Shown here: one piece after another, positions 1 to 64,000 of the stretch | Position numbering within the stretch: the stretch's first letter is position 1 | Layout: each line of letters starts with the position of its first letter | Assembly: GCA_013349615.1 (NCBI GenBank) | Contig: DUZJ01000002.1 | Location: 35,882 to 99,881 of the forward strand | DNA length: 64,000 nucleotides | Direction of reading: 5' to 3' | Source: Planctomycetota bacterium | GTDB taxonomy: Bacteria > Planctomycetota > Phycisphaerae > Sedimentisphaerales > Anaerobacaceae | Position numbers and translations under genes: made by a program | The notes under the pieces: model-generated | The model's input: only the letters and a program-made list of their open reading frames with translations | Told to the model about the DNA's origin: nothing | The model's database searches: none

Positions 1-1
1 T

Positions 2-3000
2 GGCGACAATATCACATTGATATCCAACCAATGCACACTTACCGACAACACAGCGACCTTATCCGGTGGTGGAATCTACTACGGTGTCGAGTGTGTGTCG
101 CAGCTGAGTGACTGTGTGTTTAGCGGCAATAGCAGCTCTGAAGACGGTGGTGGTATCCTTTACAGTGTTGACAACTCAATAACGGTTACCGATTGCAACT
201 TCGCAGACAACTCGGCAGACTATGGTGGCGCATTGTATATCGACGAGAACTGTTCAGGAACAATTACCGATTCCGAGTTGTTCGGCAACGATGCGGCCGA
301 AGACGGTGGTGGGATATACCTTAGCGACTCTGATGAGCTGGCGATTTCCGACTGCGATATCTCGCAGAATTTAGCTGCTCGTGGCGCTGGTATTTACGGC
401 ATCGATTGTCCAGGAACGTCAATTGTCGGTTGTACAATCAACAACAACGAAGCCTACCGAGTTGTTATATATTACGAGTACTACGAGCCCGACCCGAATG
501 ACCCGAACGTTCCGCTTAACCCGGAGGACCCAAGCGGCAACCCCAACGACCCGAATGTTATTGTTGTCGTAAAGCAGGACCGCTCCGGGATCGCTGAGGG
601 CGGCGGGATATTCTCCTTCGCCGGCCCGGCGTTAATCAAAGATTCTGAAATCAGCCACAATACGGCCACAACCTCGGGCGGCGGTATGTATCTGGCCGGC
701 GACTACCCAGAATCTGTCATCGGTCCGGAGCTCAGAAACTGCCTGGTAACGAACAATGCAGCAGGCAGAGATGGTGCAGGGATCTCGGCCAACTGGCAGG
801 TCAAGCCTAAGATTTCTAATTGTACGATAGTTGATAATGAGCTCATAAGAATACCCTCTTATGGTGGAGGTCTGTACTGCTCTTATGAAAGCGAAGTGGA
901 AGTTATCGACTCTATTATCTGGGGTAATACCGGTAATTACGAGGGCTCCCAGATTGCGGTAGCCAGCGGTGACCTGCCCTATCCACTACCTTCAACGGTT
1001 AAGATTACCTACAGCGACATTGAGCTTATCCAGTTGGATGCCAATGAACCCGGAGCAGGCGATCCGAATATGTTGACTGGGCCGACTGGCGATCCGTGTA
1101 ATCCGGACTATTTCATTTACGGTGTTCTTGATGCTACCCAATATATGGGCGGTTCCTATGGCGGAGCACACGGTCCTGACGGATTTACCGGTCCTGACGG
1201 GATTGATAGACTCATTTTCGTTAGTAATACGTATGATTTCAATGATTTTACTTTCAGCACAATGGGCTACATTGTTACCGTTACCATTCCAGCCGGTACA
1301 CATTCTGATACGCATCCGGCCAATCCTTACAGGACGGGTCCCATTGCCCCAAGAACATTCACCCTCGAGAGGTCCTTTGACCTTGGTGAAGAACATTATA
1401 TTGGGGACTCTCAAAACGCATTCTACGTGGACATTGAAAAGAACGAAATCTACATTGGCGCCACTTACAGTGAAGGTATTCTAAAGTATGTGTTCGATCC
1501 AAATGCGGCGAACCCCGTCGCAGGTGGGCCTGCTGGCAATTACGTCTTCGACTCCATTGTTGCTCCGTCATGTCCCGGATGGCCGGACACGCTTGCCTAT
1601 GACCCGAATAATGATATCTGGTATGCTGGAAACTGGGACTACGAGATTTATAAGTATGACGGCTCTCAAGGTCCTGACGGTAACTGGGAACTGGCATTTA
1701 CGTCCTTCCCGTATGCACCGGTAGGAGGTCGTCTGCAGCACCACGATGGCTTGGCGTTTGTCAACGGGTACCTGTTCCTCGCTGATATGTACGGCGACTG
1801 GATTATGCAATACCTCCCGGATGGCACGCTGGTGAACGTTTACTATCATGAACCGCTTGGCCGCGACCTTGAAGGCATGGGATGGGGGGCATTGGGACAC
1901 TTCTGGTCCGGTTCATTTGAAGGTAAGATTACCGAGTTTGGTGGCGGTGCATTACAGATTGGGGTTGGCGGCGTACTTCCTACCACCCCGCCCATCTATG
2001 TTGAAGAGGGTTGCACACTCAATTGGTGGGAACCCAACGAGCCCAATAACTTCTTGACGTGGGATGTCAATAGCTGGGACCCGAACAGCCACAATATTGC
2101 AGAAGATCCGCTCTTCGTTGCTGGTTACTATCTCAGCCAGCCTGTTGCCGGGCGGCAAGACCCGAACAGCCCATGCGTTGATGCCGGAAGCGGTGATGTA
2201 AGTGACCCCAACATCGGTATGGAGCAATATACTACACGCGTAGACGGCGCCAACGACGTCAACAAAGTGGATATGGGCTATCACTACAGCGAAGGGCTGA
2301 CTCAGTACTATTTGACCGTCAGCGTGGTTGATGCTAACGGTATGGTTGTTGACCCGAATCTTGCCTACGGCTATGTCGATCCGAACTGGGCCATAGTCTA
2401 CGAGGGTTATGGTGATAATGTTGTAACGCTCACTGCATACCCAATAGATCCGAATTATCGGGTCAGGAAGTGGACCGGCACTGACAATGATGCAAATATC
2501 GCTACAATCAATACGGTAACAGTCAATAGCGACAAACACGTTACCGTTGAGTTCGAGTTGACTCCTGTGTACCAGCTAACCGTGCTTGTGCCCGGTGGCA
2601 ATGGTTCGGTTGCAGTTGATCCGAACGGTTACTTTTATCGTGATCGTACAGTAGTAACACTGACTGCAACACCCGATCCCAACTATCGGCTCAAGGCGTG
2701 GACCGGCACTAATAATGATTTATCTTTTGCTCTTACCAATACGGTAACCATAAACTCAGACAAAACTGTCACAGTTGAGTTTGAGATGCCGAGGAAGATT
2801 GAAGTTTCAGGCGGCGCTGATGCTATCCTGGACGCCATTAACATCGCAAAGCCCGGTGATTCACTTATCGTGGCTGCCGGCACTTATAACGGCGGTATCG
2901 ACTTCCAGGGCAAAGAGCTTAGATTGTTTAGCACTAATCCTGACGACCCGAATATTGTTGCGCAGACGATTATTGATTGTCAGCAGAGCGGCCGCGCCTT

Positions 3001-6000
3001 TACCTTCAATAATGGTGAAGGTCCTGAGACAGTTATAGACGGCTTTACAATAATCAATGGCAGCCTCTCCAGTCAACCCGGCGGAGCTATATATTGTGGT
3101 TCCGGCACCAGTCCGACTATTGTAAATCTAATAATAAGCAATTGCAGGGTTAGTTTTTCGAGCGGTGGTGCGATATTTATCGATTCCGGCAGCACTCCGA
3201 GCATTAACAACGTTACGATAAATGACTGCAGCGTTTATCTCGGCGTTGGTGGTGGTGTATGTATTAATACCGAGACCAGTATTACGCTCAGTTACTGCAC
3301 AATTAGCAATTGCAGAGCTTTTGGTGGCTCCGGTGGGGCTGTTTACGCAGTTGCCGGCAGTTCGCCTACGTTTGTCGGTTGTAACTTCAGCAGCAGTAGG
3401 GCCGCCAATGGTGGCGGACTCTTCTTCGGCCTCGATAGCACGTCAACGCTCAGCCAATGCTCATTGGCTGACAACACTGCGTTTTATGATGGTGGTGCAA
3501 TCTTCTACAGCTCGGGCTGTGTGTCAGAAATGAACGATTGTACGTTAACCGGCAATAGCGCTAATGAGGATGGAGGTGGTATCGGTTATGCCGCTGACAA
3601 CTCGATAATGATTGTCGGCAGCAACTTTGCAAGGAACTCGGCGCAGTACGGTGGAGGATTGTATTTCGACCCGTCCTGTTCAGGGACAATTGCGGAGAGT
3701 GTATTCCTAAACAATATCGCGACCGAAGACGGAGGTGCGATATACCTTAGCGATTCTGATGAATTGGCGATTTCCGACTGCCGTATCGCGTACAATTCGG
3801 CTGCCCGTGGTGGTGGTATCTACGGCATTGATTGTTCTGATTCGACCATTATCGGCTGCTCAATCACCAACAACGAAGCTACGCAGGGTGCTGTATGGTA
3901 CGAGTTCTATAACCGCGACCCGAATGACCCGAATTTGCCGATAGGCCCGCCCGATCCCAATGGTAGCTTAGATGATCCAAACTACATCGCTGTCCCGCAG
4001 ACGAGTGGCACTGGGATAGCTCAAGGCGGCGGTATATATTCGTTCGAGGGTCCGAGTCTGATAGCTGATTGTAACATCAGTTACAACACGGCCAACACTT
4101 CAGGTGGAGGTGTGTACCTCGCTGGTGACTTCAGTCCAGAGTTGAGGAACTGTCTGATAGCCGACAATAGGGCAGGCAGAGACGGCGGAGGTATTTCAGC
4201 TAATTGGCAGGTGAACGCTTTCATCTCTAATTGTACGATAGCTGATAACGAAGTTATGGGACTGCTTTCTTTTGGAGGAGGCCTGTACTGCTCCTATGAA
4301 AGCAATGTCGAAGTTATCGACTCCATCATTTGGAACAATTTGGGCAGTCCCGGTACTGAGGGCTACCAGGTTGCGGTAGCGAGCGGCGACTTGTCTTATC
4401 CGCTGCCGTCGACGGTCAATATTACTTATAGTGACATCGGGCCATCCGAAGTTGGAGCGGGTCCCACCCTGGATCCGAATTTGCTTGACCCGAACATGCC
4501 GGACTACTTTATTTACAGCACTTTTGATACAAGTGTTGACCACAACTGGCCTGGCTCTTATGGCATTGACGGATGGGTGGGCAGCGATGGAATCCACAGG
4601 ATTATTCACTATAGTGGTCCAAAGGAAATTGATCTTATTAATTCAATCGCCTATATTCACACTGTTACCGTCCCGCCCGGTGCCGATTTCCATTCGCATC
4701 CGAGCAATCCTTATTCAACCGGACCTATCGCCCCAAGAACACGCACCCTTGAAAGGACTTTCGACATTGGCGTGAGCCTAAGCCATGGTAATGAATTCTG
4801 GGTGGATGCCGCCACTAACGAGATATACATAGGGGCCGCCAGATACGGCATTCGAAAATTTGTATTCGACCCGAACGCGAACAATCCTGTAGCAGGCGGG
4901 CCTGCGGGCAACTATGTGTTCGACTCCATTATTGCTCCAGCAAGTCCTATTGATGAAGACGGCTGGACAACGCAGACACTCGCCTATGACCCGGATAATG
5001 ACATATGGTATGCCGGGGCGATATCCTATTACTGGTACGAGGCGGACAGGACAATATGGAAGTATGACGGGTCCCAGGGGCCTGACGGTCAATGGGAGAT
5101 TGCATTTACGTACGAAGAAGGTGATCACCACGATGGAATGGAGTTCATCAATGGGTATCTGTTCCTGGCTGACAACCAAGGTGACTATATTTTCCAGTAT
5201 ACGCCGGACGGCACGTTGGTTAACACCTTCTATTTTGAGCCTCTTGAGCACATGCTTGAAGGGATGGGATTTGGCGCATTGGAACACTTCTGGGTCGGCT
5301 CACATGGGGAAGTAGAGGGGGTAGGCAGTAGGATTACAGAGCTCGGTGGCGGACTTTTACAGATGGGACTTCAAGGAGGAATATTAGGTTTCCCCATCTA
5401 TGTTGAGCAGAGCTGCACACTCGACGGGTGGGATTGGGACCCCAACACACATCTCTGGGACCCCAACAACGCCGACAGCAACAACATTAGCAAAGACCCG
5501 CTCTTTGTTGCCGGTTACTATCTAAGCCAGATTGCTGCCGATCAAGACGTAAACAGCCCATGTGTCGATTCTGGAAGCGCCGATGCCAATGAGCCTAATA
5601 TCGGCATGCATACATATACCACCAGAACCGATGGTGTCAATGACGTCAACATCGTCGATATGGGTTATCACTATAGTCAGGGGCTCACTCGGTACGTGTT
5701 AACTGTCAGTGTGGTCGATGCTAATGGCGTGGTTGTTGTTGAGCCGAATCTTGCCCACGGCTATGTCGAGCCGAACACGGCCGTAGTCTACGAGGGCTAC
5801 GAGGACAATGTAATAGAGCTCACTGCGTATCCCGGTGTTAGCTACAAAGTAAAGAAATGGACAGGCACTGATGACGATACCATAACCGGCCGCCACAACA
5901 CCGTCACTTTGACCGAAGACAAACACGTTACCATTGAATTCGAGCAGGCCCCTCTGTACGATTTGTTCCTGTACGTAATTGGCACCGATGCGAATGGCAC

Positions 6001-9000
6001 GCTGGAACCGGACACCCCCTGGATTGACTACGATCCAAATCTCGGTCCCTACGGTGCCTACCAGTACTATGCCGGCACCGAGGTTACCCTGGTTGCAAAA
6101 GCCGACCCGAACTACGAAGTCAGATATTGGTTCGGAACTGATGATGATTCGTCCAAAGAATCAAACAATATTGTAACCATTGATAGTAATGAGTATGTCG
6201 CAGTCGAATTCGGGAGGGTTGGGTACAATATCATTAACCTGTACGATGAGAACATGGTTCTTGACCCTCGCAGCCCGTTCCCAACGATTCAAGCTGCCGT
6301 TGACGCAGCGGGGAATAACTACACGGTGGAGCTCACGCCAGGCGTCTATTTCGGTGTGGGTAATTATGACGTCAATCTGCGAGCAGGTTTGGACCCGAAC
6401 GAGGTCAGACCGATAACTGTCCGCAGCACCGACCCGACCGATGCCGAGACGATAGAGAGTACCATTATTAACTGCAGGGGTTCAGGCCGAGCCTTCATAT
6501 TCAATAGTGGAGAAGAGCCTAACAGCTATACCATATCGGGTCTTACCATTAGTAACGGCTTTGCTGCCTACGGCGGCGCCATACTATGCGACGGCGCCTC
6601 ACCAACAATAAGGAATTGCAGGATAACAAATAATTATGCTACCGGTGATGGCGGTGCAATCTATTTGACAAACGCTTCACCTGTAATCATCAATACTGAG
6701 ATTACCGGAAACATCGCAGGTGGATTTGGCGGAGGTATCTACGCCCAGGCAGACTCCGTTCCTGAAATTATCAACTGCTTAATCGCTTTCAACTATTCAA
6801 GCAATATTGGCGGTGCAATGTACCTGTACGAGTCGGATGCTATCATCAGGCTCTCCACTATCGCATACAATTACGGCCTGGCCCTTGAGGAAAATAACTA
6901 CGGACCCATCCCCATCGGCGGCGTTGCCGCTCGCGACTCCGACCCGGATATTAGTCACTGTATCATAGGACTCAACGGCGGTTATTATTATGGGCCGCCG
7001 GGCGACTATTTGTATGGTTATTGGGGTAGTAACTTATATGCCGGCGACGACCTTTACGAGTGTTCGGCAACATACTCTTGCATCGAGAACGGCGATGGCG
7101 GCGACGGCAACATAGACGATGACCCGCTGTGGATATCCGGCGGCCTTGGCCCCTTCTACCTGAGCCAGACCCAATCCGGCCAGCCAGCCACCAGCCCCTG
7201 CGTGAATGCCGGCGAACAATATATTCTGCAAGATCTCCAGAGCACGTACAATTTGGGTAACATGACGACAAGCATTATGAATTACGCGGATGTTGGCTAC
7301 GCCGACATGGGCTACCACTATCCGTTCTTTACAGGTCCGCCTATTCAGTACAGCCTGGTGGTTGTTGTTACTGGTAATGGCCGCCTCGAATATACTTATT
7401 ATGACTATTACTATACTGACATTAACGACTACGACGTCAACACTGTTGTTGGACCGAACGAATCACCCGCAGTTGCTTACTTGAGGCCGGGCACATCGGT
7501 ACAGCTCAGGGCCATACCAGACCCCAACTACCGTGTCTTCAGCTGGACCGGCACAAATGATGATACATACTTCGGCCTGACCAACAGTGTTACTATGTAC
7601 GGCAGCAGGTATGTACTTATTGAGTTCGAGCGGGCTGTCAAGCGAGTTTTGGACGTGGCCGTCGACGATCAATACCCCTACATAGCAATTCAAGAAGCCA
7701 TAGATGACGCAAGAGATGGCGATGTAGTTCTCCTTCACAGCGGCACCTACGCCGGTACCGGCTTTGAGGTCATAGGCAAGAACATCACAATTACAGGCAC
7801 CAATCCTGACGACCCCGATGTTGTTGCATCTACAATTATAGATTGTACCGATGAGATCAATGGCGGTATCCACATCCTTGGCACCCCCGGAGGTACTTCC
7901 GTGCTCAGTGGCGTTACAATAATGAACTCACATTTCGAACCACGGAGACCCTATGCTTCAGAGGGTGCTGGTGCCCGCGGCACCGATGGTGCGGACAACC
8001 TGCCTTATGCTTACGCCTATGATATGTACGGTACAGGTGTTTTTGATATGCGCAATGTTTATGTCAGAAGCAATGCCGCTCTTACTGTCATCGGGAACCA
8101 CATCATCACCAATTGTATTATCAGAGACTGCTCGGTCACCGGAGGCGAGGCCTTTTATGGTAACGCCGGTAATGCGGAATACATGGATGGTGGTAACGGC
8201 GGTAACGGCGGCTTTGCCGGAGGTGCCGGTATCTTTATCGGCGACATCTACGATTACTATTATGAAGACGTGCTCATCTACGACCCCAATTATCCCAACG
8301 ATGTCAACTATGCAATGTATGATTATGAACAACATATGATAAGCTGGGGAAGTAGTCCACTTATTAAGAACTGTATAATTGACAACTGTGTGGCAATTGC
8401 CGGTGATGGCGCAGACGGTGGGACCAGCGGCGCGAGAGCTACCGGCGGCTCTGGAGGCGTACCCGGCCGGGCCCTCGGAGCCGGAATATACTGTGATGTG
8501 AACACGAGCCCAACATTCGAAAATTGTACGGTCACAAACTGCAGTGCCGTTGGTGGTAATGGCGGCAACGGCGGCGATGGCGAAGCTGGATATGGCTTTG
8601 GCGGCTATGGCGGATTGAGCTATGCCGACCCCTTGCAGCCTGACCCTGAAAGCTTTAGCGCGTATGGTGCCGGTGTCTATTGCGGCATTGGGTGCGAGCC
8701 TAACTTCATTAACTGCACAATCAGCGATAATGTTACCGATGGCAGTGTAAGCGGAATAGGTGGCCTTAACATGCCCAGCTATAGGCGACAACAGCCGCTA
8801 AGAAACTACAATATCCCAAGCTACGGTGCCGGCCTCTATTGCGACAGCGGCTGCTCGTCAACATTTACAAACTGCACATTCCAGGGCAACCGCACTACCT
8901 ATTATGGCGACTTGTACAGCGGCTACGGCGGCGGCGTATGCTTCGATGGCGGTAAAGATTATGATTATTACTTAGGCTATGGTTTCGACTATACTATTGG

Positions 9001-12000
9001 TTCAAGCTCCTACTATTCGAGCTATCTCTTTGATGCTAATTTTGTGAGCACTGTTTCAGCTACACTTACCGATTGTCGATTCAGCGGCAATTCCGCCTCT
9101 GTGGGCGGCGGTCTCTACGCGGTCGTGTCAGACGTGAATATTGTGGACTGCAATTTCGCCGACAATACATCCTATATTGGCGGCGGCCTGTGCTTCAACG
9201 AAAGCCTCACCTGTATTTCCGGTTCCACTATTCAACGCAATATTGTTTCTGCGGACGCTGACCCCAATGTGATGTTAGACCCTAACGATCCTAACGGCCC
9301 CAGCGGAGTTGAATTTGGCGCTGGTGGCGGTATCTATTGTTTGGCAACCGATACCCTGATGCGAACCTGCGACATCAGCTATAATTTTGCCAGCGGCTCT
9401 GGTGGAGGTGTGTATCTGGCCGTTGATCCAAACTTTGAATCCGGCGGGGACCAGGTGCTCAAGAACTGCCTGATAACCAACAACATAGCAGCCAGAGACG
9501 GTGGCGGGATTTCTGTTAACTGGTATGCCCAACCAGTAATCTGCAATTGTACAATAGCTGATAACAATGTCAGTGAGCCGAACGGTTACGGTGGAGGTCT
9601 GTACTGCTCCTATGAAAGTCATGTAGATGTTAACGACTCCATTATCTGGGGCAACTGGGGTAATGTTGGAATTAAGGGCTCCCAGATTGCTTTATGTAGC
9701 GGCGACCTGCCCTATTCGCTGCCCTCTTCTATTACCGTTTCCTACAGTGATGTTCAAGGTTGGAAGAATGCCAGCGGCCCCAACCGGATTGATGCTAACG
9801 CCGTTTTCGTTGACCCGGGCATTGACGCCAACGATTTCGTGCACTGGGACTTCAATACCGTTATCGACGACGACCCGCTGTTTGTCAGTGGTTACTACCT
9901 GAGTCAAATCGCCGCCGGTCAATCGGCCGACAGCAATTGCATCGATGCCGGAAGTGCTGACGCATCATTGGTTGCTCTTAATGACATCAATGAGCCGAAC
10001 ATCAGCCTGGCTCAATACACGACACGCATAGACGGCGTCAACGACGTCAACATCGTGGATATGGGGTATCATTATCCAATTGTTCTGTACCGGTTGACTG
10101 CCTATGTAGCAGGTGGTAACGGCAGTGTCGTTTTCGACCCGAACGGCCGTCCGGATACCGATCCAAACAGCCGGCGGTATAACCAGCTCGCGACAGTAAC
10201 ACTGAAGTCAAAGCCTGACCCGAACTATCGTGTCCAGGGATGGTACGATGTCAACGACGTCTTACTCTCTACGGGCAAGAGCCTCGAAGTGCTGATGGAT
10301 TCCGACAAGGTCTTCAAGGTTCAGTACGAGCTGCCTAATATAGTCCCGGTCTTCGGTGGCGGCAACGCCATACAGCAGGCCGTTGATGCAGCATTGAGCG
10401 GTGATACTCTTATTGTCGCTGCCGGCACATACGACGGCGATATCAACTTACAGGGCAAAGACATCACAGTAGTCAGCGCCAATCCTGATGACCCTGGTAT
10501 TATTGCCCAGACAATTATCGACGGCCAGCAAAGCGGGCGCGGCTTTATCTTCAATAGCAACGAAGGTCCAAACACCGTCATAAACGGCTTTACGGTAATC
10601 AACGGCAGCGTTACAGGCCAGGGCGGCGGCGGCATCTACGTTGACGTCAACAGCAGTCCGACCATTAAAAACGTTACTATAAACAACTGCAGCGTTACCG
10701 GCGCCGACGGTGGTGCAATATATGTCGATGCCAACAGCAGTCCGAGATTCATAAACTGCCTAATCACGAATTGCTCCGCTGATAACGGCGGCGGCGTCCA
10801 TTGCGATGTCAACAGCTCCCCGCTCTTCTACCACTGCACATTCGGCAACAACTCTGCTGCCCAAATGGGCGGCGCTATGCTCTGTGACCCCAATGTCTCG
10901 ATAACCGTCGAAGACTGCAATCTCATAGACAATTCAGCGAGCTTCGGCGGCGCCTTGTATTGCGCAGCCAACTGTTCAGGAGCGATTATCAACACCATAT
11001 TAGAGCGAAACTATGCGAGTGAAGATGGTGGTGCAATATATCTGGGCGAGGCTAACGACCTGTCAGTTACCGACTGCAATATCTCTTACAATACGGCCCT
11101 GCATGGCGCAGGCTTATATTCACTCGGTTCTTTGAATCTGACAATTAGCGGATGTGAGCTTAGCTTTAACCAGGCCCCTCTCGGCTTCGTTCACCCGAAT
11201 ACCTCGATAGTCGGCCAAGGTGGTGGAATGTATTGCTTTGCTACAGAGGCAGTAATCAGGGACTGTGTCTTAAACGAGAATACTGCCAATACTTCCGGCG
11301 GCGGTATGTATCTGGCCGGAGAGTCGGATTACATCGAGATTATAAACTGCCTGATAACCAATAACGCAGCGGGTAGAGATGGCGGTGGTATTTCCGCCAA
11401 CTGGTATGCTGAGCCTAACATCGCAAACTGCACATTCGCCAGCAACGCGGCACCGGGCACCTTCGGGCAACCCGGCTACACCGGCTTCGGCGGCGGCCTC
11501 TACTGCTCATATTACAGCAAGGTTGAGGTCATCGACAGCATCCTCTCGGACAACAATGCACTCAATGGCCTCGAAATCGCCGTCGCCACCGGCTTCGAAC
11601 CGGCAACACTTAAGATTTCATACAGTGATGTTCAAAGGTGGCAGATTGATGCTAACGCCGTTTTCGTTGACCCGGGCATTGACGCCAACAATTTCGTGTA
11701 CTGGGACTCGAACACCGTTATCGAAGATGACCCGCTGTTTGTCAGTGGTTACTATCTAAGCCATGTTGATGCCGGTCAATCGGCCGACAGCAATTGCATC
11801 GATGCCGGAAGCGGTGATGTAAATGACCCGAATATCGATATGGCAGGATATACGACACGCATAGACGGCGTCAACGACGTCAACATCGTGGATATGGGTT
11901 ATCATTATCCGATTGTTCTGTACCGGTTGACTGCCTATGTAGCAGGTGGTAACGGCAGCGTCGTTTTCGACCCGAACGGCCGTCCGGATACTGACCCGAA

Positions 12001-15000
12001 CAGCCGGCGGTATAACCAGTTCGCGATAGTAACACTAAGGTCAAAACCTGACCCGAATTATCGTGTCCAGGGGTGGTACGATGTCAACGACGTTTTACTC
12101 TCTACCGGCAAGAGCATTGAAGTGGTGATGGATTCCGACAAGGTCTTCAAGGTTCGGTACGAGCTGCCGAATGTAGTCCAGGTCTTCGGTGGCGGCAACG
12201 CCATACAGCAGGCCGTTGATGCAGCATTGAGCGGTGATACTCTTATTGTCGCTGCCGGCACATACGACGGCGATATCAACTTACAGGGCAAAGACATCAC
12301 CCTGGTCAGCACCAATCCTGATGATCCCGTCATTATTGCCCAGACCATTATCGACGGCCAGCTAAGCGGGCGCGGCTTCATCTTCAATAGCAACGAAGGT
12401 CCAAACACCATCATAGACGGCTTTATGATAATCAATGGCAGCGTTACAGGCGAGGGTGGCGGCGGCATTTACGTTGACGTCAACAGCAGTCCGACCATTA
12501 AAAACGTTGCGATAAATAACTGCACCGCTATTGGCGCCGACGGTGGTGCAATATATGTCGATGCCAACAGCAGCCCGAGATTCATAAACTGCCTAATCAC
12601 GAATTGCTCCGCTGATAACGGCGGCGGCGCCCATTGTGATGTCAACAGCTCCCCGCTCTTCTACCACTGCACATTCGGCAACAACTCTGCAGCCCAGGTC
12701 GGCGGCGGAATACTCTGTGACCCCAATGTCTCGATAACCGTCGAAGACTGCAATTTCACTGACAATTCAGCGAACTTCGGCGGCGCCTTGTATTGCGCAG
12801 CCAACTGTTCAGGAGAGATTATCAACACCATATTGGAGCGAAACGATGCGAACGAAGATGGTGGTGCGATATATTTTGCCGAGGCTAACGACCTGTTAGT
12901 TACCGACTGCAATATCTCTTACAACACGGCCCTGCACGGCGCAGGCATATATTCACTCGGTTCTTTGAATCTGACGATTAGCGGATGTGAGCTCGCCTTT
13001 AACCAGGCTCCTCTCGGTTTCTTTGACCCGAACGACCCGAATGCCTTAGCGGTAATTGGCCAGGGAGGTGGAATGTGCTGCCTTGCTACAGAGGCGCTCA
13101 TCAGGGATTGCGTGTTAACCCACAATAGCGCCAATACTTCCGGCGGTGGTATATATCTGAGGGGAGAGTCGGACTACATCGAGATTATTAACTGCCTGAT
13201 AATCAATAACCTGGCGGGCAGAGACGGCGGTGGTATTTCCGTTAACTGGCGCGCTGAGCCTAACATCGTAAACTGCACATTCGCCAGCAACGCGGCACCG
13301 GGCACCTTCGGACAGCTCGGCTACACCGGCTTCGGCGGCGGACTATACTGCTCATACCACAGTAACGTCGAAGTTATTGACAGCATCTTCTGGAACAACT
13401 ATGCCCTTATGGGTTTCGAGATCGCCGTTGCCACCGGCTTTGAATTCGACCCGATACCGGCAAAACTTATGCTCTCTCACAGCGATATCAGGCGTGTCGC
13501 GCTCTCTGTCTGGGTTGACAGCGGTTGTATCCTCTGGGACCCCAACGACCCGAGCAAACGGACACCATTAGATGTCAGTCATCCTGATGCTCCCTGGCTT
13601 GGCAGTACCAACAACATCGACCTCGACCCGCTCTTTGTAACGGGACCGCTTGGTAGTTATTATCTCAGTCATATCGGCGCCGGACAGGATACAGACAGTC
13701 CTTGTATCGATAAAGGTAGTGAGCTTGCACTCTATCGCGGCCTGACAGAGCGATACACCACCCGCACCGATAATTTACCCGATGCAAAAGAGGTCGATAT
13801 GGGCTATCACTACACAATCAGGCCGGAAACAGAAGAATGCAGACTCTGTGACCTGGACTATGACGGCGTCATCGATTTTAATGACCTGGCAGTATTTGTA
13901 TCGCACTGGCTTGATGATGGCTGTTTAGGCAGCGACGCCGGCTGCAAGGGCACTGACTTTACGTTCGATACATTCGTTGACTTTGCAGATTATGCCTTCT
14001 TCGCCAACTGCTGGCTCGTCGAAGACGTCTGTGCTCCGGTCCCCAATCCGAGTGAGTGGCTGATTCGGCCTTATATGACGACTACAACGGCTCCTTACAC
14101 AATCAGTATGACTGCCAGGACCGCCTTTGACGGCTGGGGCTGGCCGGTACAGTACAACTTCAAGGGTGTCGTCGGCAGCAGCCACGAAAGCGGCTGGCAG
14201 GACAGCCCCACCTGGCAGGACACCGGCCTCGACCCCAACGTTTATGGCTACAGGGTACAGGCGAAAGACGCATTAGGCAACGAGACGCTGTGGTCGGTCA
14301 TCGGCTATGCAGGCACGGGAGACATAACACCGCCGGCGCCGGAGCCTGCCTGGGATTACTTCAACAATGGCGAACCTACGGCTATAAGTCCAAGCTCCAT
14401 TACTATGACGGCCACCATCTCCTCCGATGAGAGCGGCGTAGAGTATTACTTCGAGGCCACAACACCTGGCGGACATGACAGCGGATGGCAGGACGAGCCC
14501 AATTATACAGACGTCAACCTTGTTCCCAACACCATGTACTGCTACAGGGTCGCGGCAAGAGACAAATCCGCCAATGCTAACCAGACCAACTGGTTCCCGC
14601 CGCCCCCAATGTCGGCAACCTGTGTAACCACGCTTCCACCGCCGGATGTGAATGCACCAATCCCTGACCCCATGCTATGGGATATGAGCGTTGATGCGAA
14701 CGGCTCTGACGGCAGGCCTCGAGAAATCTACGGTGGCGGCGACCAATACGATTACTATGCGACAATGAGAGCGGATCAAAACACCGTAGATATTGCCCCG
14801 CTTGGCGTGGCCCCCAGCGGCGTGGAGTTTTACTTCCTATGCACTAATAACGGCGACTTCAGCAGCGGCTGGATTTCATTCCCGGCAGGGCCTCCCTTCA
14901 CGTACACCGTCAAGATAGGCAGATCTGGGCAGCTCCTCAAATTCAAGGTCAAGGCATGTGATACATCAGCTAAGCGGAACGAGACCGCGTATTCCGAAGA

Positions 15001-15022
15001 GTGGATGGCAATGCCGCCATAG
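2..15022 (+). CDS. Giant secreted right-handed parallel beta-helix (polymorphic-repeat) protein with divergent InlB-B-like repeats, dockerin-like EF-hand segment and C-terminal FN3-like modules; 5' end outside the window
   Basis: ORF of 5001 aa. The frame stays open upstream of the TTG at 17 (GDNIT-LISNQ), so the start lies left of the window. Repeated 'GGGIY...CxIxxNxA..GGG' rungs, 'DPLFVxGYYLSQ' modules, 'RVxxWTGTxxD...VTVEFE' repeats, 'CDLDYDGVIDFNDLAVFVSHWL' dockerin-like segment; ends with TAG. Confidence 0.9.
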   Translation, partial: GDNITLISNQCTLTDNTATLSGGGIYYGVECVSQLSDCVFSGNSSSEDGGGILYSVDNSITVTDCNFADNSADYGGALYIDENCSGTITDSELFGNDAAEDGGGIYLSDSDELAISDCDISQNLAARGAGIYGIDCPGTSIVGCTINNNEAYRVVIYYEYYEPDPNDPNVPLNPEDPSGNPNDPNVIVVVKQDRSGIAEGGGIFSFAGPALIKDSEISHNTATTSGGGMYLAGDYPESVIGPELRNCLVTNNAAGRDGAGISANWQVKPKISNCTIVDNELIRIPSYGGGLYCSYESEVEVIDSIIWGNTGNYEGSQIAVASGDLPYPLPSTVKITYSDIELIQLDANEPGAGDPNMLTGPTGDPCNPDYFIYGVLDATQYMGGSYGGAHGPDGFTGPDGIDRLIFVSNTYDFNDFTFSTMGYIVTVTIPAGTHSDTHPANPYRTGPIAPRTFTLERSFDLGEEHYIGDSQNAFYVDIEKNEIYIGATYSEGILKYVFDPNAANPVAGGPAGNYVFDSIVAPSCPGWPDTLAYDPNNDIWYAGNWDYEIYKYDGSQGPDGNWELAFTSFPYAPVGGRLQHHDGLAFVNGYLFLADMYGDWIMQYLPDGTLVNVYYHEPLGRDLEGMGWGALGHFWSGSFEGKITEFGGGALQIGVGGVLPTTPPIYVEEGCTLNWWEPNEPNNFLTWDVNSWDPNSHNIAEDPLFVAGYYLSQPVAGRQDPNSPCVDAGSGDVSDPNIGMEQYTTRVDGANDVNKVDMGYHYSEGLTQYYLTVSVVDANGMVVDPNLAYGYVDPNWAIVYEGYGDNVVTLTAYPIDPNYRVRKWTGTDNDANIATINTVTVNSDKHVTVEFELTPVYQLTVLVPGGNGSVAVDPNGYFYRDRTVVTLTATPDPNYRLKAWTGTNNDLSFALTNTVTINSDKTVTVEFEMPRKIEVSGGADAILDAINIAKPGDSLIVAAGTYNGGIDFQGKELRLFSTNPDDPNIVAQTIIDCQQSGRAFTFNNGEGPETVIDGFTIINGSLSSQPGGAIYCGSGTSPTIVNLIISNCRVSFSSGGAIFIDSGSTPSINNVTINDCSVYLGVGGGVCINTETSITLSYCTISNCRAFGGSGGAVYAVAGSSPTFVGCNFSSSRAANGGGLFFGLDSTSTLSQCSLADNTAFYDGGAIFYSSGCVSEMNDCTLTGNSANEDGGGIGYAADNSIMIVGSNFARNSAQYGGGLYFDPSCSGTIAESVFLNNIATEDGGAIYLSDSDELAISDCRIAYNSAARGGGIYGIDCSDSTIIGCSITNNEATQGAVWYEFYNRDPNDPNLPIGPPDPNGSLDDPNYIAVPQTSGTGIAQGGGIYSFEGPSLIADCNISYNTANTSGGGVYLAGDFSPELRNCLIADNRAGRDGGGISANWQVNAFISNCTIADNEVMGLLSFGGGLYCSYESNVEVIDSIIWNNLGSPGTEGYQVAVASGDLSYPLPSTVNITYSDIGPSEVGAGPTLDPNLLDPNMPDYFIYSTFDTSVDHNWPGSYGIDGWVGSDGIHRIIHYSGPKEIDLINSIAYIHTVTVPPGADFHSHPSNPYSTGPIAPRTRTLERTFDIGVSLSHGNEFWVDAATNEIYIGAARYGIRKFVFDPNANNPVAGGPAGNYVFDSIIAPASPIDEDGWTTQTLAYDPDNDIWYAGAISYYWYEADRTIWKYDGSQGPDGQWEIAFTYEEGDHHDGMEFINGYLFLADNQGDYIFQYTPDGTLVNTFYFEPLEHMLEGMGFGALEHFWVGSHGEVEGVGSRITELGGGLLQMGLQGGILGFPIYVEQSCTLDGWDWDPNTHLWDPNNADSNNISKDPLFVAGYYLSQIAADQDVNSPCVDSGSADANEPNIGMHTYTTRTDGVNDVNIVDMGYHYSQGLTRYVLTVSVVDANGVVVVEPNLAHGYVEPNTAVVYEGYEDNVIELTAYPGVSYKVKKWTGTDDDTITGRHNTVTLTEDKHVTIEFEQAPLYDLFLYVIGTDANGTLEPDTPWIDYDPNLGPYGAYQYYAGTEVTLVAKADPNYEVRYWFGTDDDSSKESNNIVTIDSNEYVAVEFGRVGYNIINLYDENMVLDPRSPFPTIQAAVDAAGNNYTVELTPGVYFGVGNYDVNLRAGLDPNEVRPITVRSTDPTDAETIESTIINCRGSGRAFIFNSGEEPNSYTISGLTISNGFAAYGGAILCDGASPTIRNCRITNNYATGDGGAIYLTNASPVIINTEITGNIAGGFGGGIYAQADSVPEIINCLIAFNYSSNIGGAMYLYESDAIIRLSTIAYNYGLALEENNYGPIPIGGVAARDSDPDISHCIIGLNGGYYYGPPGDYLYGYWGSNLYAGDDLYECSATYSCIENGDGGDGNIDDDPLWISGGLGPFYLSQTQSGQPATSPCVNAGEQYILQDLQSTYNLGNMTTSIMNYADVGYADMGYHYPFFTGPPIQYSLVVVVTGNGRLEYTYYDYYYTDINDYDVNTVVGPNESPAVAYLRPGTSVQLRAIPDPNYRVFSWTGTNDDTYFGLTNSVTMYGSRYVLIEFERAVKRVLDVAVDDQYPYIAIQEAIDDARDGDVVLLHSGTYAGTGFEVIGKNITITGTNPDDPDVVASTIIDCTDEINGGIHILGTPGGTSVLSGVTIMNSHFEPRRPYASEGAGARGTDGADNLPYAYAYDMYGTGVFDMRNVYVRSNAALTVIGNHIITNCIIRDCSVTGGEAFYGNAGNAEYMDGGNGGNGGFAGGAGIFIGDIYDYYYEDVLIYDPNYPNDVNYAMYDYEQHMISWGSSPLIKNCIIDNCVAIAGDGADGGTSGARATGGSGGVPGRALGAGIYCDVNTSPTFENCTVTNCSAVGGNGGNGGDGEAGYGFGGYGGLSYADPLQPDPESFSAYGAGVYCGIGCEPNFINCTISDNVTDGSVSGIGGLNMPSYRRQQPLRNYNIPSYGAGLYCDSGCSSTFTNCTFQGNRTTYYGDLYSGYGGGVCFDGGKDYDYYLGYGFDYTIGSSSYYSSYLFDANFVSTVSATLTDCRFSGNSASVGGGLYAVVSDVNIVDCNFADNTSYIGGGLCFNESLTCISGSTIQRNIVSADADPNVMLDPNDPNGPSGVEFGAGGGIYCLATDTLMRTCDISYNFASGSGGGVYLAVDPNFESGGDQVLKNCLITNNIAARDGGGISVNWYAQPVICNCTIADNNVSEPNGYGGGLYCSYESHVDVNDSIIWGNWGNVGIKGSQIALCSGDLPYSLPSSITVSYSDVQGWKNASGPNRIDANAVFVDPGIDANDFVHWDFNTVIDDDPLFVSGYYLSQIAAGQSADSNCIDAGSADASLVALNDINEPNISLAQYTTRIDGVNDVNIVDMGYHYPIVLYRLTAYVAGGNGSVVFDPNGRPDTDPNSRRYNQLATVTLKSKPDPNYRVQGWYDVNDVLLSTGKSLEVLMDSDKVFKVQYELPNIVPVFGGGNAIQQAVDAALSGDTLIVAAGTYDGDINLQGKDITVVSANPDDPGIIAQTIIDGQQSGRGFIFNSNEGPNTVINGFTVINGSVTGQGGGGIYVDVNSSPTIKNVTINNCSVTGADGGAIYVDANSSPRFINCLITNCSADNGGGVHCDVNSSPLFYHCTFGNNSAAQMGGAMLCDPNVSITVEDCNLIDNSASFGGALYCAANCSGAIINTILERNYASEDGGAIYLGEANDLSVTDCNISYNTALHGAGLYSLGSLNLTISGCELSFNQAPLGFVHPNTSIVGQGGGMYCFATEAVIRDCVLNENTANTSGGGMYLAGESDYIEIINCLITNNAAGRDGGGISANWYAEPNIANCTFASNAAPGTFGQPGYTGFGGGLYCSYYSKVEVIDSILSDNNALNGLEIAVATGFEPATLKISYSDVQRWQIDANAVFVDPGIDANNFVYWDSNTVIEDDPLFVSGYYLSHVDAGQSADSNCIDAGSGDVNDPNIDMAGYTTRIDGVNDVNIVDMGYHYPIVLYRLTAYVAGGNGSVVFDPNGRPDTDPNSRRYNQFAIVTLRSKPDPNYRVQGWYDVNDVLLSTGKSIEVVMDSDKVFKVRYELPNVVQVFGGGNAIQQAVDAALSGDTLIVAAGTYDGDINLQGKDITLVSTNPDDPVIIAQTIIDGQLSGRGFIFNSNEGPNTIIDGFMIINGSVTGEGGGGIYVDVNSSPTIKNVAINNCTAIGADGGAIYVDANSSPRFINCLITNCSADNGGGAHCDVNSSPLFYHCTFGNNSAAQVGGGILCDPNVSITVEDCNFTDNSANFGGALYCAANCSGEIINTILERNDANEDGGAIYFAEANDLLVTDCNISYNTALHGAGIYSLGSLNLTISGCELAFNQAPLGFFDPNDPNALAVIGQGGGMCCLATEALIRDCVLTHNSANTSGGGIYLRGESDYIEIINCLIINNLAGRDGGGISVNWRAEPNIVNCTFASNAAPGTFGQLGYTGFGGGLYCSYHSNVEVIDSIFWNNYALMGFEIAVATGFEFDPIPAKLMLSHSDIRRVALSVWVDSGCILWDPNDPSKRTPLDVSHPDAPWLGSTNNIDLDPLFVTGPLGSYYLSHIGAGQDTDSPCIDKGSELALYRGLTERYTTRTDNLPDAKEVDMGYHYTIRPETEECRLCDLDYDGVIDFNDLAVFVSHWLDDGCLGSDAGCKGTDFTFDTFVDFADYAFFANCWLVEDVCAPVPNPSEWLIRPYMTTTTAPYTISMTARTAFDGWGWPVQYNFKGVVGSSHESGWQDSPTWQDTGLDPNVYGYRVQAKDALGNETLWSVIGYAGTGDITPPAPEPAWDYFNNGEPTAISPSSITMTATISSDESGVEYYFEATTPGGHDSGWQDEPNYTDVNLVPNTMYCYRVAARDKSANANQTNWFPPPPMSATCVTTLPPPDVNAPIPDPMLWDMSVDANGSDGRPREIYGGGDQYDYYATMRADQNTVDIAPLGVAPSGVEFYFLCTNNGDFSSGWISFPAGPPFTYTVKIGRSGQLLKFKVKACDTSAKRNETAYSEEWMAMPP
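9790..13480 (+). repeat. Tandem duplication of one ~1.85 kb beta-helix module inside the giant gene
   Basis: Near-identical blocks, e.g. 'gatgctaacgccgttttcgttgacccgggcattgacgccaac' at ~9791 and ~11648, and 'cttcggtggcggcaacgccatacagcaggccgttgatgcagcattgagcggtgatactcttattgtcgctgccggcacatacgacggcgatatcaacttacagggcaaagacatcac' at ~10351 and ~12184. Confidence 0.85.
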
Positions 15023-15102
15023 ACGGGTCGAATGATGGGCAAAAATTCAGCCGCGGTCCGCTTACAAGTGCCTGAAAAAGACCAGAAGGTTGGCAGGGCT
15101 TC

Positions 15103-16440
15103 TTAGTTCGCGGGGATGCACTTATCCTTGAGTGTCTGGTAGCCGTAGTGCGCGAAAAGGTGGTCAAGTATCACCAAAGCTGTGTAGTTCTCAGCAACCG
15201 GCCATATACGGCCAACAATCGTGGCGTCACGCCTGGTGATGGCTGCAAGCTCCTTGTTCTCCAGGGTGTACTTGTCAATCGTATTCTGCGGCTTGTCAAT
15301 TGTAGGTGTTGGTTTGACGGTGAGTCTTACAACGATTGGCTGGCCGGTAGAAAGGCCGCCTGTAATACCGCCTGCGTTATTCGAATCGAAAATGACCTTG
15401 CCCGCTTCGGCGTGCATCTGGTCGTTGTTCTGGCTGCCGGTCATATCGCGTGCGCGAAAGCCGGCGCCGACCTCAACGCCTTTGACGGCGCCAATGCCGA
15501 GCATTCGGCCAAGCTCGGCATCGAGTTTATAGAAGACCGGCTCGCCGAGGCCGGTGGGGACGCCCGTTACAACGACTTCGACCACCCCGCCGGCTGAATC
15601 ACCTGTCGCAGCGATTTTGTTACAGGCATCAACCATCGCCTGGGCTGTGTCAATATCAGGGCAGTTGAGTATGTGGTGAACTCCGTATTTGTCCTTGACC
15701 TCAGCAGGTGCAATTGTTGGGGCCTTGCCGCGTATATCTTCAATCTCCTGCTCGATGTCGGCAAGCACTCTCATCTTTTCCAGAAACCTCATATCCATCG
15801 TTATCCGGTTCTTTACGTAGATTTCCTGATAAAATGGGTCAAGGTCACGCCGCATTTTCTTGTGGTTGTTCGTATAGGTGACGGCCTCGGGGTGGGGTAC
15901 ATCCTTGCATCGTACGCCGGCAAGCTCCTTGATATAGGAGAATATTTGAATTCCGCATTTCTTCAGGACTTTCTTGGCGACGTATCCGGCTGCGACGATA
16001 GTGGAAGTATAGCGTCCGCTGAAGATGCCTGCGCCGATGGCATCGTCATCGGGGCCGTATTTGATGAACGAGGCGTAGGACGCGTGGCCGGGGCGGGGTG
16101 TACGGTTCGTGTCCTGATACTGCTTGATATGAATGAAGTGGCGGTCCAGATTGGGAATCAAAATCGATAACGGAGTGCCGTTAGTGTGGTTTTTGTTTCC
16201 GGCGTTTTCGACAGTATCGGCTGCGTTTAAGCCGCTGTAGATAACCGGAAGGTCGGGTTCTTTTCGCGGGCTGGAAAGCTCATCAGCTCCCGGCTTTCTA
16301 AGAAGCAGGTCTCCATAAATTTCCTGCTCGGCAAGCTCCATTCCCGGCGGAACACCCTGTATGACGGACGTCAGGCCCTCCTGGTAAGAACCGCCGGCTA
16401 CCGTTACCTGAAACATTCGTCCAATGTGACAACCTAACAT
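15103..16440 (-). CDS. aroC: Chorismate synthase, divergent
   Basis: Protein contains RKPG, RKEPD, TNGTPLSILIPN, RPGHASY, LGEPVFYKLDAELGRMLGIGAVKGVEVGAGF, GSQNNDQ, NNAGGITGGLSTGQPIVVRLTVKPTPTI; near the aroA-like gene. Confidence 0.92.
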   Translation of the reverse strand: MLGCHIGRMFQVTVAGGSYQEGLTSVIQGVPPGMELAEQEIYGDLLLRKPGADELSSPRKEPDLPVIYSGLNAADTVENAGNKNHTNGTPLSILIPNLDRHFIHIKQYQDTNRTPRPGHASYASFIKYGPDDDAIGAGIFSGRYTSTIVAAGYVAKKVLKKCGIQIFSYIKELAGVRCKDVPHPEAVTYTNNHKKMRRDLDPFYQEIYVKNRITMDMRFLEKMRVLADIEQEIEDIRGKAPTIAPAEVKDKYGVHHILNCPDIDTAQAMVDACNKIAATGDSAGGVVEVVVTGVPTGLGEPVFYKLDAELGRMLGIGAVKGVEVGAGFRARDMTGSQNNDQMHAEAGKVIFDSNNAGGITGGLSTGQPIVVRLTVKPTPTIDKPQNTIDKYTLENKELAAITRRDATIVGRIWPVAENYTALVILDHLFAHYGYQTLKDKCIPAN

Positions 16441-16476
16441 TTTATATTCTCCTGAAAAAACAATTATTGATTCGCG

Positions 16477-18005
16477 TTATCCCTTTGCCCCTCTAACAAT
16501 GATACGGTTACCATCGGTCCAGTTGTCCCTGTACCAGGTACATTGGTGGAAATTGTCGTTTAGCGACATCATCTTGTCCGCGAGCAGTTTTCTGAAGCGT
16601 GCCATAATGTTTCTGTGCCCGGGCTGCCGGGCCAGGTTCGTCATCTGGTACGGGTCAGCGACATTATCAAAGAGCAGTTCCGATTTGTCAAGGCGGTATT
16701 TGGCATAGGTGTACTGCTTGTCTCTGAGAGCACGCCACTCATGGCCGTTTTCCCAGGCTGCACAGGCACCGGTATTCTGTAGAAAAGCAGCTTTTGGCTC
16801 CGGGCCTTTCCTGCCCAGCGCACAGTGGGCCAGAACCATACCCTCAACATCAGCGGGAACCGGCAGACCCATCAGCGAAAGGATTGTGGGCATAATATCG
16901 ACCGTGCCCAGGCAGGCGTGCGAGACAGTGCCGGCAGGAATGTGTTTGGTCCACCTTATCAGAAAAGGTACACGGGCAGCTTCTTCGTAAAAGATATTCT
17001 TTGCTCTCCGGCCCTGGGCACCGAACATTTCGCCGTGGTCGGATGTGAAAACGATAATAGTGTTTTCGCCGATGCGGGCTTTTTCGACGGCGTCCAGCAA
17101 GCGGCCTATATTCCAGTCCAGGTTGGACGCCATCGCATAGTAGTTCCGCCGCCAGTACTCAAGTTTGTTGCGTTGCTCCGTTGATAACCTGCCCCAGGCA
17201 TCGGCGTACTTGTCGTTTGTGTCCTTGTAATTGGGTGGCTTGGGAAACTTAACGTCCTTGAACATATCCCTGTACTTTCGCGAGACGTGTTGTCTGACCA
17301 CGGGTCGTGTGGCGTGCCGTAGGACAAGAATAGAGCAAACGGCTTGTCTGATTTAGCTGTATTCTGCAGGAAGTCGGCTGCCATGTCGGTCTGTGCATCC
17401 GGCTCGTAGACTCCCTTGCCGTAGGAGATTTTCTTAGTGGAATCGGTGTGATAGTAGGCGTTGTAATAGTTGTGGTGGAAATTGTAGGCGGCCCAGTATC
17501 CATTGAAGCCCAGCCGGTCAGGTCCCGGGGGTACGTAGCTGTTTTTCGGGTCGTGATGATTTCCCAGTTTGTTTGCGTAAAGATGCCATTTGCCGATATA
17601 ACCGGTTTGATAGCCGGCACGTGTCAACACATGGCCGAAGCACTCGTGATTAGTATTCATCCGGAGTTCGTTGATTACCATGCCGGTGGATGTTGGATAT
17701 TTGCCGGTAAACAGTGAGGCGCGGTAGGCTGAGCACACCGGCATATTCGAGACTGCGTTGCAAAAGTTTACTGCCTGCGATGCGAGTCTGTCGATGTTGG
17801 GAGTGCTGGCTTTTTTTGAACCGGCGTAGCCGCAGTGTATGTAGCCAAGCTGGTCCGCAAATACATATATCAGATTTGGACGTTTCGTCTTCGTCGCAGG
17901 GACAGACAGTCGCGCTGAGGCGCCGAAACATCCTGGAAATGCAAGGCCGGTTGTTCCTAATACCGCGGTTTTGATGAAATTGCGCCGGTTCAGATTCCTG
18001 TTCAT
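16477..18005 (-). pseudogene. Sulfatase (alkaline phosphatase superfamily), split by a frameshift near 17280-17305
   Basis: Two overlapping ORFs (17106..18032 and 16477..17301) together make one sulfatase: N-part has RPNLIYVFADQLG, CSAYRASLFTGKYPT and GTPHDPW; C-part continues HVSRKYRDMFKDVKFPKPPNY...TSDHGEMFGAQGRRAKNIFYEEAARVPFLIRW. Likely ATG at 18005 with an RRNFIK-type Tat/lipoprotein signal. Confidence 0.8.
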
Positions 18006-18028
18006 TCCAAAATCGCCCTTGACCGATG

Positions 18029-19330
18029 TCAATTAATTGTTTCCATTTTTGCGCCGATACTTTCCATCAATTCCACGTATCCAGGGAAAGTAACGCTCAT
18101 TGCCTCAGCGGTATCAATGCTGGTTTGACCATCTAAGTTTAAGCCCGCCAGCGACAGGGCCATCACCGTTCGGTGGTCACTTCTGCCGTTCAGTTCGGCC
18201 GGTTTAGACTGGCCGCCTTGTATTATAAGGCCGTCTGGCAATTCTTCAATATCTACAGCCATTTTTTTCAGTTCCTCGGCCATGCATTTGATTCGGTCGG
18301 TCTCTTTACTTCGTGCCTGGGCGACGTTTACAAGGCGGGTTTCACCTTCGGCAAAAGCAGCGGTAACAGCCATAGCCGGCAGTGCATCGGGCGTTTTATT
18401 CATATCTATCTCGATACCTTTGAGCGGGGCGGCTTTAATGGTTGTACGGGCGGTTCGCGAACCGCCCCTACTTCGCTCGATGCTGATGTCGGCACCCATC
18501 GCTTTCAGGTAATCGACCACCGCTTTGTCCGGCTGACTGTCCGAGAAATCCAAACCAAGCAGTGTTACCTCATCTGCCGCCAGGGCGGCGGCGCAGAGAA
18601 AGAATGTTGCACTGGAAAAATCGGCAGGTATCGTGGCATCAAAGCTCTTGTACTTTTGACCGCCTTTGATTTTGAATTTGCGCAACTGCTGTTTTTCGTA
18701 TTCTATTTGCTGTCTATCGAGCCAGTCGAGGGTCATTTGCACATAGCCCGGTTCGTTGAGCAGCGTAACGTCTATCTCGGTGTCTTTGGTTGCCAGTGGC
18801 GTGCACAACAGCAGGCTGGTCAGATATTGGCTGGTAGTTGCAGCAATCGTAGTTTTTCCGCCTGTTAGTTTTCCGGTTACCTCGACGGGTACCTTGCCGT
18901 TATTTTTTAAGCTGGCGCATTTTGCTCCCAAATCGGCCAGGGCGTCCATTAACGGCCCGACAGGACGGGTCTGGATTTGCTCATCACCGGTGAAGGTTGT
19001 GGACTGGTCGCTGTCGGCCAGGGCAGCCGAACCCATTGCGATACGCAGCGTCGTGCCGGAATTGCCCACGTCGATAGGGTGCTCTGGCGCGGTGAATTTG
19101 GCGCCTGTGCCGATTACCTTCCAGATTTCCGAATCGGATGAATCAATCTCGGCACCTAATGCTCGATAGCAATTCACCGCTGCTTCTGTATCACCTGAAA
19201 CCAGCGGCTTACGGATGGCGCTTTCGCCGAGGGCTCCCGAGGCAATTGCGACGGCACGAATAGTGTGTGATTTCGAGGCCGGAATGACCACCTCACCAGC
19301 AAGCCGGGATTTTTTCACAATCAACTTCAT
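18029..19330 (-). CDS. aroA: 3-phosphoshikimate 1-carboxyvinyltransferase (EPSP synthase)
   Basis: VVIPASKSHTIRAVAIAS, DVGNSGTTLRIAMGSAALAD, DGDEQIQTRPVGPLMDAL-type motifs, TIAATTSQYLTSLLLCTPLA, NKTPDALPAMAVTAAFAEGETRLVN. Confidence 0.95.
   Translation of the reverse strand: MKLIVKKSRLAGEVVIPASKSHTIRAVAIASGALGESAIRKPLVSGDTEAAVNCYRALGAEIDSSDSEIWKVIGTGAKFTAPEHPIDVGNSGTTLRIAMGSAALADSDQSTTFTGDEQIQTRPVGPLMDALADLGAKCASLKNNGKVPVEVTGKLTGGKTTIAATTSQYLTSLLLCTPLATKDTEIDVTLLNEPGYVQMTLDWLDRQQIEYEKQQLRKFKIKGGQKYKSFDATIPADFSSATFFLCAAALAADEVTLLGLDFSDSQPDKAVVDYLKAMGADISIERSRGGSRTARTTIKAAPLKGIEIDMNKTPDALPAMAVTAAFAEGETRLVNVAQARSKETDRIKCMAEELKKMAVDIEELPDGLIIQGGQSKPAELNGRSDHRTVMALSLAGLNLDGQTSIDTAEAMSVTFPGYVELMESIGAKMETIN
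18444..18471. repeat. REP-like palindrome GTAGGGGCGGTTCGCGAACCGCCCGTAC located in frame inside aroA
   Basis: Near-perfect inverted repeat centred on TCGCGA; translated as R-G-G-S-R-T-A-R within the aroA ORF. Confidence 0.85.
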
Positions 19331-19412
19331 AGCTACTTTCGTATTACGGATTGCGTTTTTACCAGAAATGACGAAGAATTAAAAGAAGATTTTGTTTTAT
19401 GGAAAGGATTGA

Positions 19413-19615
19413 CTATTGGTCTGGTAAACTAATCCCTGCATCTGCTAAAGCGGCACGTACTATTTTACGGACACGCTCGGCAAGCTGCAAATCCTCATCG
19501 GCATAGAGCAGCTATTGGAGGACCTTTTGGCGTAATTCTCTCTCACGCTTTTTCATAAAGCAATCTGCCTTGCTGTGATGTGCGTCGGGATCAACTGATT
19601 GCAAGTAAACAATAG
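19413..19615 (-). pseudogene. Degraded small ORF (HEPN-like 'YADEDLQLAER' segment) with in-frame TAG
   Basis: Minus-strand reading: ...AIVYLQSVDPDAHHSKADCFMKKRERELRQKVLQ*LLYADEDLQLAERVRKIVRAALADAGISLPDQ*. Not in the ORF track because of the stop and lack of a clear start. Confidence 0.45.
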
Positions 19616-19780
19616 CCCCAGAGATTCAATTCAAAATTCAAAACTTCTTTGCCCTGCGTTTCCTCATCAGCGCCAAGCCGCCAGGGGCCGGTGTTTTGGC
19701 CGAGAAGGTAAATTCAATGCCGCCGGATGATACAAAATCTCTGTGAACCGTGTGTCCTTCACCGGCGCCATAGCGTTGGT

Positions 19781-22675
19781 TTAGCCGTTGGAACCGGGGT
19801 AGCTAACCGTGACCAGCTCGGGCAAGAGCAGGAAATTGGGGTCGTCAACGTCGTCGTTGAGCCCGTGAATTGCCAGGACGTTGCGGCCCTGCCGCAGGTC
19901 GCTTATGTGGTCGGAGATGTCGAAGTCGACAAATTGCAGGGCAAGGTCGTTCTGGCGGTTGCTGTCGGCCACGGAGTTCCAACTCGGAGTGCCGGTGAAA
20001 TTGTCTCTGGTTACCTCAACGCCGTTGAGGTACGCCACGAATCCATCATCGTACTTCATCCGCAGCTTCAGCGTGTTGAAGAGACTGGTGTCTTCGACAA
20101 CGTCAAATTCAATACGCGACCACAGCGAGGCATTGAAACCCAGCATATCGTCCTGCAGTTCGCTGGAGCCGACGTTCAACCCTCCCTGAAGCATAAATCC
20201 GCCAACGGGATACGCTTTTCCGTCTTCGGAACCTGCGGTGGCCTCTGCCATGATCGTGAAATCGCCGTCCGGCCCTGGCACAATATCATCCCAGCGAACC
20301 ACATATCCGGTGCTGCGATTGTCACCGGCCTGCAGCTCAGCCGTAACTCCGCTACCACCAACCCCCGAACTGCTGTTCCAGGTGCAGCTGGTGGCGTCGC
20401 TTATGGTGAAAAGCGAAATCCGGCTGGGATAGTCCGTAGAGCGTATGGCGGTGCCAATAAAGGTGTACGTTGTGCTCGGAGCCAGGCCCGTGAACTCTAT
20501 CTTTGCCCACCAGCCCGGGTTGCCGTAATAGACGAGGTTTCCTCCAAAGTCCACTATGGTGCTGTCTCCTTCATCATAGAATATATCGTATGCATCCGTG
20601 CCCGGAGCTGGGTTGCCGCCGCTGCCACCGCCGCTGACCCGTAAACCGGCAGCCCCCATTGTGAACGTCACCGTGGGCATTCCGGCATCGCTTCCGGTGA
20701 CAAAATCCTTCAGTTTTCCAGTGGTGTGGCCTGCGTCATTATTGTGGATAGTCCAGTCGGTTACGTTCGCTGCTGTAGAGTCCCCGACCTCCCGGTAACA
20801 GTCATTGTAGGCAACCATCGGCCCGCTCCCAAAGCCGAAGCCGAGACCCGTAGTGCCGGTGTCCCACCCCTCTAACTCGTTGAAGTCGGTCTGCATCCAG
20901 GTAGTTTCCCAGGTCGCGTCGGTGGGCACATAATAATCAGCACTTGCCCCGGGACCAACCAAGACAATAGTGACTGGTTCCATAGGTTCCGTTGTTGCGC
21001 TTTGGCTGCTCGACCAGCCGGTCTCATTATGATTCGCTGACTTGTCTCGAACCTTGACCCGGTATGTGTAAGTGGTGTTTGAGTCGAGTCCTGTATCAAG
21101 ATAATAAAAGCACTTCTGGACCGGCCCGGTCTGCCAGCCATTAAGATGACAGGGGTCGTGAACCGAGCTGCTTAGCCAGCCGGTGTCGTGATTGGGGTCG
21201 GTAACATTATTGAAGTAATACTCCACTCCAACGCCGTTGAAATCCGTGGCAAAGCTGGCAGTCATTTCGATGGAATTGCTGTCGATGGCAACAGGACCCG
21301 ATGCCCAGGTCATCGGGTCAGGTGTGGGACAGCTCACATCCGGTCCGGTCCAGCCTTCTGACCATATTGCAAAGTCAGTAAAATTCACTTTGCGGTCGCC
21401 ATCCAGATCAGTCCTCAAGTCGTTCGCTTCTAACAGCCACTCCGCCGTTAACTCTTCCAAATCTCGCATCTCTATATAGCTATCCTGATCAAAATCACCG
21501 CAGGGGACTTCACGGATATGGGCCACACCAATTGCATCTTCGCCCCGCCCACAATAGAAAAGATACCACTGACCATCGCTGTCCTCGAACAAGTATGGGT
21601 CTCGCAACTGGTTGACGTTTTCCGGGGCAGTACTGCCTTCTGAGTTGGTGGGTACGATATCGCCGCCTTCCCAATCCAGCTCGGCATAAAGAATTTCCTC
21701 AGGCGGAAAGGTCGAGTCCCACGAAGTATAGTCGCCCACACTAAGGTCGATAGTGGACATCTTGATTCGCTCCGGACAGTCATGAATGCGGGTGTAGAGC
21801 ATCTGCACCGTGTCTCCAAGCCGACGCACAGTGAAATGGCGTGCCCGCCAGGGGTCGTCAGGAAGTCCCGAAAAGTCAGCAGCATCAATATCATTCTGAA
21901 ACGGGCTGTCGGAGCGTTTGGTCCACAGGTCGTCCTTGAAGTCGAAGCCCGGCGGCGGCGTCCACGGGTCGTTTGGGTCCCGTGCCTTGAAGATATAGCC
22001 GCTGTTGGAAGTAGCGTAGAGATTGCCGTTATACTCGAACACTCGAAAGTAGAACCGGCCAAGAACCACCGGCTCAATACCGTCGTTGAACTCCAGGCCG
22101 TCTTTCGATGTAGCCACGAGGCTCTTCTGGCCCAAGCCGGTGCCATCGACCCTGACACTTCCGGCGTGGAAGTACATCACAATCCGCTGGTTCTCATCGT
22201 CCACAAATACATCAGGTGAAGCAACATGATTAGAGATGGTGATAGCATTGTCAAGGTCGATCTTGTCATCGCTGCCCAAGTCGAGCACACCGCGGTCTCC
22301 CACGCTCACGCCGGAACCAATTTGGTACAGGTGCCAGGGGCCCTCGATGTCCGCCGACCATGCCATGCGGATGTAGTTGCCCCCGTGGTGCGCAAAGTAC
22401 ATATAGTAAGTGGCATTAGGGTCTGCTCGGTTTTCTGGTGCGAGCCAGTCCGCAACGCGGATTACTGAGGGGCCATTGATGTTGTAGCTTTCATAGGTAG
22501 TTGCGCCCAGGGCGTCGAAGACGCCATCGGTAATAATCGGCTGACCACTGTTGAGCCGGGTGATGATAAAAGTTTCGTCTTCACCGGCATCTGCTTTTGT
22601 TGTGTTCGTGTAGGAAAGCAGGAGAGTGATTATTGCCAGCCACATGTTTAGGTTTGTTCTCTCACGCATTTTCAT
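19781..22675 (-). CDS. Secreted GH43/GH32-like five-bladed beta-propeller protein with internal dockerin-like segment, FN3-like domain and C-terminal carbohydrate-binding-like domains
   Basis: Signal peptide; 'YYMYFAHHGGNYIRMAWSADIEGPWHLY', 'HVASPDVFVDDENQRIVMYFHAG', 'LRDPYLFEDSDGQWYLFYCGRGEDAIGVA' blades; dockerin-like 'DFDQDSYIEMRDLEELTAEWL...DLDGDRKVNFTDFAIWSEGW'. Confidence 0.8.
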   Translation of the reverse strand: MKMRERTNLNMWLAIITLLLSYTNTTKADAGEDETFIITRLNSGQPIITDGVFDALGATTYESYNINGPSVIRVADWLAPENRADPNATYYMYFAHHGGNYIRMAWSADIEGPWHLYQIGSGVSVGDRGVLDLGSDDKIDLDNAITISNHVASPDVFVDDENQRIVMYFHAGSVRVDGTGLGQKSLVATSKDGLEFNDGIEPVVLGRFYFRVFEYNGNLYATSNSGYIFKARDPNDPWTPPPGFDFKDDLWTKRSDSPFQNDIDAADFSGLPDDPWRARHFTVRRLGDTVQMLYTRIHDCPERIKMSTIDLSVGDYTSWDSTFPPEEILYAELDWEGGDIVPTNSEGSTAPENVNQLRDPYLFEDSDGQWYLFYCGRGEDAIGVAHIREVPCGDFDQDSYIEMRDLEELTAEWLLEANDLRTDLDGDRKVNFTDFAIWSEGWTGPDVSCPTPDPMTWASGPVAIDSNSIEMTASFATDFNGVGVEYYFNNVTDPNHDTGWLSSSVHDPCHLNGWQTGPVQKCFYYLDTGLDSNTTYTYRVKVRDKSANHNETGWSSSQSATTEPMEPVTIVLVGPGASADYYVPTDATWETTWMQTDFNELEGWDTGTTGLGFGFGSGPMVAYNDCYREVGDSTAANVTDWTIHNNDAGHTTGKLKDFVTGSDAGMPTVTFTMGAAGLRVSGGGSGGNPAPGTDAYDIFYDEGDSTIVDFGGNLVYYGNPGWWAKIEFTGLAPSTTYTFIGTAIRSTDYPSRISLFTISDATSCTWNSSSGVGGSGVTAELQAGDNRSTGYVVRWDDIVPGPDGDFTIMAEATAGSEDGKAYPVGGFMLQGGLNVGSSELQDDMLGFNASLWSRIEFDVVEDTSLFNTLKLRMKYDDGFVAYLNGVEVTRDNFTGTPSWNSVADSNRQNDLALQFVDFDISDHISDLRQGRNVLAIHGLNDDVDDPNFLLLPELVTVSYPGSNG

Positions 22676-22705
22676 CCTTTAATATAACTTGCTATGTGGG
22701 GCCAT

Positions 22706-22993
22706 TTACCAGGGCTGTTGGCAGTCCACGTTAGTCGCGCCCGGGGTGGCTTCGTCCCCATTAGGTATCTCGTGGCCGTGGGGGCTGTTGCACCAGTTGT
22801 TGGCGGCATTGCATTCCGTCTCAAGCCAGTATCGAGCGAATATTGCAAGGTCATGGAAATCGACTTTAGGTATACTGCCATTTGAGGCTGAGGGTAATGC
22901 AATCGTCAGCAGCCACACAAACAGACACATGGTAAGTTTCTTGATAATCACATCGGCACTATTCTTTTTCATCGTAAAACTCCCTGATAGCAA
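22706..22993 (-). CDS. Short secreted protein with half dockerin-like motif
   Basis: 95 aa; signal peptide (MKKNSADVIIKKLTMCLFVWLLTIALPSASNG) then 'SIPKVDFHDLAIFARYWLETECNAANNWC'; downstream of a consensus promoter. Confidence 0.6.
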   Translation of the reverse strand: MLSGSFTMKKNSADVIIKKLTMCLFVWLLTIALPSASNGSIPKVDFHDLAIFARYWLETECNAANNWCNSPHGHEIPNGDEATPGATNVDCQQPW

Positions 22994-23117
22994 GCCTTAA
23001 CAAGCCAGTTCAGGCACTCTTATGTTGTTCATCGTATATTTCTTTCCACTCATACCCGCAATCGGTGCTGAGTTTCCATGAACCGCATGCGCTTTTGCCT
23101 AGTTTGTGCTATTGGGT

Positions 23118-23146
23118 AGTATAGACGGTTAACATAAATTTGTCAA
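23118..23146 (-). promoter_or_regulatory. Sigma70-type promoter TTGACA-17 bp-TATACT
   Basis: Minus strand: TTGACA aatttatgttaaccgtc TATACT, upstream of the 22993/22675 genes. Confidence 0.8.
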
Positions 23147-23227
23147 GCAGATTATAGGACTATTTTCGGTTTTTCAGACAGAAATTGAACCATGCCGTAC
23201 GAATTTCGGGCTTACATGGTCAGAAGT

Positions 23228-24679
23228 TTATTGCTGGACATTGCAGGAAGGGTCAAATGGGTTTGCACATTTCAGCCAGTCCTCGACGAACATAGCGAAA
23301 TCTAATAGATTGACGTAGCAGTCGCCATTCAAATCACCGTCAAGCTCTTGTTGGCATTGGAATACCGTGAATACATCATCGCTGGTATCACTAATGGTTA
23401 TATCGCTTGCGTCGCTAACACGCACCAGGCACTGGTTCGAATCTGTCAGTGGAATATCCCACGGGTACGAACCGGTGTTCTCGCATATATCGATGTTTTC
23501 CCAGTTCTGTCCGTCGTCAGAGGAATAATCAATTATCACGTGGTCTATTTCTGCACCTTCAAGCGTTTTCCAGGTTATCATGTAAGTTCTTGCTGCTGCG
23601 AGATTCTCACCTCCGTTTGGTGACAGTACAATTGGCCTTGGAACAACGGTGTAACTCCATACCTCGTTGTGCTCATATATACCTGAAATACTCAGGTTGT
23701 TAGTGTGGCGTTGCACCCAGTTCAGGGTCACATCGAGGTCGTTAATCTCAACTAAGACATAGCCGTACCGTTTTGCATGATGCCACTGCTCCACAGTATT
23801 GTCGCCATTGTAGCCATCGTATGGCGGCGACCAGGTATAGAGCGGCGCCCCAGCGGTTCCAATGATGTACTGGTGAATATCGTTGTTTGGGTCACCGTCA
23901 CCGTCATCAATCCGGGCGTGGTCGTAGAAGTGGTCGTGACCTGTAAGATATACTCTTCCGGTGGCGTTTCTGATGCTTGCCCAAAACACATCGCGCTTGG
24001 CAGGAAAGTAGTCAAGGCAATCATTGTGGTGCGCTCTGAAAGCAGGTTCGTGGCCGGTAATGAAAACATGGGTTTTTGTATTTTCGGCTAATTCGGCATC
24101 AAGCCAGGTCTGGTTTAGCTTATGAGCAAAATCATGCCTCGTTCCGGCATATTGATCGAGGCAGACAACAAAGACGTTTTTGTGCGCGACAGAATATGTC
24201 ATATATTTCTCGCTCGCCGGGCCATTGCCGGGCAGCTTCTGATTGGGTTCGGAGTCGCTTCCGAACACGTTGAGCCAGCGATGTGAAAAATTGTCATTCG
24301 GCTCGGGCTGTGTACCAGGATCAGGATAATGACTCCAAACATCACCGAGTTCGTGATTACCACGACAGACATAGACGTCAATATTGGCATCGTAGACCGG
24401 CTTCATCGTTTGTACCCATGTTCTCAACTGGCCTTCAAATTGAATGGGAGTGCTTCCCACGCCGTTAACCAGATCGCCGGGAAAGACTATGAAATCGACA
24501 TTCTGACTTGTAAACTCCGCGGCAAGTTCACTCAAGATAACTTGATTAATCCCGTTGGTGCTGCCGCGGCTGTCGCACGTGACGACGAATTTCCAGGGAG
24601 TCTCGGCAGAATTTGTTGAAGAGAATACTGCCAGAAAAAGGAGGGTAAAAACAAAGTTCGCTGCAATTTTCTGTCTGAT
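23228..24679 (-). CDS. Secreted calcineurin-like metallophosphoesterase with C-terminal dockerin-like repeat
   Basis: VFPGDLVNG, CRGNHE, GHEPAF, LTGHDHFYDH motifs; C-terminal 'ELDGDLNGDCYVNLLDFAMFVEDWL'. Frame is open past the TTG at 24535 and encodes '(I)RQKIAANFVFTLLFLAVFSSTNSAETPWKFVVTCDSRG'; AGGAGG at 24688-24693 is 8 nt from an ATC at 24679. Confidence 0.85.
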   Translation of the reverse strand: MRQKIAANFVFTLLFLAVFSSTNSAETPWKFVVTCDSRGSTNGINQVILSELAAEFTSQNVDFIVFPGDLVNGVGSTPIQFEGQLRTWVQTMKPVYDANIDVYVCRGNHELGDVWSHYPDPGTQPEPNDNFSHRWLNVFGSDSEPNQKLPGNGPASEKYMTYSVAHKNVFVVCLDQYAGTRHDFAHKLNQTWLDAELAENTKTHVFITGHEPAFRAHHNDCLDYFPAKRDVFWASIRNATGRVYLTGHDHFYDHARIDDGDGDPNNDIHQYIIGTAGAPLYTWSPPYDGYNGDNTVEQWHHAKRYGYVLVEINDLDVTLNWVQRHTNNLSISGIYEHNEVWSYTVVPRPIVLSPNGGENLAAARTYMITWKTLEGAEIDHVIIDYSSDDGQNWENIDICENTGSYPWDIPLTDSNQCLVRVSDASDITISDTSDDVFTVFQCQQELDGDLNGDCYVNLLDFAMFVEDWLKCANPFDPSCNVQQ

Positions 24680-24729
24680 TCTTCAGTCCTCCTCGGAAGA
24701 ATTACTGTCGCTTCGGAATGGATTCCAAA

Positions 24730-26487
24730 CTACTTTGTGTACCAATCGGCCTTGCGGTTTGTGTTGTTCAAGAATAGTTGCAAGTCGTTGACGTCGAAGA
24801 CGCCATTGGTATTGATATCTCCGAATAGATAGCTGTCCGGCGATGTGATGCTTGCAATCCAGTTATCGAGGACAACAGTAAAATCTGAATCGTCGACTAT
24901 GCCATCGGCATTTAGGTCACACCAGGAGATACTGTTACTGTCGTTGTCTGAAGTATCGCTTGTCTTCCACGCCAGGCCGTAGTGCTCGGTTTCAGCTATT
25001 TCATTTTGCTTAACAAAATCGCTGTACGAAAGAACGATTTCGTAATCAGTATAGTTGGCGTCGGCGCGGCAGTAAATATGCTCGACGTTATCAACGTCGC
25101 TGTCGCTGTAATCGAGCAGATAGTCGTTGCTGCTGTCTTCCGGGTCAACCGCCCAGAGCTCAAGTCGCAGGTTGCTGTCTCTCTCAGTTTCCGCATCAAA
25201 GGGGTATACGTTGTCATAGTGCTTGTTCCAAACGGCCGTTACAGTAATGAATTTGTTTGCGGTTTCTGATAGGCTGATTTTGTATATGTTTTGTGGTTTC
25301 TCGCTCTTATCCAGTTGATTTAAGTCCCAGCCTATCGTTGAGATATCGCCGGGTTTATTCAGCCCTGCAATTAGAGTTTTGTAGGCGCCAAGGGCATTTA
25401 ACATCCCCGCCCCTTGAATGTAGTCTAAAGGCACCTGGTGGTCATCGTCTTTTTTCAGCCGACCCTTATGCCAGTATGGCAGTTTCTTTGCGGAGTTCAG
25501 CAAAATGGCTTTGATTACGCAATTACCACCTTCTGCTGAAACGGCAGCGCTAAGAGCCGGGTCTTGTTTGGCTTTTTGAACGAGCAGGCCGATTGTTCCA
25601 GCGACTATTGGCGTTGAGAAGCTCGACCAATCGCCGGTTGGCTCATAGCGATTGGGCTCAGCGTCATGGGAAGCAAGACAGTTGCCCGGAGCGACGATAT
25701 CCGGCTTGCATCTCCCGTCGCCGGTCGGGCCGAGACTTGAATGCTCCGGACGGACTAATGAGAAATGTGTTAGATTGGTTGCAAGGTCATCAGTGTTTAC
25801 AGAGTCAACTACACCAACGCCGATGACATTTGCTGATGCGGCGGGATAAAACAGGGGGTCCTGAGCGTCGGTGCCATTGCCTATTCCGGCGACGACAATA
25901 AGGCCCTGGTGTTCTGCCAATGATTCAATGCCCCTTGTCCACCAGGCTTCAGATTGGCTGCCGATGCTGGCGGTTACAAGGTCTGCTTCGGGTGGCAAGT
26001 GGTGGAATACGTTATTGATTAAAAAGTAATAGAATTCATAGATATCGGCCTCGGCCTGCGGTGCTGCCCCCTGGTAATAGAAATGTCCCAACTGCGAATT
26101 AGCTGCACTCGAGTCTTCGCCGAGGAGTATGGAGCAGATAGCTGTTGAGTGCGACGAAATACCCGGCAGCGGTTCGCCTTGGTCGTGAAAAGCTAATTCC
26201 TTGCCATTGAAGCAGTTATGCTCGATATTCGGACGGTAATCGTTTTGTGGCTCGTCGTTGGCATAAGTGATGCTACGGCTGACAATAGCAAATTTGACGC
26301 CGGTGCCTGTCAAATTCGGGTCTATTTGTCTTAAGGCATAAATTCCGGCGTGGTTTAGCGCTTTCGGCTGCAGCATTGTCCCTGTTGGCTGGCTGTCGGC
26401 CCCGGCGGCAGTGCGCATACCTACCACCATTAGTGCCACACAGGCCATAAGGGCCAGTACCAACATTTTTTTAGGACTTTGCACCAT
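24730..26487 (-). CDS. Subtilisin-like (S8) protease-family protein with C-terminal dockerin-like repeats
   Basis: SHSTAICSILLG (His region), VVAGIGNGTDAQ (oxyanion Asn), GDWSSFSTPIVAGTIGLLVQ (Ser region); 'CDLNADGIVDDSDFTVVLDNWI...GDINTNGVFDVNDLQLFLNN'. Likely start MVQSPKKMLVLALMA at 26487. Confidence 0.8.
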   Translation of the reverse strand: MVQSPKKMLVLALMACVALMVVGMRTAAGADSQPTGTMLQPKALNHAGIYALRQIDPNLTGTGVKFAIVSRSITYANDEPQNDYRPNIEHNCFNGKELAFHDQGEPLPGISSHSTAICSILLGEDSSAANSQLGHFYYQGAAPQAEADIYEFYYFLINNVFHHLPPEADLVTASIGSQSEAWWTRGIESLAEHQGLIVVAGIGNGTDAQDPLFYPAASANVIGVGVVDSVNTDDLATNLTHFSLVRPEHSSLGPTGDGRCKPDIVAPGNCLASHDAEPNRYEPTGDWSSFSTPIVAGTIGLLVQKAKQDPALSAAVSAEGGNCVIKAILLNSAKKLPYWHKGRLKKDDDHQVPLDYIQGAGMLNALGAYKTLIAGLNKPGDISTIGWDLNQLDKSEKPQNIYKISLSETANKFITVTAVWNKHYDNVYPFDAETERDSNLRLELWAVDPEDSSNDYLLDYSDSDVDNVEHIYCRADANYTDYEIVLSYSDFVKQNEIAETEHYGLAWKTSDTSDNDSNSISWCDLNADGIVDDSDFTVVLDNWIASITSPDSYLFGDINTNGVFDVNDLQLFLNNTNRKADWYTK

Positions 26488-26592
26488 ATCCCCCACTCCG
26501 GAGGCACCGGCAAAAGTCAGAAGGCACAAGTTTGTTCCTCCAGGTGCCGACCTCCTTAGTTTGGAGTTTCCTACCTTTAAATCTTTGATAAT

Positions 26593-26621
26593 ATGATACC
26601 ATAAACAGGTTTTGTTTTCAA
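26593..26621 (-). promoter_or_regulatory. Sigma70-type promoter TTGAAA-17 bp-TATCAT upstream of the S8-like gene
   Basis: Minus strand: TTGAAA acaaaacctgtttatgg TATCAT. Confidence 0.65.
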
Positions 26622-26702
26622 GAAGATTGTTGGTCTAATTTATGCGAATTTAGCATTTTTCAGTACTAAAAAGCAGGTTTCGAGAAACTTAATTTAGAAA
26701 AC

Positions 26703-26731
26703 TTGCCTTATCAGGCTGTAGTTGCTATACT
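26703..26731 (+). promoter_or_regulatory. Sigma70-type promoter TTGCCT-17 bp-TATACT for the pyr cluster
   Basis: ttgcct tatcaggctgtagttgc tatact, ~45 nt upstream of the pyrR ATG. Confidence 0.65.
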
Positions 26732-26777
26732 CAGGCAAATTTTGGAGTTTGGCTTTGCTAAAAGGTTTGCGCTAATT

Positions 26778-27305
26778 ATGAAAGTAATTCTGGATTCTGA
26801 ACAAATCGAGCAGATTCTCAATGATTTGGCAGGTCGTATTATTTCTGAAAGCCCTCGCGAATTGGATATTGCCGTAATTGGCATTCGCAGCAGGGGGGAG
26901 GTTCTCGCCCAGAGATTATCGGGCCGATTATCGCAGCAGTTTGGAAAAGATGTTCCGTACGGAACCCTGGATATAACACTTTACCGGGACGATTTGAATT
27001 CGCCGCAGGGTACTGGCCAGCCGCAGGTTCGAACCACTGAAATCGGTTTCGATATTGACGATAAAATTATCATTTTGGTTGATGATGTTTTGTATACCGG
27101 CCGCTCCGCGCGGGCAGCGATGGATGCTCTTATAGATTTGGGCAGGCCCAGAGCCATAAAGTTAGCTGTCCTTGTTGACAGAGTCGGCAGGGAATTCCCC
27201 ATACAGGCTGATTACGCCGGTTATAAAAGCGATGCCGCACCCGGCCAATTAGTGCAGGTTTTCCTTTCCGAATCGGATGGAAAAGAAGAAGTAGTTCTTG
27301 AGTAA
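26778..27305 (+). CDS. pyrR: PyrR bifunctional pyr regulator / uracil phosphoribosyltransferase
   Basis: IGIRSRGEVLAQRL, GTLDITLYRDDL, IILVDDVLYTGRSARAAMDAL (PRPP loop), LVDRVGREFPIQADYAG. ATG at 26778; the ORF-track TTG at 26703 lies in the -35 element. Confidence 0.93.
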   Translation: MKVILDSEQIEQILNDLAGRIISESPRELDIAVIGIRSRGEVLAQRLSGRLSQQFGKDVPYGTLDITLYRDDLNSPQGTGQPQVRTTEIGFDIDDKIIILVDDVLYTGRSARAAMDALIDLGRPRAIKLAVLVDRVGREFPIQADYAGYKSDAAPGQLVQVFLSESDGKEEVVLE

Positions 27306-27351
27306 ATATAAACGCATACACTCGTTTAGGCATTAACGCATATACGAGATT

Positions 27352-28311
27352 ATGGCAATAAAAAGAAAAAATAAACAATTCAAGTGGCGCCGCAAACATT
27401 TACTTGGGCTGCGGGAACTCAGCGCAGAAGAGATTACATATATTCTTGACACAGCCGAGGGTTTTGAGCAGATAAGCACCCGCTCGGTTAAAAAAGCCCC
27501 GCCTTTACGCGGCAAAGTTGTAGTGAATTTGTTCTTTGAAGACAGCACACGAACGCGGAACAGCTTTGCCTTGGCTGCGAACCGATTGAGCGCAGATGTT
27601 ATTGAATTCACGAAGAAAGCAAGTGCCGTCAGTAAAGGGGAGACGCTCCTGGACACAGCCAGGAATCTGGAAGCAATGGGGATTGATATTATCGTGATTC
27701 GGCACAGTGCCGGCGGTGCACCGAAACCATTGAGCAGGAACATCAATGCTTGTGTTATAAATGCCGGCGATGGGTTCTGTGAGCATCCCACGCAAGGTCT
27801 TTTGGATGTCTATACCATTCGTAAAATCAAGGGGACCCTCGATGGTTTGAAAATAGCGATTGTCGGTGATATAGCGCACTCACGCGTTGCCCGCAGTGAT
27901 ATGTGGGCGATGACGAAACTCGGTGCCGAAGTCATCTTCGTAGGTCCGCCGACACTTATGCCGACTCAGGTAAGGCGTTTGCCTGTAAGTGTGAGTTATT
28001 CTCTTGATGAGGTTATCGAAAAGGTTGATGTGATAAATATGCTTCGGATTCAGTTTGAACGGCTCGGCGGCAACCCGTTTCCATCGGTGAGAGAATACTC
28101 GCATTATTTCGGGCTGACTGTCGAGCGTATGAAAAGGGCAAAGCCGGACATTTTGGTTATGCATCCCGGCCCGATTAACAGGGGGCTGGAGATGGAAAGC
28201 GAAGTCGCTGATGGCCGGAACAGCGTTATCCTTGAGCAGGTAACAAACGGCCTGGCTGTGAGAATGGCCGTGCTGTTTCTGGTGAACCAGGCAGCAGCAC
28301 AAGGGGATTGA
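27352..28311 (+). CDS. pyrB: Aspartate carbamoyltransferase catalytic subunit
   Basis: FFEDSTRTRNSFALAANRLSADVIEF, VIRHSAGGAPKPL, NAGDGFCEHPTQGLLDVYTI, GDIAHSRVARS, MHPGPINRGLEM. Confidence 0.96.
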   Translation: MAIKRKNKQFKWRRKHLLGLRELSAEEITYILDTAEGFEQISTRSVKKAPPLRGKVVVNLFFEDSTRTRNSFALAANRLSADVIEFTKKASAVSKGETLLDTARNLEAMGIDIIVIRHSAGGAPKPLSRNINACVINAGDGFCEHPTQGLLDVYTIRKIKGTLDGLKIAIVGDIAHSRVARSDMWAMTKLGAEVIFVGPPTLMPTQVRRLPVSVSYSLDEVIEKVDVINMLRIQFERLGGNPFPSVREYSHYFGLTVERMKRAKPDILVMHPGPINRGLEMESEVADGRNSVILEQVTNGLAVRMAVLFLVNQAAAQGD

Positions 28312-28359
28312 TAATTGATTATTGATTATTGATAACTTATTTTTGTGTAGGAGTACCTA

Positions 28360-28557
28360 ATGAAGTACATGGTTAAACTTGAGAAGACTGACGAAGGTTA
28401 TGCCGTCTGGTGTCCCGGGTTGCCTGGATGCTAGTCCCAGGGTGCAACTGAAGAAGAGGCGCTCGAAAATATAAAGGACGCTATAGAGACATACCTTGCA
28501 ACAGTCGAGGCACTGCTGAAAGATAAAACCACTCGTTCGGTTGAGGTGGCGGTGTAA
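28360..28557 (+). pseudogene. HicB-family antitoxin-like gene interrupted by in-frame TAG at 28432-28434
   Basis: MKYMVKLEKTDEGYAVWCPGLPGC*SQGATEEEALENIKDAIETYLATVEALLKDKTTRSVEVAV*; same frame on both sides of the stop, match to GLPGCxSQGxTxEEALENI pattern. Confidence 0.8.
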
Positions 28558-28559
28558 TT

Positions 28560-28694
28560 ATGCCAAAACTTCCAGGTGTGTCCCACAGTCACGCTGATGA
28601 TTCTCAACTAACGGATGATGACATCATAGTCAGGTACGAAGAAGGACAAATTGTGGGTATTACCATACTAAATGCAGGCAAAAGAGTCTCTTAA
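28560..28694 (+). CDS. 44-aa ORF: HicA-like N-terminus joined to a DUF2283-like tail
   Basis: MPKLPGVSHSHADDSQLTDDDIIVRYEEGQIVGITILNAGKRVS*. Confidence 0.5.
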   Translation: MPKLPGVSHSHADDSQLTDDDIIVRYEEGQIVGITILNAGKRVS

Positions 28695-28728
28695 TAGCCA
28701 GCAGCAGAATGGAATTGATTATTTCAAT

Positions 28729-30006
28729 ATGAGCTCTGAATTATTAATAAAGAATGGCCGGGTTATAGACCCTGCAAACGGCGTCGATACAGAATGTGAT
28801 GTGCTTATCGCCGATGGCAACATTGCAGCGGTCGGTAAAATTCAAAAACCGGTGCAGAACATTATCGATGCCGCCGACAAACTGGTAACACCAGGTTTAA
28901 TTGACATCCACGTCCACTTTCGCGAGCCTGGTGACGAAGAGGAAGAAACGATAGCAAGCGGCTCATCAGCAGCGGTGGCAGCCGGCTTTACTTCCGTTGT
29001 CTGTATGCCGAATACCAAACCGCCTATTGAGAATGAAACGGATGTCGAGTATATTCATCGAAAGGCAAGGCAAGCAAGAAAAACACACGTTTATACAATG
29101 GGGGCTATTACGAAAAAAAGAGAAGGCGTCGAGCTTGCAGAGATGGGGTTTATGGCAGAGGCCGGCGCGGTCGGTTTTACAGATGACGGCAGGGGAGTGC
29201 AGGACCAGTCGGTTATGTTGCGAGCACTAAAATACGCCGATATGTTTGACGTGATTGTAGCTCAGCATTGTCAGGATAATGGTTTTGCCGGCAATGGCGT
29301 AATGAACGCTGGTTACTATTCGACGATATTGGGATTACCAGGTATAGACCCGTTGGCTGAAGAGGCTATGCTGTGGCGCGATATTCAGCTTGTTAAAAAG
29401 ACAAATGTTCGCTATCACGCCCTGCACATATCGACATCAGGGTCAGTTGAGCTAATAAGGGCTGCCAAAAAAGATTCTTTGCCGATTACCTGCGAGGTTA
29501 CACCGCATCATTTGCTATTAACCGATGAGTGTTGTGCCGAATACGACACCAATTACAAGGTGAATCCGCCTTTGCGCTCAGCCAAAGACATCGAGGCCCT
29601 AAAAGAGGCTATTGCCGAAGAGCTGATTGACGCCCTTGTCACAGACCACGCGCCGCACTTACAGAGTGAAAAGGAGCTCGAATTTTTGGCTGCTCCGTTT
29701 GGTATAGCTTCTCTGGAATGCGCTTTGTCTCTTTACGTCAAGGCGTTAATAGAGCCGGGAATTCTGGACTGGCCCGCACTTATCCGATTGATGGCCGAAA
29801 AGCCGGCCAAGATAATCGGCGTTGATAAGGGTACACTTGGGGTAGGCAGGCAGGCCGACGTTACTATTATCGACCCAAAGGCCGAGTATGAAATTGACGT
29901 GAATAAATTCCGCTCTAAAAGCAGAAATTGCCCATATCACGGCTGGAAAGTTACCGGCAAGGTCGAAAAAACAATCGTCGGCGGGGAAATAAGATTTGAA
30001 GCTTAA
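28729..30006 (+). CDS. pyrC: Dihydroorotase
   Basis: LVTPGLIDIHVHFREPGDEEEETIASGSSAAVAAGFTSVVCMPNTKP, HALHIST, CEVTPHHLLLT, LVTDHAPHL. Confidence 0.95.
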   Translation: MSSELLIKNGRVIDPANGVDTECDVLIADGNIAAVGKIQKPVQNIIDAADKLVTPGLIDIHVHFREPGDEEEETIASGSSAAVAAGFTSVVCMPNTKPPIENETDVEYIHRKARQARKTHVYTMGAITKKREGVELAEMGFMAEAGAVGFTDDGRGVQDQSVMLRALKYADMFDVIVAQHCQDNGFAGNGVMNAGYYSTILGLPGIDPLAEEAMLWRDIQLVKKTNVRYHALHISTSGSVELIRAAKKDSLPITCEVTPHHLLLTDECCAEYDTNYKVNPPLRSAKDIEALKEAIAEELIDALVTDHAPHLQSEKELEFLAAPFGIASLECALSLYVKALIEPGILDWPALIRLMAEKPAKIIGVDKGTLGVGRQADVTIIDPKAEYEIDVNKFRSKSRNCPYHGWKVTGKVEKTIVGGEIRFEA

Positions 30007-30077
30007 AATCCAATAGTGGGTAGTTCGAAGTGATGGGTTTTTGTAGACAACGAACTACGAACAACGAACTACGAGCT

Positions 30078-30554
30078 ATGATTATTATTGACGGTCATAA
30101 TCTGCTGCATTCAATTGTAAAAATAGAGCACGAGTCTGGTCCGATTAGCGACATTCAATTGTGCTGGGTTATAAGCAGGTACTTAAAGGTGGTCGGCGAA
30201 AAAGGCGAAATTGTTTTTGATGGGACTGGGCCGCGAGACAAAAGCCAATTCGATAACATAGCTAATCTTGAGGTTTTCTTTGCCGGCTTAGGCAGCGATG
30301 CCGACACCGTAATCGAGAACAAGATAAGAGCAAACACTGCACCCAAAAGATTATCAATAGTTAGCAGCGACCGAAGACTGCGAGATGCAGCCCGGACAAG
30401 AAAAGCGACGGCGTTAAAATCAGATGTTTTCTGGGACAATCTGCAGAAGCAGTTAAGGCGAAAAAAACCGGTAAAAGAGCCGGAAGCCAAACGCATGGGA
30501 CTAAGTGAGAGCGAAACCAAGCAATGGCTTGAGTTTTTTGGCATCGAGCAGTAA
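30078..30554 (+). CDS. NYN/PIN-like (YacP-type) putative RNA-binding nuclease
   Basis: MIIIDGHNLLHSI, VFDGTGPRD, SDADTVIENKI, LSIVSSDRRLRDAARTRKA. Confidence 0.75.
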   Translation: MIIIDGHNLLHSIVKIEHESGPISDIQLCWVISRYLKVVGEKGEIVFDGTGPRDKSQFDNIANLEVFFAGLGSDADTVIENKIRANTAPKRLSIVSSDRRLRDAARTRKATALKSDVFWDNLQKQLRRKKPVKEPEAKRMGLSESETKQWLEFFGIEQ

Positions 30555-30601
30555 TTGTGCACGTTCATCAATTCCAATTCTTAATTCCGGCAAAATTTAC
30601 A

Positions 30602-30630
30602 TTGCCTAACGCAGAAAAAAGTTGTATAAA
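30602..30630 (+). promoter_or_regulatory. Sigma70-type promoter TTGCCT-17 bp-TATAAA upstream of nifJ
   Basis: ttgcct aacgcagaaaaaagttg tataaa. Confidence 0.6.
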
Positions 30631-30776
30631 TGGCGCTTCCAAGCTCGTTGGTGGAATCGCCGAGCTGATATTACAGTCTGTTAGAGGGCATTAAAAACGC
30701 GGTTTTAACGTTCTGCTGGTCGAGCCAATGGCGTTATTTATGGTAATTGTGGTTTCTTAGTTAAAATGGAGAATTT

Positions 30777-33700
30777 ATGGAGCGCAAAATCGTTACAATC
30801 GACGGCAATACAGCAGCATCATACGTTGCCCACGCCACAAATGAAGTGATCGCAATATATCCAATAACCCCGAGTTCAGTTATGGGAGAAATCGCCGATG
30901 CAAGGACAGCCAAAGGCGAGCCAAACATCTGGGGGACGATTCCTTCGGTTACAGAGATGCAGTCGGAAGGCGGTGCGTCGGCAGCGGTACACGGGGCACT
31001 GGCTACAGGTGCTTTGACGACTACTTTCACGGCTTCGCAAGGGCTTTTGCTGATGATTCCAAGTATGTATAAGATTGCCGGCGAGTTGCTGCCCACGGTC
31101 TTTCACATAACAGCTCGCTCATTAGCCTGTCAGGCACTTTCAATATTCGGCGACCATTCTGATGTCATGACATGTCGCGAGACCGGCTTTGGCATGATTT
31201 GTTCGTGTAACGTTCAAGAGGTAATGGATTTTGCGCTTATCGCCCAGCAGTCAACGCTTGCCTCGCGAGTGCCTTTTTTACATTTCTTTGATGGTTTTAG
31301 AACCAGCCATGAGGTTCAGAAGGTTGAGCAGCTATCATTCGATGATATGCGTGCGATAATTGATGAAACATTAGTCGCTCAAAATAAAGTCAGGGCACTA
31401 TGCCCCGACAAACCTATGATTAGCGGCACTGCGCAAAATCCCGATGTTTTCTTTCAAGGCAGGGAAACGGTGAATAAATATTATTTAGCCATTCCGCAGA
31501 TTGTTCAGGACACGATGGACAAATTCGGCAAACTGGTTGGGCGCAGCTATCATTTGTTTGATTACGTCGGTGCCGATGATGCGGAGAAAGTTATTGTTAT
31601 TATGGGTTCGGCGGCCGACACCGCCCACGAGACGGCTGAGTTCCTGGCGTCTAAAGGTGAAAAAGTCGGCGTGGTGAAAGTCCGACTTTATAGGCCATTT
31701 AGCGTCAAGCACTTTGTCGATTGCCTGCCCAAAAGCGTTAAGAAAATCGCAGTATTAGACAGAACAAAAGAACCCGGTTCTCTCGGCGAGCCGTTATATT
31801 TGGATATTCGCACTGCTGTCGGTGAGGCGATGGCCGATGGGCAAACAGCTTTTGAAAAATATCCTGTAATTGTCGGGGGACGATACGGATTAGGCTCGAA
31901 GGAATTCACGCCGGCTATGGTGAAAGCTGTTTTTGATAATCTCGATGCTGCAAAGCCAAAAAATCATTTTACAGTAGGCATCATTGACGACATAACGAAT
32001 ACCAGTCTGGACGTCGATGAATCCTTTGAGATTTCCAGGGGGGGGCTTCTCTCGGGGATGTTTTATGGTCTTGGCTCTGACGGGACAGTAGGAGCAAATA
32101 AAAACTCTATAAAAATCATCGGCGAAACAACCGATAATTACGCACAGGGCTACTTTGTTTATGATTCGAGAAAGGCCGGTGCTATCACTACATCTCATCT
32201 GCGGTTTGGCGAACAGATGATTCGCAGACCTTACCTTGTAGAAAAGGCTGATTTTATCGCATGCCATAATCCAAGCTTCCTGGAAAAGTATGATATGCTA
32301 TCATCGGCGCGTGAGGGTGCAACGTTTTTGCTGACTACCAGCTATACTAAGGACAAGGTATGGGACACTCTGCCGAAGGAGGTGCAAAAGCAGGTAATCG
32401 AAAAGAAGCTGAAGTTCTACATCATTGATGCGATTGCGCTTGCCCAGGAGATAGGCCTGGGTCCGAGAATCAATGTCATTATGCAAACCGCCTTTTTCAA
32501 AATCAGCAACGTTCTTCCTATTGAGACGGCCGTCAATGCCATTAAAGATGCCATCAAGAAAAGTTATGGAAAGAAGGGACAAAAAGTTGTTGAAATGAAC
32601 AACGCAGCTGTCGATGGTGCCCTTGAAAGAATTTATGAAGTTGATGTTCCTGACAAGGTAACAAGTAAGATAAAGATGCGGCCGCCGGTCCCGGAAGATG
32701 CTCCGGATTTTGTCAAAGAAGTTACCGCAGAAATGATAGCGCTTCGTGGAGATAAGCTGCCTGTCAGCAAGATGCCGGTCGACGGTAAGTTTCCGACCGG
32801 CACGACCCAATATGAAAAACGCAATATCGCTGTTAATATACCGGTTTGGGAACCCGACATTTGCATTCAGTGCGGCAGATGTTCTTTGCTTTGTCCCCAC
32901 GCCGCAATTAGACTAAAGGTGTACGATGAAAAGTATCTCAAAGATGCTCCGGCGACATTCAAAAACGCCGATGCAAAAGGAAAAGACTTCGCCGGTATGA
33001 AATGCACGGTTCAGGTAGCTCCGGAAGACTGTACGGGCTGCGGGGCGTGTGTCCTTAATTGTCCTGTCGAAGAAAAAGACGAAAACAAGCAGCCAACAGG
33101 CCGGAAGGCAATTAATATGGTTCGGCAGGAGCCGCTTCGCAGACCCGAGCGCGAGAACTATGAATACTTTTTGTCGATTTCAAATACTGACCCGAAACTT
33201 TTCAAAGCTGATACTGTGAAGGGAAGCCAATTAATTCAGCCTTTGTTCGAATATTCCGGTGCTTGTGCCGGCTGCGGAGAAACACCTTATGTGAAGCTGC
33301 TGACACAGCTTTTCGGAGACAGGGCCATGATTGGCAACGCAACGGGCTGCTCGTCGATCTACGGCGGCAATCTGCCTACGACACCGTATACAAAGAGGTC
33401 GGACGGCAGGGGGCCGACATGGAGTAATAGTCTGTTCGAGGACACCGCTGAGTTTGCAATGGGTATGCGTCTGACAGTTGACAAATTCAAAGAGCGTGCT
33501 CTCGACCTACTGGCTAAGGTAGCAACAGCCGGCTGCGTTGACGCCAAACTGGCGGAGGAAATCCGAACGGCGATGTTGGCCGACGACCCGCAACAAAGCG
33601 CCATTGAACAGCAGAGGGCCCGCGTAGAAAAGCTCAAAGAGCAGTGCAGAAAGAGTAATTGCGCAGATTGCAATCGATTGTTAGACGTCGCCGACTATCT

Positions 33701-34376
33701 TGTGCGCAAATCAGTTTGGGGCCTCGGTGGTGACGGATGGGCTTACGATATCGGGTACGGAGGGTTGGACCACGTCCTGGCAAGTGGAGTCGATGTCAAC
33801 CTGCTCGTTTTGGATACGGAGGTCTATTCCAATACAGGCGGCCAGATGTCGAAGTCGACACCAAGAGCAGCGGTTGCTAAATTCGCGGCAGCGGGAAAAC
33901 CAAGACCCAAGAAAGACCTCGGACTCCTGGCCATGACTTATGGCAATATTTACGTCGCCAAGGTCGCAATTGGTGCAAATCCCAATCAGACGGTAAAGGC
34001 ATTTGTCGAGGCTGAAGGCTACCCGGGGCCTTCACTTATAATTGCCTATTCGCACTGTATCGCCCACGGCTACAACCTGGTCAAAGGCTATGACCATCAG
34101 AAACAGGCAGTCAACTGCGGTCACTGGCCTTTGTACAGATTCAATCCGCAACTTAAGGACCAGAGCAAAAATCCACTGCAGCTTGATTCGAAAGCTCCTA
34201 CGCTCGACTTTGAAGAATATGCTTACGGCGAGAATCGTTATCGAACACTAAAGCAATCGAAGCCGGAAGCAGCGGCGGAATTGCTCAAACTTGCCAGAAA
34301 AGACGTGGCTGATAGATACGCTTTGATGGAGCAGCTTGCGAAATTGCCCTGCGGCCAGAACCAGCACCTGCTTTGA
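30777..34376 (+). CDS. nifJ: Pyruvate:ferredoxin (flavodoxin) oxidoreductase
   Basis: 1199 aa; IYPITPSSVMGEIAD, CIQCGRCSLLCPHAAIR and CTGCGACVLNCP clusters, CAGCGETPYVKLLTQLFGDRAMIGNATGCSSIYG, GGDGWAYDIGYGGLDHV, LDTEVYSNTGGQMSKSTPRAAVAKFAA. Confidence 0.97.
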   Translation: MERKIVTIDGNTAASYVAHATNEVIAIYPITPSSVMGEIADARTAKGEPNIWGTIPSVTEMQSEGGASAAVHGALATGALTTTFTASQGLLLMIPSMYKIAGELLPTVFHITARSLACQALSIFGDHSDVMTCRETGFGMICSCNVQEVMDFALIAQQSTLASRVPFLHFFDGFRTSHEVQKVEQLSFDDMRAIIDETLVAQNKVRALCPDKPMISGTAQNPDVFFQGRETVNKYYLAIPQIVQDTMDKFGKLVGRSYHLFDYVGADDAEKVIVIMGSAADTAHETAEFLASKGEKVGVVKVRLYRPFSVKHFVDCLPKSVKKIAVLDRTKEPGSLGEPLYLDIRTAVGEAMADGQTAFEKYPVIVGGRYGLGSKEFTPAMVKAVFDNLDAAKPKNHFTVGIIDDITNTSLDVDESFEISRGGLLSGMFYGLGSDGTVGANKNSIKIIGETTDNYAQGYFVYDSRKAGAITTSHLRFGEQMIRRPYLVEKADFIACHNPSFLEKYDMLSSAREGATFLLTTSYTKDKVWDTLPKEVQKQVIEKKLKFYIIDAIALAQEIGLGPRINVIMQTAFFKISNVLPIETAVNAIKDAIKKSYGKKGQKVVEMNNAAVDGALERIYEVDVPDKVTSKIKMRPPVPEDAPDFVKEVTAEMIALRGDKLPVSKMPVDGKFPTGTTQYEKRNIAVNIPVWEPDICIQCGRCSLLCPHAAIRLKVYDEKYLKDAPATFKNADAKGKDFAGMKCTVQVAPEDCTGCGACVLNCPVEEKDENKQPTGRKAINMVRQEPLRRPERENYEYFLSISNTDPKLFKADTVKGSQLIQPLFEYSGACAGCGETPYVKLLTQLFGDRAMIGNATGCSSIYGGNLPTTPYTKRSDGRGPTWSNSLFEDTAEFAMGMRLTVDKFKERALDLLAKVATAGCVDAKLAEEIRTAMLADDPQQSAIEQQRARVEKLKEQCRKSNCADCNRLLDVADYLVRKSVWGLGGDGWAYDIGYGGLDHVLASGVDVNLLVLDTEVYSNTGGQMSKSTPRAAVAKFAAAGKPRPKKDLGLLAMTYGNIYVAKVAIGANPNQTVKAFVEAEGYPGPSLIIAYSHCIAHGYNLVKGYDHQKQAVNCGHWPLYRFNPQLKDQSKNPLQLDSKAPTLDFEEYAYGENRYRTLKQSKPEAAAELLKLARKDVADRYALMEQLAKLPCGQNQHLL

Positions 34377-34411
34377 GAACTAATGAAGCAGGGTGTTTGA
34401 TATTAGTTTGG

Positions 34412-34463
34412 TGTGGCATCGGCTTCCAGCCGATGTAAACACGGCCAGGATGGCCGTGCCACG
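34412..34463. repeat. Two-hairpin palindromic repeat, copy A
   Basis: Reverse complement TGGCACGGCCATCCTGGCCGTGTTTACATCGGCTGGAAGCCGATGCCACA matches copy B at 38460-38511 with compensatory stem changes. Confidence 0.85.
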
Positions 34464-34486
34464 TAATTATTATATGGGGACACAAA

Positions 34487-35293
34487 ATGTTTAATCGGGA
34501 TTCGGCGACAATTTTGCTGGTTGTTGTGACATTTTTCATCGTCACAGGCTGTGAGCAGCAACAGCAGCAACAGCAGCAACAGCAGCAGCAGCAGCAGCAG
34601 AAAGAGGAACTGTCACCTCATATACCTGCTTATTTAACAACAGCAGTCGAGAAGGCTGGAGGACTGGAGGCCTGGGACAGAACGATAAAGCTCGATTCTG
34701 ATTGCGTGGTAACTTTCTATCAGCCGGATGGTAGTTTCAACCTCACAAAGCAGCACCACGAGATTTACCCGTGGTCACATTTAATTCGGATTTCAGCTCA
34801 GGAGCCACAAGGTAATCTCTTTGTGGAATTTTCGCAGGATGGGATAATGGTAATAGAAGGAACAAAGCAGGAGGATTTCGGAGCCAATGGCCTTGGAGCT
34901 GAGGATTTTGCAAAAGCGATACTGGATATCACAACGGCACCGGTTCAGCTTTTGCAGTGTAAGGCCGGCCTTATGAGGGCTTCGTCGGCGGTCCGCATAG
35001 AAGGACGATGGGTATATCGGATTGACCAAGTCGACGATAAAACCGGCAGTGAGCCATATTGGCCTAACCGTGTTTTCTATCAGAACATTGACAGCTCGTT
35101 AGTCGATATGGTTTGGTTTACAGGTATTGACAGGGGCACATTTTTGGCCGTTCGCGGCTATTACTATCGCGAAGTTGAAAAAGGCGGTGTTGTTGTTCCT
35201 GCCAAGATAGAGATTTTTACGACAGATGTCCAGGGCGTTATACAGCATCGCCTGGTGAAAATAGATTATCACCAGTTTAAAACCACCAAATAG
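34487..35293 (+). CDS. Lipoprotein with polyglutamine tract directly after the lipobox cysteine
   Basis: MFNRDSATILLVVVTFFIVTGC-E-Q15-KEEL...; 268 aa. Confidence 0.75.
   Translation: MFNRDSATILLVVVTFFIVTGCEQQQQQQQQQQQQQQQKEELSPHIPAYLTTAVEKAGGLEAWDRTIKLDSDCVVTFYQPDGSFNLTKQHHEIYPWSHLIRISAQEPQGNLFVEFSQDGIMVIEGTKQEDFGANGLGAEDFAKAILDITTAPVQLLQCKAGLMRASSAVRIEGRWVYRIDQVDDKTGSEPYWPNRVFYQNIDSSLVDMVWFTGIDRGTFLAVRGYYYREVEKGGVVVPAKIEIFTTDVQGVIQHRLVKIDYHQFKTTK
34556..34600 (+). repeat. CAG/CAA trinucleotide repeat encoding 15 Gln
   Basis: cag caa cag cag caa cag cag caa followed by seven cag codons. Confidence 0.95.
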
Positions 35294-35388
35294 GTGACAA
35301 AGAACCGGGCTTTACTGTCCACTGCACCGGCAGATACTTTAGCTTAACTTTCTGCCATTACTTTGTTGCTTCTGCCGAGCCGCGGCCC

Positions 35389-37992
35389 TTATGGATCTGT
35401 GCTGAGCAAGTCGGCGTCGTAGCCTTTACCACCTTCCTCACCATCAGCGCCCAGACTTTTGATTACAAATGGCTTGCCGCTCTCGTGATAACGCTCGTAA
35501 ATAAAATCGTTGCCCCAGCCGTCTTTGGGTATTTTCGTAGTGTTCAGATACCCACCTGCTTCCCAAGTCTTAACATCTGGCGGCTGCTCAATCAGCGCCC
35601 TGAGCCCTTCCTCTTCGGTCGGGAGTCGGCCGGTGTCCATCTTAAATTGGAGAACCGCGGTATGGAGAACTCGCAAGTTAGCCTTTGTGATTATAACACG
35701 AGCTTCTTTCACCTTCTGCGGCTGCATCATCGGCTGTGGCATTTTCTGCGGAGCTGTGGGTTTTGTTGGACTTTTGAATTTAATCTCCGGCATCTTTCTG
35801 CCGAGACGTTTGTAAGTTTCTTCGAGTCTCTGTAAAAATCCCGCTGGCTTCAGCCACTCGCAGTGTCCATCCAAAAAAGCAGCACAAATCCCATCGCTGC
35901 AAAATGCAGGATTTTCGTAGAAAATAATAATCCTTGACGGATCACGCATTCGCAGTGTCAGCCCGGCAACATATATGTAGCTGGGACCAACAAAACCCTT
36001 CGGCTTACGCGGTGATTCAAGGATTTTTGGGTTGCGATGGTAAGGATATAATTGCTGTAAATCGGAGGCGAACTTGCCTTCGTGCTCGTCTGCATACATT
36101 ATGCAAGCCAGTGCTATCTGTTTTAAGTTGTTGAGAGAGACAGCTCGTTTGGCCTGATTACGGGCTCTACCCAAAGCTGGCTGAACAAAGGCCGACACAA
36201 TCTCGGTCAGATGCTCTTTCGGAAGAGCAATATCCACAGTCATCCTGTTGTTACCTGCCTTGCCTGCAAATACGATATTGCTCTTGGTCGGAATATCCAT
36301 CTTTGCCAAAGGCATCGGCGCGGGCATGAAAGCTCCAGCCATAGCTCCTACCATCTTGAACAGCCGTGGAATGTTATACGTCCCCATAAAGTCAGCCTTG
36401 CCCGCTTCCGGAAGCAGTGATAAAGCCGCCTTCATTTCAGCAGACATTTGCTTCGGCCCACCTGCTTTGACCTCATCAATCAGCTTACGTATAGCCGAAT
36501 CCACATCGCCGCCAATAGTGCAAATCCACAATCCGTCAACTATCGCCCATTTATACTCGAAGCCGCCGCCGTACATCGCATTTATTATCTGCCCTTGTGG
36601 CAAATTAGGGTCAGTCGACTTCATCACGAGCTTTGCTGAATCTATGGAAACACCCTTGTAACTGCTAACGCCACGCCTTATTGTAAAGCCCATTTCGAAA
36701 CCCAGGCTTTTGTAAAAATCAGCAATACCACCGGCGTTCATTATCTCCCTGGCCTCTTCAATGACCTTGTTGAACTTATCAGCATCCTTAACCTTGAGAA
36801 CATACTTAAGCGCAAAGGGCGGCTTACTATTTGCATCGATCGAGAACGAGACGGCCATCGGCCCGCCAAGAGCGCTAATCATATCTGTGGTCATGGTCTT
36901 AATTTTGGTTATATCCTCAGCGGTCATACTCTCACCGGCCATCGTTGCAAGCAAATCGATGCTTTTGAGATTGAGCTTTTTCCAGAAAGGCGTATTCATC
37001 TTGCAGGCAAAATTCATCATCGCCCCGTCTTCCAGATACCCTAAGAGTCTATTCTCCTTTACTATGGAGGTATCAGCGGCAAACATATTCGCCATTTCTG
37101 TTCCAGGCACTGCCGAAACGCTCACTGTTAGATTGCACGCATTCGGGCTCGGCCTGACAGTTAAGCTCAAAGACTTTGTCTCCTTCATCAGCGTCTCAAA
37201 GATAGCAATATACATATCTATTATCTTCACCGTTGGCCCCATCGACCCTTGCTTGCTCGACTCCATACCCTTCATCATCTTCTTCATTTGCTCAAGTTGG
37301 CCAGACAGTAAGGGACCAAACGACTTGGACACCTGCTGGATATTTCCATACACCCACAGCGGCTCTTTCACAGCCCGTTGTGCCTCATCAGCATCAAGGA
37401 CACTCCCCAGCCCGGCTGACCTTCCGGCCAAAATAGATGTTGCGATTGCACTAAAGGTGCCGGACTCGTCTGGCCCTATAAGAGCATAGTTTCCGACCTG
37501 CTTAATCAACATTCCACTAAACTCGCCACTTGTTTTTTTTGAAACTCCTTCTGCATCCGGTGGACTCAAGTTAGGATTGCCATCAATAAACTGTTTGTAA
37601 TCTGTAATGGGTATAAGTACACCGATGAACATATCTGACGGCTTAGGCCCTGGTGATTTTCCGATTGCTGTTACCCCGAATATGGAAAAACTGCCCTCCA
37701 TATTCACGCCATTTAGCTCCGGACTGCCTAACATCTTTGCGAACTGCATTCGCACCAGCATCGACACCCCCATAGGCATCGGTGAGACGCCGGTTAAAAA
37801 CTGGTCTACCATACCAAAAGTGTAATCGAAATTATTCACCCGCACACAAAAAAGACTCTCCGCCGGTAATATCTGACCAAGCTCATCACCTTTAGACCTT
37901 GGCCAAACTTCCGCCTGTACTCCTGAAGCAAAGCCGAGCAAAACCAAAAACCACGCCGCAACGGTACCTCTCAAATGTTTTGACTTAATCAT
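35389..37992 (-). CDS. Large secreted protein ending in an H-X9-DG pseudopilin-like domain and a GspG-like C-terminal domain
   Basis: Signal peptide (MIKSKHLRGTVAAWFLVLLGFASGVQA); 'AKRAVSLNNLKQIALACIMYADEHEGKFASDLQQLYPY...AAFLDGHCEWL'; 'ARVIITKANLRVLHTAVLQFKMDTGRLPTEEEGLRALIEQPPDVKTWEAGGYLNTTKIPKDGWGNDFIYERYHESGKPFVIKSLGADGEEGGKGYDADL'. Confidence 0.8.
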   Translation of the reverse strand: MIKSKHLRGTVAAWFLVLLGFASGVQAEVWPRSKGDELGQILPAESLFCVRVNNFDYTFGMVDQFLTGVSPMPMGVSMLVRMQFAKMLGSPELNGVNMEGSFSIFGVTAIGKSPGPKPSDMFIGVLIPITDYKQFIDGNPNLSPPDAEGVSKKTSGEFSGMLIKQVGNYALIGPDESGTFSAIATSILAGRSAGLGSVLDADEAQRAVKEPLWVYGNIQQVSKSFGPLLSGQLEQMKKMMKGMESSKQGSMGPTVKIIDMYIAIFETLMKETKSLSLTVRPSPNACNLTVSVSAVPGTEMANMFAADTSIVKENRLLGYLEDGAMMNFACKMNTPFWKKLNLKSIDLLATMAGESMTAEDITKIKTMTTDMISALGGPMAVSFSIDANSKPPFALKYVLKVKDADKFNKVIEEAREIMNAGGIADFYKSLGFEMGFTIRRGVSSYKGVSIDSAKLVMKSTDPNLPQGQIINAMYGGGFEYKWAIVDGLWICTIGGDVDSAIRKLIDEVKAGGPKQMSAEMKAALSLLPEAGKADFMGTYNIPRLFKMVGAMAGAFMPAPMPLAKMDIPTKSNIVFAGKAGNNRMTVDIALPKEHLTEIVSAFVQPALGRARNQAKRAVSLNNLKQIALACIMYADEHEGKFASDLQQLYPYHRNPKILESPRKPKGFVGPSYIYVAGLTLRMRDPSRIIIFYENPAFCSDGICAAFLDGHCEWLKPAGFLQRLEETYKRLGRKMPEIKFKSPTKPTAPQKMPQPMMQPQKVKEARVIITKANLRVLHTAVLQFKMDTGRLPTEEEGLRALIEQPPDVKTWEAGGYLNTTKIPKDGWGNDFIYERYHESGKPFVIKSLGADGEEGGKGYDADLLSTDP

Positions 37993-38057
37993 TATCCATA
38001 CCTCCATAATAAATTGATGCCGCCAAACTTACTTCTTAAAAACCTTACACCTATGAT

Positions 38058-38086
38058 ATTGTACAAGAGTATTTCAAAAAGCTCAA
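38058..38086 (-). promoter_or_regulatory. Sigma70-type promoter TTGAGC-17 bp-TACAAT for the 872-aa gene
   Basis: Minus strand: TTGAGC tttttgaaatactcttg TACAAT. Confidence 0.55.
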
Positions 38087-38459
38087 TAATTAAAACTCAC
38101 AGACAATAGCAAACGAGATTGTGTCTCTTATTTACGCTGATATATTTACAATTATCGGCCTTCAGACAAAGCGGCGAACAAATCACCTGTTTGATAGGTA
38201 TAAATAGATTATTGGCCGTTTTTAGATAGCATAAATGCCTCCGGGGAGGCATGGCAAGCGGCAACCTCATAACTACTTTGCGTGCTTACGGTTATGACAG
38301 ATAAAATCAGTAATTTTCTCGATTATCAACAATTTTGTAATAATCATTAATCAACAATGATTTAAAAAGTTAAGCGAACAAGGTGTTAAACCGATAAATT
38401 TCATTAGTTAGAAGGGTGTTTTTGAGGTTTTTAGGACCTTGGTGGTTTCCAAACGTTCT

Positions 38460-38511
38460 GTGGCACGGCCATCTTGGCCGTGTATCCATGGGCTGGAAGC
38501 CCATGCCACGT
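38460..38511. repeat. Two-hairpin palindromic repeat, copy B
   Basis: gTGGCACGGCCATCTTGGCCGTGTATCCATGGGCTGGAAGCCCATGCCACGt; see copy A. Confidence 0.85.
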
Positions 38512-38576
38512 GTATTACGTTTTGGGATACTTGGAAAGGATTAAAGACAGCGGTGTATTTTTGGAGTTTTGGTGAG

Positions 38577-40346
38577 ATGAATTCGGTATCAGAGGTCAGA
38601 GGTCAGAGGTCAGAGGTCAGAGGGCAGAGGACAGAGGTCAGAGGTCAGTTTTGGGTCTTCTGCTTTCTGTTTTCTGTTTTCTGTCTTTTGTTTTCTGTAG
38701 GTTGCGGCAATAAGTTTTTTGACCCAACACAAATAGGCAGGTTCCGTCCTGTTCCAGCGGTGAATGTGATACTGGATTCATTGGGTGTGGCGGAGGAGGC
38801 ACCATCAGCCTGGGCCAATGCCGAGGACCCGAAGCCGATAGATGCCATGGTTTTTGATACTGATTACGCGTTTGGTCCCGGTGATGTCGTCAGGGTAACA
38901 GTTTTCGAGCTGCTCCAGGAAGGGGTTGTGTTTACAAACGATTATATTGTTACCGAGACCGGCAAGATATCCATACCGGAAGTTGGAGAAGTTGATACGG
39001 CAGGCTTAACCGAATCGCAACTTGAGGAAGAGATAAGACAGATTCTTTCGCCGAGCATATTAAAAGAGCCATCGGTTATCGTGACTTTACTCAACTCGCA
39101 ACAGCGTATGTTTTCAATACTCGGTGACGGTGTGCCAGGTCCAGGCAGGTACATTATACCGCGGAGCGAATTTAGATTGGCTGATGCGCTTGCAGTAGCG
39201 GGGGGGATAAGTCAATTTAACATAAGCTACGTTTATGTTTCACGTTCTGTTACGGGCAAAGAGTCAATAAATGAGCCGATTGAGTCAGACATTATTGAGC
39301 AGGAGTCCGGCAAAAATGCCGGAGAGCAACTGAACGAGCCTAATAAGCAGCAGTTGCTGGAGACAATAGCACCTACTACTCTGCGAAGTAGCGCTTCGCT
39401 ACGTAGCACGCCGTGGGCGAAACACGGTGTCAGGGCGACCACACGGGGTCGCCCCTACCAACGACAGGGATTAATGATGGCTGCTGCGGAGATGATAACT
39501 GATAAGGAACTCGCCGATGTGGCTTTCCCGGAAGGGATTGGAAAGGTTAGCGATGGTGAGCAGGAGAGGACAGACGGCAAAGATGCCGTGCTTGAATCAT
39601 TCAACAAGCCGGCAGGGCAAGAGGCAATAGAGAGCCGGATAAATCAGGAAAAAGTTGAGCGTATTGAGTGGATTTTTCAGGACGGAAAATGGGTTCCCGT
39701 TCAAATCGGTCGGCCCAAAACGACAGAGCCGGTGATGAAAGTTGAGCCTGAAAAAGTAGAGCCCAAAAAAGTTAAGCCTGAAAAAGCACGTGGTCGGCTT
39801 GCTGAAAAGGTGCCGCTGGACTTTGAGTGGGAACAGATAGGAGAAGCAGGAGTGCAGACGCGGGTCATAAAGATTCCTGCCGATGGGCTGTTCGCCGGTG
39901 AACCTCGGTATAATGTTGTAATAAGGTCTGGCGATACAATTCACGTACCGGTTGACATTATTGGTGAATTTTGTATTATGGGTAATGTCAACGGTCAGGG
40001 ATACATTAACATTACAGGTCGGCCAATGACTTTGAAGATGGCTATAGCCGCGGCGGGTGGCCTGGGGGCTTTGGCTTGGCCGAAGCGGTGTGAAGTGATA
40101 AGAAGGGTCGGCAAGAAGAAGGAAGAAATCGTGATGGTCGATTTGGATAAGATCGCCCGGGGCGAGCAGCCGGATTTCTTTATTAAGCCCAACGATTTGA
40201 TCAACGTCGGCACACACCCGACTGCAAGATGGCGTGCAGTTCTGCGAAATGCGTTTAGGGCCACTTATGGGTTCGGTTTTATTTATGACCGTAATTTTGC
40301 GGATAGAGATTTCGGTACTCGCAGACCAATACCACAATTATTTTAG
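38577..40346 (+). CDS. Polysaccharide export (Wza-like) outer-membrane lipoprotein with long low-complexity insert
   Basis: FGPGDVVRVTVFELLQEGVVFTNDYIVTETGKISIPEVGEVDTAGLTESQLEEEI; second SLBB-like part 'VVIRSGDTIHVPVDIIGEFCIMGNVNGQGYINITGRPMTLKMAIAAAGGLG'; lipobox LLFSVGCG. ATG at 38577 rather than the upstream ORF start, which runs through a repeat. Confidence 0.85.
   Translation: MNSVSEVRGQRSEVRGQRTEVRGQFWVFCFLFSVFCLLFSVGCGNKFFDPTQIGRFRPVPAVNVILDSLGVAEEAPSAWANAEDPKPIDAMVFDTDYAFGPGDVVRVTVFELLQEGVVFTNDYIVTETGKISIPEVGEVDTAGLTESQLEEEIRQILSPSILKEPSVIVTLLNSQQRMFSILGDGVPGPGRYIIPRSEFRLADALAVAGGISQFNISYVYVSRSVTGKESINEPIESDIIEQESGKNAGEQLNEPNKQQLLETIAPTTLRSSASLRSTPWAKHGVRATTRGRPYQRQGLMMAAAEMITDKELADVAFPEGIGKVSDGEQERTDGKDAVLESFNKPAGQEAIESRINQEKVERIEWIFQDGKWVPVQIGRPKTTEPVMKVEPEKVEPKKVKPEKARGRLAEKVPLDFEWEQIGEAGVQTRVIKIPADGLFAGEPRYNVVIRSGDTIHVPVDIIGEFCIMGNVNGQGYINITGRPMTLKMAIAAAGGLGALAWPKRCEVIRRVGKKKEEIVMVDLDKIARGEQPDFFIKPNDLINVGTHPTARWRAVLRNAFRATYGFGFIYDRNFADRDFGTRRPIPQLF
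38591..38700 (+). repeat. Two adjacent 7-bp microsatellites, (AGAGGTC)~8 and degenerate (TTTTCTG)n, encoding the lipoprotein N-terminus
   Basis: agaggtc x4, agagggc, agaggac, agaggtc x2; then ctttctgttttctgttttctgtcttttgttttctg. Confidence 0.9.
39377..39460. repeat. Multi-hairpin palindromic element in frame inside the wza-like CDS
   Basis: GCGAAG-tagcg-CTTCGC, CCGTG-ggcgaaa-CACGG and GGGCGACC-acacgg-GGTCGCCC hairpins; translated as TLRSSASLRSTPWAKHGVRATTRGRPYQRQG. Confidence 0.8.
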
Positions 40347-40361
40347 CAGAATTGTTTAGTT

Positions 40362-41405
40362 ATGCCGAACAATGTTGCTTCCTCTATTGCAGATAGGCAC
40401 CATTTTGAAGAAAATCCCAAGATGAAAGTCGAGGCACAAGGAGCAAACGAAGGTACTCCATTTTGCAATGAATCGCAAAATGGCAATTCGGCGCCGACAA
40501 GCTGGCGTGAACTTGGGGGGCATAATTGCGTCAAGATGCTGATAATTGCGGGCTTGTTCTGCTATCTTTTTCATAACGAAATTGACCGTATAGTCCACAA
40601 ATGGCTTACTGACAGTAGTTGGTCGCACGGCTTCCTAATCCCACTTTTTAGCATATATTTCATTAACCAGCATAAACAAGAGATTTTAGGTCTTCAAACC
40701 AGGCCAAACTACCTGGGTTTGTTTTTTTTAATTTGCTGGATTGTGTTTTATGCTCTTAACGGGGCCAGCCCATCCGGATACGCCTATCTTCAACCCATCA
40801 GCATGATAGCAGTACTTGGTGCGGTTGTATTATTTTTAGGTGGGTGGCGTCTTGTTAAATATACGTGGCTGCCGATTGCTTTTTTGGTCTTTGCTGTACC
40901 GTTGCCACGGAGATACTATGTTGCGTTTACAATGCCGATGCGACATCTGGCTGCCAGTGTGGCGGCTGTTTTGCTGAATTTTATCAGCGGCCTGGAAGCC
41001 ACAGCCAGTGGTGTAATCATAGACGTGATTTATAAGGGGCAGCATTTGGAGCCGCTCAATGTGGCTGAGGCCTGCAGCGGGATGCGGCTGCTGATGGCCT
41101 TTTTGGCTTTGGGTGTCGCTATGGCGTATCTGCATTACAGACCTATCTGGCAGCGAATCATTTTGTTGGCCAGCACCATTCCTATAGCGGTATTTTGCAA
41201 TATCGTACGAGTTACGGTTACAGGATTTATTTATGTGCTTATACATCCCAGGTACACTCAGGGTATTTATCACGATTTTCTTGGATTAGGGATGCTGCCC
41301 TTGGCGTTTGTATTATACGGTTTTCTCGCATGGTTTATGACGAGCCTGTTTGTCGAGGAAAGCGAGGCGGTTGCTGAGGATATTGTAGTTCGCCGCAAAC
41401 AATAA
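40362..41405 (+). CDS. Exosortase (exosortase/archaeosortase family)
   Basis: Polytopic; conserved AEACSGMRLL (Cys), FCNIVRVT (Arg), YHDFLG (His). Confidence 0.9.
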   Translation: MPNNVASSIADRHHFEENPKMKVEAQGANEGTPFCNESQNGNSAPTSWRELGGHNCVKMLIIAGLFCYLFHNEIDRIVHKWLTDSSWSHGFLIPLFSIYFINQHKQEILGLQTRPNYLGLFFLICWIVFYALNGASPSGYAYLQPISMIAVLGAVVLFLGGWRLVKYTWLPIAFLVFAVPLPRRYYVAFTMPMRHLAASVAAVLLNFISGLEATASGVIIDVIYKGQHLEPLNVAEACSGMRLLMAFLALGVAMAYLHYRPIWQRIILLASTIPIAVFCNIVRVTVTGFIYVLIHPRYTQGIYHDFLGLGMLPLAFVLYGFLAWFMTSLFVEESEAVAEDIVVRRKQ

Positions 41406-41435
41406 ATACGGTAGAAACGTAATAAAATAACATAG

Positions 41436-42191
41436 ATGCTAAGTGCAATAAACAATACGAACGACGCAATACGAAGCTATTTGCAACCTGCCTTTTTGAT
41501 ATGTGCAGCGGTGCTTGTACTAAGTGGAATCGTTATGCCCAAGCCGGTAAAGAAAAAGCCGTTGCCCTTGAAAAAATCTTTGGACCTTTTGGATGAGAAG
41601 GCTTTAGCTCCTTACAAAGTTTTAGAAAAACCCAAAATCACAAATCAGGAGGTTCTTGAAAGCCTTGGCACGGAAGATTATATCCAATGGATTCTGGAAG
41701 ATTCCGAGGCGACTGTTGATAGTCCTGTTCGTAAATGCTCATTGTTCATTACTTATTACGCCTTGCCGGATCGAGTGCCACATGTGCCGGAAGAGTGTTA
41801 CACGGGCGGCGGCCATCAAAGGTTAACGTCTGATAGCGTGACATTCGAAATCAATAAAGAGGACATCGTTGAAACAATTCCGGCAAGATACCTTGTTTTT
41901 GCCCGTACAAGTTCTAATTACTGGGGGATGGATACAAAATTTCCTGTTCTGTACCTTTTTAACGTCAACGAAGTTTATGCCAGCAGCAGAGAAGATGCGA
42001 GATTCGCCCTAAATAAAAATATCTTTTCAAAATATTCGTACTTTTCCAAGGTTGAGTGGAAGTTTTTTAATACCAGATTCGGTAAGCGAATTTACCCGGG
42101 CAAAGAAGAAGCAATTACAGCGAGCCAAAAGCTCTTAAGCGTAATCTTACCCATTTTAGAGGAAGAACATTGGCCCGACCGGGAAAAGTGA
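41436..42191 (+). CDS. EpsI-like exosortase-associated protein
   Basis: One N-terminal TM; 'YYALPDRVPHVPEECYTGGGHQ' motif; immediately downstream of the exosortase. Confidence 0.7.
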   Translation: MLSAINNTNDAIRSYLQPAFLICAAVLVLSGIVMPKPVKKKPLPLKKSLDLLDEKALAPYKVLEKPKITNQEVLESLGTEDYIQWILEDSEATVDSPVRKCSLFITYYALPDRVPHVPEECYTGGGHQRLTSDSVTFEINKEDIVETIPARYLVFARTSSNYWGMDTKFPVLYLFNVNEVYASSREDARFALNKNIFSKYSYFSKVEWKFFNTRFGKRIYPGKEEAITASQKLLSVILPILEEEHWPDREK

Positions 42192-42249
42192 AGCGTGATA
42201 TGTACTGGGACGCAGACGGATTACATAATAGGCAATACGAGGTTTATTT

Positions 42250-45200
42250 ATGGCAAGAAAGAGGTTGAATAAAAAAGTCGCACTTATCGGGTCTTTAGTT
42301 TTTGTGCTTTTAGTGTTTGTTGCCATTGGGGTAATTTTGTATCTGAGTGGAGACCCGGAAAAGTTTATCAAAGACGGTGATGCAGCGCTAATAGCAGCTC
42401 GTGAGGCAACTGATGAACAGATTAAAGAAGAAACGTACAATAGGGCCGAACGCAGTTATCAAAAAGCACATAGTCTTGCAAAGACCGATTTTCACAGGAT
42501 AGAGATACTTTTTAAACTGGTGGACCTGTATATCGAGACCGACCAATGGCGCAATGTGCTGGGGTGCTGGAACGGGATAATCAGTATAGATTCGGGGAAC
42601 CTGAAGGCCCGGTTTGGACGGTTGGAATACGTTTACATAATGGCTGATAGCGGTGTTCAGCTTTGGCAGGAGGTTGCGTCGCAAGCATCGGAATTTATAA
42701 AAGAGGCCGAGAATGCAGACCTGCTTATGGAAGATACAGCCAAATGGCAGCCCTTAGGAATGCAGGAAAGAGGGCCTCGCCGCGCCGAAAGGCAGCGATT
42801 AGGCACATACTTGTATCTGCTAAGGGGCAGGGCAAATCTTGAACTGACACGGCTTGGAGCGGTAACCGACCCAGACGAATCGCTTGCTCGTGCAACCGAT
42901 GATTTGAAAAAAGTCCATGAATTTGAACCAAATAATGTCGATGCCTATTGGTATTTGGCGCAGGCGGTCAAAACAAAAGGCCATATCCTCGCATCAAGAG
43001 GCAGCATTGAGGAAAAGGACAAAGCTGCAAACCAGGCCATCGAGCTTCTAAAGAAAGCTGTTGAGGTTGCATCTTCTGACCCCATGACCCACATCAACCT
43101 TCTAACGGAGAAGATTACTCAAAGTAGGGAAGCTGCACAGCCAACAGAGAAATTGAAGTTACTTGAGCCTGAGTATTTGTTGCTTGTTGAGAAGTTTCCT
43201 TCCAGTGCCCAGGTTTATTTAGTGTTGGCTGGATTCTATCAGTTTAATCTCGAAAACCTTGATAAGGCTATCAAGGCGGCCCAAAAAGCCGTCGAATTGG
43301 ATAAAGAGAATGTGTCCTACGCAATACATCTGGCCGACTTGAACTATCGCAAGTTTTCTATTCATGGACCAAAGCAGAACCTCTATAAAGCAATAGAGGT
43401 GGCCAGGAACGCACTTACGTTGCCGGATGCCCAGGAGAAAAGCGGCCCACGACAACGGGCAAATCAAAGGAATAGAGCCGTATTATTTGTCTTTCTTGCA
43501 CATTGCTATATCGAGCAGATACTTGAGCCTTGCGAGGTAAGAACGGAGGCGCAAAAGCAGGAATGGTTAACAAATGCCGACTGGACAGTACACGAAATTG
43601 AGCAGCTATTCGGCAGTGGTGAGGACCCGCAGGTTGTTGAGTGGCGAGGAATGCTTGAACTTGCGAAAGGAAATAAAAACGCTGCTGTTAGGAGGTTATA
43701 TACGGCTTACGAACAACTTAAAGCACTTAGACCGACGCAGCCACCTTGGCCAAGAGACATACAATTTGCCCAGCTTTCTTACACCCTTGCGAAGATTTTT
43801 AAGAACACTGTCGAAGTTGGTGTGGTCACAGACTTCCTGGTAAGTGCGCTCCGTTCAGGTATTGCCTGGACAAAACCTGAAGCGACGTTGGATTATGCTG
43901 AGGTTCTTTTGAGGCGCAACTTCTGGACGATGGCCGCAGATAACATAAATGTTTTTGAGCAGAATTTTGGGCCCAATGTGAGAAGCCAAACACTTCGCAT
44001 CAAAGCTTTACTTGGCGCAGGACAGTTTGACGAGGCTGAAAAAGAACTGGCCAAGATGGCCGATGCATACCCAAATGACCCCAATACGATTAAACTCAAC
44101 CTGACACTGGTGCAGGCTAAGATGAGGCAGGTCCAAAGAGCCATCGCACAAAAGCAAGCGGAAGAGAGTGTGCCCATAATTTTGCAGAGCACAGAGACGC
44201 CGGAAAAAGAAACCAGACCGGTAGAAACCTCCGTGCAGTTAATGACGGACGAATTAAAACGCTACTGGATTGTTTGCGCCGGATTGGTGGAAAAACTATT
44301 GCCGATGGAGCCGGATAATACATCGCTTTTGATGTACAAGCAGATACTGTCTGAGCCTGAGCCGCACAAAATTTCCCGAGAAAGGCATAAGGAATTAGAA
44401 GAGCAGGTTCTATCAAATATTGCCGACCCAATTCGTCGTGCTATGAGCTTAGGGGCATTTTACCAGAGGCATAAGGAACTGGACAAAGCCGCTGCAGAAT
44501 TCCAAAAGGTGTTCTCCTCGGACGTGGTGCGTGATGAGTATCGCCGGGAAAAAGATAAGCACTACGCAATAGGCATCACGCAATACGAAACTGTTGCGTC
44601 CTATCTTTTTGATATGGCGCTTGCGACGGAAGATTTGCAGAAAGCCTCGCAAATAGCAGAGACAGGACAGTATGAAAATCTCGATGGGTGCGGCGGTCAG
44701 TATTTTACGGCCCGCCTGGCTGTGGCTAAAGAGCAATATACAGATGCATTAACGAAACTCAACGAATGTTTGAGGCAAAGGCCTGTCTTTTCGCGCGTAC
44801 TTTTATTCAGAAGCAGCGTCAACACTGCTCTTGGAAATCAGCATGCATCTATCGAGGACGCCCAGAGAGCTGCATCGTTGAATCCCCTGGATGGAGCTAT
44901 TGCAAAAGTGTTGGCCAGCGTGCTGTACCAGCGTGATAAAAAGCTCGGGACAAATGTGTCTTCCGAACAAAAAATTGAAACCAGAACCGCTTTGCACAGA
45001 GCGTTGAGAGCGAATCCCGGTGATTTGGAATTACTTAGCTTTTACGCTGAATATATAAGCGATGACGAGCCTTTAAGAGCACTGGCGATTCGACAGAATC
45101 TGCAAAAAGTCACGCCGACTGTGCAGAATGCTGTACTGCTGGCGAGGCTGGCAATGAAAATGGCTCTTCGTGAGACGAATTCAAAACGCAAAGACGCACT

Positions 45201-47103
45201 TTTGGCCATTGCGGATTCCTCTTTCGACCAGGCCCAGGCGATAGCTCCAGAAAACAAAGCTGTGCTTGAAGCCCGAACGGAATATTATCGCCTCATCGGC
45301 CAACCGGAAAAAGCAGAACAGTTGGTGATACAAGATGAGAAACTACTGTGGAACCATTATTTGCGAATTGGTCGACTTGACGATGCCAAGAAAGTTCTGG
45401 AGCAGTTATATAAAAGCCAGGAAAAAGATAATAACGTGGTTAAAGGGCTTTTACTTGTTGCAGAACGACAAGCCGACCAAGATGCTGTGCGGAAATATTC
45501 TGAAGAACTTTTATCACTTGAAGACAGCGTCGAAAACCGCCTTTACCAAATTCAGACGTTCCTTAAGATTGGTCTTGTCAAGGAAGCTGAGTATAAATTG
45601 CAAAGCTTTAAAGAAAAGCATCCTCAAGAAGGGCCGGTCCTGCTGCTTGAAGCGTGGTTGGCAATGAGGCAGGGACATTTGAAAACAGCTTTGGAACTGA
45701 CAAATCGAAACCTTGCGGGCAATCAGGACAATACGGTGGCGTGGCGGTTAAGAGGCCAAATTAATCTTTTGATGGCAAATTATGAACAGGCAATCAGCGA
45801 CCTTAAGCTGAGCAAATCATTGTCAGATGAACTTGTTACCCGCGTTTCTCTGGCAAAGGCGTATCGGCAGGCAGGCCGATACGAAGATGCTATAACCGAA
45901 CTTAAATATACGATTGACGTGCCTGGCGCTCCTATGGAAGCCAGAACGTTGCTCGAACAGATTTACTTGCAGCTTGACAGAAAAGAAGCACTAAAAAAAT
46001 TCTATAACGATACTCTCCAGAAACTCCCCGACAGTGTACTGTGGCATACCCGAGTCGGGGCATTTGCTATCGCTGAAGGTGAATTAGACAGGGCGGAGAA
46101 ATTGTATGGCCAAGCGTGGCAAAAAAGCAGAAACAATGGAAAAGGAGACGCAACAGCATTCGATGGATATTTGCAGGCACTTGTGTTACAGGCAGGGACA
46201 CCAGGTACAGACACTTGGGACCCCGGAAAGCTGGATAAGGTCTTTGAAGAGGCCAGGAAATATGTTGATAGCTACTTTGCTCACATAGCATATTTGCGGA
46301 TGGCTGAGGGCAAGCTGAAGCTCGGTGATAACGCAAGTGCCATACAATACTGCCGAAAAGCCGTTGATAAAGCGGGGACAAGTAAAATTCCTGTAATTCA
46401 GACTTTGCAAAGAATGTACACGTTAGTAGGGCCGGAAGAGGTGTTGACATATTGCAAGGAAAGACTTGAGGCCGACCCTGATTCACTTGCTGCTAATCTT
46501 GCGATGTGTAATTTGACGAAGATTAACGGTGAGTACAACAGGGCGGTAAATTATATTGACAAATGCCTGCAGATAGCAGGACCTGATGGGCCGCACAGGG
46601 TTAATTATATAGTGGAAAAAGCGGAAGTTTTAACATTGGCTTATTACAAGACTTCCGATAACAATTATCTCAAAAAGGCTATCGCGGAATACGAAAGTCT
46701 ATTGGTCGAAATGCCGAATAATACTAATGTATTGAATAATTTAGCATATATGCTGGCTAAAAATGATGAAAGGCTGACCGAGGCTCTTCGGTATGCCGAA
46801 CGTTCATTGCAGGCAAGGCCAAATAGTCCTGCGCTTTTGGATACTTATGCTTATGTGTTACATAAGAACGGTAGGAATTTAGAGGCGGCAAAATCTTTGC
46901 AGGCCGCCCTGCAACAGTATGAGTCCCAACAGGTCCAGATACCAGCAGATGTGTATGAGCATTTAGGTATGGTAAAGGAGAAACTTGGAGCACAAGCTGA
47001 GGCCCTTGCTGCTTATAAACAAGCATTGCAGATAGGAGCAGTTAAATTGCCGAAGTCAACCGAGCAGCGAATAAAGTCAGCTATTGAACGGCTTTCGCGT
47101 TAG
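42250..47103 (+). CDS. 1617-aa membrane-anchored TPR-repeat protein of the exopolysaccharide/exosortase locus
   Basis: N-terminal TM, then many TPR-like helices (e.g. 'NNTNVLNNLAYMLAKNDERLTEALRYAERSLQARPNSPALLDTYAYVLHKNGRNLEAAKSLQ'). Confidence 0.85.
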   Translation: MARKRLNKKVALIGSLVFVLLVFVAIGVILYLSGDPEKFIKDGDAALIAAREATDEQIKEETYNRAERSYQKAHSLAKTDFHRIEILFKLVDLYIETDQWRNVLGCWNGIISIDSGNLKARFGRLEYVYIMADSGVQLWQEVASQASEFIKEAENADLLMEDTAKWQPLGMQERGPRRAERQRLGTYLYLLRGRANLELTRLGAVTDPDESLARATDDLKKVHEFEPNNVDAYWYLAQAVKTKGHILASRGSIEEKDKAANQAIELLKKAVEVASSDPMTHINLLTEKITQSREAAQPTEKLKLLEPEYLLLVEKFPSSAQVYLVLAGFYQFNLENLDKAIKAAQKAVELDKENVSYAIHLADLNYRKFSIHGPKQNLYKAIEVARNALTLPDAQEKSGPRQRANQRNRAVLFVFLAHCYIEQILEPCEVRTEAQKQEWLTNADWTVHEIEQLFGSGEDPQVVEWRGMLELAKGNKNAAVRRLYTAYEQLKALRPTQPPWPRDIQFAQLSYTLAKIFKNTVEVGVVTDFLVSALRSGIAWTKPEATLDYAEVLLRRNFWTMAADNINVFEQNFGPNVRSQTLRIKALLGAGQFDEAEKELAKMADAYPNDPNTIKLNLTLVQAKMRQVQRAIAQKQAEESVPIILQSTETPEKETRPVETSVQLMTDELKRYWIVCAGLVEKLLPMEPDNTSLLMYKQILSEPEPHKISRERHKELEEQVLSNIADPIRRAMSLGAFYQRHKELDKAAAEFQKVFSSDVVRDEYRREKDKHYAIGITQYETVASYLFDMALATEDLQKASQIAETGQYENLDGCGGQYFTARLAVAKEQYTDALTKLNECLRQRPVFSRVLLFRSSVNTALGNQHASIEDAQRAASLNPLDGAIAKVLASVLYQRDKKLGTNVSSEQKIETRTALHRALRANPGDLELLSFYAEYISDDEPLRALAIRQNLQKVTPTVQNAVLLARLAMKMALRETNSKRKDALLAIADSSFDQAQAIAPENKAVLEARTEYYRLIGQPEKAEQLVIQDEKLLWNHYLRIGRLDDAKKVLEQLYKSQEKDNNVVKGLLLVAERQADQDAVRKYSEELLSLEDSVENRLYQIQTFLKIGLVKEAEYKLQSFKEKHPQEGPVLLLEAWLAMRQGHLKTALELTNRNLAGNQDNTVAWRLRGQINLLMANYEQAISDLKLSKSLSDELVTRVSLAKAYRQAGRYEDAITELKYTIDVPGAPMEARTLLEQIYLQLDRKEALKKFYNDTLQKLPDSVLWHTRVGAFAIAEGELDRAEKLYGQAWQKSRNNGKGDATAFDGYLQALVLQAGTPGTDTWDPGKLDKVFEEARKYVDSYFAHIAYLRMAEGKLKLGDNASAIQYCRKAVDKAGTSKIPVIQTLQRMYTLVGPEEVLTYCKERLEADPDSLAANLAMCNLTKINGEYNRAVNYIDKCLQIAGPDGPHRVNYIVEKAEVLTLAYYKTSDNNYLKKAIAEYESLLVEMPNNTNVLNNLAYMLAKNDERLTEALRYAERSLQARPNSPALLDTYAYVLHKNGRNLEAAKSLQAALQQYESQQVQIPADVYEHLGMVKEKLGAQAEALAAYKQALQIGAVKLPKSTEQRIKSAIERLSR

Positions 47104-47186
47104 GCAAGTATGGTGAAAATTAACGCCCGCGCTTATTGAGGCCGAGTTCACACCTGATACGTACGTGGGTAAACGAGATACGAAGT

Positions 47187-49451
47187 ATGGTAGAACAGAG
47201 ACAGAGACAAATGGCTGTAAATAGGGAGACAAGCCCGGCTGGACCCCGGCGTTCCACGGCGGCGGCTGTAACGCTGACACCAAAGGAAGTTTGGTCAATA
47301 TTGCGCCGGCACATATTGCTGATAATTGTGCTGACTATATTAGGTTTCTTGATCGGCGGCGCGGCTTGGTATTCTTTATTGCAGTTTTTCCCAAAGTACA
47401 CTGCACAAACTCTTATTAGGGTACTGCCGCCCATAGAAAAAGACCCTATGCTCATCGGCGGCGGTATTGTACCCCAGCAAATTCAATATGGCTATCGTTT
47501 GTCAATGGCTAACATTATAAAGCAGCAGAGTACTCTGCGAGAATTGATTGACAAGGATAAAGTTAGAGAAACAACGTGGTTTCGTCGTTTTGCCAAGTAT
47601 GACGAACAGGGAAGGATTATAAATGTAAACCAGTGCATTCTAAAAGCATTTAAGGATTTGAAGAAGCATTTTAGTGCTTTCGCCCACAGAGATGCTGAGT
47701 TTGTTGTGTTGTCAATGACCTGCCGAAAAGACCAAGAATCGGCAGACATAGTCAACGAAATGGCTACATTGTTTCTTGATTCGCAGGGAGATACAAAGCA
47801 GGGAGAGATTTCCGCGAAGTTAACAGAACTTGGGCGGCGGCGAGATGATGTTCGAAGAGACTTGACCGTAGCTGAGCAGGCACTGGCTCAGGTGCGTGAA
47901 ACATCCGAGTTCACTGACCTTGAGCGTCCTGCCGGTCGTTATTTCCAGCACACGGTCACATTACAATTGAATCAGTTGGAACTTGCGCAAAATGACCTGA
48001 TTCTGCTGATAAAGCAAGCTAAAACTAATATCGAAAATCTTGAGAAATTAGCGGTAGGGCCTATTAACGAGCAGGTTGAGCGTCAAGTAGAGGGTGACCC
48101 TGTTATGGTTATGCTTGCGCAGCAGCTCGCCATTCTCGAATCTGAGCTTGCAGGCCAACTTACAAGGTTTGGCGAAACTCACAGAGTAGTGCGTCGAACA
48201 CGGGAGCTGGTGTACGAAATCAAAGATGAAAGAAAAATAAGGCAAAGCGTAATTGCAGAACAGGTACGCCAGGCGAATCTTAAAAATGCACAAGACCAAT
48301 TGATTGTGTTGTTAGACAGGAGTGATGAATTAGAAAGATTGCGACAGGAAGCTGAGGAAGATAAGAAAGACCTTGATAATGCCCGCGTACAGTATGAACA
48401 GAGGGTCGCTATAAGAGAAGAAAGAAAACAGACGCTCGATGACATCAAAGCGCAGATTGAGAGGTACAGGATATTGCACGATGACCCGGAGACACCTAAG
48501 GTCCAGAGGGTCGGCTTTGCTCAGAAACCGCTGGAAGTAAGCTCACCGAGGTGGGAGTTTTATTTCCCCGGCGGGACAATATTGGGCCTCATATCCGGCA
48601 TAGGACTTGCCTTTGCTTTAGAGCTGCTCAACGACCTGGTGCGGACTCCGAGGGACGTGGCCAGATTTCTACAAATCCAGCTTTTGAGTGTTATACCCGA
48701 TAGGGATGAAGATGAACAGGTTCGGGATATTGACCTTTGTCATGTTGTTCGTCAGGCGCCTTATTCTATTATAAGTGAATCCTATAGACGGTGTCGGACC
48801 AACATTGAGCTGTCAGGCTCTGCGGGCTCCATGAGGGCCTTGCTTGTTAGCAGCGGTGCGGCAGGAGACGGCAAAACGTCCGTAGCGGTCAATCTTGCAG
48901 AAACTTTTGTCACTGGAAATAAAAAAGTCCTGCTTATTGATGCCAATTTCAGGCGACCGAGTTTACAAACAATATTCCCAAAGCCGGTAGAGCAGGTCGA
49001 GCAATCTAAGTTTGGACTGAGCGATTTGCTGCTGGGCCGGTGTGGTTACCAGGAAGCTATAAGGCCCAGCGGTATCGAGGACCTTGACATAATCGATGCG
49101 GGTTCTATGCCTGCTAATCCGGCAGAGCTGCTCGGCGCGTTAAGGATGGAAGAGCTGATTAAAGAGCAGCGTAAAAACTACGATTATATTGTAGTTGACG
49201 GCCCGCCGGTGCTGCTGGTAAGCGATGCCAAGGTTCTGGCCAAAATCGTTGACGCCACAGTTTTGGTCTTCAACGCCTCCGCTACGAGGAGAGGTGCCGC
49301 GCAGAGGACGATTCGCGAGCTGAAAGCAGTAGATGCCAGGATAGTTGGGTGTGTGCTCTTTGCCGTAAGAGCTTTGAAAGGCGGCTATTTCCAGGAGCAG
49401 TTCAGGTCTTACCGGGAATACCAGAAACTTCAGGTTGCTCACTCAACCTAA
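47187..49451 (+). CDS. Wzz-domain / CpsD-type tyrosine autokinase (exopolysaccharide chain-length regulator)
   Basis: Wzz-like TM segment, coiled coil, C-terminal Walker A 'VSSGAAGDGKTSVAVNLAETF', 'VLLIDANFRRPSLQ', 'DYIVVDGPPVLLVSDAKVLA'. Confidence 0.9.
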   Translation: MVEQRQRQMAVNRETSPAGPRRSTAAAVTLTPKEVWSILRRHILLIIVLTILGFLIGGAAWYSLLQFFPKYTAQTLIRVLPPIEKDPMLIGGGIVPQQIQYGYRLSMANIIKQQSTLRELIDKDKVRETTWFRRFAKYDEQGRIINVNQCILKAFKDLKKHFSAFAHRDAEFVVLSMTCRKDQESADIVNEMATLFLDSQGDTKQGEISAKLTELGRRRDDVRRDLTVAEQALAQVRETSEFTDLERPAGRYFQHTVTLQLNQLELAQNDLILLIKQAKTNIENLEKLAVGPINEQVERQVEGDPVMVMLAQQLAILESELAGQLTRFGETHRVVRRTRELVYEIKDERKIRQSVIAEQVRQANLKNAQDQLIVLLDRSDELERLRQEAEEDKKDLDNARVQYEQRVAIREERKQTLDDIKAQIERYRILHDDPETPKVQRVGFAQKPLEVSSPRWEFYFPGGTILGLISGIGLAFALELLNDLVRTPRDVARFLQIQLLSVIPDRDEDEQVRDIDLCHVVRQAPYSIISESYRRCRTNIELSGSAGSMRALLVSSGAAGDGKTSVAVNLAETFVTGNKKVLLIDANFRRPSLQTIFPKPVEQVEQSKFGLSDLLLGRCGYQEAIRPSGIEDLDIIDAGSMPANPAELLGALRMEELIKEQRKNYDYIVVDGPPVLLVSDAKVLAKIVDATVLVFNASATRRGAAQRTIRELKAVDARIVGCVLFAVRALKGGYFQEQFRSYREYQKLQVAHST

Positions 49452-49470
49452 CTTGTGAAAGGATTCTTCG

Positions 49471-50409
49471 ATGGAGAAGTTCTTAGTGACCGGCGGAGCC
49501 GGTTTTATCGGTTCAAATATCTGCAAAGAGCTCATTTCGCAAGACTGCTTCGTAAGGGTCATCGACAATCTGCTCACAGGCAAAAAGAGCAATCTCGAAG
49601 ATTTCATCGACAAAATTGAGTTTATTGAAGCCGACATGGGCGACGAGAATGTCGTTCATACGGCGATGAAGGATATTGATGTTGTCTTGCACCAGGGTGC
49701 GTTGCCCTCGGTGCCGCGCAGCGTTGACGACCCTGCCGCTACACACAAGCATTGTGTCGATGCGACTTTCACACTCCTTTTAGCCGCTCGTGATGCCGGT
49801 ATAAAACGCTTTGTCTATGCGTCAAGTTCCTCAGCTTACGGCGATACGCCCACTCTACCAAAGGTCGAAACAATGCCTCCTATGCCGCTTTCGCCTTATG
49901 CGGTAGGTAAGCTGGTTGGCGAATACTATTGCTCCGTTTTCTATAAGGTGTTTGGCCTTGAGACCATTTCGCTTCGGTATTTTAATGTTTTCGGGCCGCA
50001 CCAGGATCCGACAAGCCAATACGCAGCCGCCATACCGGCTTTTGTAACAGCCATATTAAAGGACAAGCCGCCAATCGTTTTCGGCGACGGCCTGCAGAGC
50101 CGCGACTTCACTTATATTGACAACGTCGTTGAGGCCAACCTTCTCGCGGCAAGAGCCGAGCACACCGGCGGTGAAGTTCTAAATATCGCCTGCGGCCAGG
50201 TCGTAACCGTCAATGAAACTATTGATATAATTAACGAACTGCTCGGCAAAAGCATAAAGCCGATATATGACCCGCCGCGATCCGGAGACGTGAAACACTC
50301 CCTCGCTGATATCGCCCTCGCTGATAAACTGCTCGGCTACAAACCTGCAATCTCATTCAAGCAAGGCCTCCAAAAAGCCATAACCTGGTATCGTGAGAGT
50401 CTTCTTTAG
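49471..50409 (+). CDS. NAD-dependent nucleotide-sugar epimerase (SDR family, UDP-GlcNAc/UDP-glucose 4-epimerase-like)
   Basis: VTGGAGFIGSNICKEL, YASSSSAYGD, SPYAVGKLVGEYYC, LRYFNVFGPHQDP, SRDFTYIDNVVEANLLA. Confidence 0.9.
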   Translation: MEKFLVTGGAGFIGSNICKELISQDCFVRVIDNLLTGKKSNLEDFIDKIEFIEADMGDENVVHTAMKDIDVVLHQGALPSVPRSVDDPAATHKHCVDATFTLLLAARDAGIKRFVYASSSSAYGDTPTLPKVETMPPMPLSPYAVGKLVGEYYCSVFYKVFGLETISLRYFNVFGPHQDPTSQYAAAIPAFVTAILKDKPPIVFGDGLQSRDFTYIDNVVEANLLAARAEHTGGEVLNIACGQVVTVNETIDIINELLGKSIKPIYDPPRSGDVKHSLADIALADKLLGYKPAISFKQGLQKAITWYRESLL

Positions 50410-50465
50410 CCAGGCTTGCCAGCCGTAAAGAGAACCATAAACCGACTTACTAACACGTGTACTTC

Positions 50466-51455
50466 TCAAACGTTGATCCAGTTTTTCTTCTTATTGATGG
50501 AGTTGTTAACAACGAGGAACTTGTCATGAGAGGTGAATAGAAGTACGCCGCTCAGCGCTCCAAGGCGAGGATCACACGAGTAACACACGGAAGGGCTTGA
50601 CCTCCGGATGGATTGGAAACAGCCTTCTACTATATTCGTAAGGGCTGGCCAACCTGCTACCCGGCATACCAGATAGTCAGCACCTTTGTTCTCTGCCGCT
50701 TGAACCATAGGTGACATCCGCCTACCATCTTTGCCCGACTTGCCAGTGCCCAGTATGTAGGAGCAATAATCCTTTATTAGGTCTACATCCGCAAGATACC
50801 CGCTCGGATTACTTGTAGGTTTCCTTGGTTTGAAATACACAACCACTTGTTTCTTATATCGGTCTACCTTGGCTATCTCCGGCCAGTAAAGAGGTGCCGG
50901 GCTCTTTCGCCTGCGATTGGTCCCTTGCTGGAACTCTTTTATATGCTGTCTGCTCGCAGCCTTTATTTGCGTTGCATCTGCGCTGGTAAAGTTCTTTTGT
51001 CCTCCGAACCACTCGGGTCGCCCATCAAACGGAAGACCAGCCTCGCGTACCGCTTGTTGGAGTGCCCCCGGGGGTTTCTGGGTATGTACTGCGGAACGGT
51101 TCTTTACCTCGAAGAATGTCTCTGTTCCGTTTAGTGCGGCTACGATATCACACTTCTTCTGAGATTCAGGAGGGGCCTGCTCAAGGCCAACAATTGTCAA
51201 GCCGAGGCCCTTGCCTATCAAACGCATTGCCTCGAATTCAGCAAGCAGGCCGGCAAAGTCCACTTCTCGGGAGTTCTTTTCCGGAAGGCTTTTACGTCCC
51301 CTTAGGAACTCGTTCTTTTTCGCATCAAATCCGGGGATACCTTGCAAGGAGAGGAAATGATTGATGGCTGGTAAGCATGGGTCATTGTTCTCTACCATCG
51401 AAGCACAACTACCAGGCTGGATTAGGCCTTTAGATTTCAACTCTTCAAACAGCAT
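50466..51455 (-). CDS. Uncharacterized protein with PD-(D/E)XK-nuclease-like motif
   Basis: 329 aa; 'LLAEFEAMRLIGKGLGLTIVGLEQAPPESQKKCDIVAALNGTETFFEVKNRS' resembles E...D-X(n)-ExK. Confidence 0.55.
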   Translation of the reverse strand: MLFEELKSKGLIQPGSCASMVENNDPCLPAINHFLSLQGIPGFDAKKNEFLRGRKSLPEKNSREVDFAGLLAEFEAMRLIGKGLGLTIVGLEQAPPESQKKCDIVAALNGTETFFEVKNRSAVHTQKPPGALQQAVREAGLPFDGRPEWFGGQKNFTSADATQIKAASRQHIKEFQQGTNRRRKSPAPLYWPEIAKVDRYKKQVVVYFKPRKPTSNPSGYLADVDLIKDYCSYILGTGKSGKDGRRMSPMVQAAENKGADYLVCRVAGWPALTNIVEGCFQSIRRSSPSVCYSCDPRLGALSGVLLFTSHDKFLVVNNSINKKKNWINV

Positions 51456-51560
51456 ACCGGCATAAGATCAGTCAGTATATTGGATGAGCAGTCTGGGACA
51501 TTTATAATTCCGTTTCGTTTATATCCGCTATTTTCATCAGGTGTCTCATCAGGCCTGTTT

Positions 51561-51728
51561 TTAAAGGTGTGTTGCTGGTTCTACAGACAAACAGGCCTCC
51601 ACCGCTTCATAAATGGTTTTAAGAAGCTCCTCAAACGAATCGCCCTGAGTAACGCAGCCGGGGATGGCAGGGATTTCCGCCCAGTAGCCTCCTTCCTCTG
51701 CTTTATGTATAATCGTTTTTAATTTCAT
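51561..51728 (-). CDS. Orphan HicB-family antitoxin-like protein
   Basis: 55 aa: [55 protein letters not shown]. Below the ORF-track length cutoff. Confidence 0.75.
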
Positions 51729-51934
51729 TGAAATAACCTTGTTTTTCAGTGTGGAGCGTTAATCTTTTATGTTCATTATACCTTTTGGCTGGCCCAAAAG
51801 CAAGAATTTCGAATCCACTTAATCAGTACAAATCTATATCTACTTTTTGAGCCTTTTGTGCCCTCTTGTGGCTAAACAAAATCAGCAAAAACTCTCTGCG
51901 ACCTTTGCGTTCTCATCGATAAAATAAATTCGTG

Positions 51935-52345
51935 TTAATCTGCGGCTGATGCTGTCTTTTTCAGTTCTTCTGCGTTCTGGATTAGTTCTTCTCGGCTCAT
52001 TTCCTTTTTAGGGGCAAGCTCAAACGTCCATTCGTACTCATCGATAGTTCTTTCCGGATTCAGCATAGTAAAAAAGTCGAATGGAAACTTATCATACCAG
52101 GGCCGGTTTAGCTTGCGGTGGGTCTTTAAGGTCTCAAACCCCTCTTTGCTTACTCTCACGTTATAATCGCCATACCATTCAAAAGAGACCGTAACCGGCG
52201 ATGTGCCTATTTCCTCATCGTTCAGAACCACCAGTGCCTCCTGCGGCTCGGTGTTGATTGTTAGATTCCGCTCTACACATCCGATAATGATTACAGCAGC
52301 AACTAATCCAACAACCAGTAGAATCAATAGATTATACTTTGCCAT
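51935..52345 (-). CDS. PEGA-domain lipoprotein
   Basis: Lipobox IIIGC; 'LTINTEPQEALVVLNDEEIGTSPVTVSFEWYGDYNVRVSKEGFET'. Confidence 0.8.
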   Translation of the reverse strand: MAKYNLLILLVVGLVAAVIIIGCVERNLTINTEPQEALVVLNDEEIGTSPVTVSFEWYGDYNVRVSKEGFETLKTHRKLNRPWYDKFPFDFFTMLNPERTIDEYEWTFELAPKKEMSREELIQNAEELKKTASAAD

Positions 52346-52390
52346 AGCAGATGTCCTTAAACTTTGACAATAATAAATGAGCTTTAATCC

Positions 52391-52936
52391 TTAATCACTT
52401 TTATTTGGGCCTACAAATTCGATAATATTACCATCGGGGTCTTTCACCAGAGTCAAATAGTTATTGCCGCCGAGGTGGTAAGGTTTTTTAACGATAACCG
52501 CGCCGGCTTTTTTGGCCCGCTCTACCGATGCGGTCGTATCAGAGACAAATATCGTCAGATAGCTGAAGCCCAAACTCGAATGGATAAATCGGTTATCAAC
52601 CTTTTTCCCCTGTGCCTGCGGAAACTGCATAAGTTTGATTTTGGTCGCGGTCGGCTCGTCACCTAACACAAACACCCTCACGTGGAACGGCTGGTCGTCA
52701 GTTAAGCCTGAGCCGCCTCCCATATCCGCAGACACATCAAAGCCGGATACCTCGGTAAATCCCAGCGCATTTTTGTAAAAGGCCGCCGACTTTTCCACAT
52801 CGCTCACAACAATCCCAACGTCAATAGTAGTACGGGCATATTCACTTTTTGCCCCACCTGTGGCGGCACAGCCGCCCAGTAATATGCCTGCAATCAAGAG
52901 AGCAACCGATAGAGCCAACAAATTGTATCTTCCCAT
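52391..52936 (-). CDS. VOC (glyoxalase)-superfamily lipoprotein
   Basis: Lipobox ILLGGC; 'DVGIVVSDVEKSAAFYKNALGFTEV...YLTLVKDPDGNIIEFVGP'. Start at MGRYNLLALS (52936) likely. Confidence 0.8.
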   Translation of the reverse strand: MGRYNLLALSVALLIAGILLGGCAATGGAKSEYARTTIDVGIVVSDVEKSAAFYKNALGFTEVSGFDVSADMGGGSGLTDDQPFHVRVFVLGDEPTATKIKLMQFPQAQGKKVDNRFIHSSLGFSYLTIFVSDTTASVERAKKAGAVIVKKPYHLGGNNYLTLVKDPDGNIIEFVGPNKSD

Positions 52937-53048
52937 AACAAACTTCCTTAAATCTTTCATTTCAGTTTGGTTGTCCAATTATAACGAAAACGCCGATGTG
53001 CAAAAGCCAAAAGTTGCCCGTCGCCGATTTTTATAACACCAGTGGCTG

Positions 53049-54284
53049 TTATTTTCGCTCGCTTATTTGGCGTTTTGCCGCAGCCAGCCACGAAGGGTTG
53101 ACCGTAACGCCCCAGCCGGGGCCGTCCGGGATAGCGACCCGCCCGTCCCGTACCTCCAGTCCAGGGTAATATATGTCCTTAGTCCACCCAGCCGGCTCGA
53201 TAGAGAACTCCAGATAAGGCCCGGCGTTAGGTATCGCTCCGAGAATATGCAGCGTAAAAACGGTAACCATCGCTAAGTTGGCCGAATGGGGTACACAGGA
53301 CATGTTCTCTTTCGCGGCCAACGCGGCGACTCGCAGGGCACGCGTCAACCCGCCGACATAGCAGATGTCCGGCTGGACAACATCGACAGCGCGCATACGA
53401 ATCATCCGCCGCCACTGAGCCAAGTCGTTGTCCTGCTCACCCCCAGCCACAGGGACTTTCAAGGCAGCCGTAACCTTGGCCGTCCATTCCAGCTCCCAAT
53501 ACGGGCAGGGCTCCTCTAAGTGACAGACATTGTTATCTTCAAGTATCTTTCCGACCTCAATCGCCTTGGCCGGCGTGTAGCAACTGTTTGCATCCACCAG
53601 CAGCGACACATCATCACCGATGGCCTTGCGGACAGTCGGAACAAGCGCTTCAGTTCGCCCCGGCCACTGGTCCTGGTCGTGTCCGCATACCTTACCGATA
53701 CGAATCTTGAATGCACGGTAGCCCTTCGTGTCCCTGAGATGGACCAGCCTCTTGGCTTCATCTGCCGGCTTAATGTCCCGCCTCATGCTTGAACCGTATG
53801 CGGTTATCGGCCGGGGCGTCCCGCCAAGCAGCTCGCAAACGCTCTTTTCTTCGCGCCTGCCGTGAAGGTCCCATATCGCCGTATCCAGCCCCGCTAACGC
53901 CCGACAAACAAAAGACCAGGGATACTTGTAATTCGTCTCGATACACCGGTCGACGATAGCATCGATGTCGGCCGGGTCTTTGCCAAGCGCGTGTGGAGCA
54001 ATCTTGCGGTGCATGACCATTGCAGAGATATCGGCATCGTAAGTGGAAATCTGGCCGCAGCCCTCTGCGACATCATCGGTACGAAGGCGAACAATGCTTA
54101 CATTACCGCGGGTGAAGGTCTCAATGCTCTTGATTTTCAGGCCTCTCTTCATACCTATTACCTTGTGCCCGCTTTTTAGCCTGATGTGACTTTGAGCCTT
54201 ACCTTTTTCGGCCTTTAGTAACTGGCTTGACGTTGCCCCCAATACTGCAATAGCTTTAAGAAAATCACGCCGACTGTTCTTCAT
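53049..54284 (-). CDS. Enolase-superfamily (mandelate racemase/muconate lactonizing-like) protein with Tat-type signal
   Basis: MKNSRRDFLKAIAVLG; 'CRALAGLDTAIWDLHGRREEKSVCELLGG', 'FKIRIGK', 'LLVDANSCYTPAKAIEVGKILEDNNVCHLEEPCPYWE', 'VAGGEQDND', 'DVVQPDICYVGGLTRALRVAALA'. Confidence 0.88.
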   Translation of the reverse strand: MKNSRRDFLKAIAVLGATSSQLLKAEKGKAQSHIRLKSGHKVIGMKRGLKIKSIETFTRGNVSIVRLRTDDVAEGCGQISTYDADISAMVMHRKIAPHALGKDPADIDAIVDRCIETNYKYPWSFVCRALAGLDTAIWDLHGRREEKSVCELLGGTPRPITAYGSSMRRDIKPADEAKRLVHLRDTKGYRAFKIRIGKVCGHDQDQWPGRTEALVPTVRKAIGDDVSLLVDANSCYTPAKAIEVGKILEDNNVCHLEEPCPYWELEWTAKVTAALKVPVAGGEQDNDLAQWRRMIRMRAVDVVQPDICYVGGLTRALRVAALAAKENMSCVPHSANLAMVTVFTLHILGAIPNAGPYLEFSIEPAGWTKDIYYPGLEVRDGRVAIPDGPGWGVTVNPSWLAAAKRQISERK

Positions 54285-54465
54285 TGCTCATTCTCCTATT
54301 TTGTAAACCGGCCATCTGACGCCTTTCAGATACGAAGTATATCCGCATATCGGGCATAAATCAAATAAAACAAGCAGTCGAAACGCAAATTTATTGACAG
54401 TGATACTTCCGGGCGTTAAGTTATTGCCAAATTTGATGTTTTGGTATTTTGGTGGTGCTCGTATT

Positions 54466-56490
54466 ATGAAAATTTCGTTGAATTGGTTAAGTGATTATAT
54501 CGAAACAGGGCTTACTTCAGACCAAATCGCTGATGTTCTGAGCGATTTAGGACTACCTTGTGAAGGGATAGAACATCTTGGTGACGATGCTATAATTGAT
54601 GTTGAGGTAACCAGTAACCGCGGTGATTGTCTCAGCTTACTTGGTATCGCCCGTGAATTAGCTGCTGCAACGGGCAAAAAATTAAAGATGCCTAAAGTTG
54701 AGCTTGACGAATCAGACAAAGACGTTACAGAATTTGCTGGCGTCGAGATAGCAGAGCCGGAATTGTGTGGCCGGTATACCGCTCGCATTATTGAAGGGGT
54801 CAAAATTGGACCGTCGCCGGATTGGCTCAGGAATCGTATCGAAGCCGTTGGCTTGCGCAGCGTCAATAATGTCGTTGACGCAACCAACTACGCAATGATG
54901 GAGACGGGTCAGCCGCCGCACGCCTTCGATTATGAAAGAATTGTTGATGGCAAAATAATAGTCAGAAAAGCTATTGCCGGCGAACGCATTGTCAGTATCG
55001 ACGGCACGACATGTGAGCTGGATACCAATATGCTGATTATTGCTGATACACGAGGTGCTGTGGCCATAGCCGGTGTAATGGGTGGGCTGGATACCGAGGT
55101 CAGCGAGGCGACAACAACGATTCTTTTGGAGGATGCGTACTTTGACCCGGTCAGTGTCCGAACAACGTCTCGCAAACTCGGCCTGCCTTCGGAGGCAGCC
55201 TATCGATTCGAACGTATTGTGGATATTGAGATGGTGGACTGGGCCTCGAAGCGCACTGCACAGTTGATTACGCAGGCGGCGGGCGGGAAGGTGGCCAAAG
55301 GTGTCGTTGATATTTATCCTAAAAAGCAAACACAGAAGGAACTGACACTGCGGCTTTGGCGTTTGAGCAAAATGCTTGGCATTGAAATACCCTCTGAAGA
55401 AGTCGTACGAATTCTGTCAGCGTTAAGTTTCCACCCGCAAGCCAGCCAGGATACGGTAGTTTGCTCGGTGCCTTCGTGGCGGAGTGACATTTATCGCGAG
55501 GTCGACTTAATCGAAGAGGTCGCACGCGTCTATGGCTACAATAAGATACCGACAGAGCAGCAGATTAAAATCGAAGTGGTGCCTGTCGATGCTCGTCAGA
55601 AATTGGCTGAATCGATTGGAACGTATCTTAACGGCTGTGGCTTTTATGAAACGATTAGTGTGGGCTTTGTTGACGGCTCTGTTGCTGAACTTTTTACGGA
55701 CCGGGACATCCGAGAACATTTGGCTGTAAATGATGTATCCAGGAAGAGCGCGAATATGCTTCGCCAGACACTTATAGGCTCGTTGCTGGGTGTCCTCAAG
55801 ACAAACATCAATGCCAAGAACTCACCCTGCAGGATATTTGAAATTGCTGATACCTTTGTTCCCCGACCACAGCGGGACAAAGAGAGTAATCTGCCGATTG
55901 AAAAAAATAAAGTGGCCCTGGTTTGTGACAGTAACTTCAGAGACCTGCGGGGCGTGATTGAAGGCCTCATAAAAAGCGTCGATAGAGATGCCCAAACGGT
56001 GTTTACTCCTGCGGGCCTGGTCTGGGCGCAAACCGGTGCGCAGGTCGTCGTGAACGGCGAGGTAATCGGTACGGCAGGAATTGTTTCAAAGGCGGTGAAA
56101 CAAAAATTTGACTTCAAAGAGCTTTCGCCCGCCGCCGCGGAGCTGGAATTTGAGCGGCTTTTTGCTTTGCAGCGAGGTACCGTAAAAGTAAAAGCCATCC
56201 CGAGATTTCCCGCAATACAGCGAGACCTATCCATTGTTGTGAACGATAAAAAAAGTTGGGCTGATATTATTGACGCCGTTAAACAAAAGGCCTCCCCCGA
56301 ACTTGAAAATATTCAATTTGTCGGGATATACCGTGGCGAGGGCGTCCCATCCGGTAAAAAGAGTGTTACGCTTTCAGTGCGGTTTAGAGATGAAGATGGA
56401 ACATTGACCCATGAGACGGTTGACCACTTTCAGGCCGATATTGTCGAGAACCTGAAAAGTTTAGTCGGGGCGAAGCTGCGAACTGTATAA
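54466..56490 (+). CDS. pheT: Phenylalanyl-tRNA synthetase beta subunit
   Basis: MKISLNWLSDYIETGLTSDQIADVLSDLGLPCEGIE, VTSNRGDCLSLLGIAREL, NNVVDATNYAMMETGQPPHAFDYERI, SEAAYRFERIVD, C-terminal ferredoxin-fold anticodon-binding-like domain. Confidence 0.96.
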   Translation: MKISLNWLSDYIETGLTSDQIADVLSDLGLPCEGIEHLGDDAIIDVEVTSNRGDCLSLLGIARELAAATGKKLKMPKVELDESDKDVTEFAGVEIAEPELCGRYTARIIEGVKIGPSPDWLRNRIEAVGLRSVNNVVDATNYAMMETGQPPHAFDYERIVDGKIIVRKAIAGERIVSIDGTTCELDTNMLIIADTRGAVAIAGVMGGLDTEVSEATTTILLEDAYFDPVSVRTTSRKLGLPSEAAYRFERIVDIEMVDWASKRTAQLITQAAGGKVAKGVVDIYPKKQTQKELTLRLWRLSKMLGIEIPSEEVVRILSALSFHPQASQDTVVCSVPSWRSDIYREVDLIEEVARVYGYNKIPTEQQIKIEVVPVDARQKLAESIGTYLNGCGFYETISVGFVDGSVAELFTDRDIREHLAVNDVSRKSANMLRQTLIGSLLGVLKTNINAKNSPCRIFEIADTFVPRPQRDKESNLPIEKNKVALVCDSNFRDLRGVIEGLIKSVDRDAQTVFTPAGLVWAQTGAQVVVNGEVIGTAGIVSKAVKQKFDFKELSPAAAELEFERLFALQRGTVKVKAIPRFPAIQRDLSIVVNDKKSWADIIDAVKQKASPELENIQFVGIYRGEGVPSGKKSVTLSVRFRDEDGTLTHETVDHFQADIVENLKSLVGAKLRTV

Positions 56491-56561
56491 TTCGTATTGT
56501 CCGATATTGAACCGGTTGCGGAGTCCGCTGTTTATTCCAATCAATATTGCCTCAAATTCTA

Positions 56562-56590
56562 TTGACTTTCAGCCCCAAAAAGTGTATAAT
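56562..56590 (+). promoter_or_regulatory. Sigma70-type promoter TTGACT-17 bp-TATAAT
   Basis: ttgact ttcagccccaaaaagtg tataat, ~250 nt upstream of the 56840 gene. Confidence 0.8.
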
Positions 56591-56839
56591 CATAGTATCT
56601 GAATCGGTTATATTAGAGGCAGGGGGGTGGTGATGAAATACATTTCCATTCGCCTTGCTCAGTGATGTTTTAAGGTGATAATAGTGCGCATAGGACGCAC
56701 CTCAAAATATTAACATTATGTTTAAGGGGAGGTAATGTGCAATTTTATCAGGAATGATTTTCAAGAGAAATTATTATGATGGAATTGGTGCACACGGATT
56801 GCATGTTCAAAAATCAGCGTTTTTTTGTAAGGGGAAAAA

Positions 56840-58369
56840 ATGAAAAGGATAGAAATTTTGAAAATTTTCGTTTTGGTTTTGGGCCTGATAGTTTGCCCGG
56901 CTGAACTCACCAGGGCAGCTCCAATGGGAACGGTGTTCACCTACCAGGGGCGGCTCCTGGATGCCGATGATGCAGCAGACAGTCTGTATGACTTCGAGTT
57001 TAGGCTCTTCGACGACCCCTGTACAGGCATACAGCAAGGAGGTACGATTGATGTAAACGACCTTGATGTAATCGACGGATATTTTACAGTGGAATTGGAT
57101 TTCGGCGGCGTGTTCAATGGCAACGCCCACTGGCTGGAAATTGCCGTTCGGCCGGGGGAAAGTATCGATGCTAATGATTTTGCCATCTTGATTCCTCGCC
57201 AGGAGTTGACGCCCACGCCATACGCGATTTATGCAAAGGCCTCCGCCCCCGACAACGACTGGTGGCTCGTTTTGAATGATATGTATTCAATACCCTTGGG
57301 TAATGTCGGCATCGGGACGGCGAACCCGGCCTACAAGCTGGATGTTGCCGGTGATATTCGGGCCACAGGGAGTATCTATGGTACTATCGCCGGCACTGTT
57401 GCGAATGCAGATAAGTTGGACGGCTGCCACGAAAGCAGCTTCTTCCAACTGAGTGAGAATGAAATAGTGACAGGCCGGCCCGCTTTCAATGGTGGCACTT
57501 CCGGTTCCAGTCCTCCCTTCTATGTGGACAGCAGCTATGTGGTCAGTGGCCTCAACGCCGATTATCTGGATGGCTTGCACTCATCTTCCTTTGCGACATC
57601 GGGTCACAACCACAACACGCTTTATTATACGCAAGCCGAATCTGATGCGAGGTTCGTTAATGTAACCGGCGACAGCATGACCGGGACTTTGAATGTCAAC
57701 GGAACCGTCTACACCACCCATGATAGCAGCTTTTACGCGGCCTATTTCAATAACGCGGGCACCGGCGACGGCATTCGCGCCTCCAGTAATGCTACAGCAG
57801 AAAATTACGCGGCTGTCTATGCTCAGAATTATGGCACCGGCTCCGGTATTTACGCTTCCAGCACGGGAGGCTATGCGGGATTTTTCAAGGGCGATGTGAA
57901 AGTCGATGGAAATTTAAAAGTTTACGACGGCTTCAATCTGGTACTGGAACTCGGTACCGGCCTTGACTATGCGGAAGGTTTTGATGTCTCCGAGTCCACC
58001 AAGATTGATGCAGGCTCGGTGCTCATCATTGATGCTGATAACCCCGGCAAATTGGCTCTAAGTAATAAGCCCTACGACACAAAGGTCGCAGGTATCGTGG
58101 CCGGCGCCAACGGGATTGGCTCTGGTGTACGTCTGGGAGCAGGGCAGTTTGACTACGATGTTGCCTTGGCAGGCAGAATCTATTGCAAGGTAGATGCGAC
58201 AGAAGCAGGCGTAGAGCCGGGTGATTTGCTCACGACCTGCGCCACGCCGGGCTATGCTATGAAAGCCGCGGATTATGCACGTGCACAAGGCGCTATCTTA
58301 GGGAAAGCAATGGAAAGCCTGGAAAAAGGTCAAAAAGGACAAATATTAGTGCTTGTTACCCTACAGTAA
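56840..58369 (+). CDS. Secreted 509-aa protein with tail-fibre-like C-terminal domain
   Basis: Signal peptide; 'FTYQGRLLDADDAADSLYDFEFRLFDDP...GYFTVELDFGGVFNGNAHWLEIAVRPG'; C-terminal 'LDYAEGFDVSESTKIDAGSVLIIDADNPGKLALSNKPYDTKVAGIVAGANG...GRIYCKVDATEAGVEPGDLLTTCATPGYAMKAAD'. Confidence 0.75.
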   Translation: MKRIEILKIFVLVLGLIVCPAELTRAAPMGTVFTYQGRLLDADDAADSLYDFEFRLFDDPCTGIQQGGTIDVNDLDVIDGYFTVELDFGGVFNGNAHWLEIAVRPGESIDANDFAILIPRQELTPTPYAIYAKASAPDNDWWLVLNDMYSIPLGNVGIGTANPAYKLDVAGDIRATGSIYGTIAGTVANADKLDGCHESSFFQLSENEIVTGRPAFNGGTSGSSPPFYVDSSYVVSGLNADYLDGLHSSSFATSGHNHNTLYYTQAESDARFVNVTGDSMTGTLNVNGTVYTTHDSSFYAAYFNNAGTGDGIRASSNATAENYAAVYAQNYGTGSGIYASSTGGYAGFFKGDVKVDGNLKVYDGFNLVLELGTGLDYAEGFDVSESTKIDAGSVLIIDADNPGKLALSNKPYDTKVAGIVAGANGIGSGVRLGAGQFDYDVALAGRIYCKVDATEAGVEPGDLLTTCATPGYAMKAADYARAQGAILGKAMESLEKGQKGQILVLVTLQ

Positions 58370-58387
58370 GAAAGGTAAGTAACGAAC

Positions 58388-59872
58388 ATGGATAAATTAA
58401 AAAATACAATCCTGATAGCGTTGCTGGTGGCTGTGGGGCTGACAATGCCAACCCGGGCTGAGAAGGCATCTATTGATGAGGCACTGACCGTGGCGAACAA
58501 CTGGATTAACCTGATTATCCAGAAAAAAGGAAGCTGGGGCGATGCCAATACTGCCTATGTGGAAGACATAAAGGAATTCAAGCGTGGCCAGCGGACCCTC
58601 GGTTATTTTTGTAATGTCAAGCCGGTAGGCCACATTGTTCTCTCCCTGCACAAGCAACTGGCGCCGGTAAAGGCGTACTCAGCAACCTGCAACCTGGACC
58701 CAGACTCTGAAGTGGGTATAGCCGAACTCCTGAAAGACTGCATGGAGCGAATCCATAATAGGATTAACGAATGGGCCACGAGGATGAATGCATCGCCTGA
58801 CAAGGTCATGGCGGATATCCTGGAAATCAACTATCGTGGTTCATGGGATGGGCTGAATGTTGATGCTATGTCTTTCCAACAAGAGCTGGATTCTGAGGTT
58901 GAGCTAATGAACTACCAGTCAGGTCAGGTCTTACTAACCTCAAGCTGGCACCAGGGAGACCCCTACAACCGTACCTGCCCGGCGCCACCGAGCGGTGATG
59001 ACTGTACTGCAGCCCACTGTGTTGTCGGCTGCGTGGCTACAGCCGGCGCACAGATTATGCGTTATTGGAATTGGCCGCCTTATGGCGAAGGAATTCCGTA
59101 CGAAGATTTTTATGATTGGGCTAAAATGCCCGACAGAGCCACTGCAAGTTCCTCGACTGACCAGATTAACGCAGTGGCAGAGCTTTGCCGCGAGGTGGGC
59201 CAGGCAGTCGGGATGGATTATTGTGGAGGTGATGGCTGTCAGTCGGCTGCCTATACCTACGATATGGAGGGCGTATTCGAAAATCAGTATCGCTACTCGA
59301 TGGATTGCGCGAGACGGAATCGAACTGACTACACTCCCACAAAGTGGTTCTCTCTCATACAGGGTAATCTCAATGCGAATCGTCCTTTACAATACCGGAT
59401 TTTAAACCACTCTATTGTATGTGACGGATGGCAGATAGTCGGCGTTACCAAACAGTACCACATGAATTACGGATGGGACAACTTCCGCGACACCTGGTAC
59501 ACCCTGGATGCCTTGCATTATCCCGCAGGCGGTGGCGCGAGTGATGAATACCTGCTGGAGAATATCTATCCAAAGCAGTCCTTGCACAGCGTGCTATCCA
59601 GTTCATACACGCGAGATTCGACGTTCTATTATCGTTATTTCAATGTGGATGCTACGGGCACCAGCACAACCTTTGATGGCGGCCAGTACCTGCAGTTTCT
59701 GCCGGACATTACGGTAACCTGTACCAGCACTACCGGTGGCTCCATTCGATTCAATGGTTCGGCTTCCTATATTACAAGACTTTTCAGCCGCGGTGATAAA
59801 GGAAAAGGCGCCCGTCTGTATAGCGGTGGTACCATCAAGCTGAATCGTTTTGGCAGTATCAGATTTGAGTAG
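58388..59872 (+). CDS. C10-family (streptopain-like) cysteine peptidase
   Basis: 'LLTSSWHQGDPYNRTCPAPPSGDDCTAAHCVVGCVATAGAQIMRYWNWP' (Cys region) and 'HSIVCDGWQIVGVTKQYHMNYGWDNFRDTWYTLD' (His/Trp region). Confidence 0.88.
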   Translation: MDKLKNTILIALLVAVGLTMPTRAEKASIDEALTVANNWINLIIQKKGSWGDANTAYVEDIKEFKRGQRTLGYFCNVKPVGHIVLSLHKQLAPVKAYSATCNLDPDSEVGIAELLKDCMERIHNRINEWATRMNASPDKVMADILEINYRGSWDGLNVDAMSFQQELDSEVELMNYQSGQVLLTSSWHQGDPYNRTCPAPPSGDDCTAAHCVVGCVATAGAQIMRYWNWPPYGEGIPYEDFYDWAKMPDRATASSSTDQINAVAELCREVGQAVGMDYCGGDGCQSAAYTYDMEGVFENQYRYSMDCARRNRTDYTPTKWFSLIQGNLNANRPLQYRILNHSIVCDGWQIVGVTKQYHMNYGWDNFRDTWYTLDALHYPAGGGASDEYLLENIYPKQSLHSVLSSSYTRDSTFYYRYFNVDATGTSTTFDGGQYLQFLPDITVTCTSTTGGSIRFNGSASYITRLFSRGDKGKGARLYSGGTIKLNRFGSIRFE

Positions 59873-59939
59873 TGAGGAATCTGCAATGAATAAGTAAGGC
59901 CCGAGTTTTACCGAATATAAGAGAATCAGGAGGAAACAG

Positions 59940-60344
59940 ATGAAGAAGAGAAAAACGATAGCAGGTATAAGTCGGTCAGCCGTTTGGATAATGCTGTTGA
60001 TGATATCTGCTGCCAGTGGCCAATATGAGTTGAGCTGGTACACGATAGATGGGGGCGGCGGGCAGAGCAGCGGTGGAGCATACACACTCACAGGCACAAT
60101 TGGTCAGGCGGATGCGGCCTGGAGCAGCAGCGGCAGCTATGAGCTGCTCGGCGGTTTTTGGCCGGGTGGACCTATCTGCATAGTCGATTTCGAGAGCTAT
60201 GCAAGATTCGCTGAACTATGGCGTGATAGCGGCTTTGACATTGCTGCTGACTTGGACGGTAGCGAACTCGTAGATTTTGGTGACTTAAAAAAGTTTGCTG
60301 ATTTATGGCTGCACTGCTGCCCTGCGGGCTGGCCATTGAAATGA
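59940..60344 (+). CDS. Short secreted dockerin-like protein
   Basis: 134 aa; signal peptide; 'CIVDFESYARFAELWRDSGFDIAADLDGSELVDFGDLKKFADLWL'. Confidence 0.7.
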   Translation: MKKRKTIAGISRSAVWIMLLMISAASGQYELSWYTIDGGGGQSSGGAYTLTGTIGQADAAWSSSGSYELLGGFWPGGPICIVDFESYARFAELWRDSGFDIAADLDGSELVDFGDLKKFADLWLHCCPAGWPLK

Positions 60345-60410
60345 GAGTAAAATCGATAAACAGAAAGGCTGAAGAGTTTAATTAAGTGCCTGGAGTTAGA
60401 TGGATTTTTA

Positions 60411-60439
60411 TTGACTTTTATACTCAAATTTGGTATAAA
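60411..60439 (+). promoter_or_regulatory. Sigma70-type promoter TTGACT-17 bp-TATAAA driving the ncRNA
   Basis: ttgact tttatactcaaatttgg tataaa. Confidence 0.8.
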
Positions 60440-60445
60440 TAATAA

Positions 60446-60685
60446 TGTAGGCTAACCCCTGCAATGCTCGTATAGAGAGTGTGTCTTTAAAAGAACCGAT
60501 ACCCAGTACTCAGGGAAATCAGGCCTTGATGTTTCGGAAATGCCTACTTCGATAGGACTTTCGGACACAAGCAACGATTACCCACTTGGAAGTAAAGGGT
60601 TCTTTTCAGACGCTTTCTTACGGCACCGCAGAGGAAAGCCTCGTATTTAATAAAAGGCCTGTTTATGCAGGCCTTTTATCTTTTT
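60446..60685 (+). ncRNA. Structured small RNA, long-rod architecture; candidate 6S RNA
   Basis: No ORF; own promoter and terminator. Co-axial pairings: GGCU/AGCC; CCCCUGC/GCAGAGG; AGAGAG/CUUUCU; GUGUCU/AGACGC; AAAAGAACC/GGUUCUUUU flanking a ~100-nt interior. 'CCGAUA' and a 3' 'CCCACUUGGAAGUAAAGGGUUC' recall 6S RNA bubble-side elements. Confidence 0.6.
60652..60685 (+). terminator. Rho-independent terminator
   Basis: AAAAGGCCTG-tttatg-CAGGCCTTTT followed by atcTTTTT. Confidence 0.9.
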
Positions 60686-60911
60686 GCGCCTTTTAAGTCT
60701 ATTATAGTGCCAAGGAATATCGGACTATCAAGCTCCCCCAAATCCATGTATGTGCCGCCGAATAATGTACTTACCATTTGCTTTGCTTTTTGGATTTAAG
60801 CCCAAGATTAGATTTGTCGATTAAACAAGTGCTGATGAACAATCTTTTTCTTCAGCTTATGATATTCCTTATTATTTGCAATCAGGAGGCTTGCTTTTTG
60901 GAGAGATAAGA

Positions 60912-63530
60912 ATGCTCGAAGTGCGTAACTTTATGGTTTTGCCGGCACTGCCGGATTCTTTGAAGGAACTTGAGGTTATCGCCGGGAATATGTTTTGGTC
61001 CTGGAATCCGGAGTTTGTAGACCTGTTCAAACGTATTGACGGTAATTTATGGACCTCTTGTGGTCACAATCCGGCCAAATTTCTCGGCAATGTCTCACAG
61101 CAGAGCCTGGAGGCTGTGGCTGAAAATCAAGGTTTTTTGGGTGAGCTGCACCGAGCCGTGGAAAAGCTCAAATTATACCTTGATGGGACAACGTGGTTTG
61201 AGAAAGTTTGTTCAAAACATAGCAAACCGCTTATCGCGTATTTTAGCGCCGAGTTTGGCGTTCATGAAAGCCTGCCTATTTATGCTGGTGGCCTCGGAAT
61301 TCTGGCAGGTGACCACTTAAAGAGTGCTTCAGACCTCGGCGTTCCAATAGTTGGGATTGGCCTTCTGTATCAAAAAGGATATTTCCGCCAGTATTTGAAC
61401 CTTGATGGTTGGCAGCAGGAGGTGTATATCGAGAATGATTTCTATAATATGCCTATCGAGCTCGTTCGCAAAAAGAGCGGCCGGCCGTTAACCATTAGCG
61501 TCGAATATCCGGGCAGAGGTGTGTCGGCCCAGGTATGGTGTGCTTCCATTGGCAGGGTAAAATTATATCTGCTGGATACGAATATACCTGCTAATTCATC
61601 CACAGACCGTATGATTACCGCCAGTCTTTATGGCGGCGACAGTGAGCTGCGAATTCGCCAGGAGATTATGTTGGGCATCGGCGGCTTAAAGGCCCTGACT
61701 GCTATGGGTATTGTGCCTACTGTCTGCCATATGAACGAAGGCCACGCTGCTTTTGTCACACTGGAACGTATCCGACAATTGCGAAGCGAAAAGAATATGA
61801 CTTTTGATGAGGCTCTTGAAGCTACAAAGTCTGCTAATGTTTTTACGATGCATACCTGTGTAAAAGCCGGGCTTGACGAGTTCTCCGTGGGCCTGATGGA
61901 TAAGTATTTTGGCAGTTATTTCCATCACCTCGGGATAAATCGAAAGCGGCTTTTGGCTTTGGGAAGAATACTGCCTGATGACGACATTGAGCCATTTAAA
62001 ATGGCAATTTTGGCATTGAATCTGAGCTGCTATGTTAACGGCGTAAGTAAGTTACATGGGCAAATATCGCGTGAGATGTTTTCAAGTCTTTGGCCTGGTC
62101 TGCCTGTTGATGAAGTGCCGATAAAGTCCATTACAAACGGTGTACACATCCAAAGCTGGATATCTGATGAGATGAACTGTTTATATAAAAGATATCTTGG
62201 TCCAAATTGGTCTGATGTAACTACTGACAAGTCCGTTTGGAATAACATAGAGCAAATTCCCGACGCAGAACTCTGGCGGGCCCATCAACGCTGCAAGGAG
62301 CGGTTGATTGTTTTTGCGCGCAACCGGCTTAAAGCTCAAATGCAGCGGCGAGGTACGTACCATACCGAATTGACCCGGGCTGAGGAGGTTCTCGACCCTG
62401 AGACATTGACCATCGGTTTTGCCAGAAGATTTGCCAGCTATAAAAGAGCAAATCTTTTGCTGAAGGACCCGCAGCGGTTTGTAAGGCTGCTTAGCGACCC
62501 GGCTCGCCCCATCCAGATTATTTTTGCCGGTAAGGCTCATCCGAAAGACGCCGAAGGCAAGGACATTATACGTCAGATTATTCACTTTGCCAAACAGTAC
62601 GACCTGAAACGGCGTATAGTATTTCTGGAAGACTATGATATTGATGTAGCGACAGTCATGGTCCAAGGTGTTGATATTTGGCTAAGCTCTCCTCGTAGAC
62701 CGATGGAGGCCAGCAGCACAAGCGGTATGAAAGCCGCAATTAACGGTGCTTTGAACGTGAGCACTTTAGATGGCTGGTGGTGTGAGGGTTATAAACCCGA
62801 GGTAGGCTGGGTCATTGGTGCTGGTGGATGCTACGAGGATGCCGATTATCAGGATATGGTAGAGTCGAAGGCGATTTATGATATGCTGGAAAGCGAGATT
62901 GTTCCACTGTTTTACACCCGTTCGGCTGATAATTTGCCGCGAGACTGGATACAAAGGATGAAAAATTCTATCAAGTGGATAGTACCCAAATTCAACACAC
63001 ACAGAATGCTTACTGAGTATACGCGAATGTTTTATAATCCGGCTGCGGCCAGATGGCGCTATTTGACCGCCGAGGCCATGTCGCGGGCCAGGGCGCTTTC
63101 GATGTGGAAGTCCAATATGAAAAACGTTTGGACTGAGTTGGCCATTAAAGATGTCCAGATACAGGTTGACAAGGGACAAAATTGCGAGCAGCTTGATTCC
63201 AAACAGCCTCAGCTTAAGCTCGGATCGGAGTTAAACGTCAGGGCCTTGGTTAAGCTTGGAAAGGTCAGCCCGGATGACGTTTCTGTTGAGCTTTATCATG
63301 GCCCTGTGGATACTCGGGGTCAAATCAAGGACGGCTCGGCTGTGAAAATGGACCATAAAGAGCTGACAGAGCAGGATGGAGAACATTGGTTTGTTGGCTC
63401 GATGCCTTGTAGAAAATCCGGTCGGCAGGGCCTTGCTGTGCGGGTCTTGCCAAGAAACGCTGACCTCGTTACCCCCTATGACCTCGGCCTAATCCTTTGG
63501 GAAACAACACCTGCAAAGGTCAATGCGTGA
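60912..63530 (+). CDS. glgP: Alpha-glucan (glycogen/maltodextrin) phosphorylase, GT35 family
   Basis: IAYFSAEFGVHESLPIYAGGLGILAGDHLKSASDLGVPIVGIGLLYQKGYFRQ, HMNEGHAAFVTLERI, ITNGVHIQSWIS, GFARRFASYKRANLLL, SPRRPMEASSTSGMKAAINGALNVSTLDGWWCEGY. Confidence 0.94.
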   Translation: MLEVRNFMVLPALPDSLKELEVIAGNMFWSWNPEFVDLFKRIDGNLWTSCGHNPAKFLGNVSQQSLEAVAENQGFLGELHRAVEKLKLYLDGTTWFEKVCSKHSKPLIAYFSAEFGVHESLPIYAGGLGILAGDHLKSASDLGVPIVGIGLLYQKGYFRQYLNLDGWQQEVYIENDFYNMPIELVRKKSGRPLTISVEYPGRGVSAQVWCASIGRVKLYLLDTNIPANSSTDRMITASLYGGDSELRIRQEIMLGIGGLKALTAMGIVPTVCHMNEGHAAFVTLERIRQLRSEKNMTFDEALEATKSANVFTMHTCVKAGLDEFSVGLMDKYFGSYFHHLGINRKRLLALGRILPDDDIEPFKMAILALNLSCYVNGVSKLHGQISREMFSSLWPGLPVDEVPIKSITNGVHIQSWISDEMNCLYKRYLGPNWSDVTTDKSVWNNIEQIPDAELWRAHQRCKERLIVFARNRLKAQMQRRGTYHTELTRAEEVLDPETLTIGFARRFASYKRANLLLKDPQRFVRLLSDPARPIQIIFAGKAHPKDAEGKDIIRQIIHFAKQYDLKRRIVFLEDYDIDVATVMVQGVDIWLSSPRRPMEASSTSGMKAAINGALNVSTLDGWWCEGYKPEVGWVIGAGGCYEDADYQDMVESKAIYDMLESEIVPLFYTRSADNLPRDWIQRMKNSIKWIVPKFNTHRMLTEYTRMFYNPAAARWRYLTAEAMSRARALSMWKSNMKNVWTELAIKDVQIQVDKGQNCEQLDSKQPQLKLGSELNVRALVKLGKVSPDDVSVELYHGPVDTRGQIKDGSAVKMDHKELTEQDGEHWFVGSMPCRKSGRQGLAVRVLPRNADLVTPYDLGLILWETTPAKVNA

Positions 63531-63571
63531 TACGAAATACGAGTATCAAGTATCGAACACCGAGAATCGAT

Positions 63572-64000
63572 TTATTCATTCTCTTTGTTGTGCAGAAGCT
63601 CATAAACCTCGTCAGACGAAGTTGCCGTCTCAAGCGATTGTCTGAATTGTTCGTCGAGCATAAGTCTGCTTATTCTGGCAAGAGCCTGAATGTGAGGGCC
63701 GGTTTGTTCGGCCGGCGATACCAGCAAGATTATAATTGTTACCGGTTTGCCGTCGACGCTTGCAAAGTCGATTGGTTCGCCTGCGACCCCGAAGGCCATA
63801 ACGAGTTCTTTGACCGCTTTACATTTGCCGTGTGGAATGGCAATTCCGGAGCCAATACCTGTGCTTCGGGTTTGTTCACGCGTAAAAACCGCATCTAAAG
63901 CAACCTTTTTGTCGAGCAGTAATCCGTTAGAGTCCAGCACTTCCACCAGCTCAGTTATTACGGATTCCTTGTCTTTACCTTCCAGTGGAACTATGATGCA
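63572..64000 (-). CDS. PTS IIA (PtsN/fructose-type) domain protein, 5' end outside the window
   Basis: 'VFTREQTRSTGIGSGIAIPHGKCKAVKELVMAFGVAGEPIDFASVDGKPVTIIILLVSPAEQTGPHIQALARISRLM'; frame stays open to the window end (CIIVPLEGKDKESVITELVEVLD). Confidence 0.88.
   Translation of the reverse strand, partial: CIIVPLEGKDKESVITELVEVLDSNGLLLDKKVALDAVFTREQTRSTGIGSGIAIPHGKCKAVKELVMAFGVAGEPIDFASVDGKPVTIIILLVSPAEQTGPHIQALARISRLMLDEQFRQSLETATSSDEVYELLHNKENE

Follow-up and report, generated by a model that had tools for sequence, protein, structure and literature searches.

The aroA gene of this genome carries a short palindrome within its coding sequence, which raises the question of what this segment is, how it entered a conserved gene and what it did to the encoded protein. 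The locus was examined within the window, the whole analysed stretch of 64,000 nt, and the copy in aroA was resolved into the following features:

18029–19330, minus strand: aroA, encoding 3-phosphoshikimate 1-carboxyvinyltransferase (EPSP synthase; TIGR01356), 433 aa, frame unbroken
18443–18472, minus strand: the codons spanning the element, read as SRGGSRTART and lying where relatives have 7 host nt (net +21 nt)
18444–18471, minus strand: the element, a type A singlet REP of the GTAG class, GTAGGGGCGGTTCGCGAACCGCCCGTAC, its 28-nt unit defined from 49 exact copies
18448–18467, no strand: the 20-nt core GGGCGGTTCGCGAACCGCCC, a perfect palindrome inside the REP copy
18468–18471, minus strand: the GTAG tag at the end of the 28-nt unit

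The two 14-nt arms of the 28-mer pair with one mismatch, and the core is present as a single copy in the whole window. The open reading frame matched the NCBIfam AroA model TIGR01356 with an E-value of 2.7e-118, exceeding the cut-off. An earlier reading of this DNA, made from its sequence only, had described a near-perfect palindrome inside an intact aroA frame, and both parts of that description were borne out.

The copy number was then determined in the genome assembly (3.77 Mb in 157 contigs, about 80% complete). The core was found at 62 sites with up to three mismatches, while a control with the reversed pattern gave 0, so the 28-mer is far from unique in the genome. Alignment of the 49 exact copies by orientation revealed a unit of exactly 28 nt with sharp edges, GTAG-GGGCGGTTCGCGAACCGCCC-NTAC, in which GTAG starts 46 of the 49 copies, N is mostly G or T and TAC is near-constant. 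The G/N mismatch near the foot gives the palindrome a direction. The bases beyond the unit are near random, with a weak excess of A immediately 5′ of GTAG, and no target consensus or microhomology was detected at the edges (13 and 14 matches of 48, with 12 expected). The element thus has the size and dispersal typical of GTAG-class REPs, which are palindromes of 20–40 nt with stems of 6–13 bp, a GTAG tag at one end and a mainly extragenic location. Fifty-two of the 62 copies were examined as stretches; 13 of these lie in coding sequence as judged by orthologues, and about six additional copies, one of them in addA, lie in long open reading frames; for the others no coding position was shown. 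Assignment of the segment to the GTAG-class REPs is near certain. The sequence-only reading had called it REP/MITE-like, and its REP-like nature holds; the target-site duplication expected of a DDE-type MITE is absent, as described below. A literature search on the type A core sequence returned nothing relevant.

A sister family, type B, is present in the same genome in about 40 copies, seven of which form inverted pairs a few bases apart. Pairing of the type B stem is kept by matched changes (GACC/GGTC, AACC/GGTT, GGCC/GGCC, AGGC/GCCT). One type B copy lies in the window:

39433–39458, minus strand: a GTAG REP of type B, GTAGGGGCGACCCCGTGTGGTCGCCC, translated in frame as part of a 635-aa open reading frame (38439–40346, plus strand)

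The 635-aa product, which we take from its appearance to be a polysaccharide export protein, contains the translated REP as ..GVRATTRGRPYQRQ.. and starts with tandem RGQRSEV repeats. Proteins from four other loci of this genome (L014, L004, L026 and L012) contain further repeated-looking peptides in frame, for example SPVRNS..KISNG and PVPSEVEG, which look like the products of more families of small in-frame repeats.

The effect on AroA was assessed by comparison with relatives. The interval between the ISI and TIK motifs is ERSRGGSRTART, 12 residues long, while most of 29 relatives have 5 residues such as GPTSV or EPSSV; the segment is absent from the relatives, and its residues are not conserved in other EPSP synthases. 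At the DNA level the gene reads ATCGAGCGAA, the 28 nt and AACCATT, against ATTGGGCCAA, CCTCAGT and AACTATC in the related genome G003, with the flanks aligning right up to the element. Twenty-eight nucleotides therefore stand in place of seven, a gain of 21 nt and 7 residues. The proposal that 9–12 residues had been added was correct as to an extra loop segment and too high as to its size, because seven host nucleotides are missing. The loop was positioned by alignment with PDB sequences, which places a 7-residue gap at a turn where the Coxiella enzyme has a longer natural loop. In the EPSP synthase fold this site presumably corresponds to an inter-strand turn that precedes the conserved DMN..PDA segment. 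The aroA gene of another member of the genus (G004, L061) has a 21-nt insertion with two small hairpins, TGCCGTAAGGCATCCTGCGGA, in the same turn; it was considered as a repeat and rejected, as it occurs once in that genome, and is merely an independent loop extension. The turn tolerates changes of length, and the REP copy is most likely neutral, adding 7 residues to a length-variable turn upstream of the DMN..PDA segment. Functional selection of the added peptide is extremely improbable: rpoC and aroA are among the essential genes that carry and keep the element, but four different peptides, from both strands and two frames, are found in unrelated proteins at places where relatives vary in length, and in AroA the Coxiella enzyme is naturally longer at the same turn.

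The 13 coding copies were compared with orthologues using queries in which pieces of several proteins of this genome were joined end to end, the matches being realigned protein by protein. All 13 genes have orthologues without the element. The host genes encode AroA, RpoC, an MTA phosphorylase, a TPR/glycosyltransferase, a PpiC-like isomerase, an FGE-sulfatase/BNR protein, a GH116 protein, a PQQ-type repeat protein, a GH2 galactosidase, a 3-keto-disaccharide hydrolase-like protein, a laminin-G protein, a glucanase-like protein and one protein without a named family. The coding copies are read in either orientation and in two of three possible frames, giving SRGGSRTAxT, VGAVREPP, TGGSRTAPT and VRAVREPP. 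The third frame would meet a stop, TAG from the tag or, on the opposite strand with T at position N, TAA; none of the 13 uses it, which fits selection against stops and not one preferred peptide. The likeness in principle to the Rickettsia palindromic elements, suggested from the sequence, holds in that an in-frame palindrome is present in conserved genes (aroA, rpoC and 11 others). In the linker of the MTA phosphorylase (L021:1286-2215, plus strand, and L105) a second palindrome, CCCCGCCCCTATCAGGGGCTGGG, adjoins the REP, and the orthologue in G003 has a different palindrome, CCCCGCCCCTCGGAGGGGCGGG, in this linker, which is a palindrome hot spot.

Twelve coding sites could be aligned cleanly with an empty counterpart; the MTA phosphorylase was left out because of the adjoining palindrome, and AddA (L004) because its linker alignment is ambiguous. 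The host nucleotides missing at these sites number 7 (aroA), 19 (rpoC), 4, 13, 16, 13, 4, 7, 13, 10, 4 and 19, giving a net change of +9 to +24 nt that is every time a multiple of three. None of the 12 comparisons revealed a target-site duplication, host bases being lost instead. Identity of the flanks was 0.70–0.72 over the five bases nearest the element, against about 0.85 farther out. These comparisons suggest that in 12 genes the 28 nt overwrote 4–19 host nucleotides rather than simply adding to them. The alternative is that the element was inserted as a plain 28 nt with no loss of host sequence, and that separate later deletions brought back the frame or trimmed the loop. As 28 is not a multiple of three, a plain insertion within a gene needs correction to survive, and the orthologues are only 70–85% identical, leaving time for later deletions; against this, the smallest frame-restoring corrections, to +27 or +30, are seen at 0 of 12 sites, the losses run from 4 to 19 nt, and the 28-nt unit is whole with host sequence aligning near both edges. 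Plain insertion followed by deletion is on this evidence unlikely, while still deserving weight. Relatives also differ in the length of some linkers (rpoC in G022, the L043 gene in G003), and with orthologues this divergent and a few linkers varying, loss of host bases during insertion is the plausible and better reading, short of proof.

The candidate agent of this spread is a clade of REP-associated tyrosine transposases (RAYTs). In Bacteroides sp. 51 (L257) a 158-aa Y1 transposase gene has inverted pairs of the type A palindrome on both sides, as in a typical REPtron. In G096, of the same family as the genome studied here, the palindrome lies inside the RAYT gene with one mismatch and an exact copy follows about 60 nt behind the gene, and RAYT genes of one Nitrospirota, one Desulfosudis and one Calditrichaceae genome contain the type A palindrome in frame in the same loop, right after MPNHLHG. 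Four RAYTs were tested against NCBIfam, and the best family for each was the REP-associated tyrosine transposase, with 54.7–79.8 bits, below the cut-off of 80. Within this one clade, GTAG REPs in frame after the HuH motif and in the same loop were observed in several phyla (L181:6201-6866, minus; L222:3933-4499, minus; L128:1-282, plus; L296:1483-2019, plus; L300:1483-2070, plus). Judged from these sequences, it is as if the gene held its own substrate. In a RAYT of a Myxococcota genome (L254:1453-2382, minus) this loop holds a long QAQIGQ repeat, and tandem GTAGGGGC motifs adjoin the gene. Two relatives (L305:469-3246 and L306:463-3240, both plus) have a valyl-tRNA synthetase-like open frame with a complete Y1-type transposase inside it and no stop.

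The genome studied here has a RAYT of the same clade (C35:32665-33213), found with a protein query at 48% identity and an E-value of 5e-47. A provisional statement that no such RAYT is present was dropped, since the Pfam Y1_Tnp model alone had missed it. A type B REP occupies that same loop in this gene, whose TAG stop comes from the tag of a further type B copy. In the assembly, 80% complete, no RAYT was found with the exact type A palindrome inside it or at its flanks. The co-occurrence of RAYT and copies is not complete: G029 (95% complete) and G077 (only 64% complete) have type A copies, yet no RAYT of the clade was found in either. The link of the type A REP to the RAYT is strong by association, and the transposase is the putative agent of the spread. 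A palindrome of another origin, either a Rickettsia palindromic element or a MITE that a DDE transposase mobilises, would be in keeping with in-frame palindromes in conserved genes, a hallmark of the Rickettsia elements, and with the position of the type A copies away from the genome's own RAYT; the GTAG tag, the 28-nt length, the lack of target duplication, the REPtron in Bacteroides sp. 51 and the copies inside RAYT genes make such an origin very improbable.

Across GTDB genomes the exact 24-mer GTAGGGGCGGTTCGCGAACCGCCC was found in at least 115 stretches, whose record titles point to more than 20 phyla, including Chloroflexota, Cyanobacteriota, Myxococcota, Nitrospirota, Bacteroidota, Desulfobacterota and Omnitrophota; the chance expectation in the 257 billion bases is far below one. 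It is present in 12 of 161 genomes of the order, and genomes of the same genus have 0–1 copies. Among these relatives, no RAYT of the clade was matched in G001, G002, G003 or G007, and G004 gave weak matches only. The expansion of type A in the present genome looks recent, because its cores are almost all perfect. The exact 24-mer was also found in 19 stretches of IMG/VR contigs (L315–L333), putatively viral, a possible route between phyla. An identical 24-mer in many phyla might instead mark an immobile protein-binding site under selection (for gyrase, a regulator or a terminator) with the peptide as a by-product, and host proteins can bind REPs (PMC3733652). Such a site is hard to reconcile with the patchy distribution among close relatives, the presence in unrelated genes in both orientations, the loss of host sequence at the sites and the physical association with RAYT genes, and is considered improbable.

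The reading best supported, with a probability of roughly 0.75, is that the aroA segment belongs to the GTAG class of REPs as a non-autonomous singlet exactly 28 nt long, which was spread by the RAYT clade, replaced a short host stretch and was then filtered by selection. The RAYT, an HuH single-strand endonuclease, would recognise GTAG and the hairpin on single-stranded DNA and spread the REP, the incoming copy would replace a short stretch of host DNA, and selection would retain the copies that keep the frame, avoid the TAG-stop frame and lie in tolerant loops. More tentatively, and with the odds against it, the overwriting may be done by a RAYT-loaded single-stranded hairpin copy that replaces a few to about 20 host bases with neither target sequence nor duplication, the RAYT genes holding an in-frame copy of their substrate that serves as an internal template.

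Intragenic GTAG REPs are already known. Di Nocera et al. (2013, PMC3733652), whose survey comprises 24 families, described GTAG REPs with intragenic members and remarked on repair genes, linkers and TAG stops, and the repeats studied here resemble these in the GTAG at one end, the 20–40 nt palindrome, the high copy number, the RAYT association, the copies in open reading frames (including recombination/repair genes) and the tag TAG serving as a stop codon. Compared by description with those 24 families, type A differs in consisting of singlets only, sequence-perfect and identical across more than 20 phyla, and in the host bases missing at its coding sites. In REPIN/RAYT systems (Bertels and Rainey, 2011, PMC3116915; Corneloup et al., 2021, PMC8266576) inverted REP pairs likewise flank the RAYT gene, as in Bacteroides sp. 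51. There the doublet is the mobile unit, no singlet excision was found (PMC3116915) and singlets are seen as decaying, whereas this genome has about 50 near-perfect singlets and REPs lie in frame inside RAYT coding sequences. The Rickettsia palindromic elements (as covered in PMC3733652) similarly create new peptide segments in conserved protein genes; compared by description, the aroA element is in a different host, only 28 nt long and of the GTAG class, whereas the R. conorii intragenic repeats RPE-4 and RPE-6 belong to the CGTC class (PMC3733652). At the short variable loci of E. coli and other species, most changes are replacements rather than simple indels, part of the loci having palindromic units (PMC2884548), but the segments there are mixed, while one defined 28-nt element is present at every site here. 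Next to the papers cited here, what looks new is the replacement signature in 12 genes including aroA and rpoC with the frame always kept, the presence of REPs in frame inside RAYT genes, and an abundant, sequence-perfect singlet family common to many phyla although singlets are thought immobile.

The spread of REP sequences has been called unsolved (PMC8266576). Coding sites allow readable comparisons with empty sites, and the twelve described here favour replacement over simple insertion. With a RAYT clade and an exact 28-nt substrate named, a direct test is possible. The element provides a route by which short peptides, in four readings, are written into conserved proteins, RpoC and AroA among them, and if the overwriting is true, REPs would rewrite coding sequence and not only add to it.
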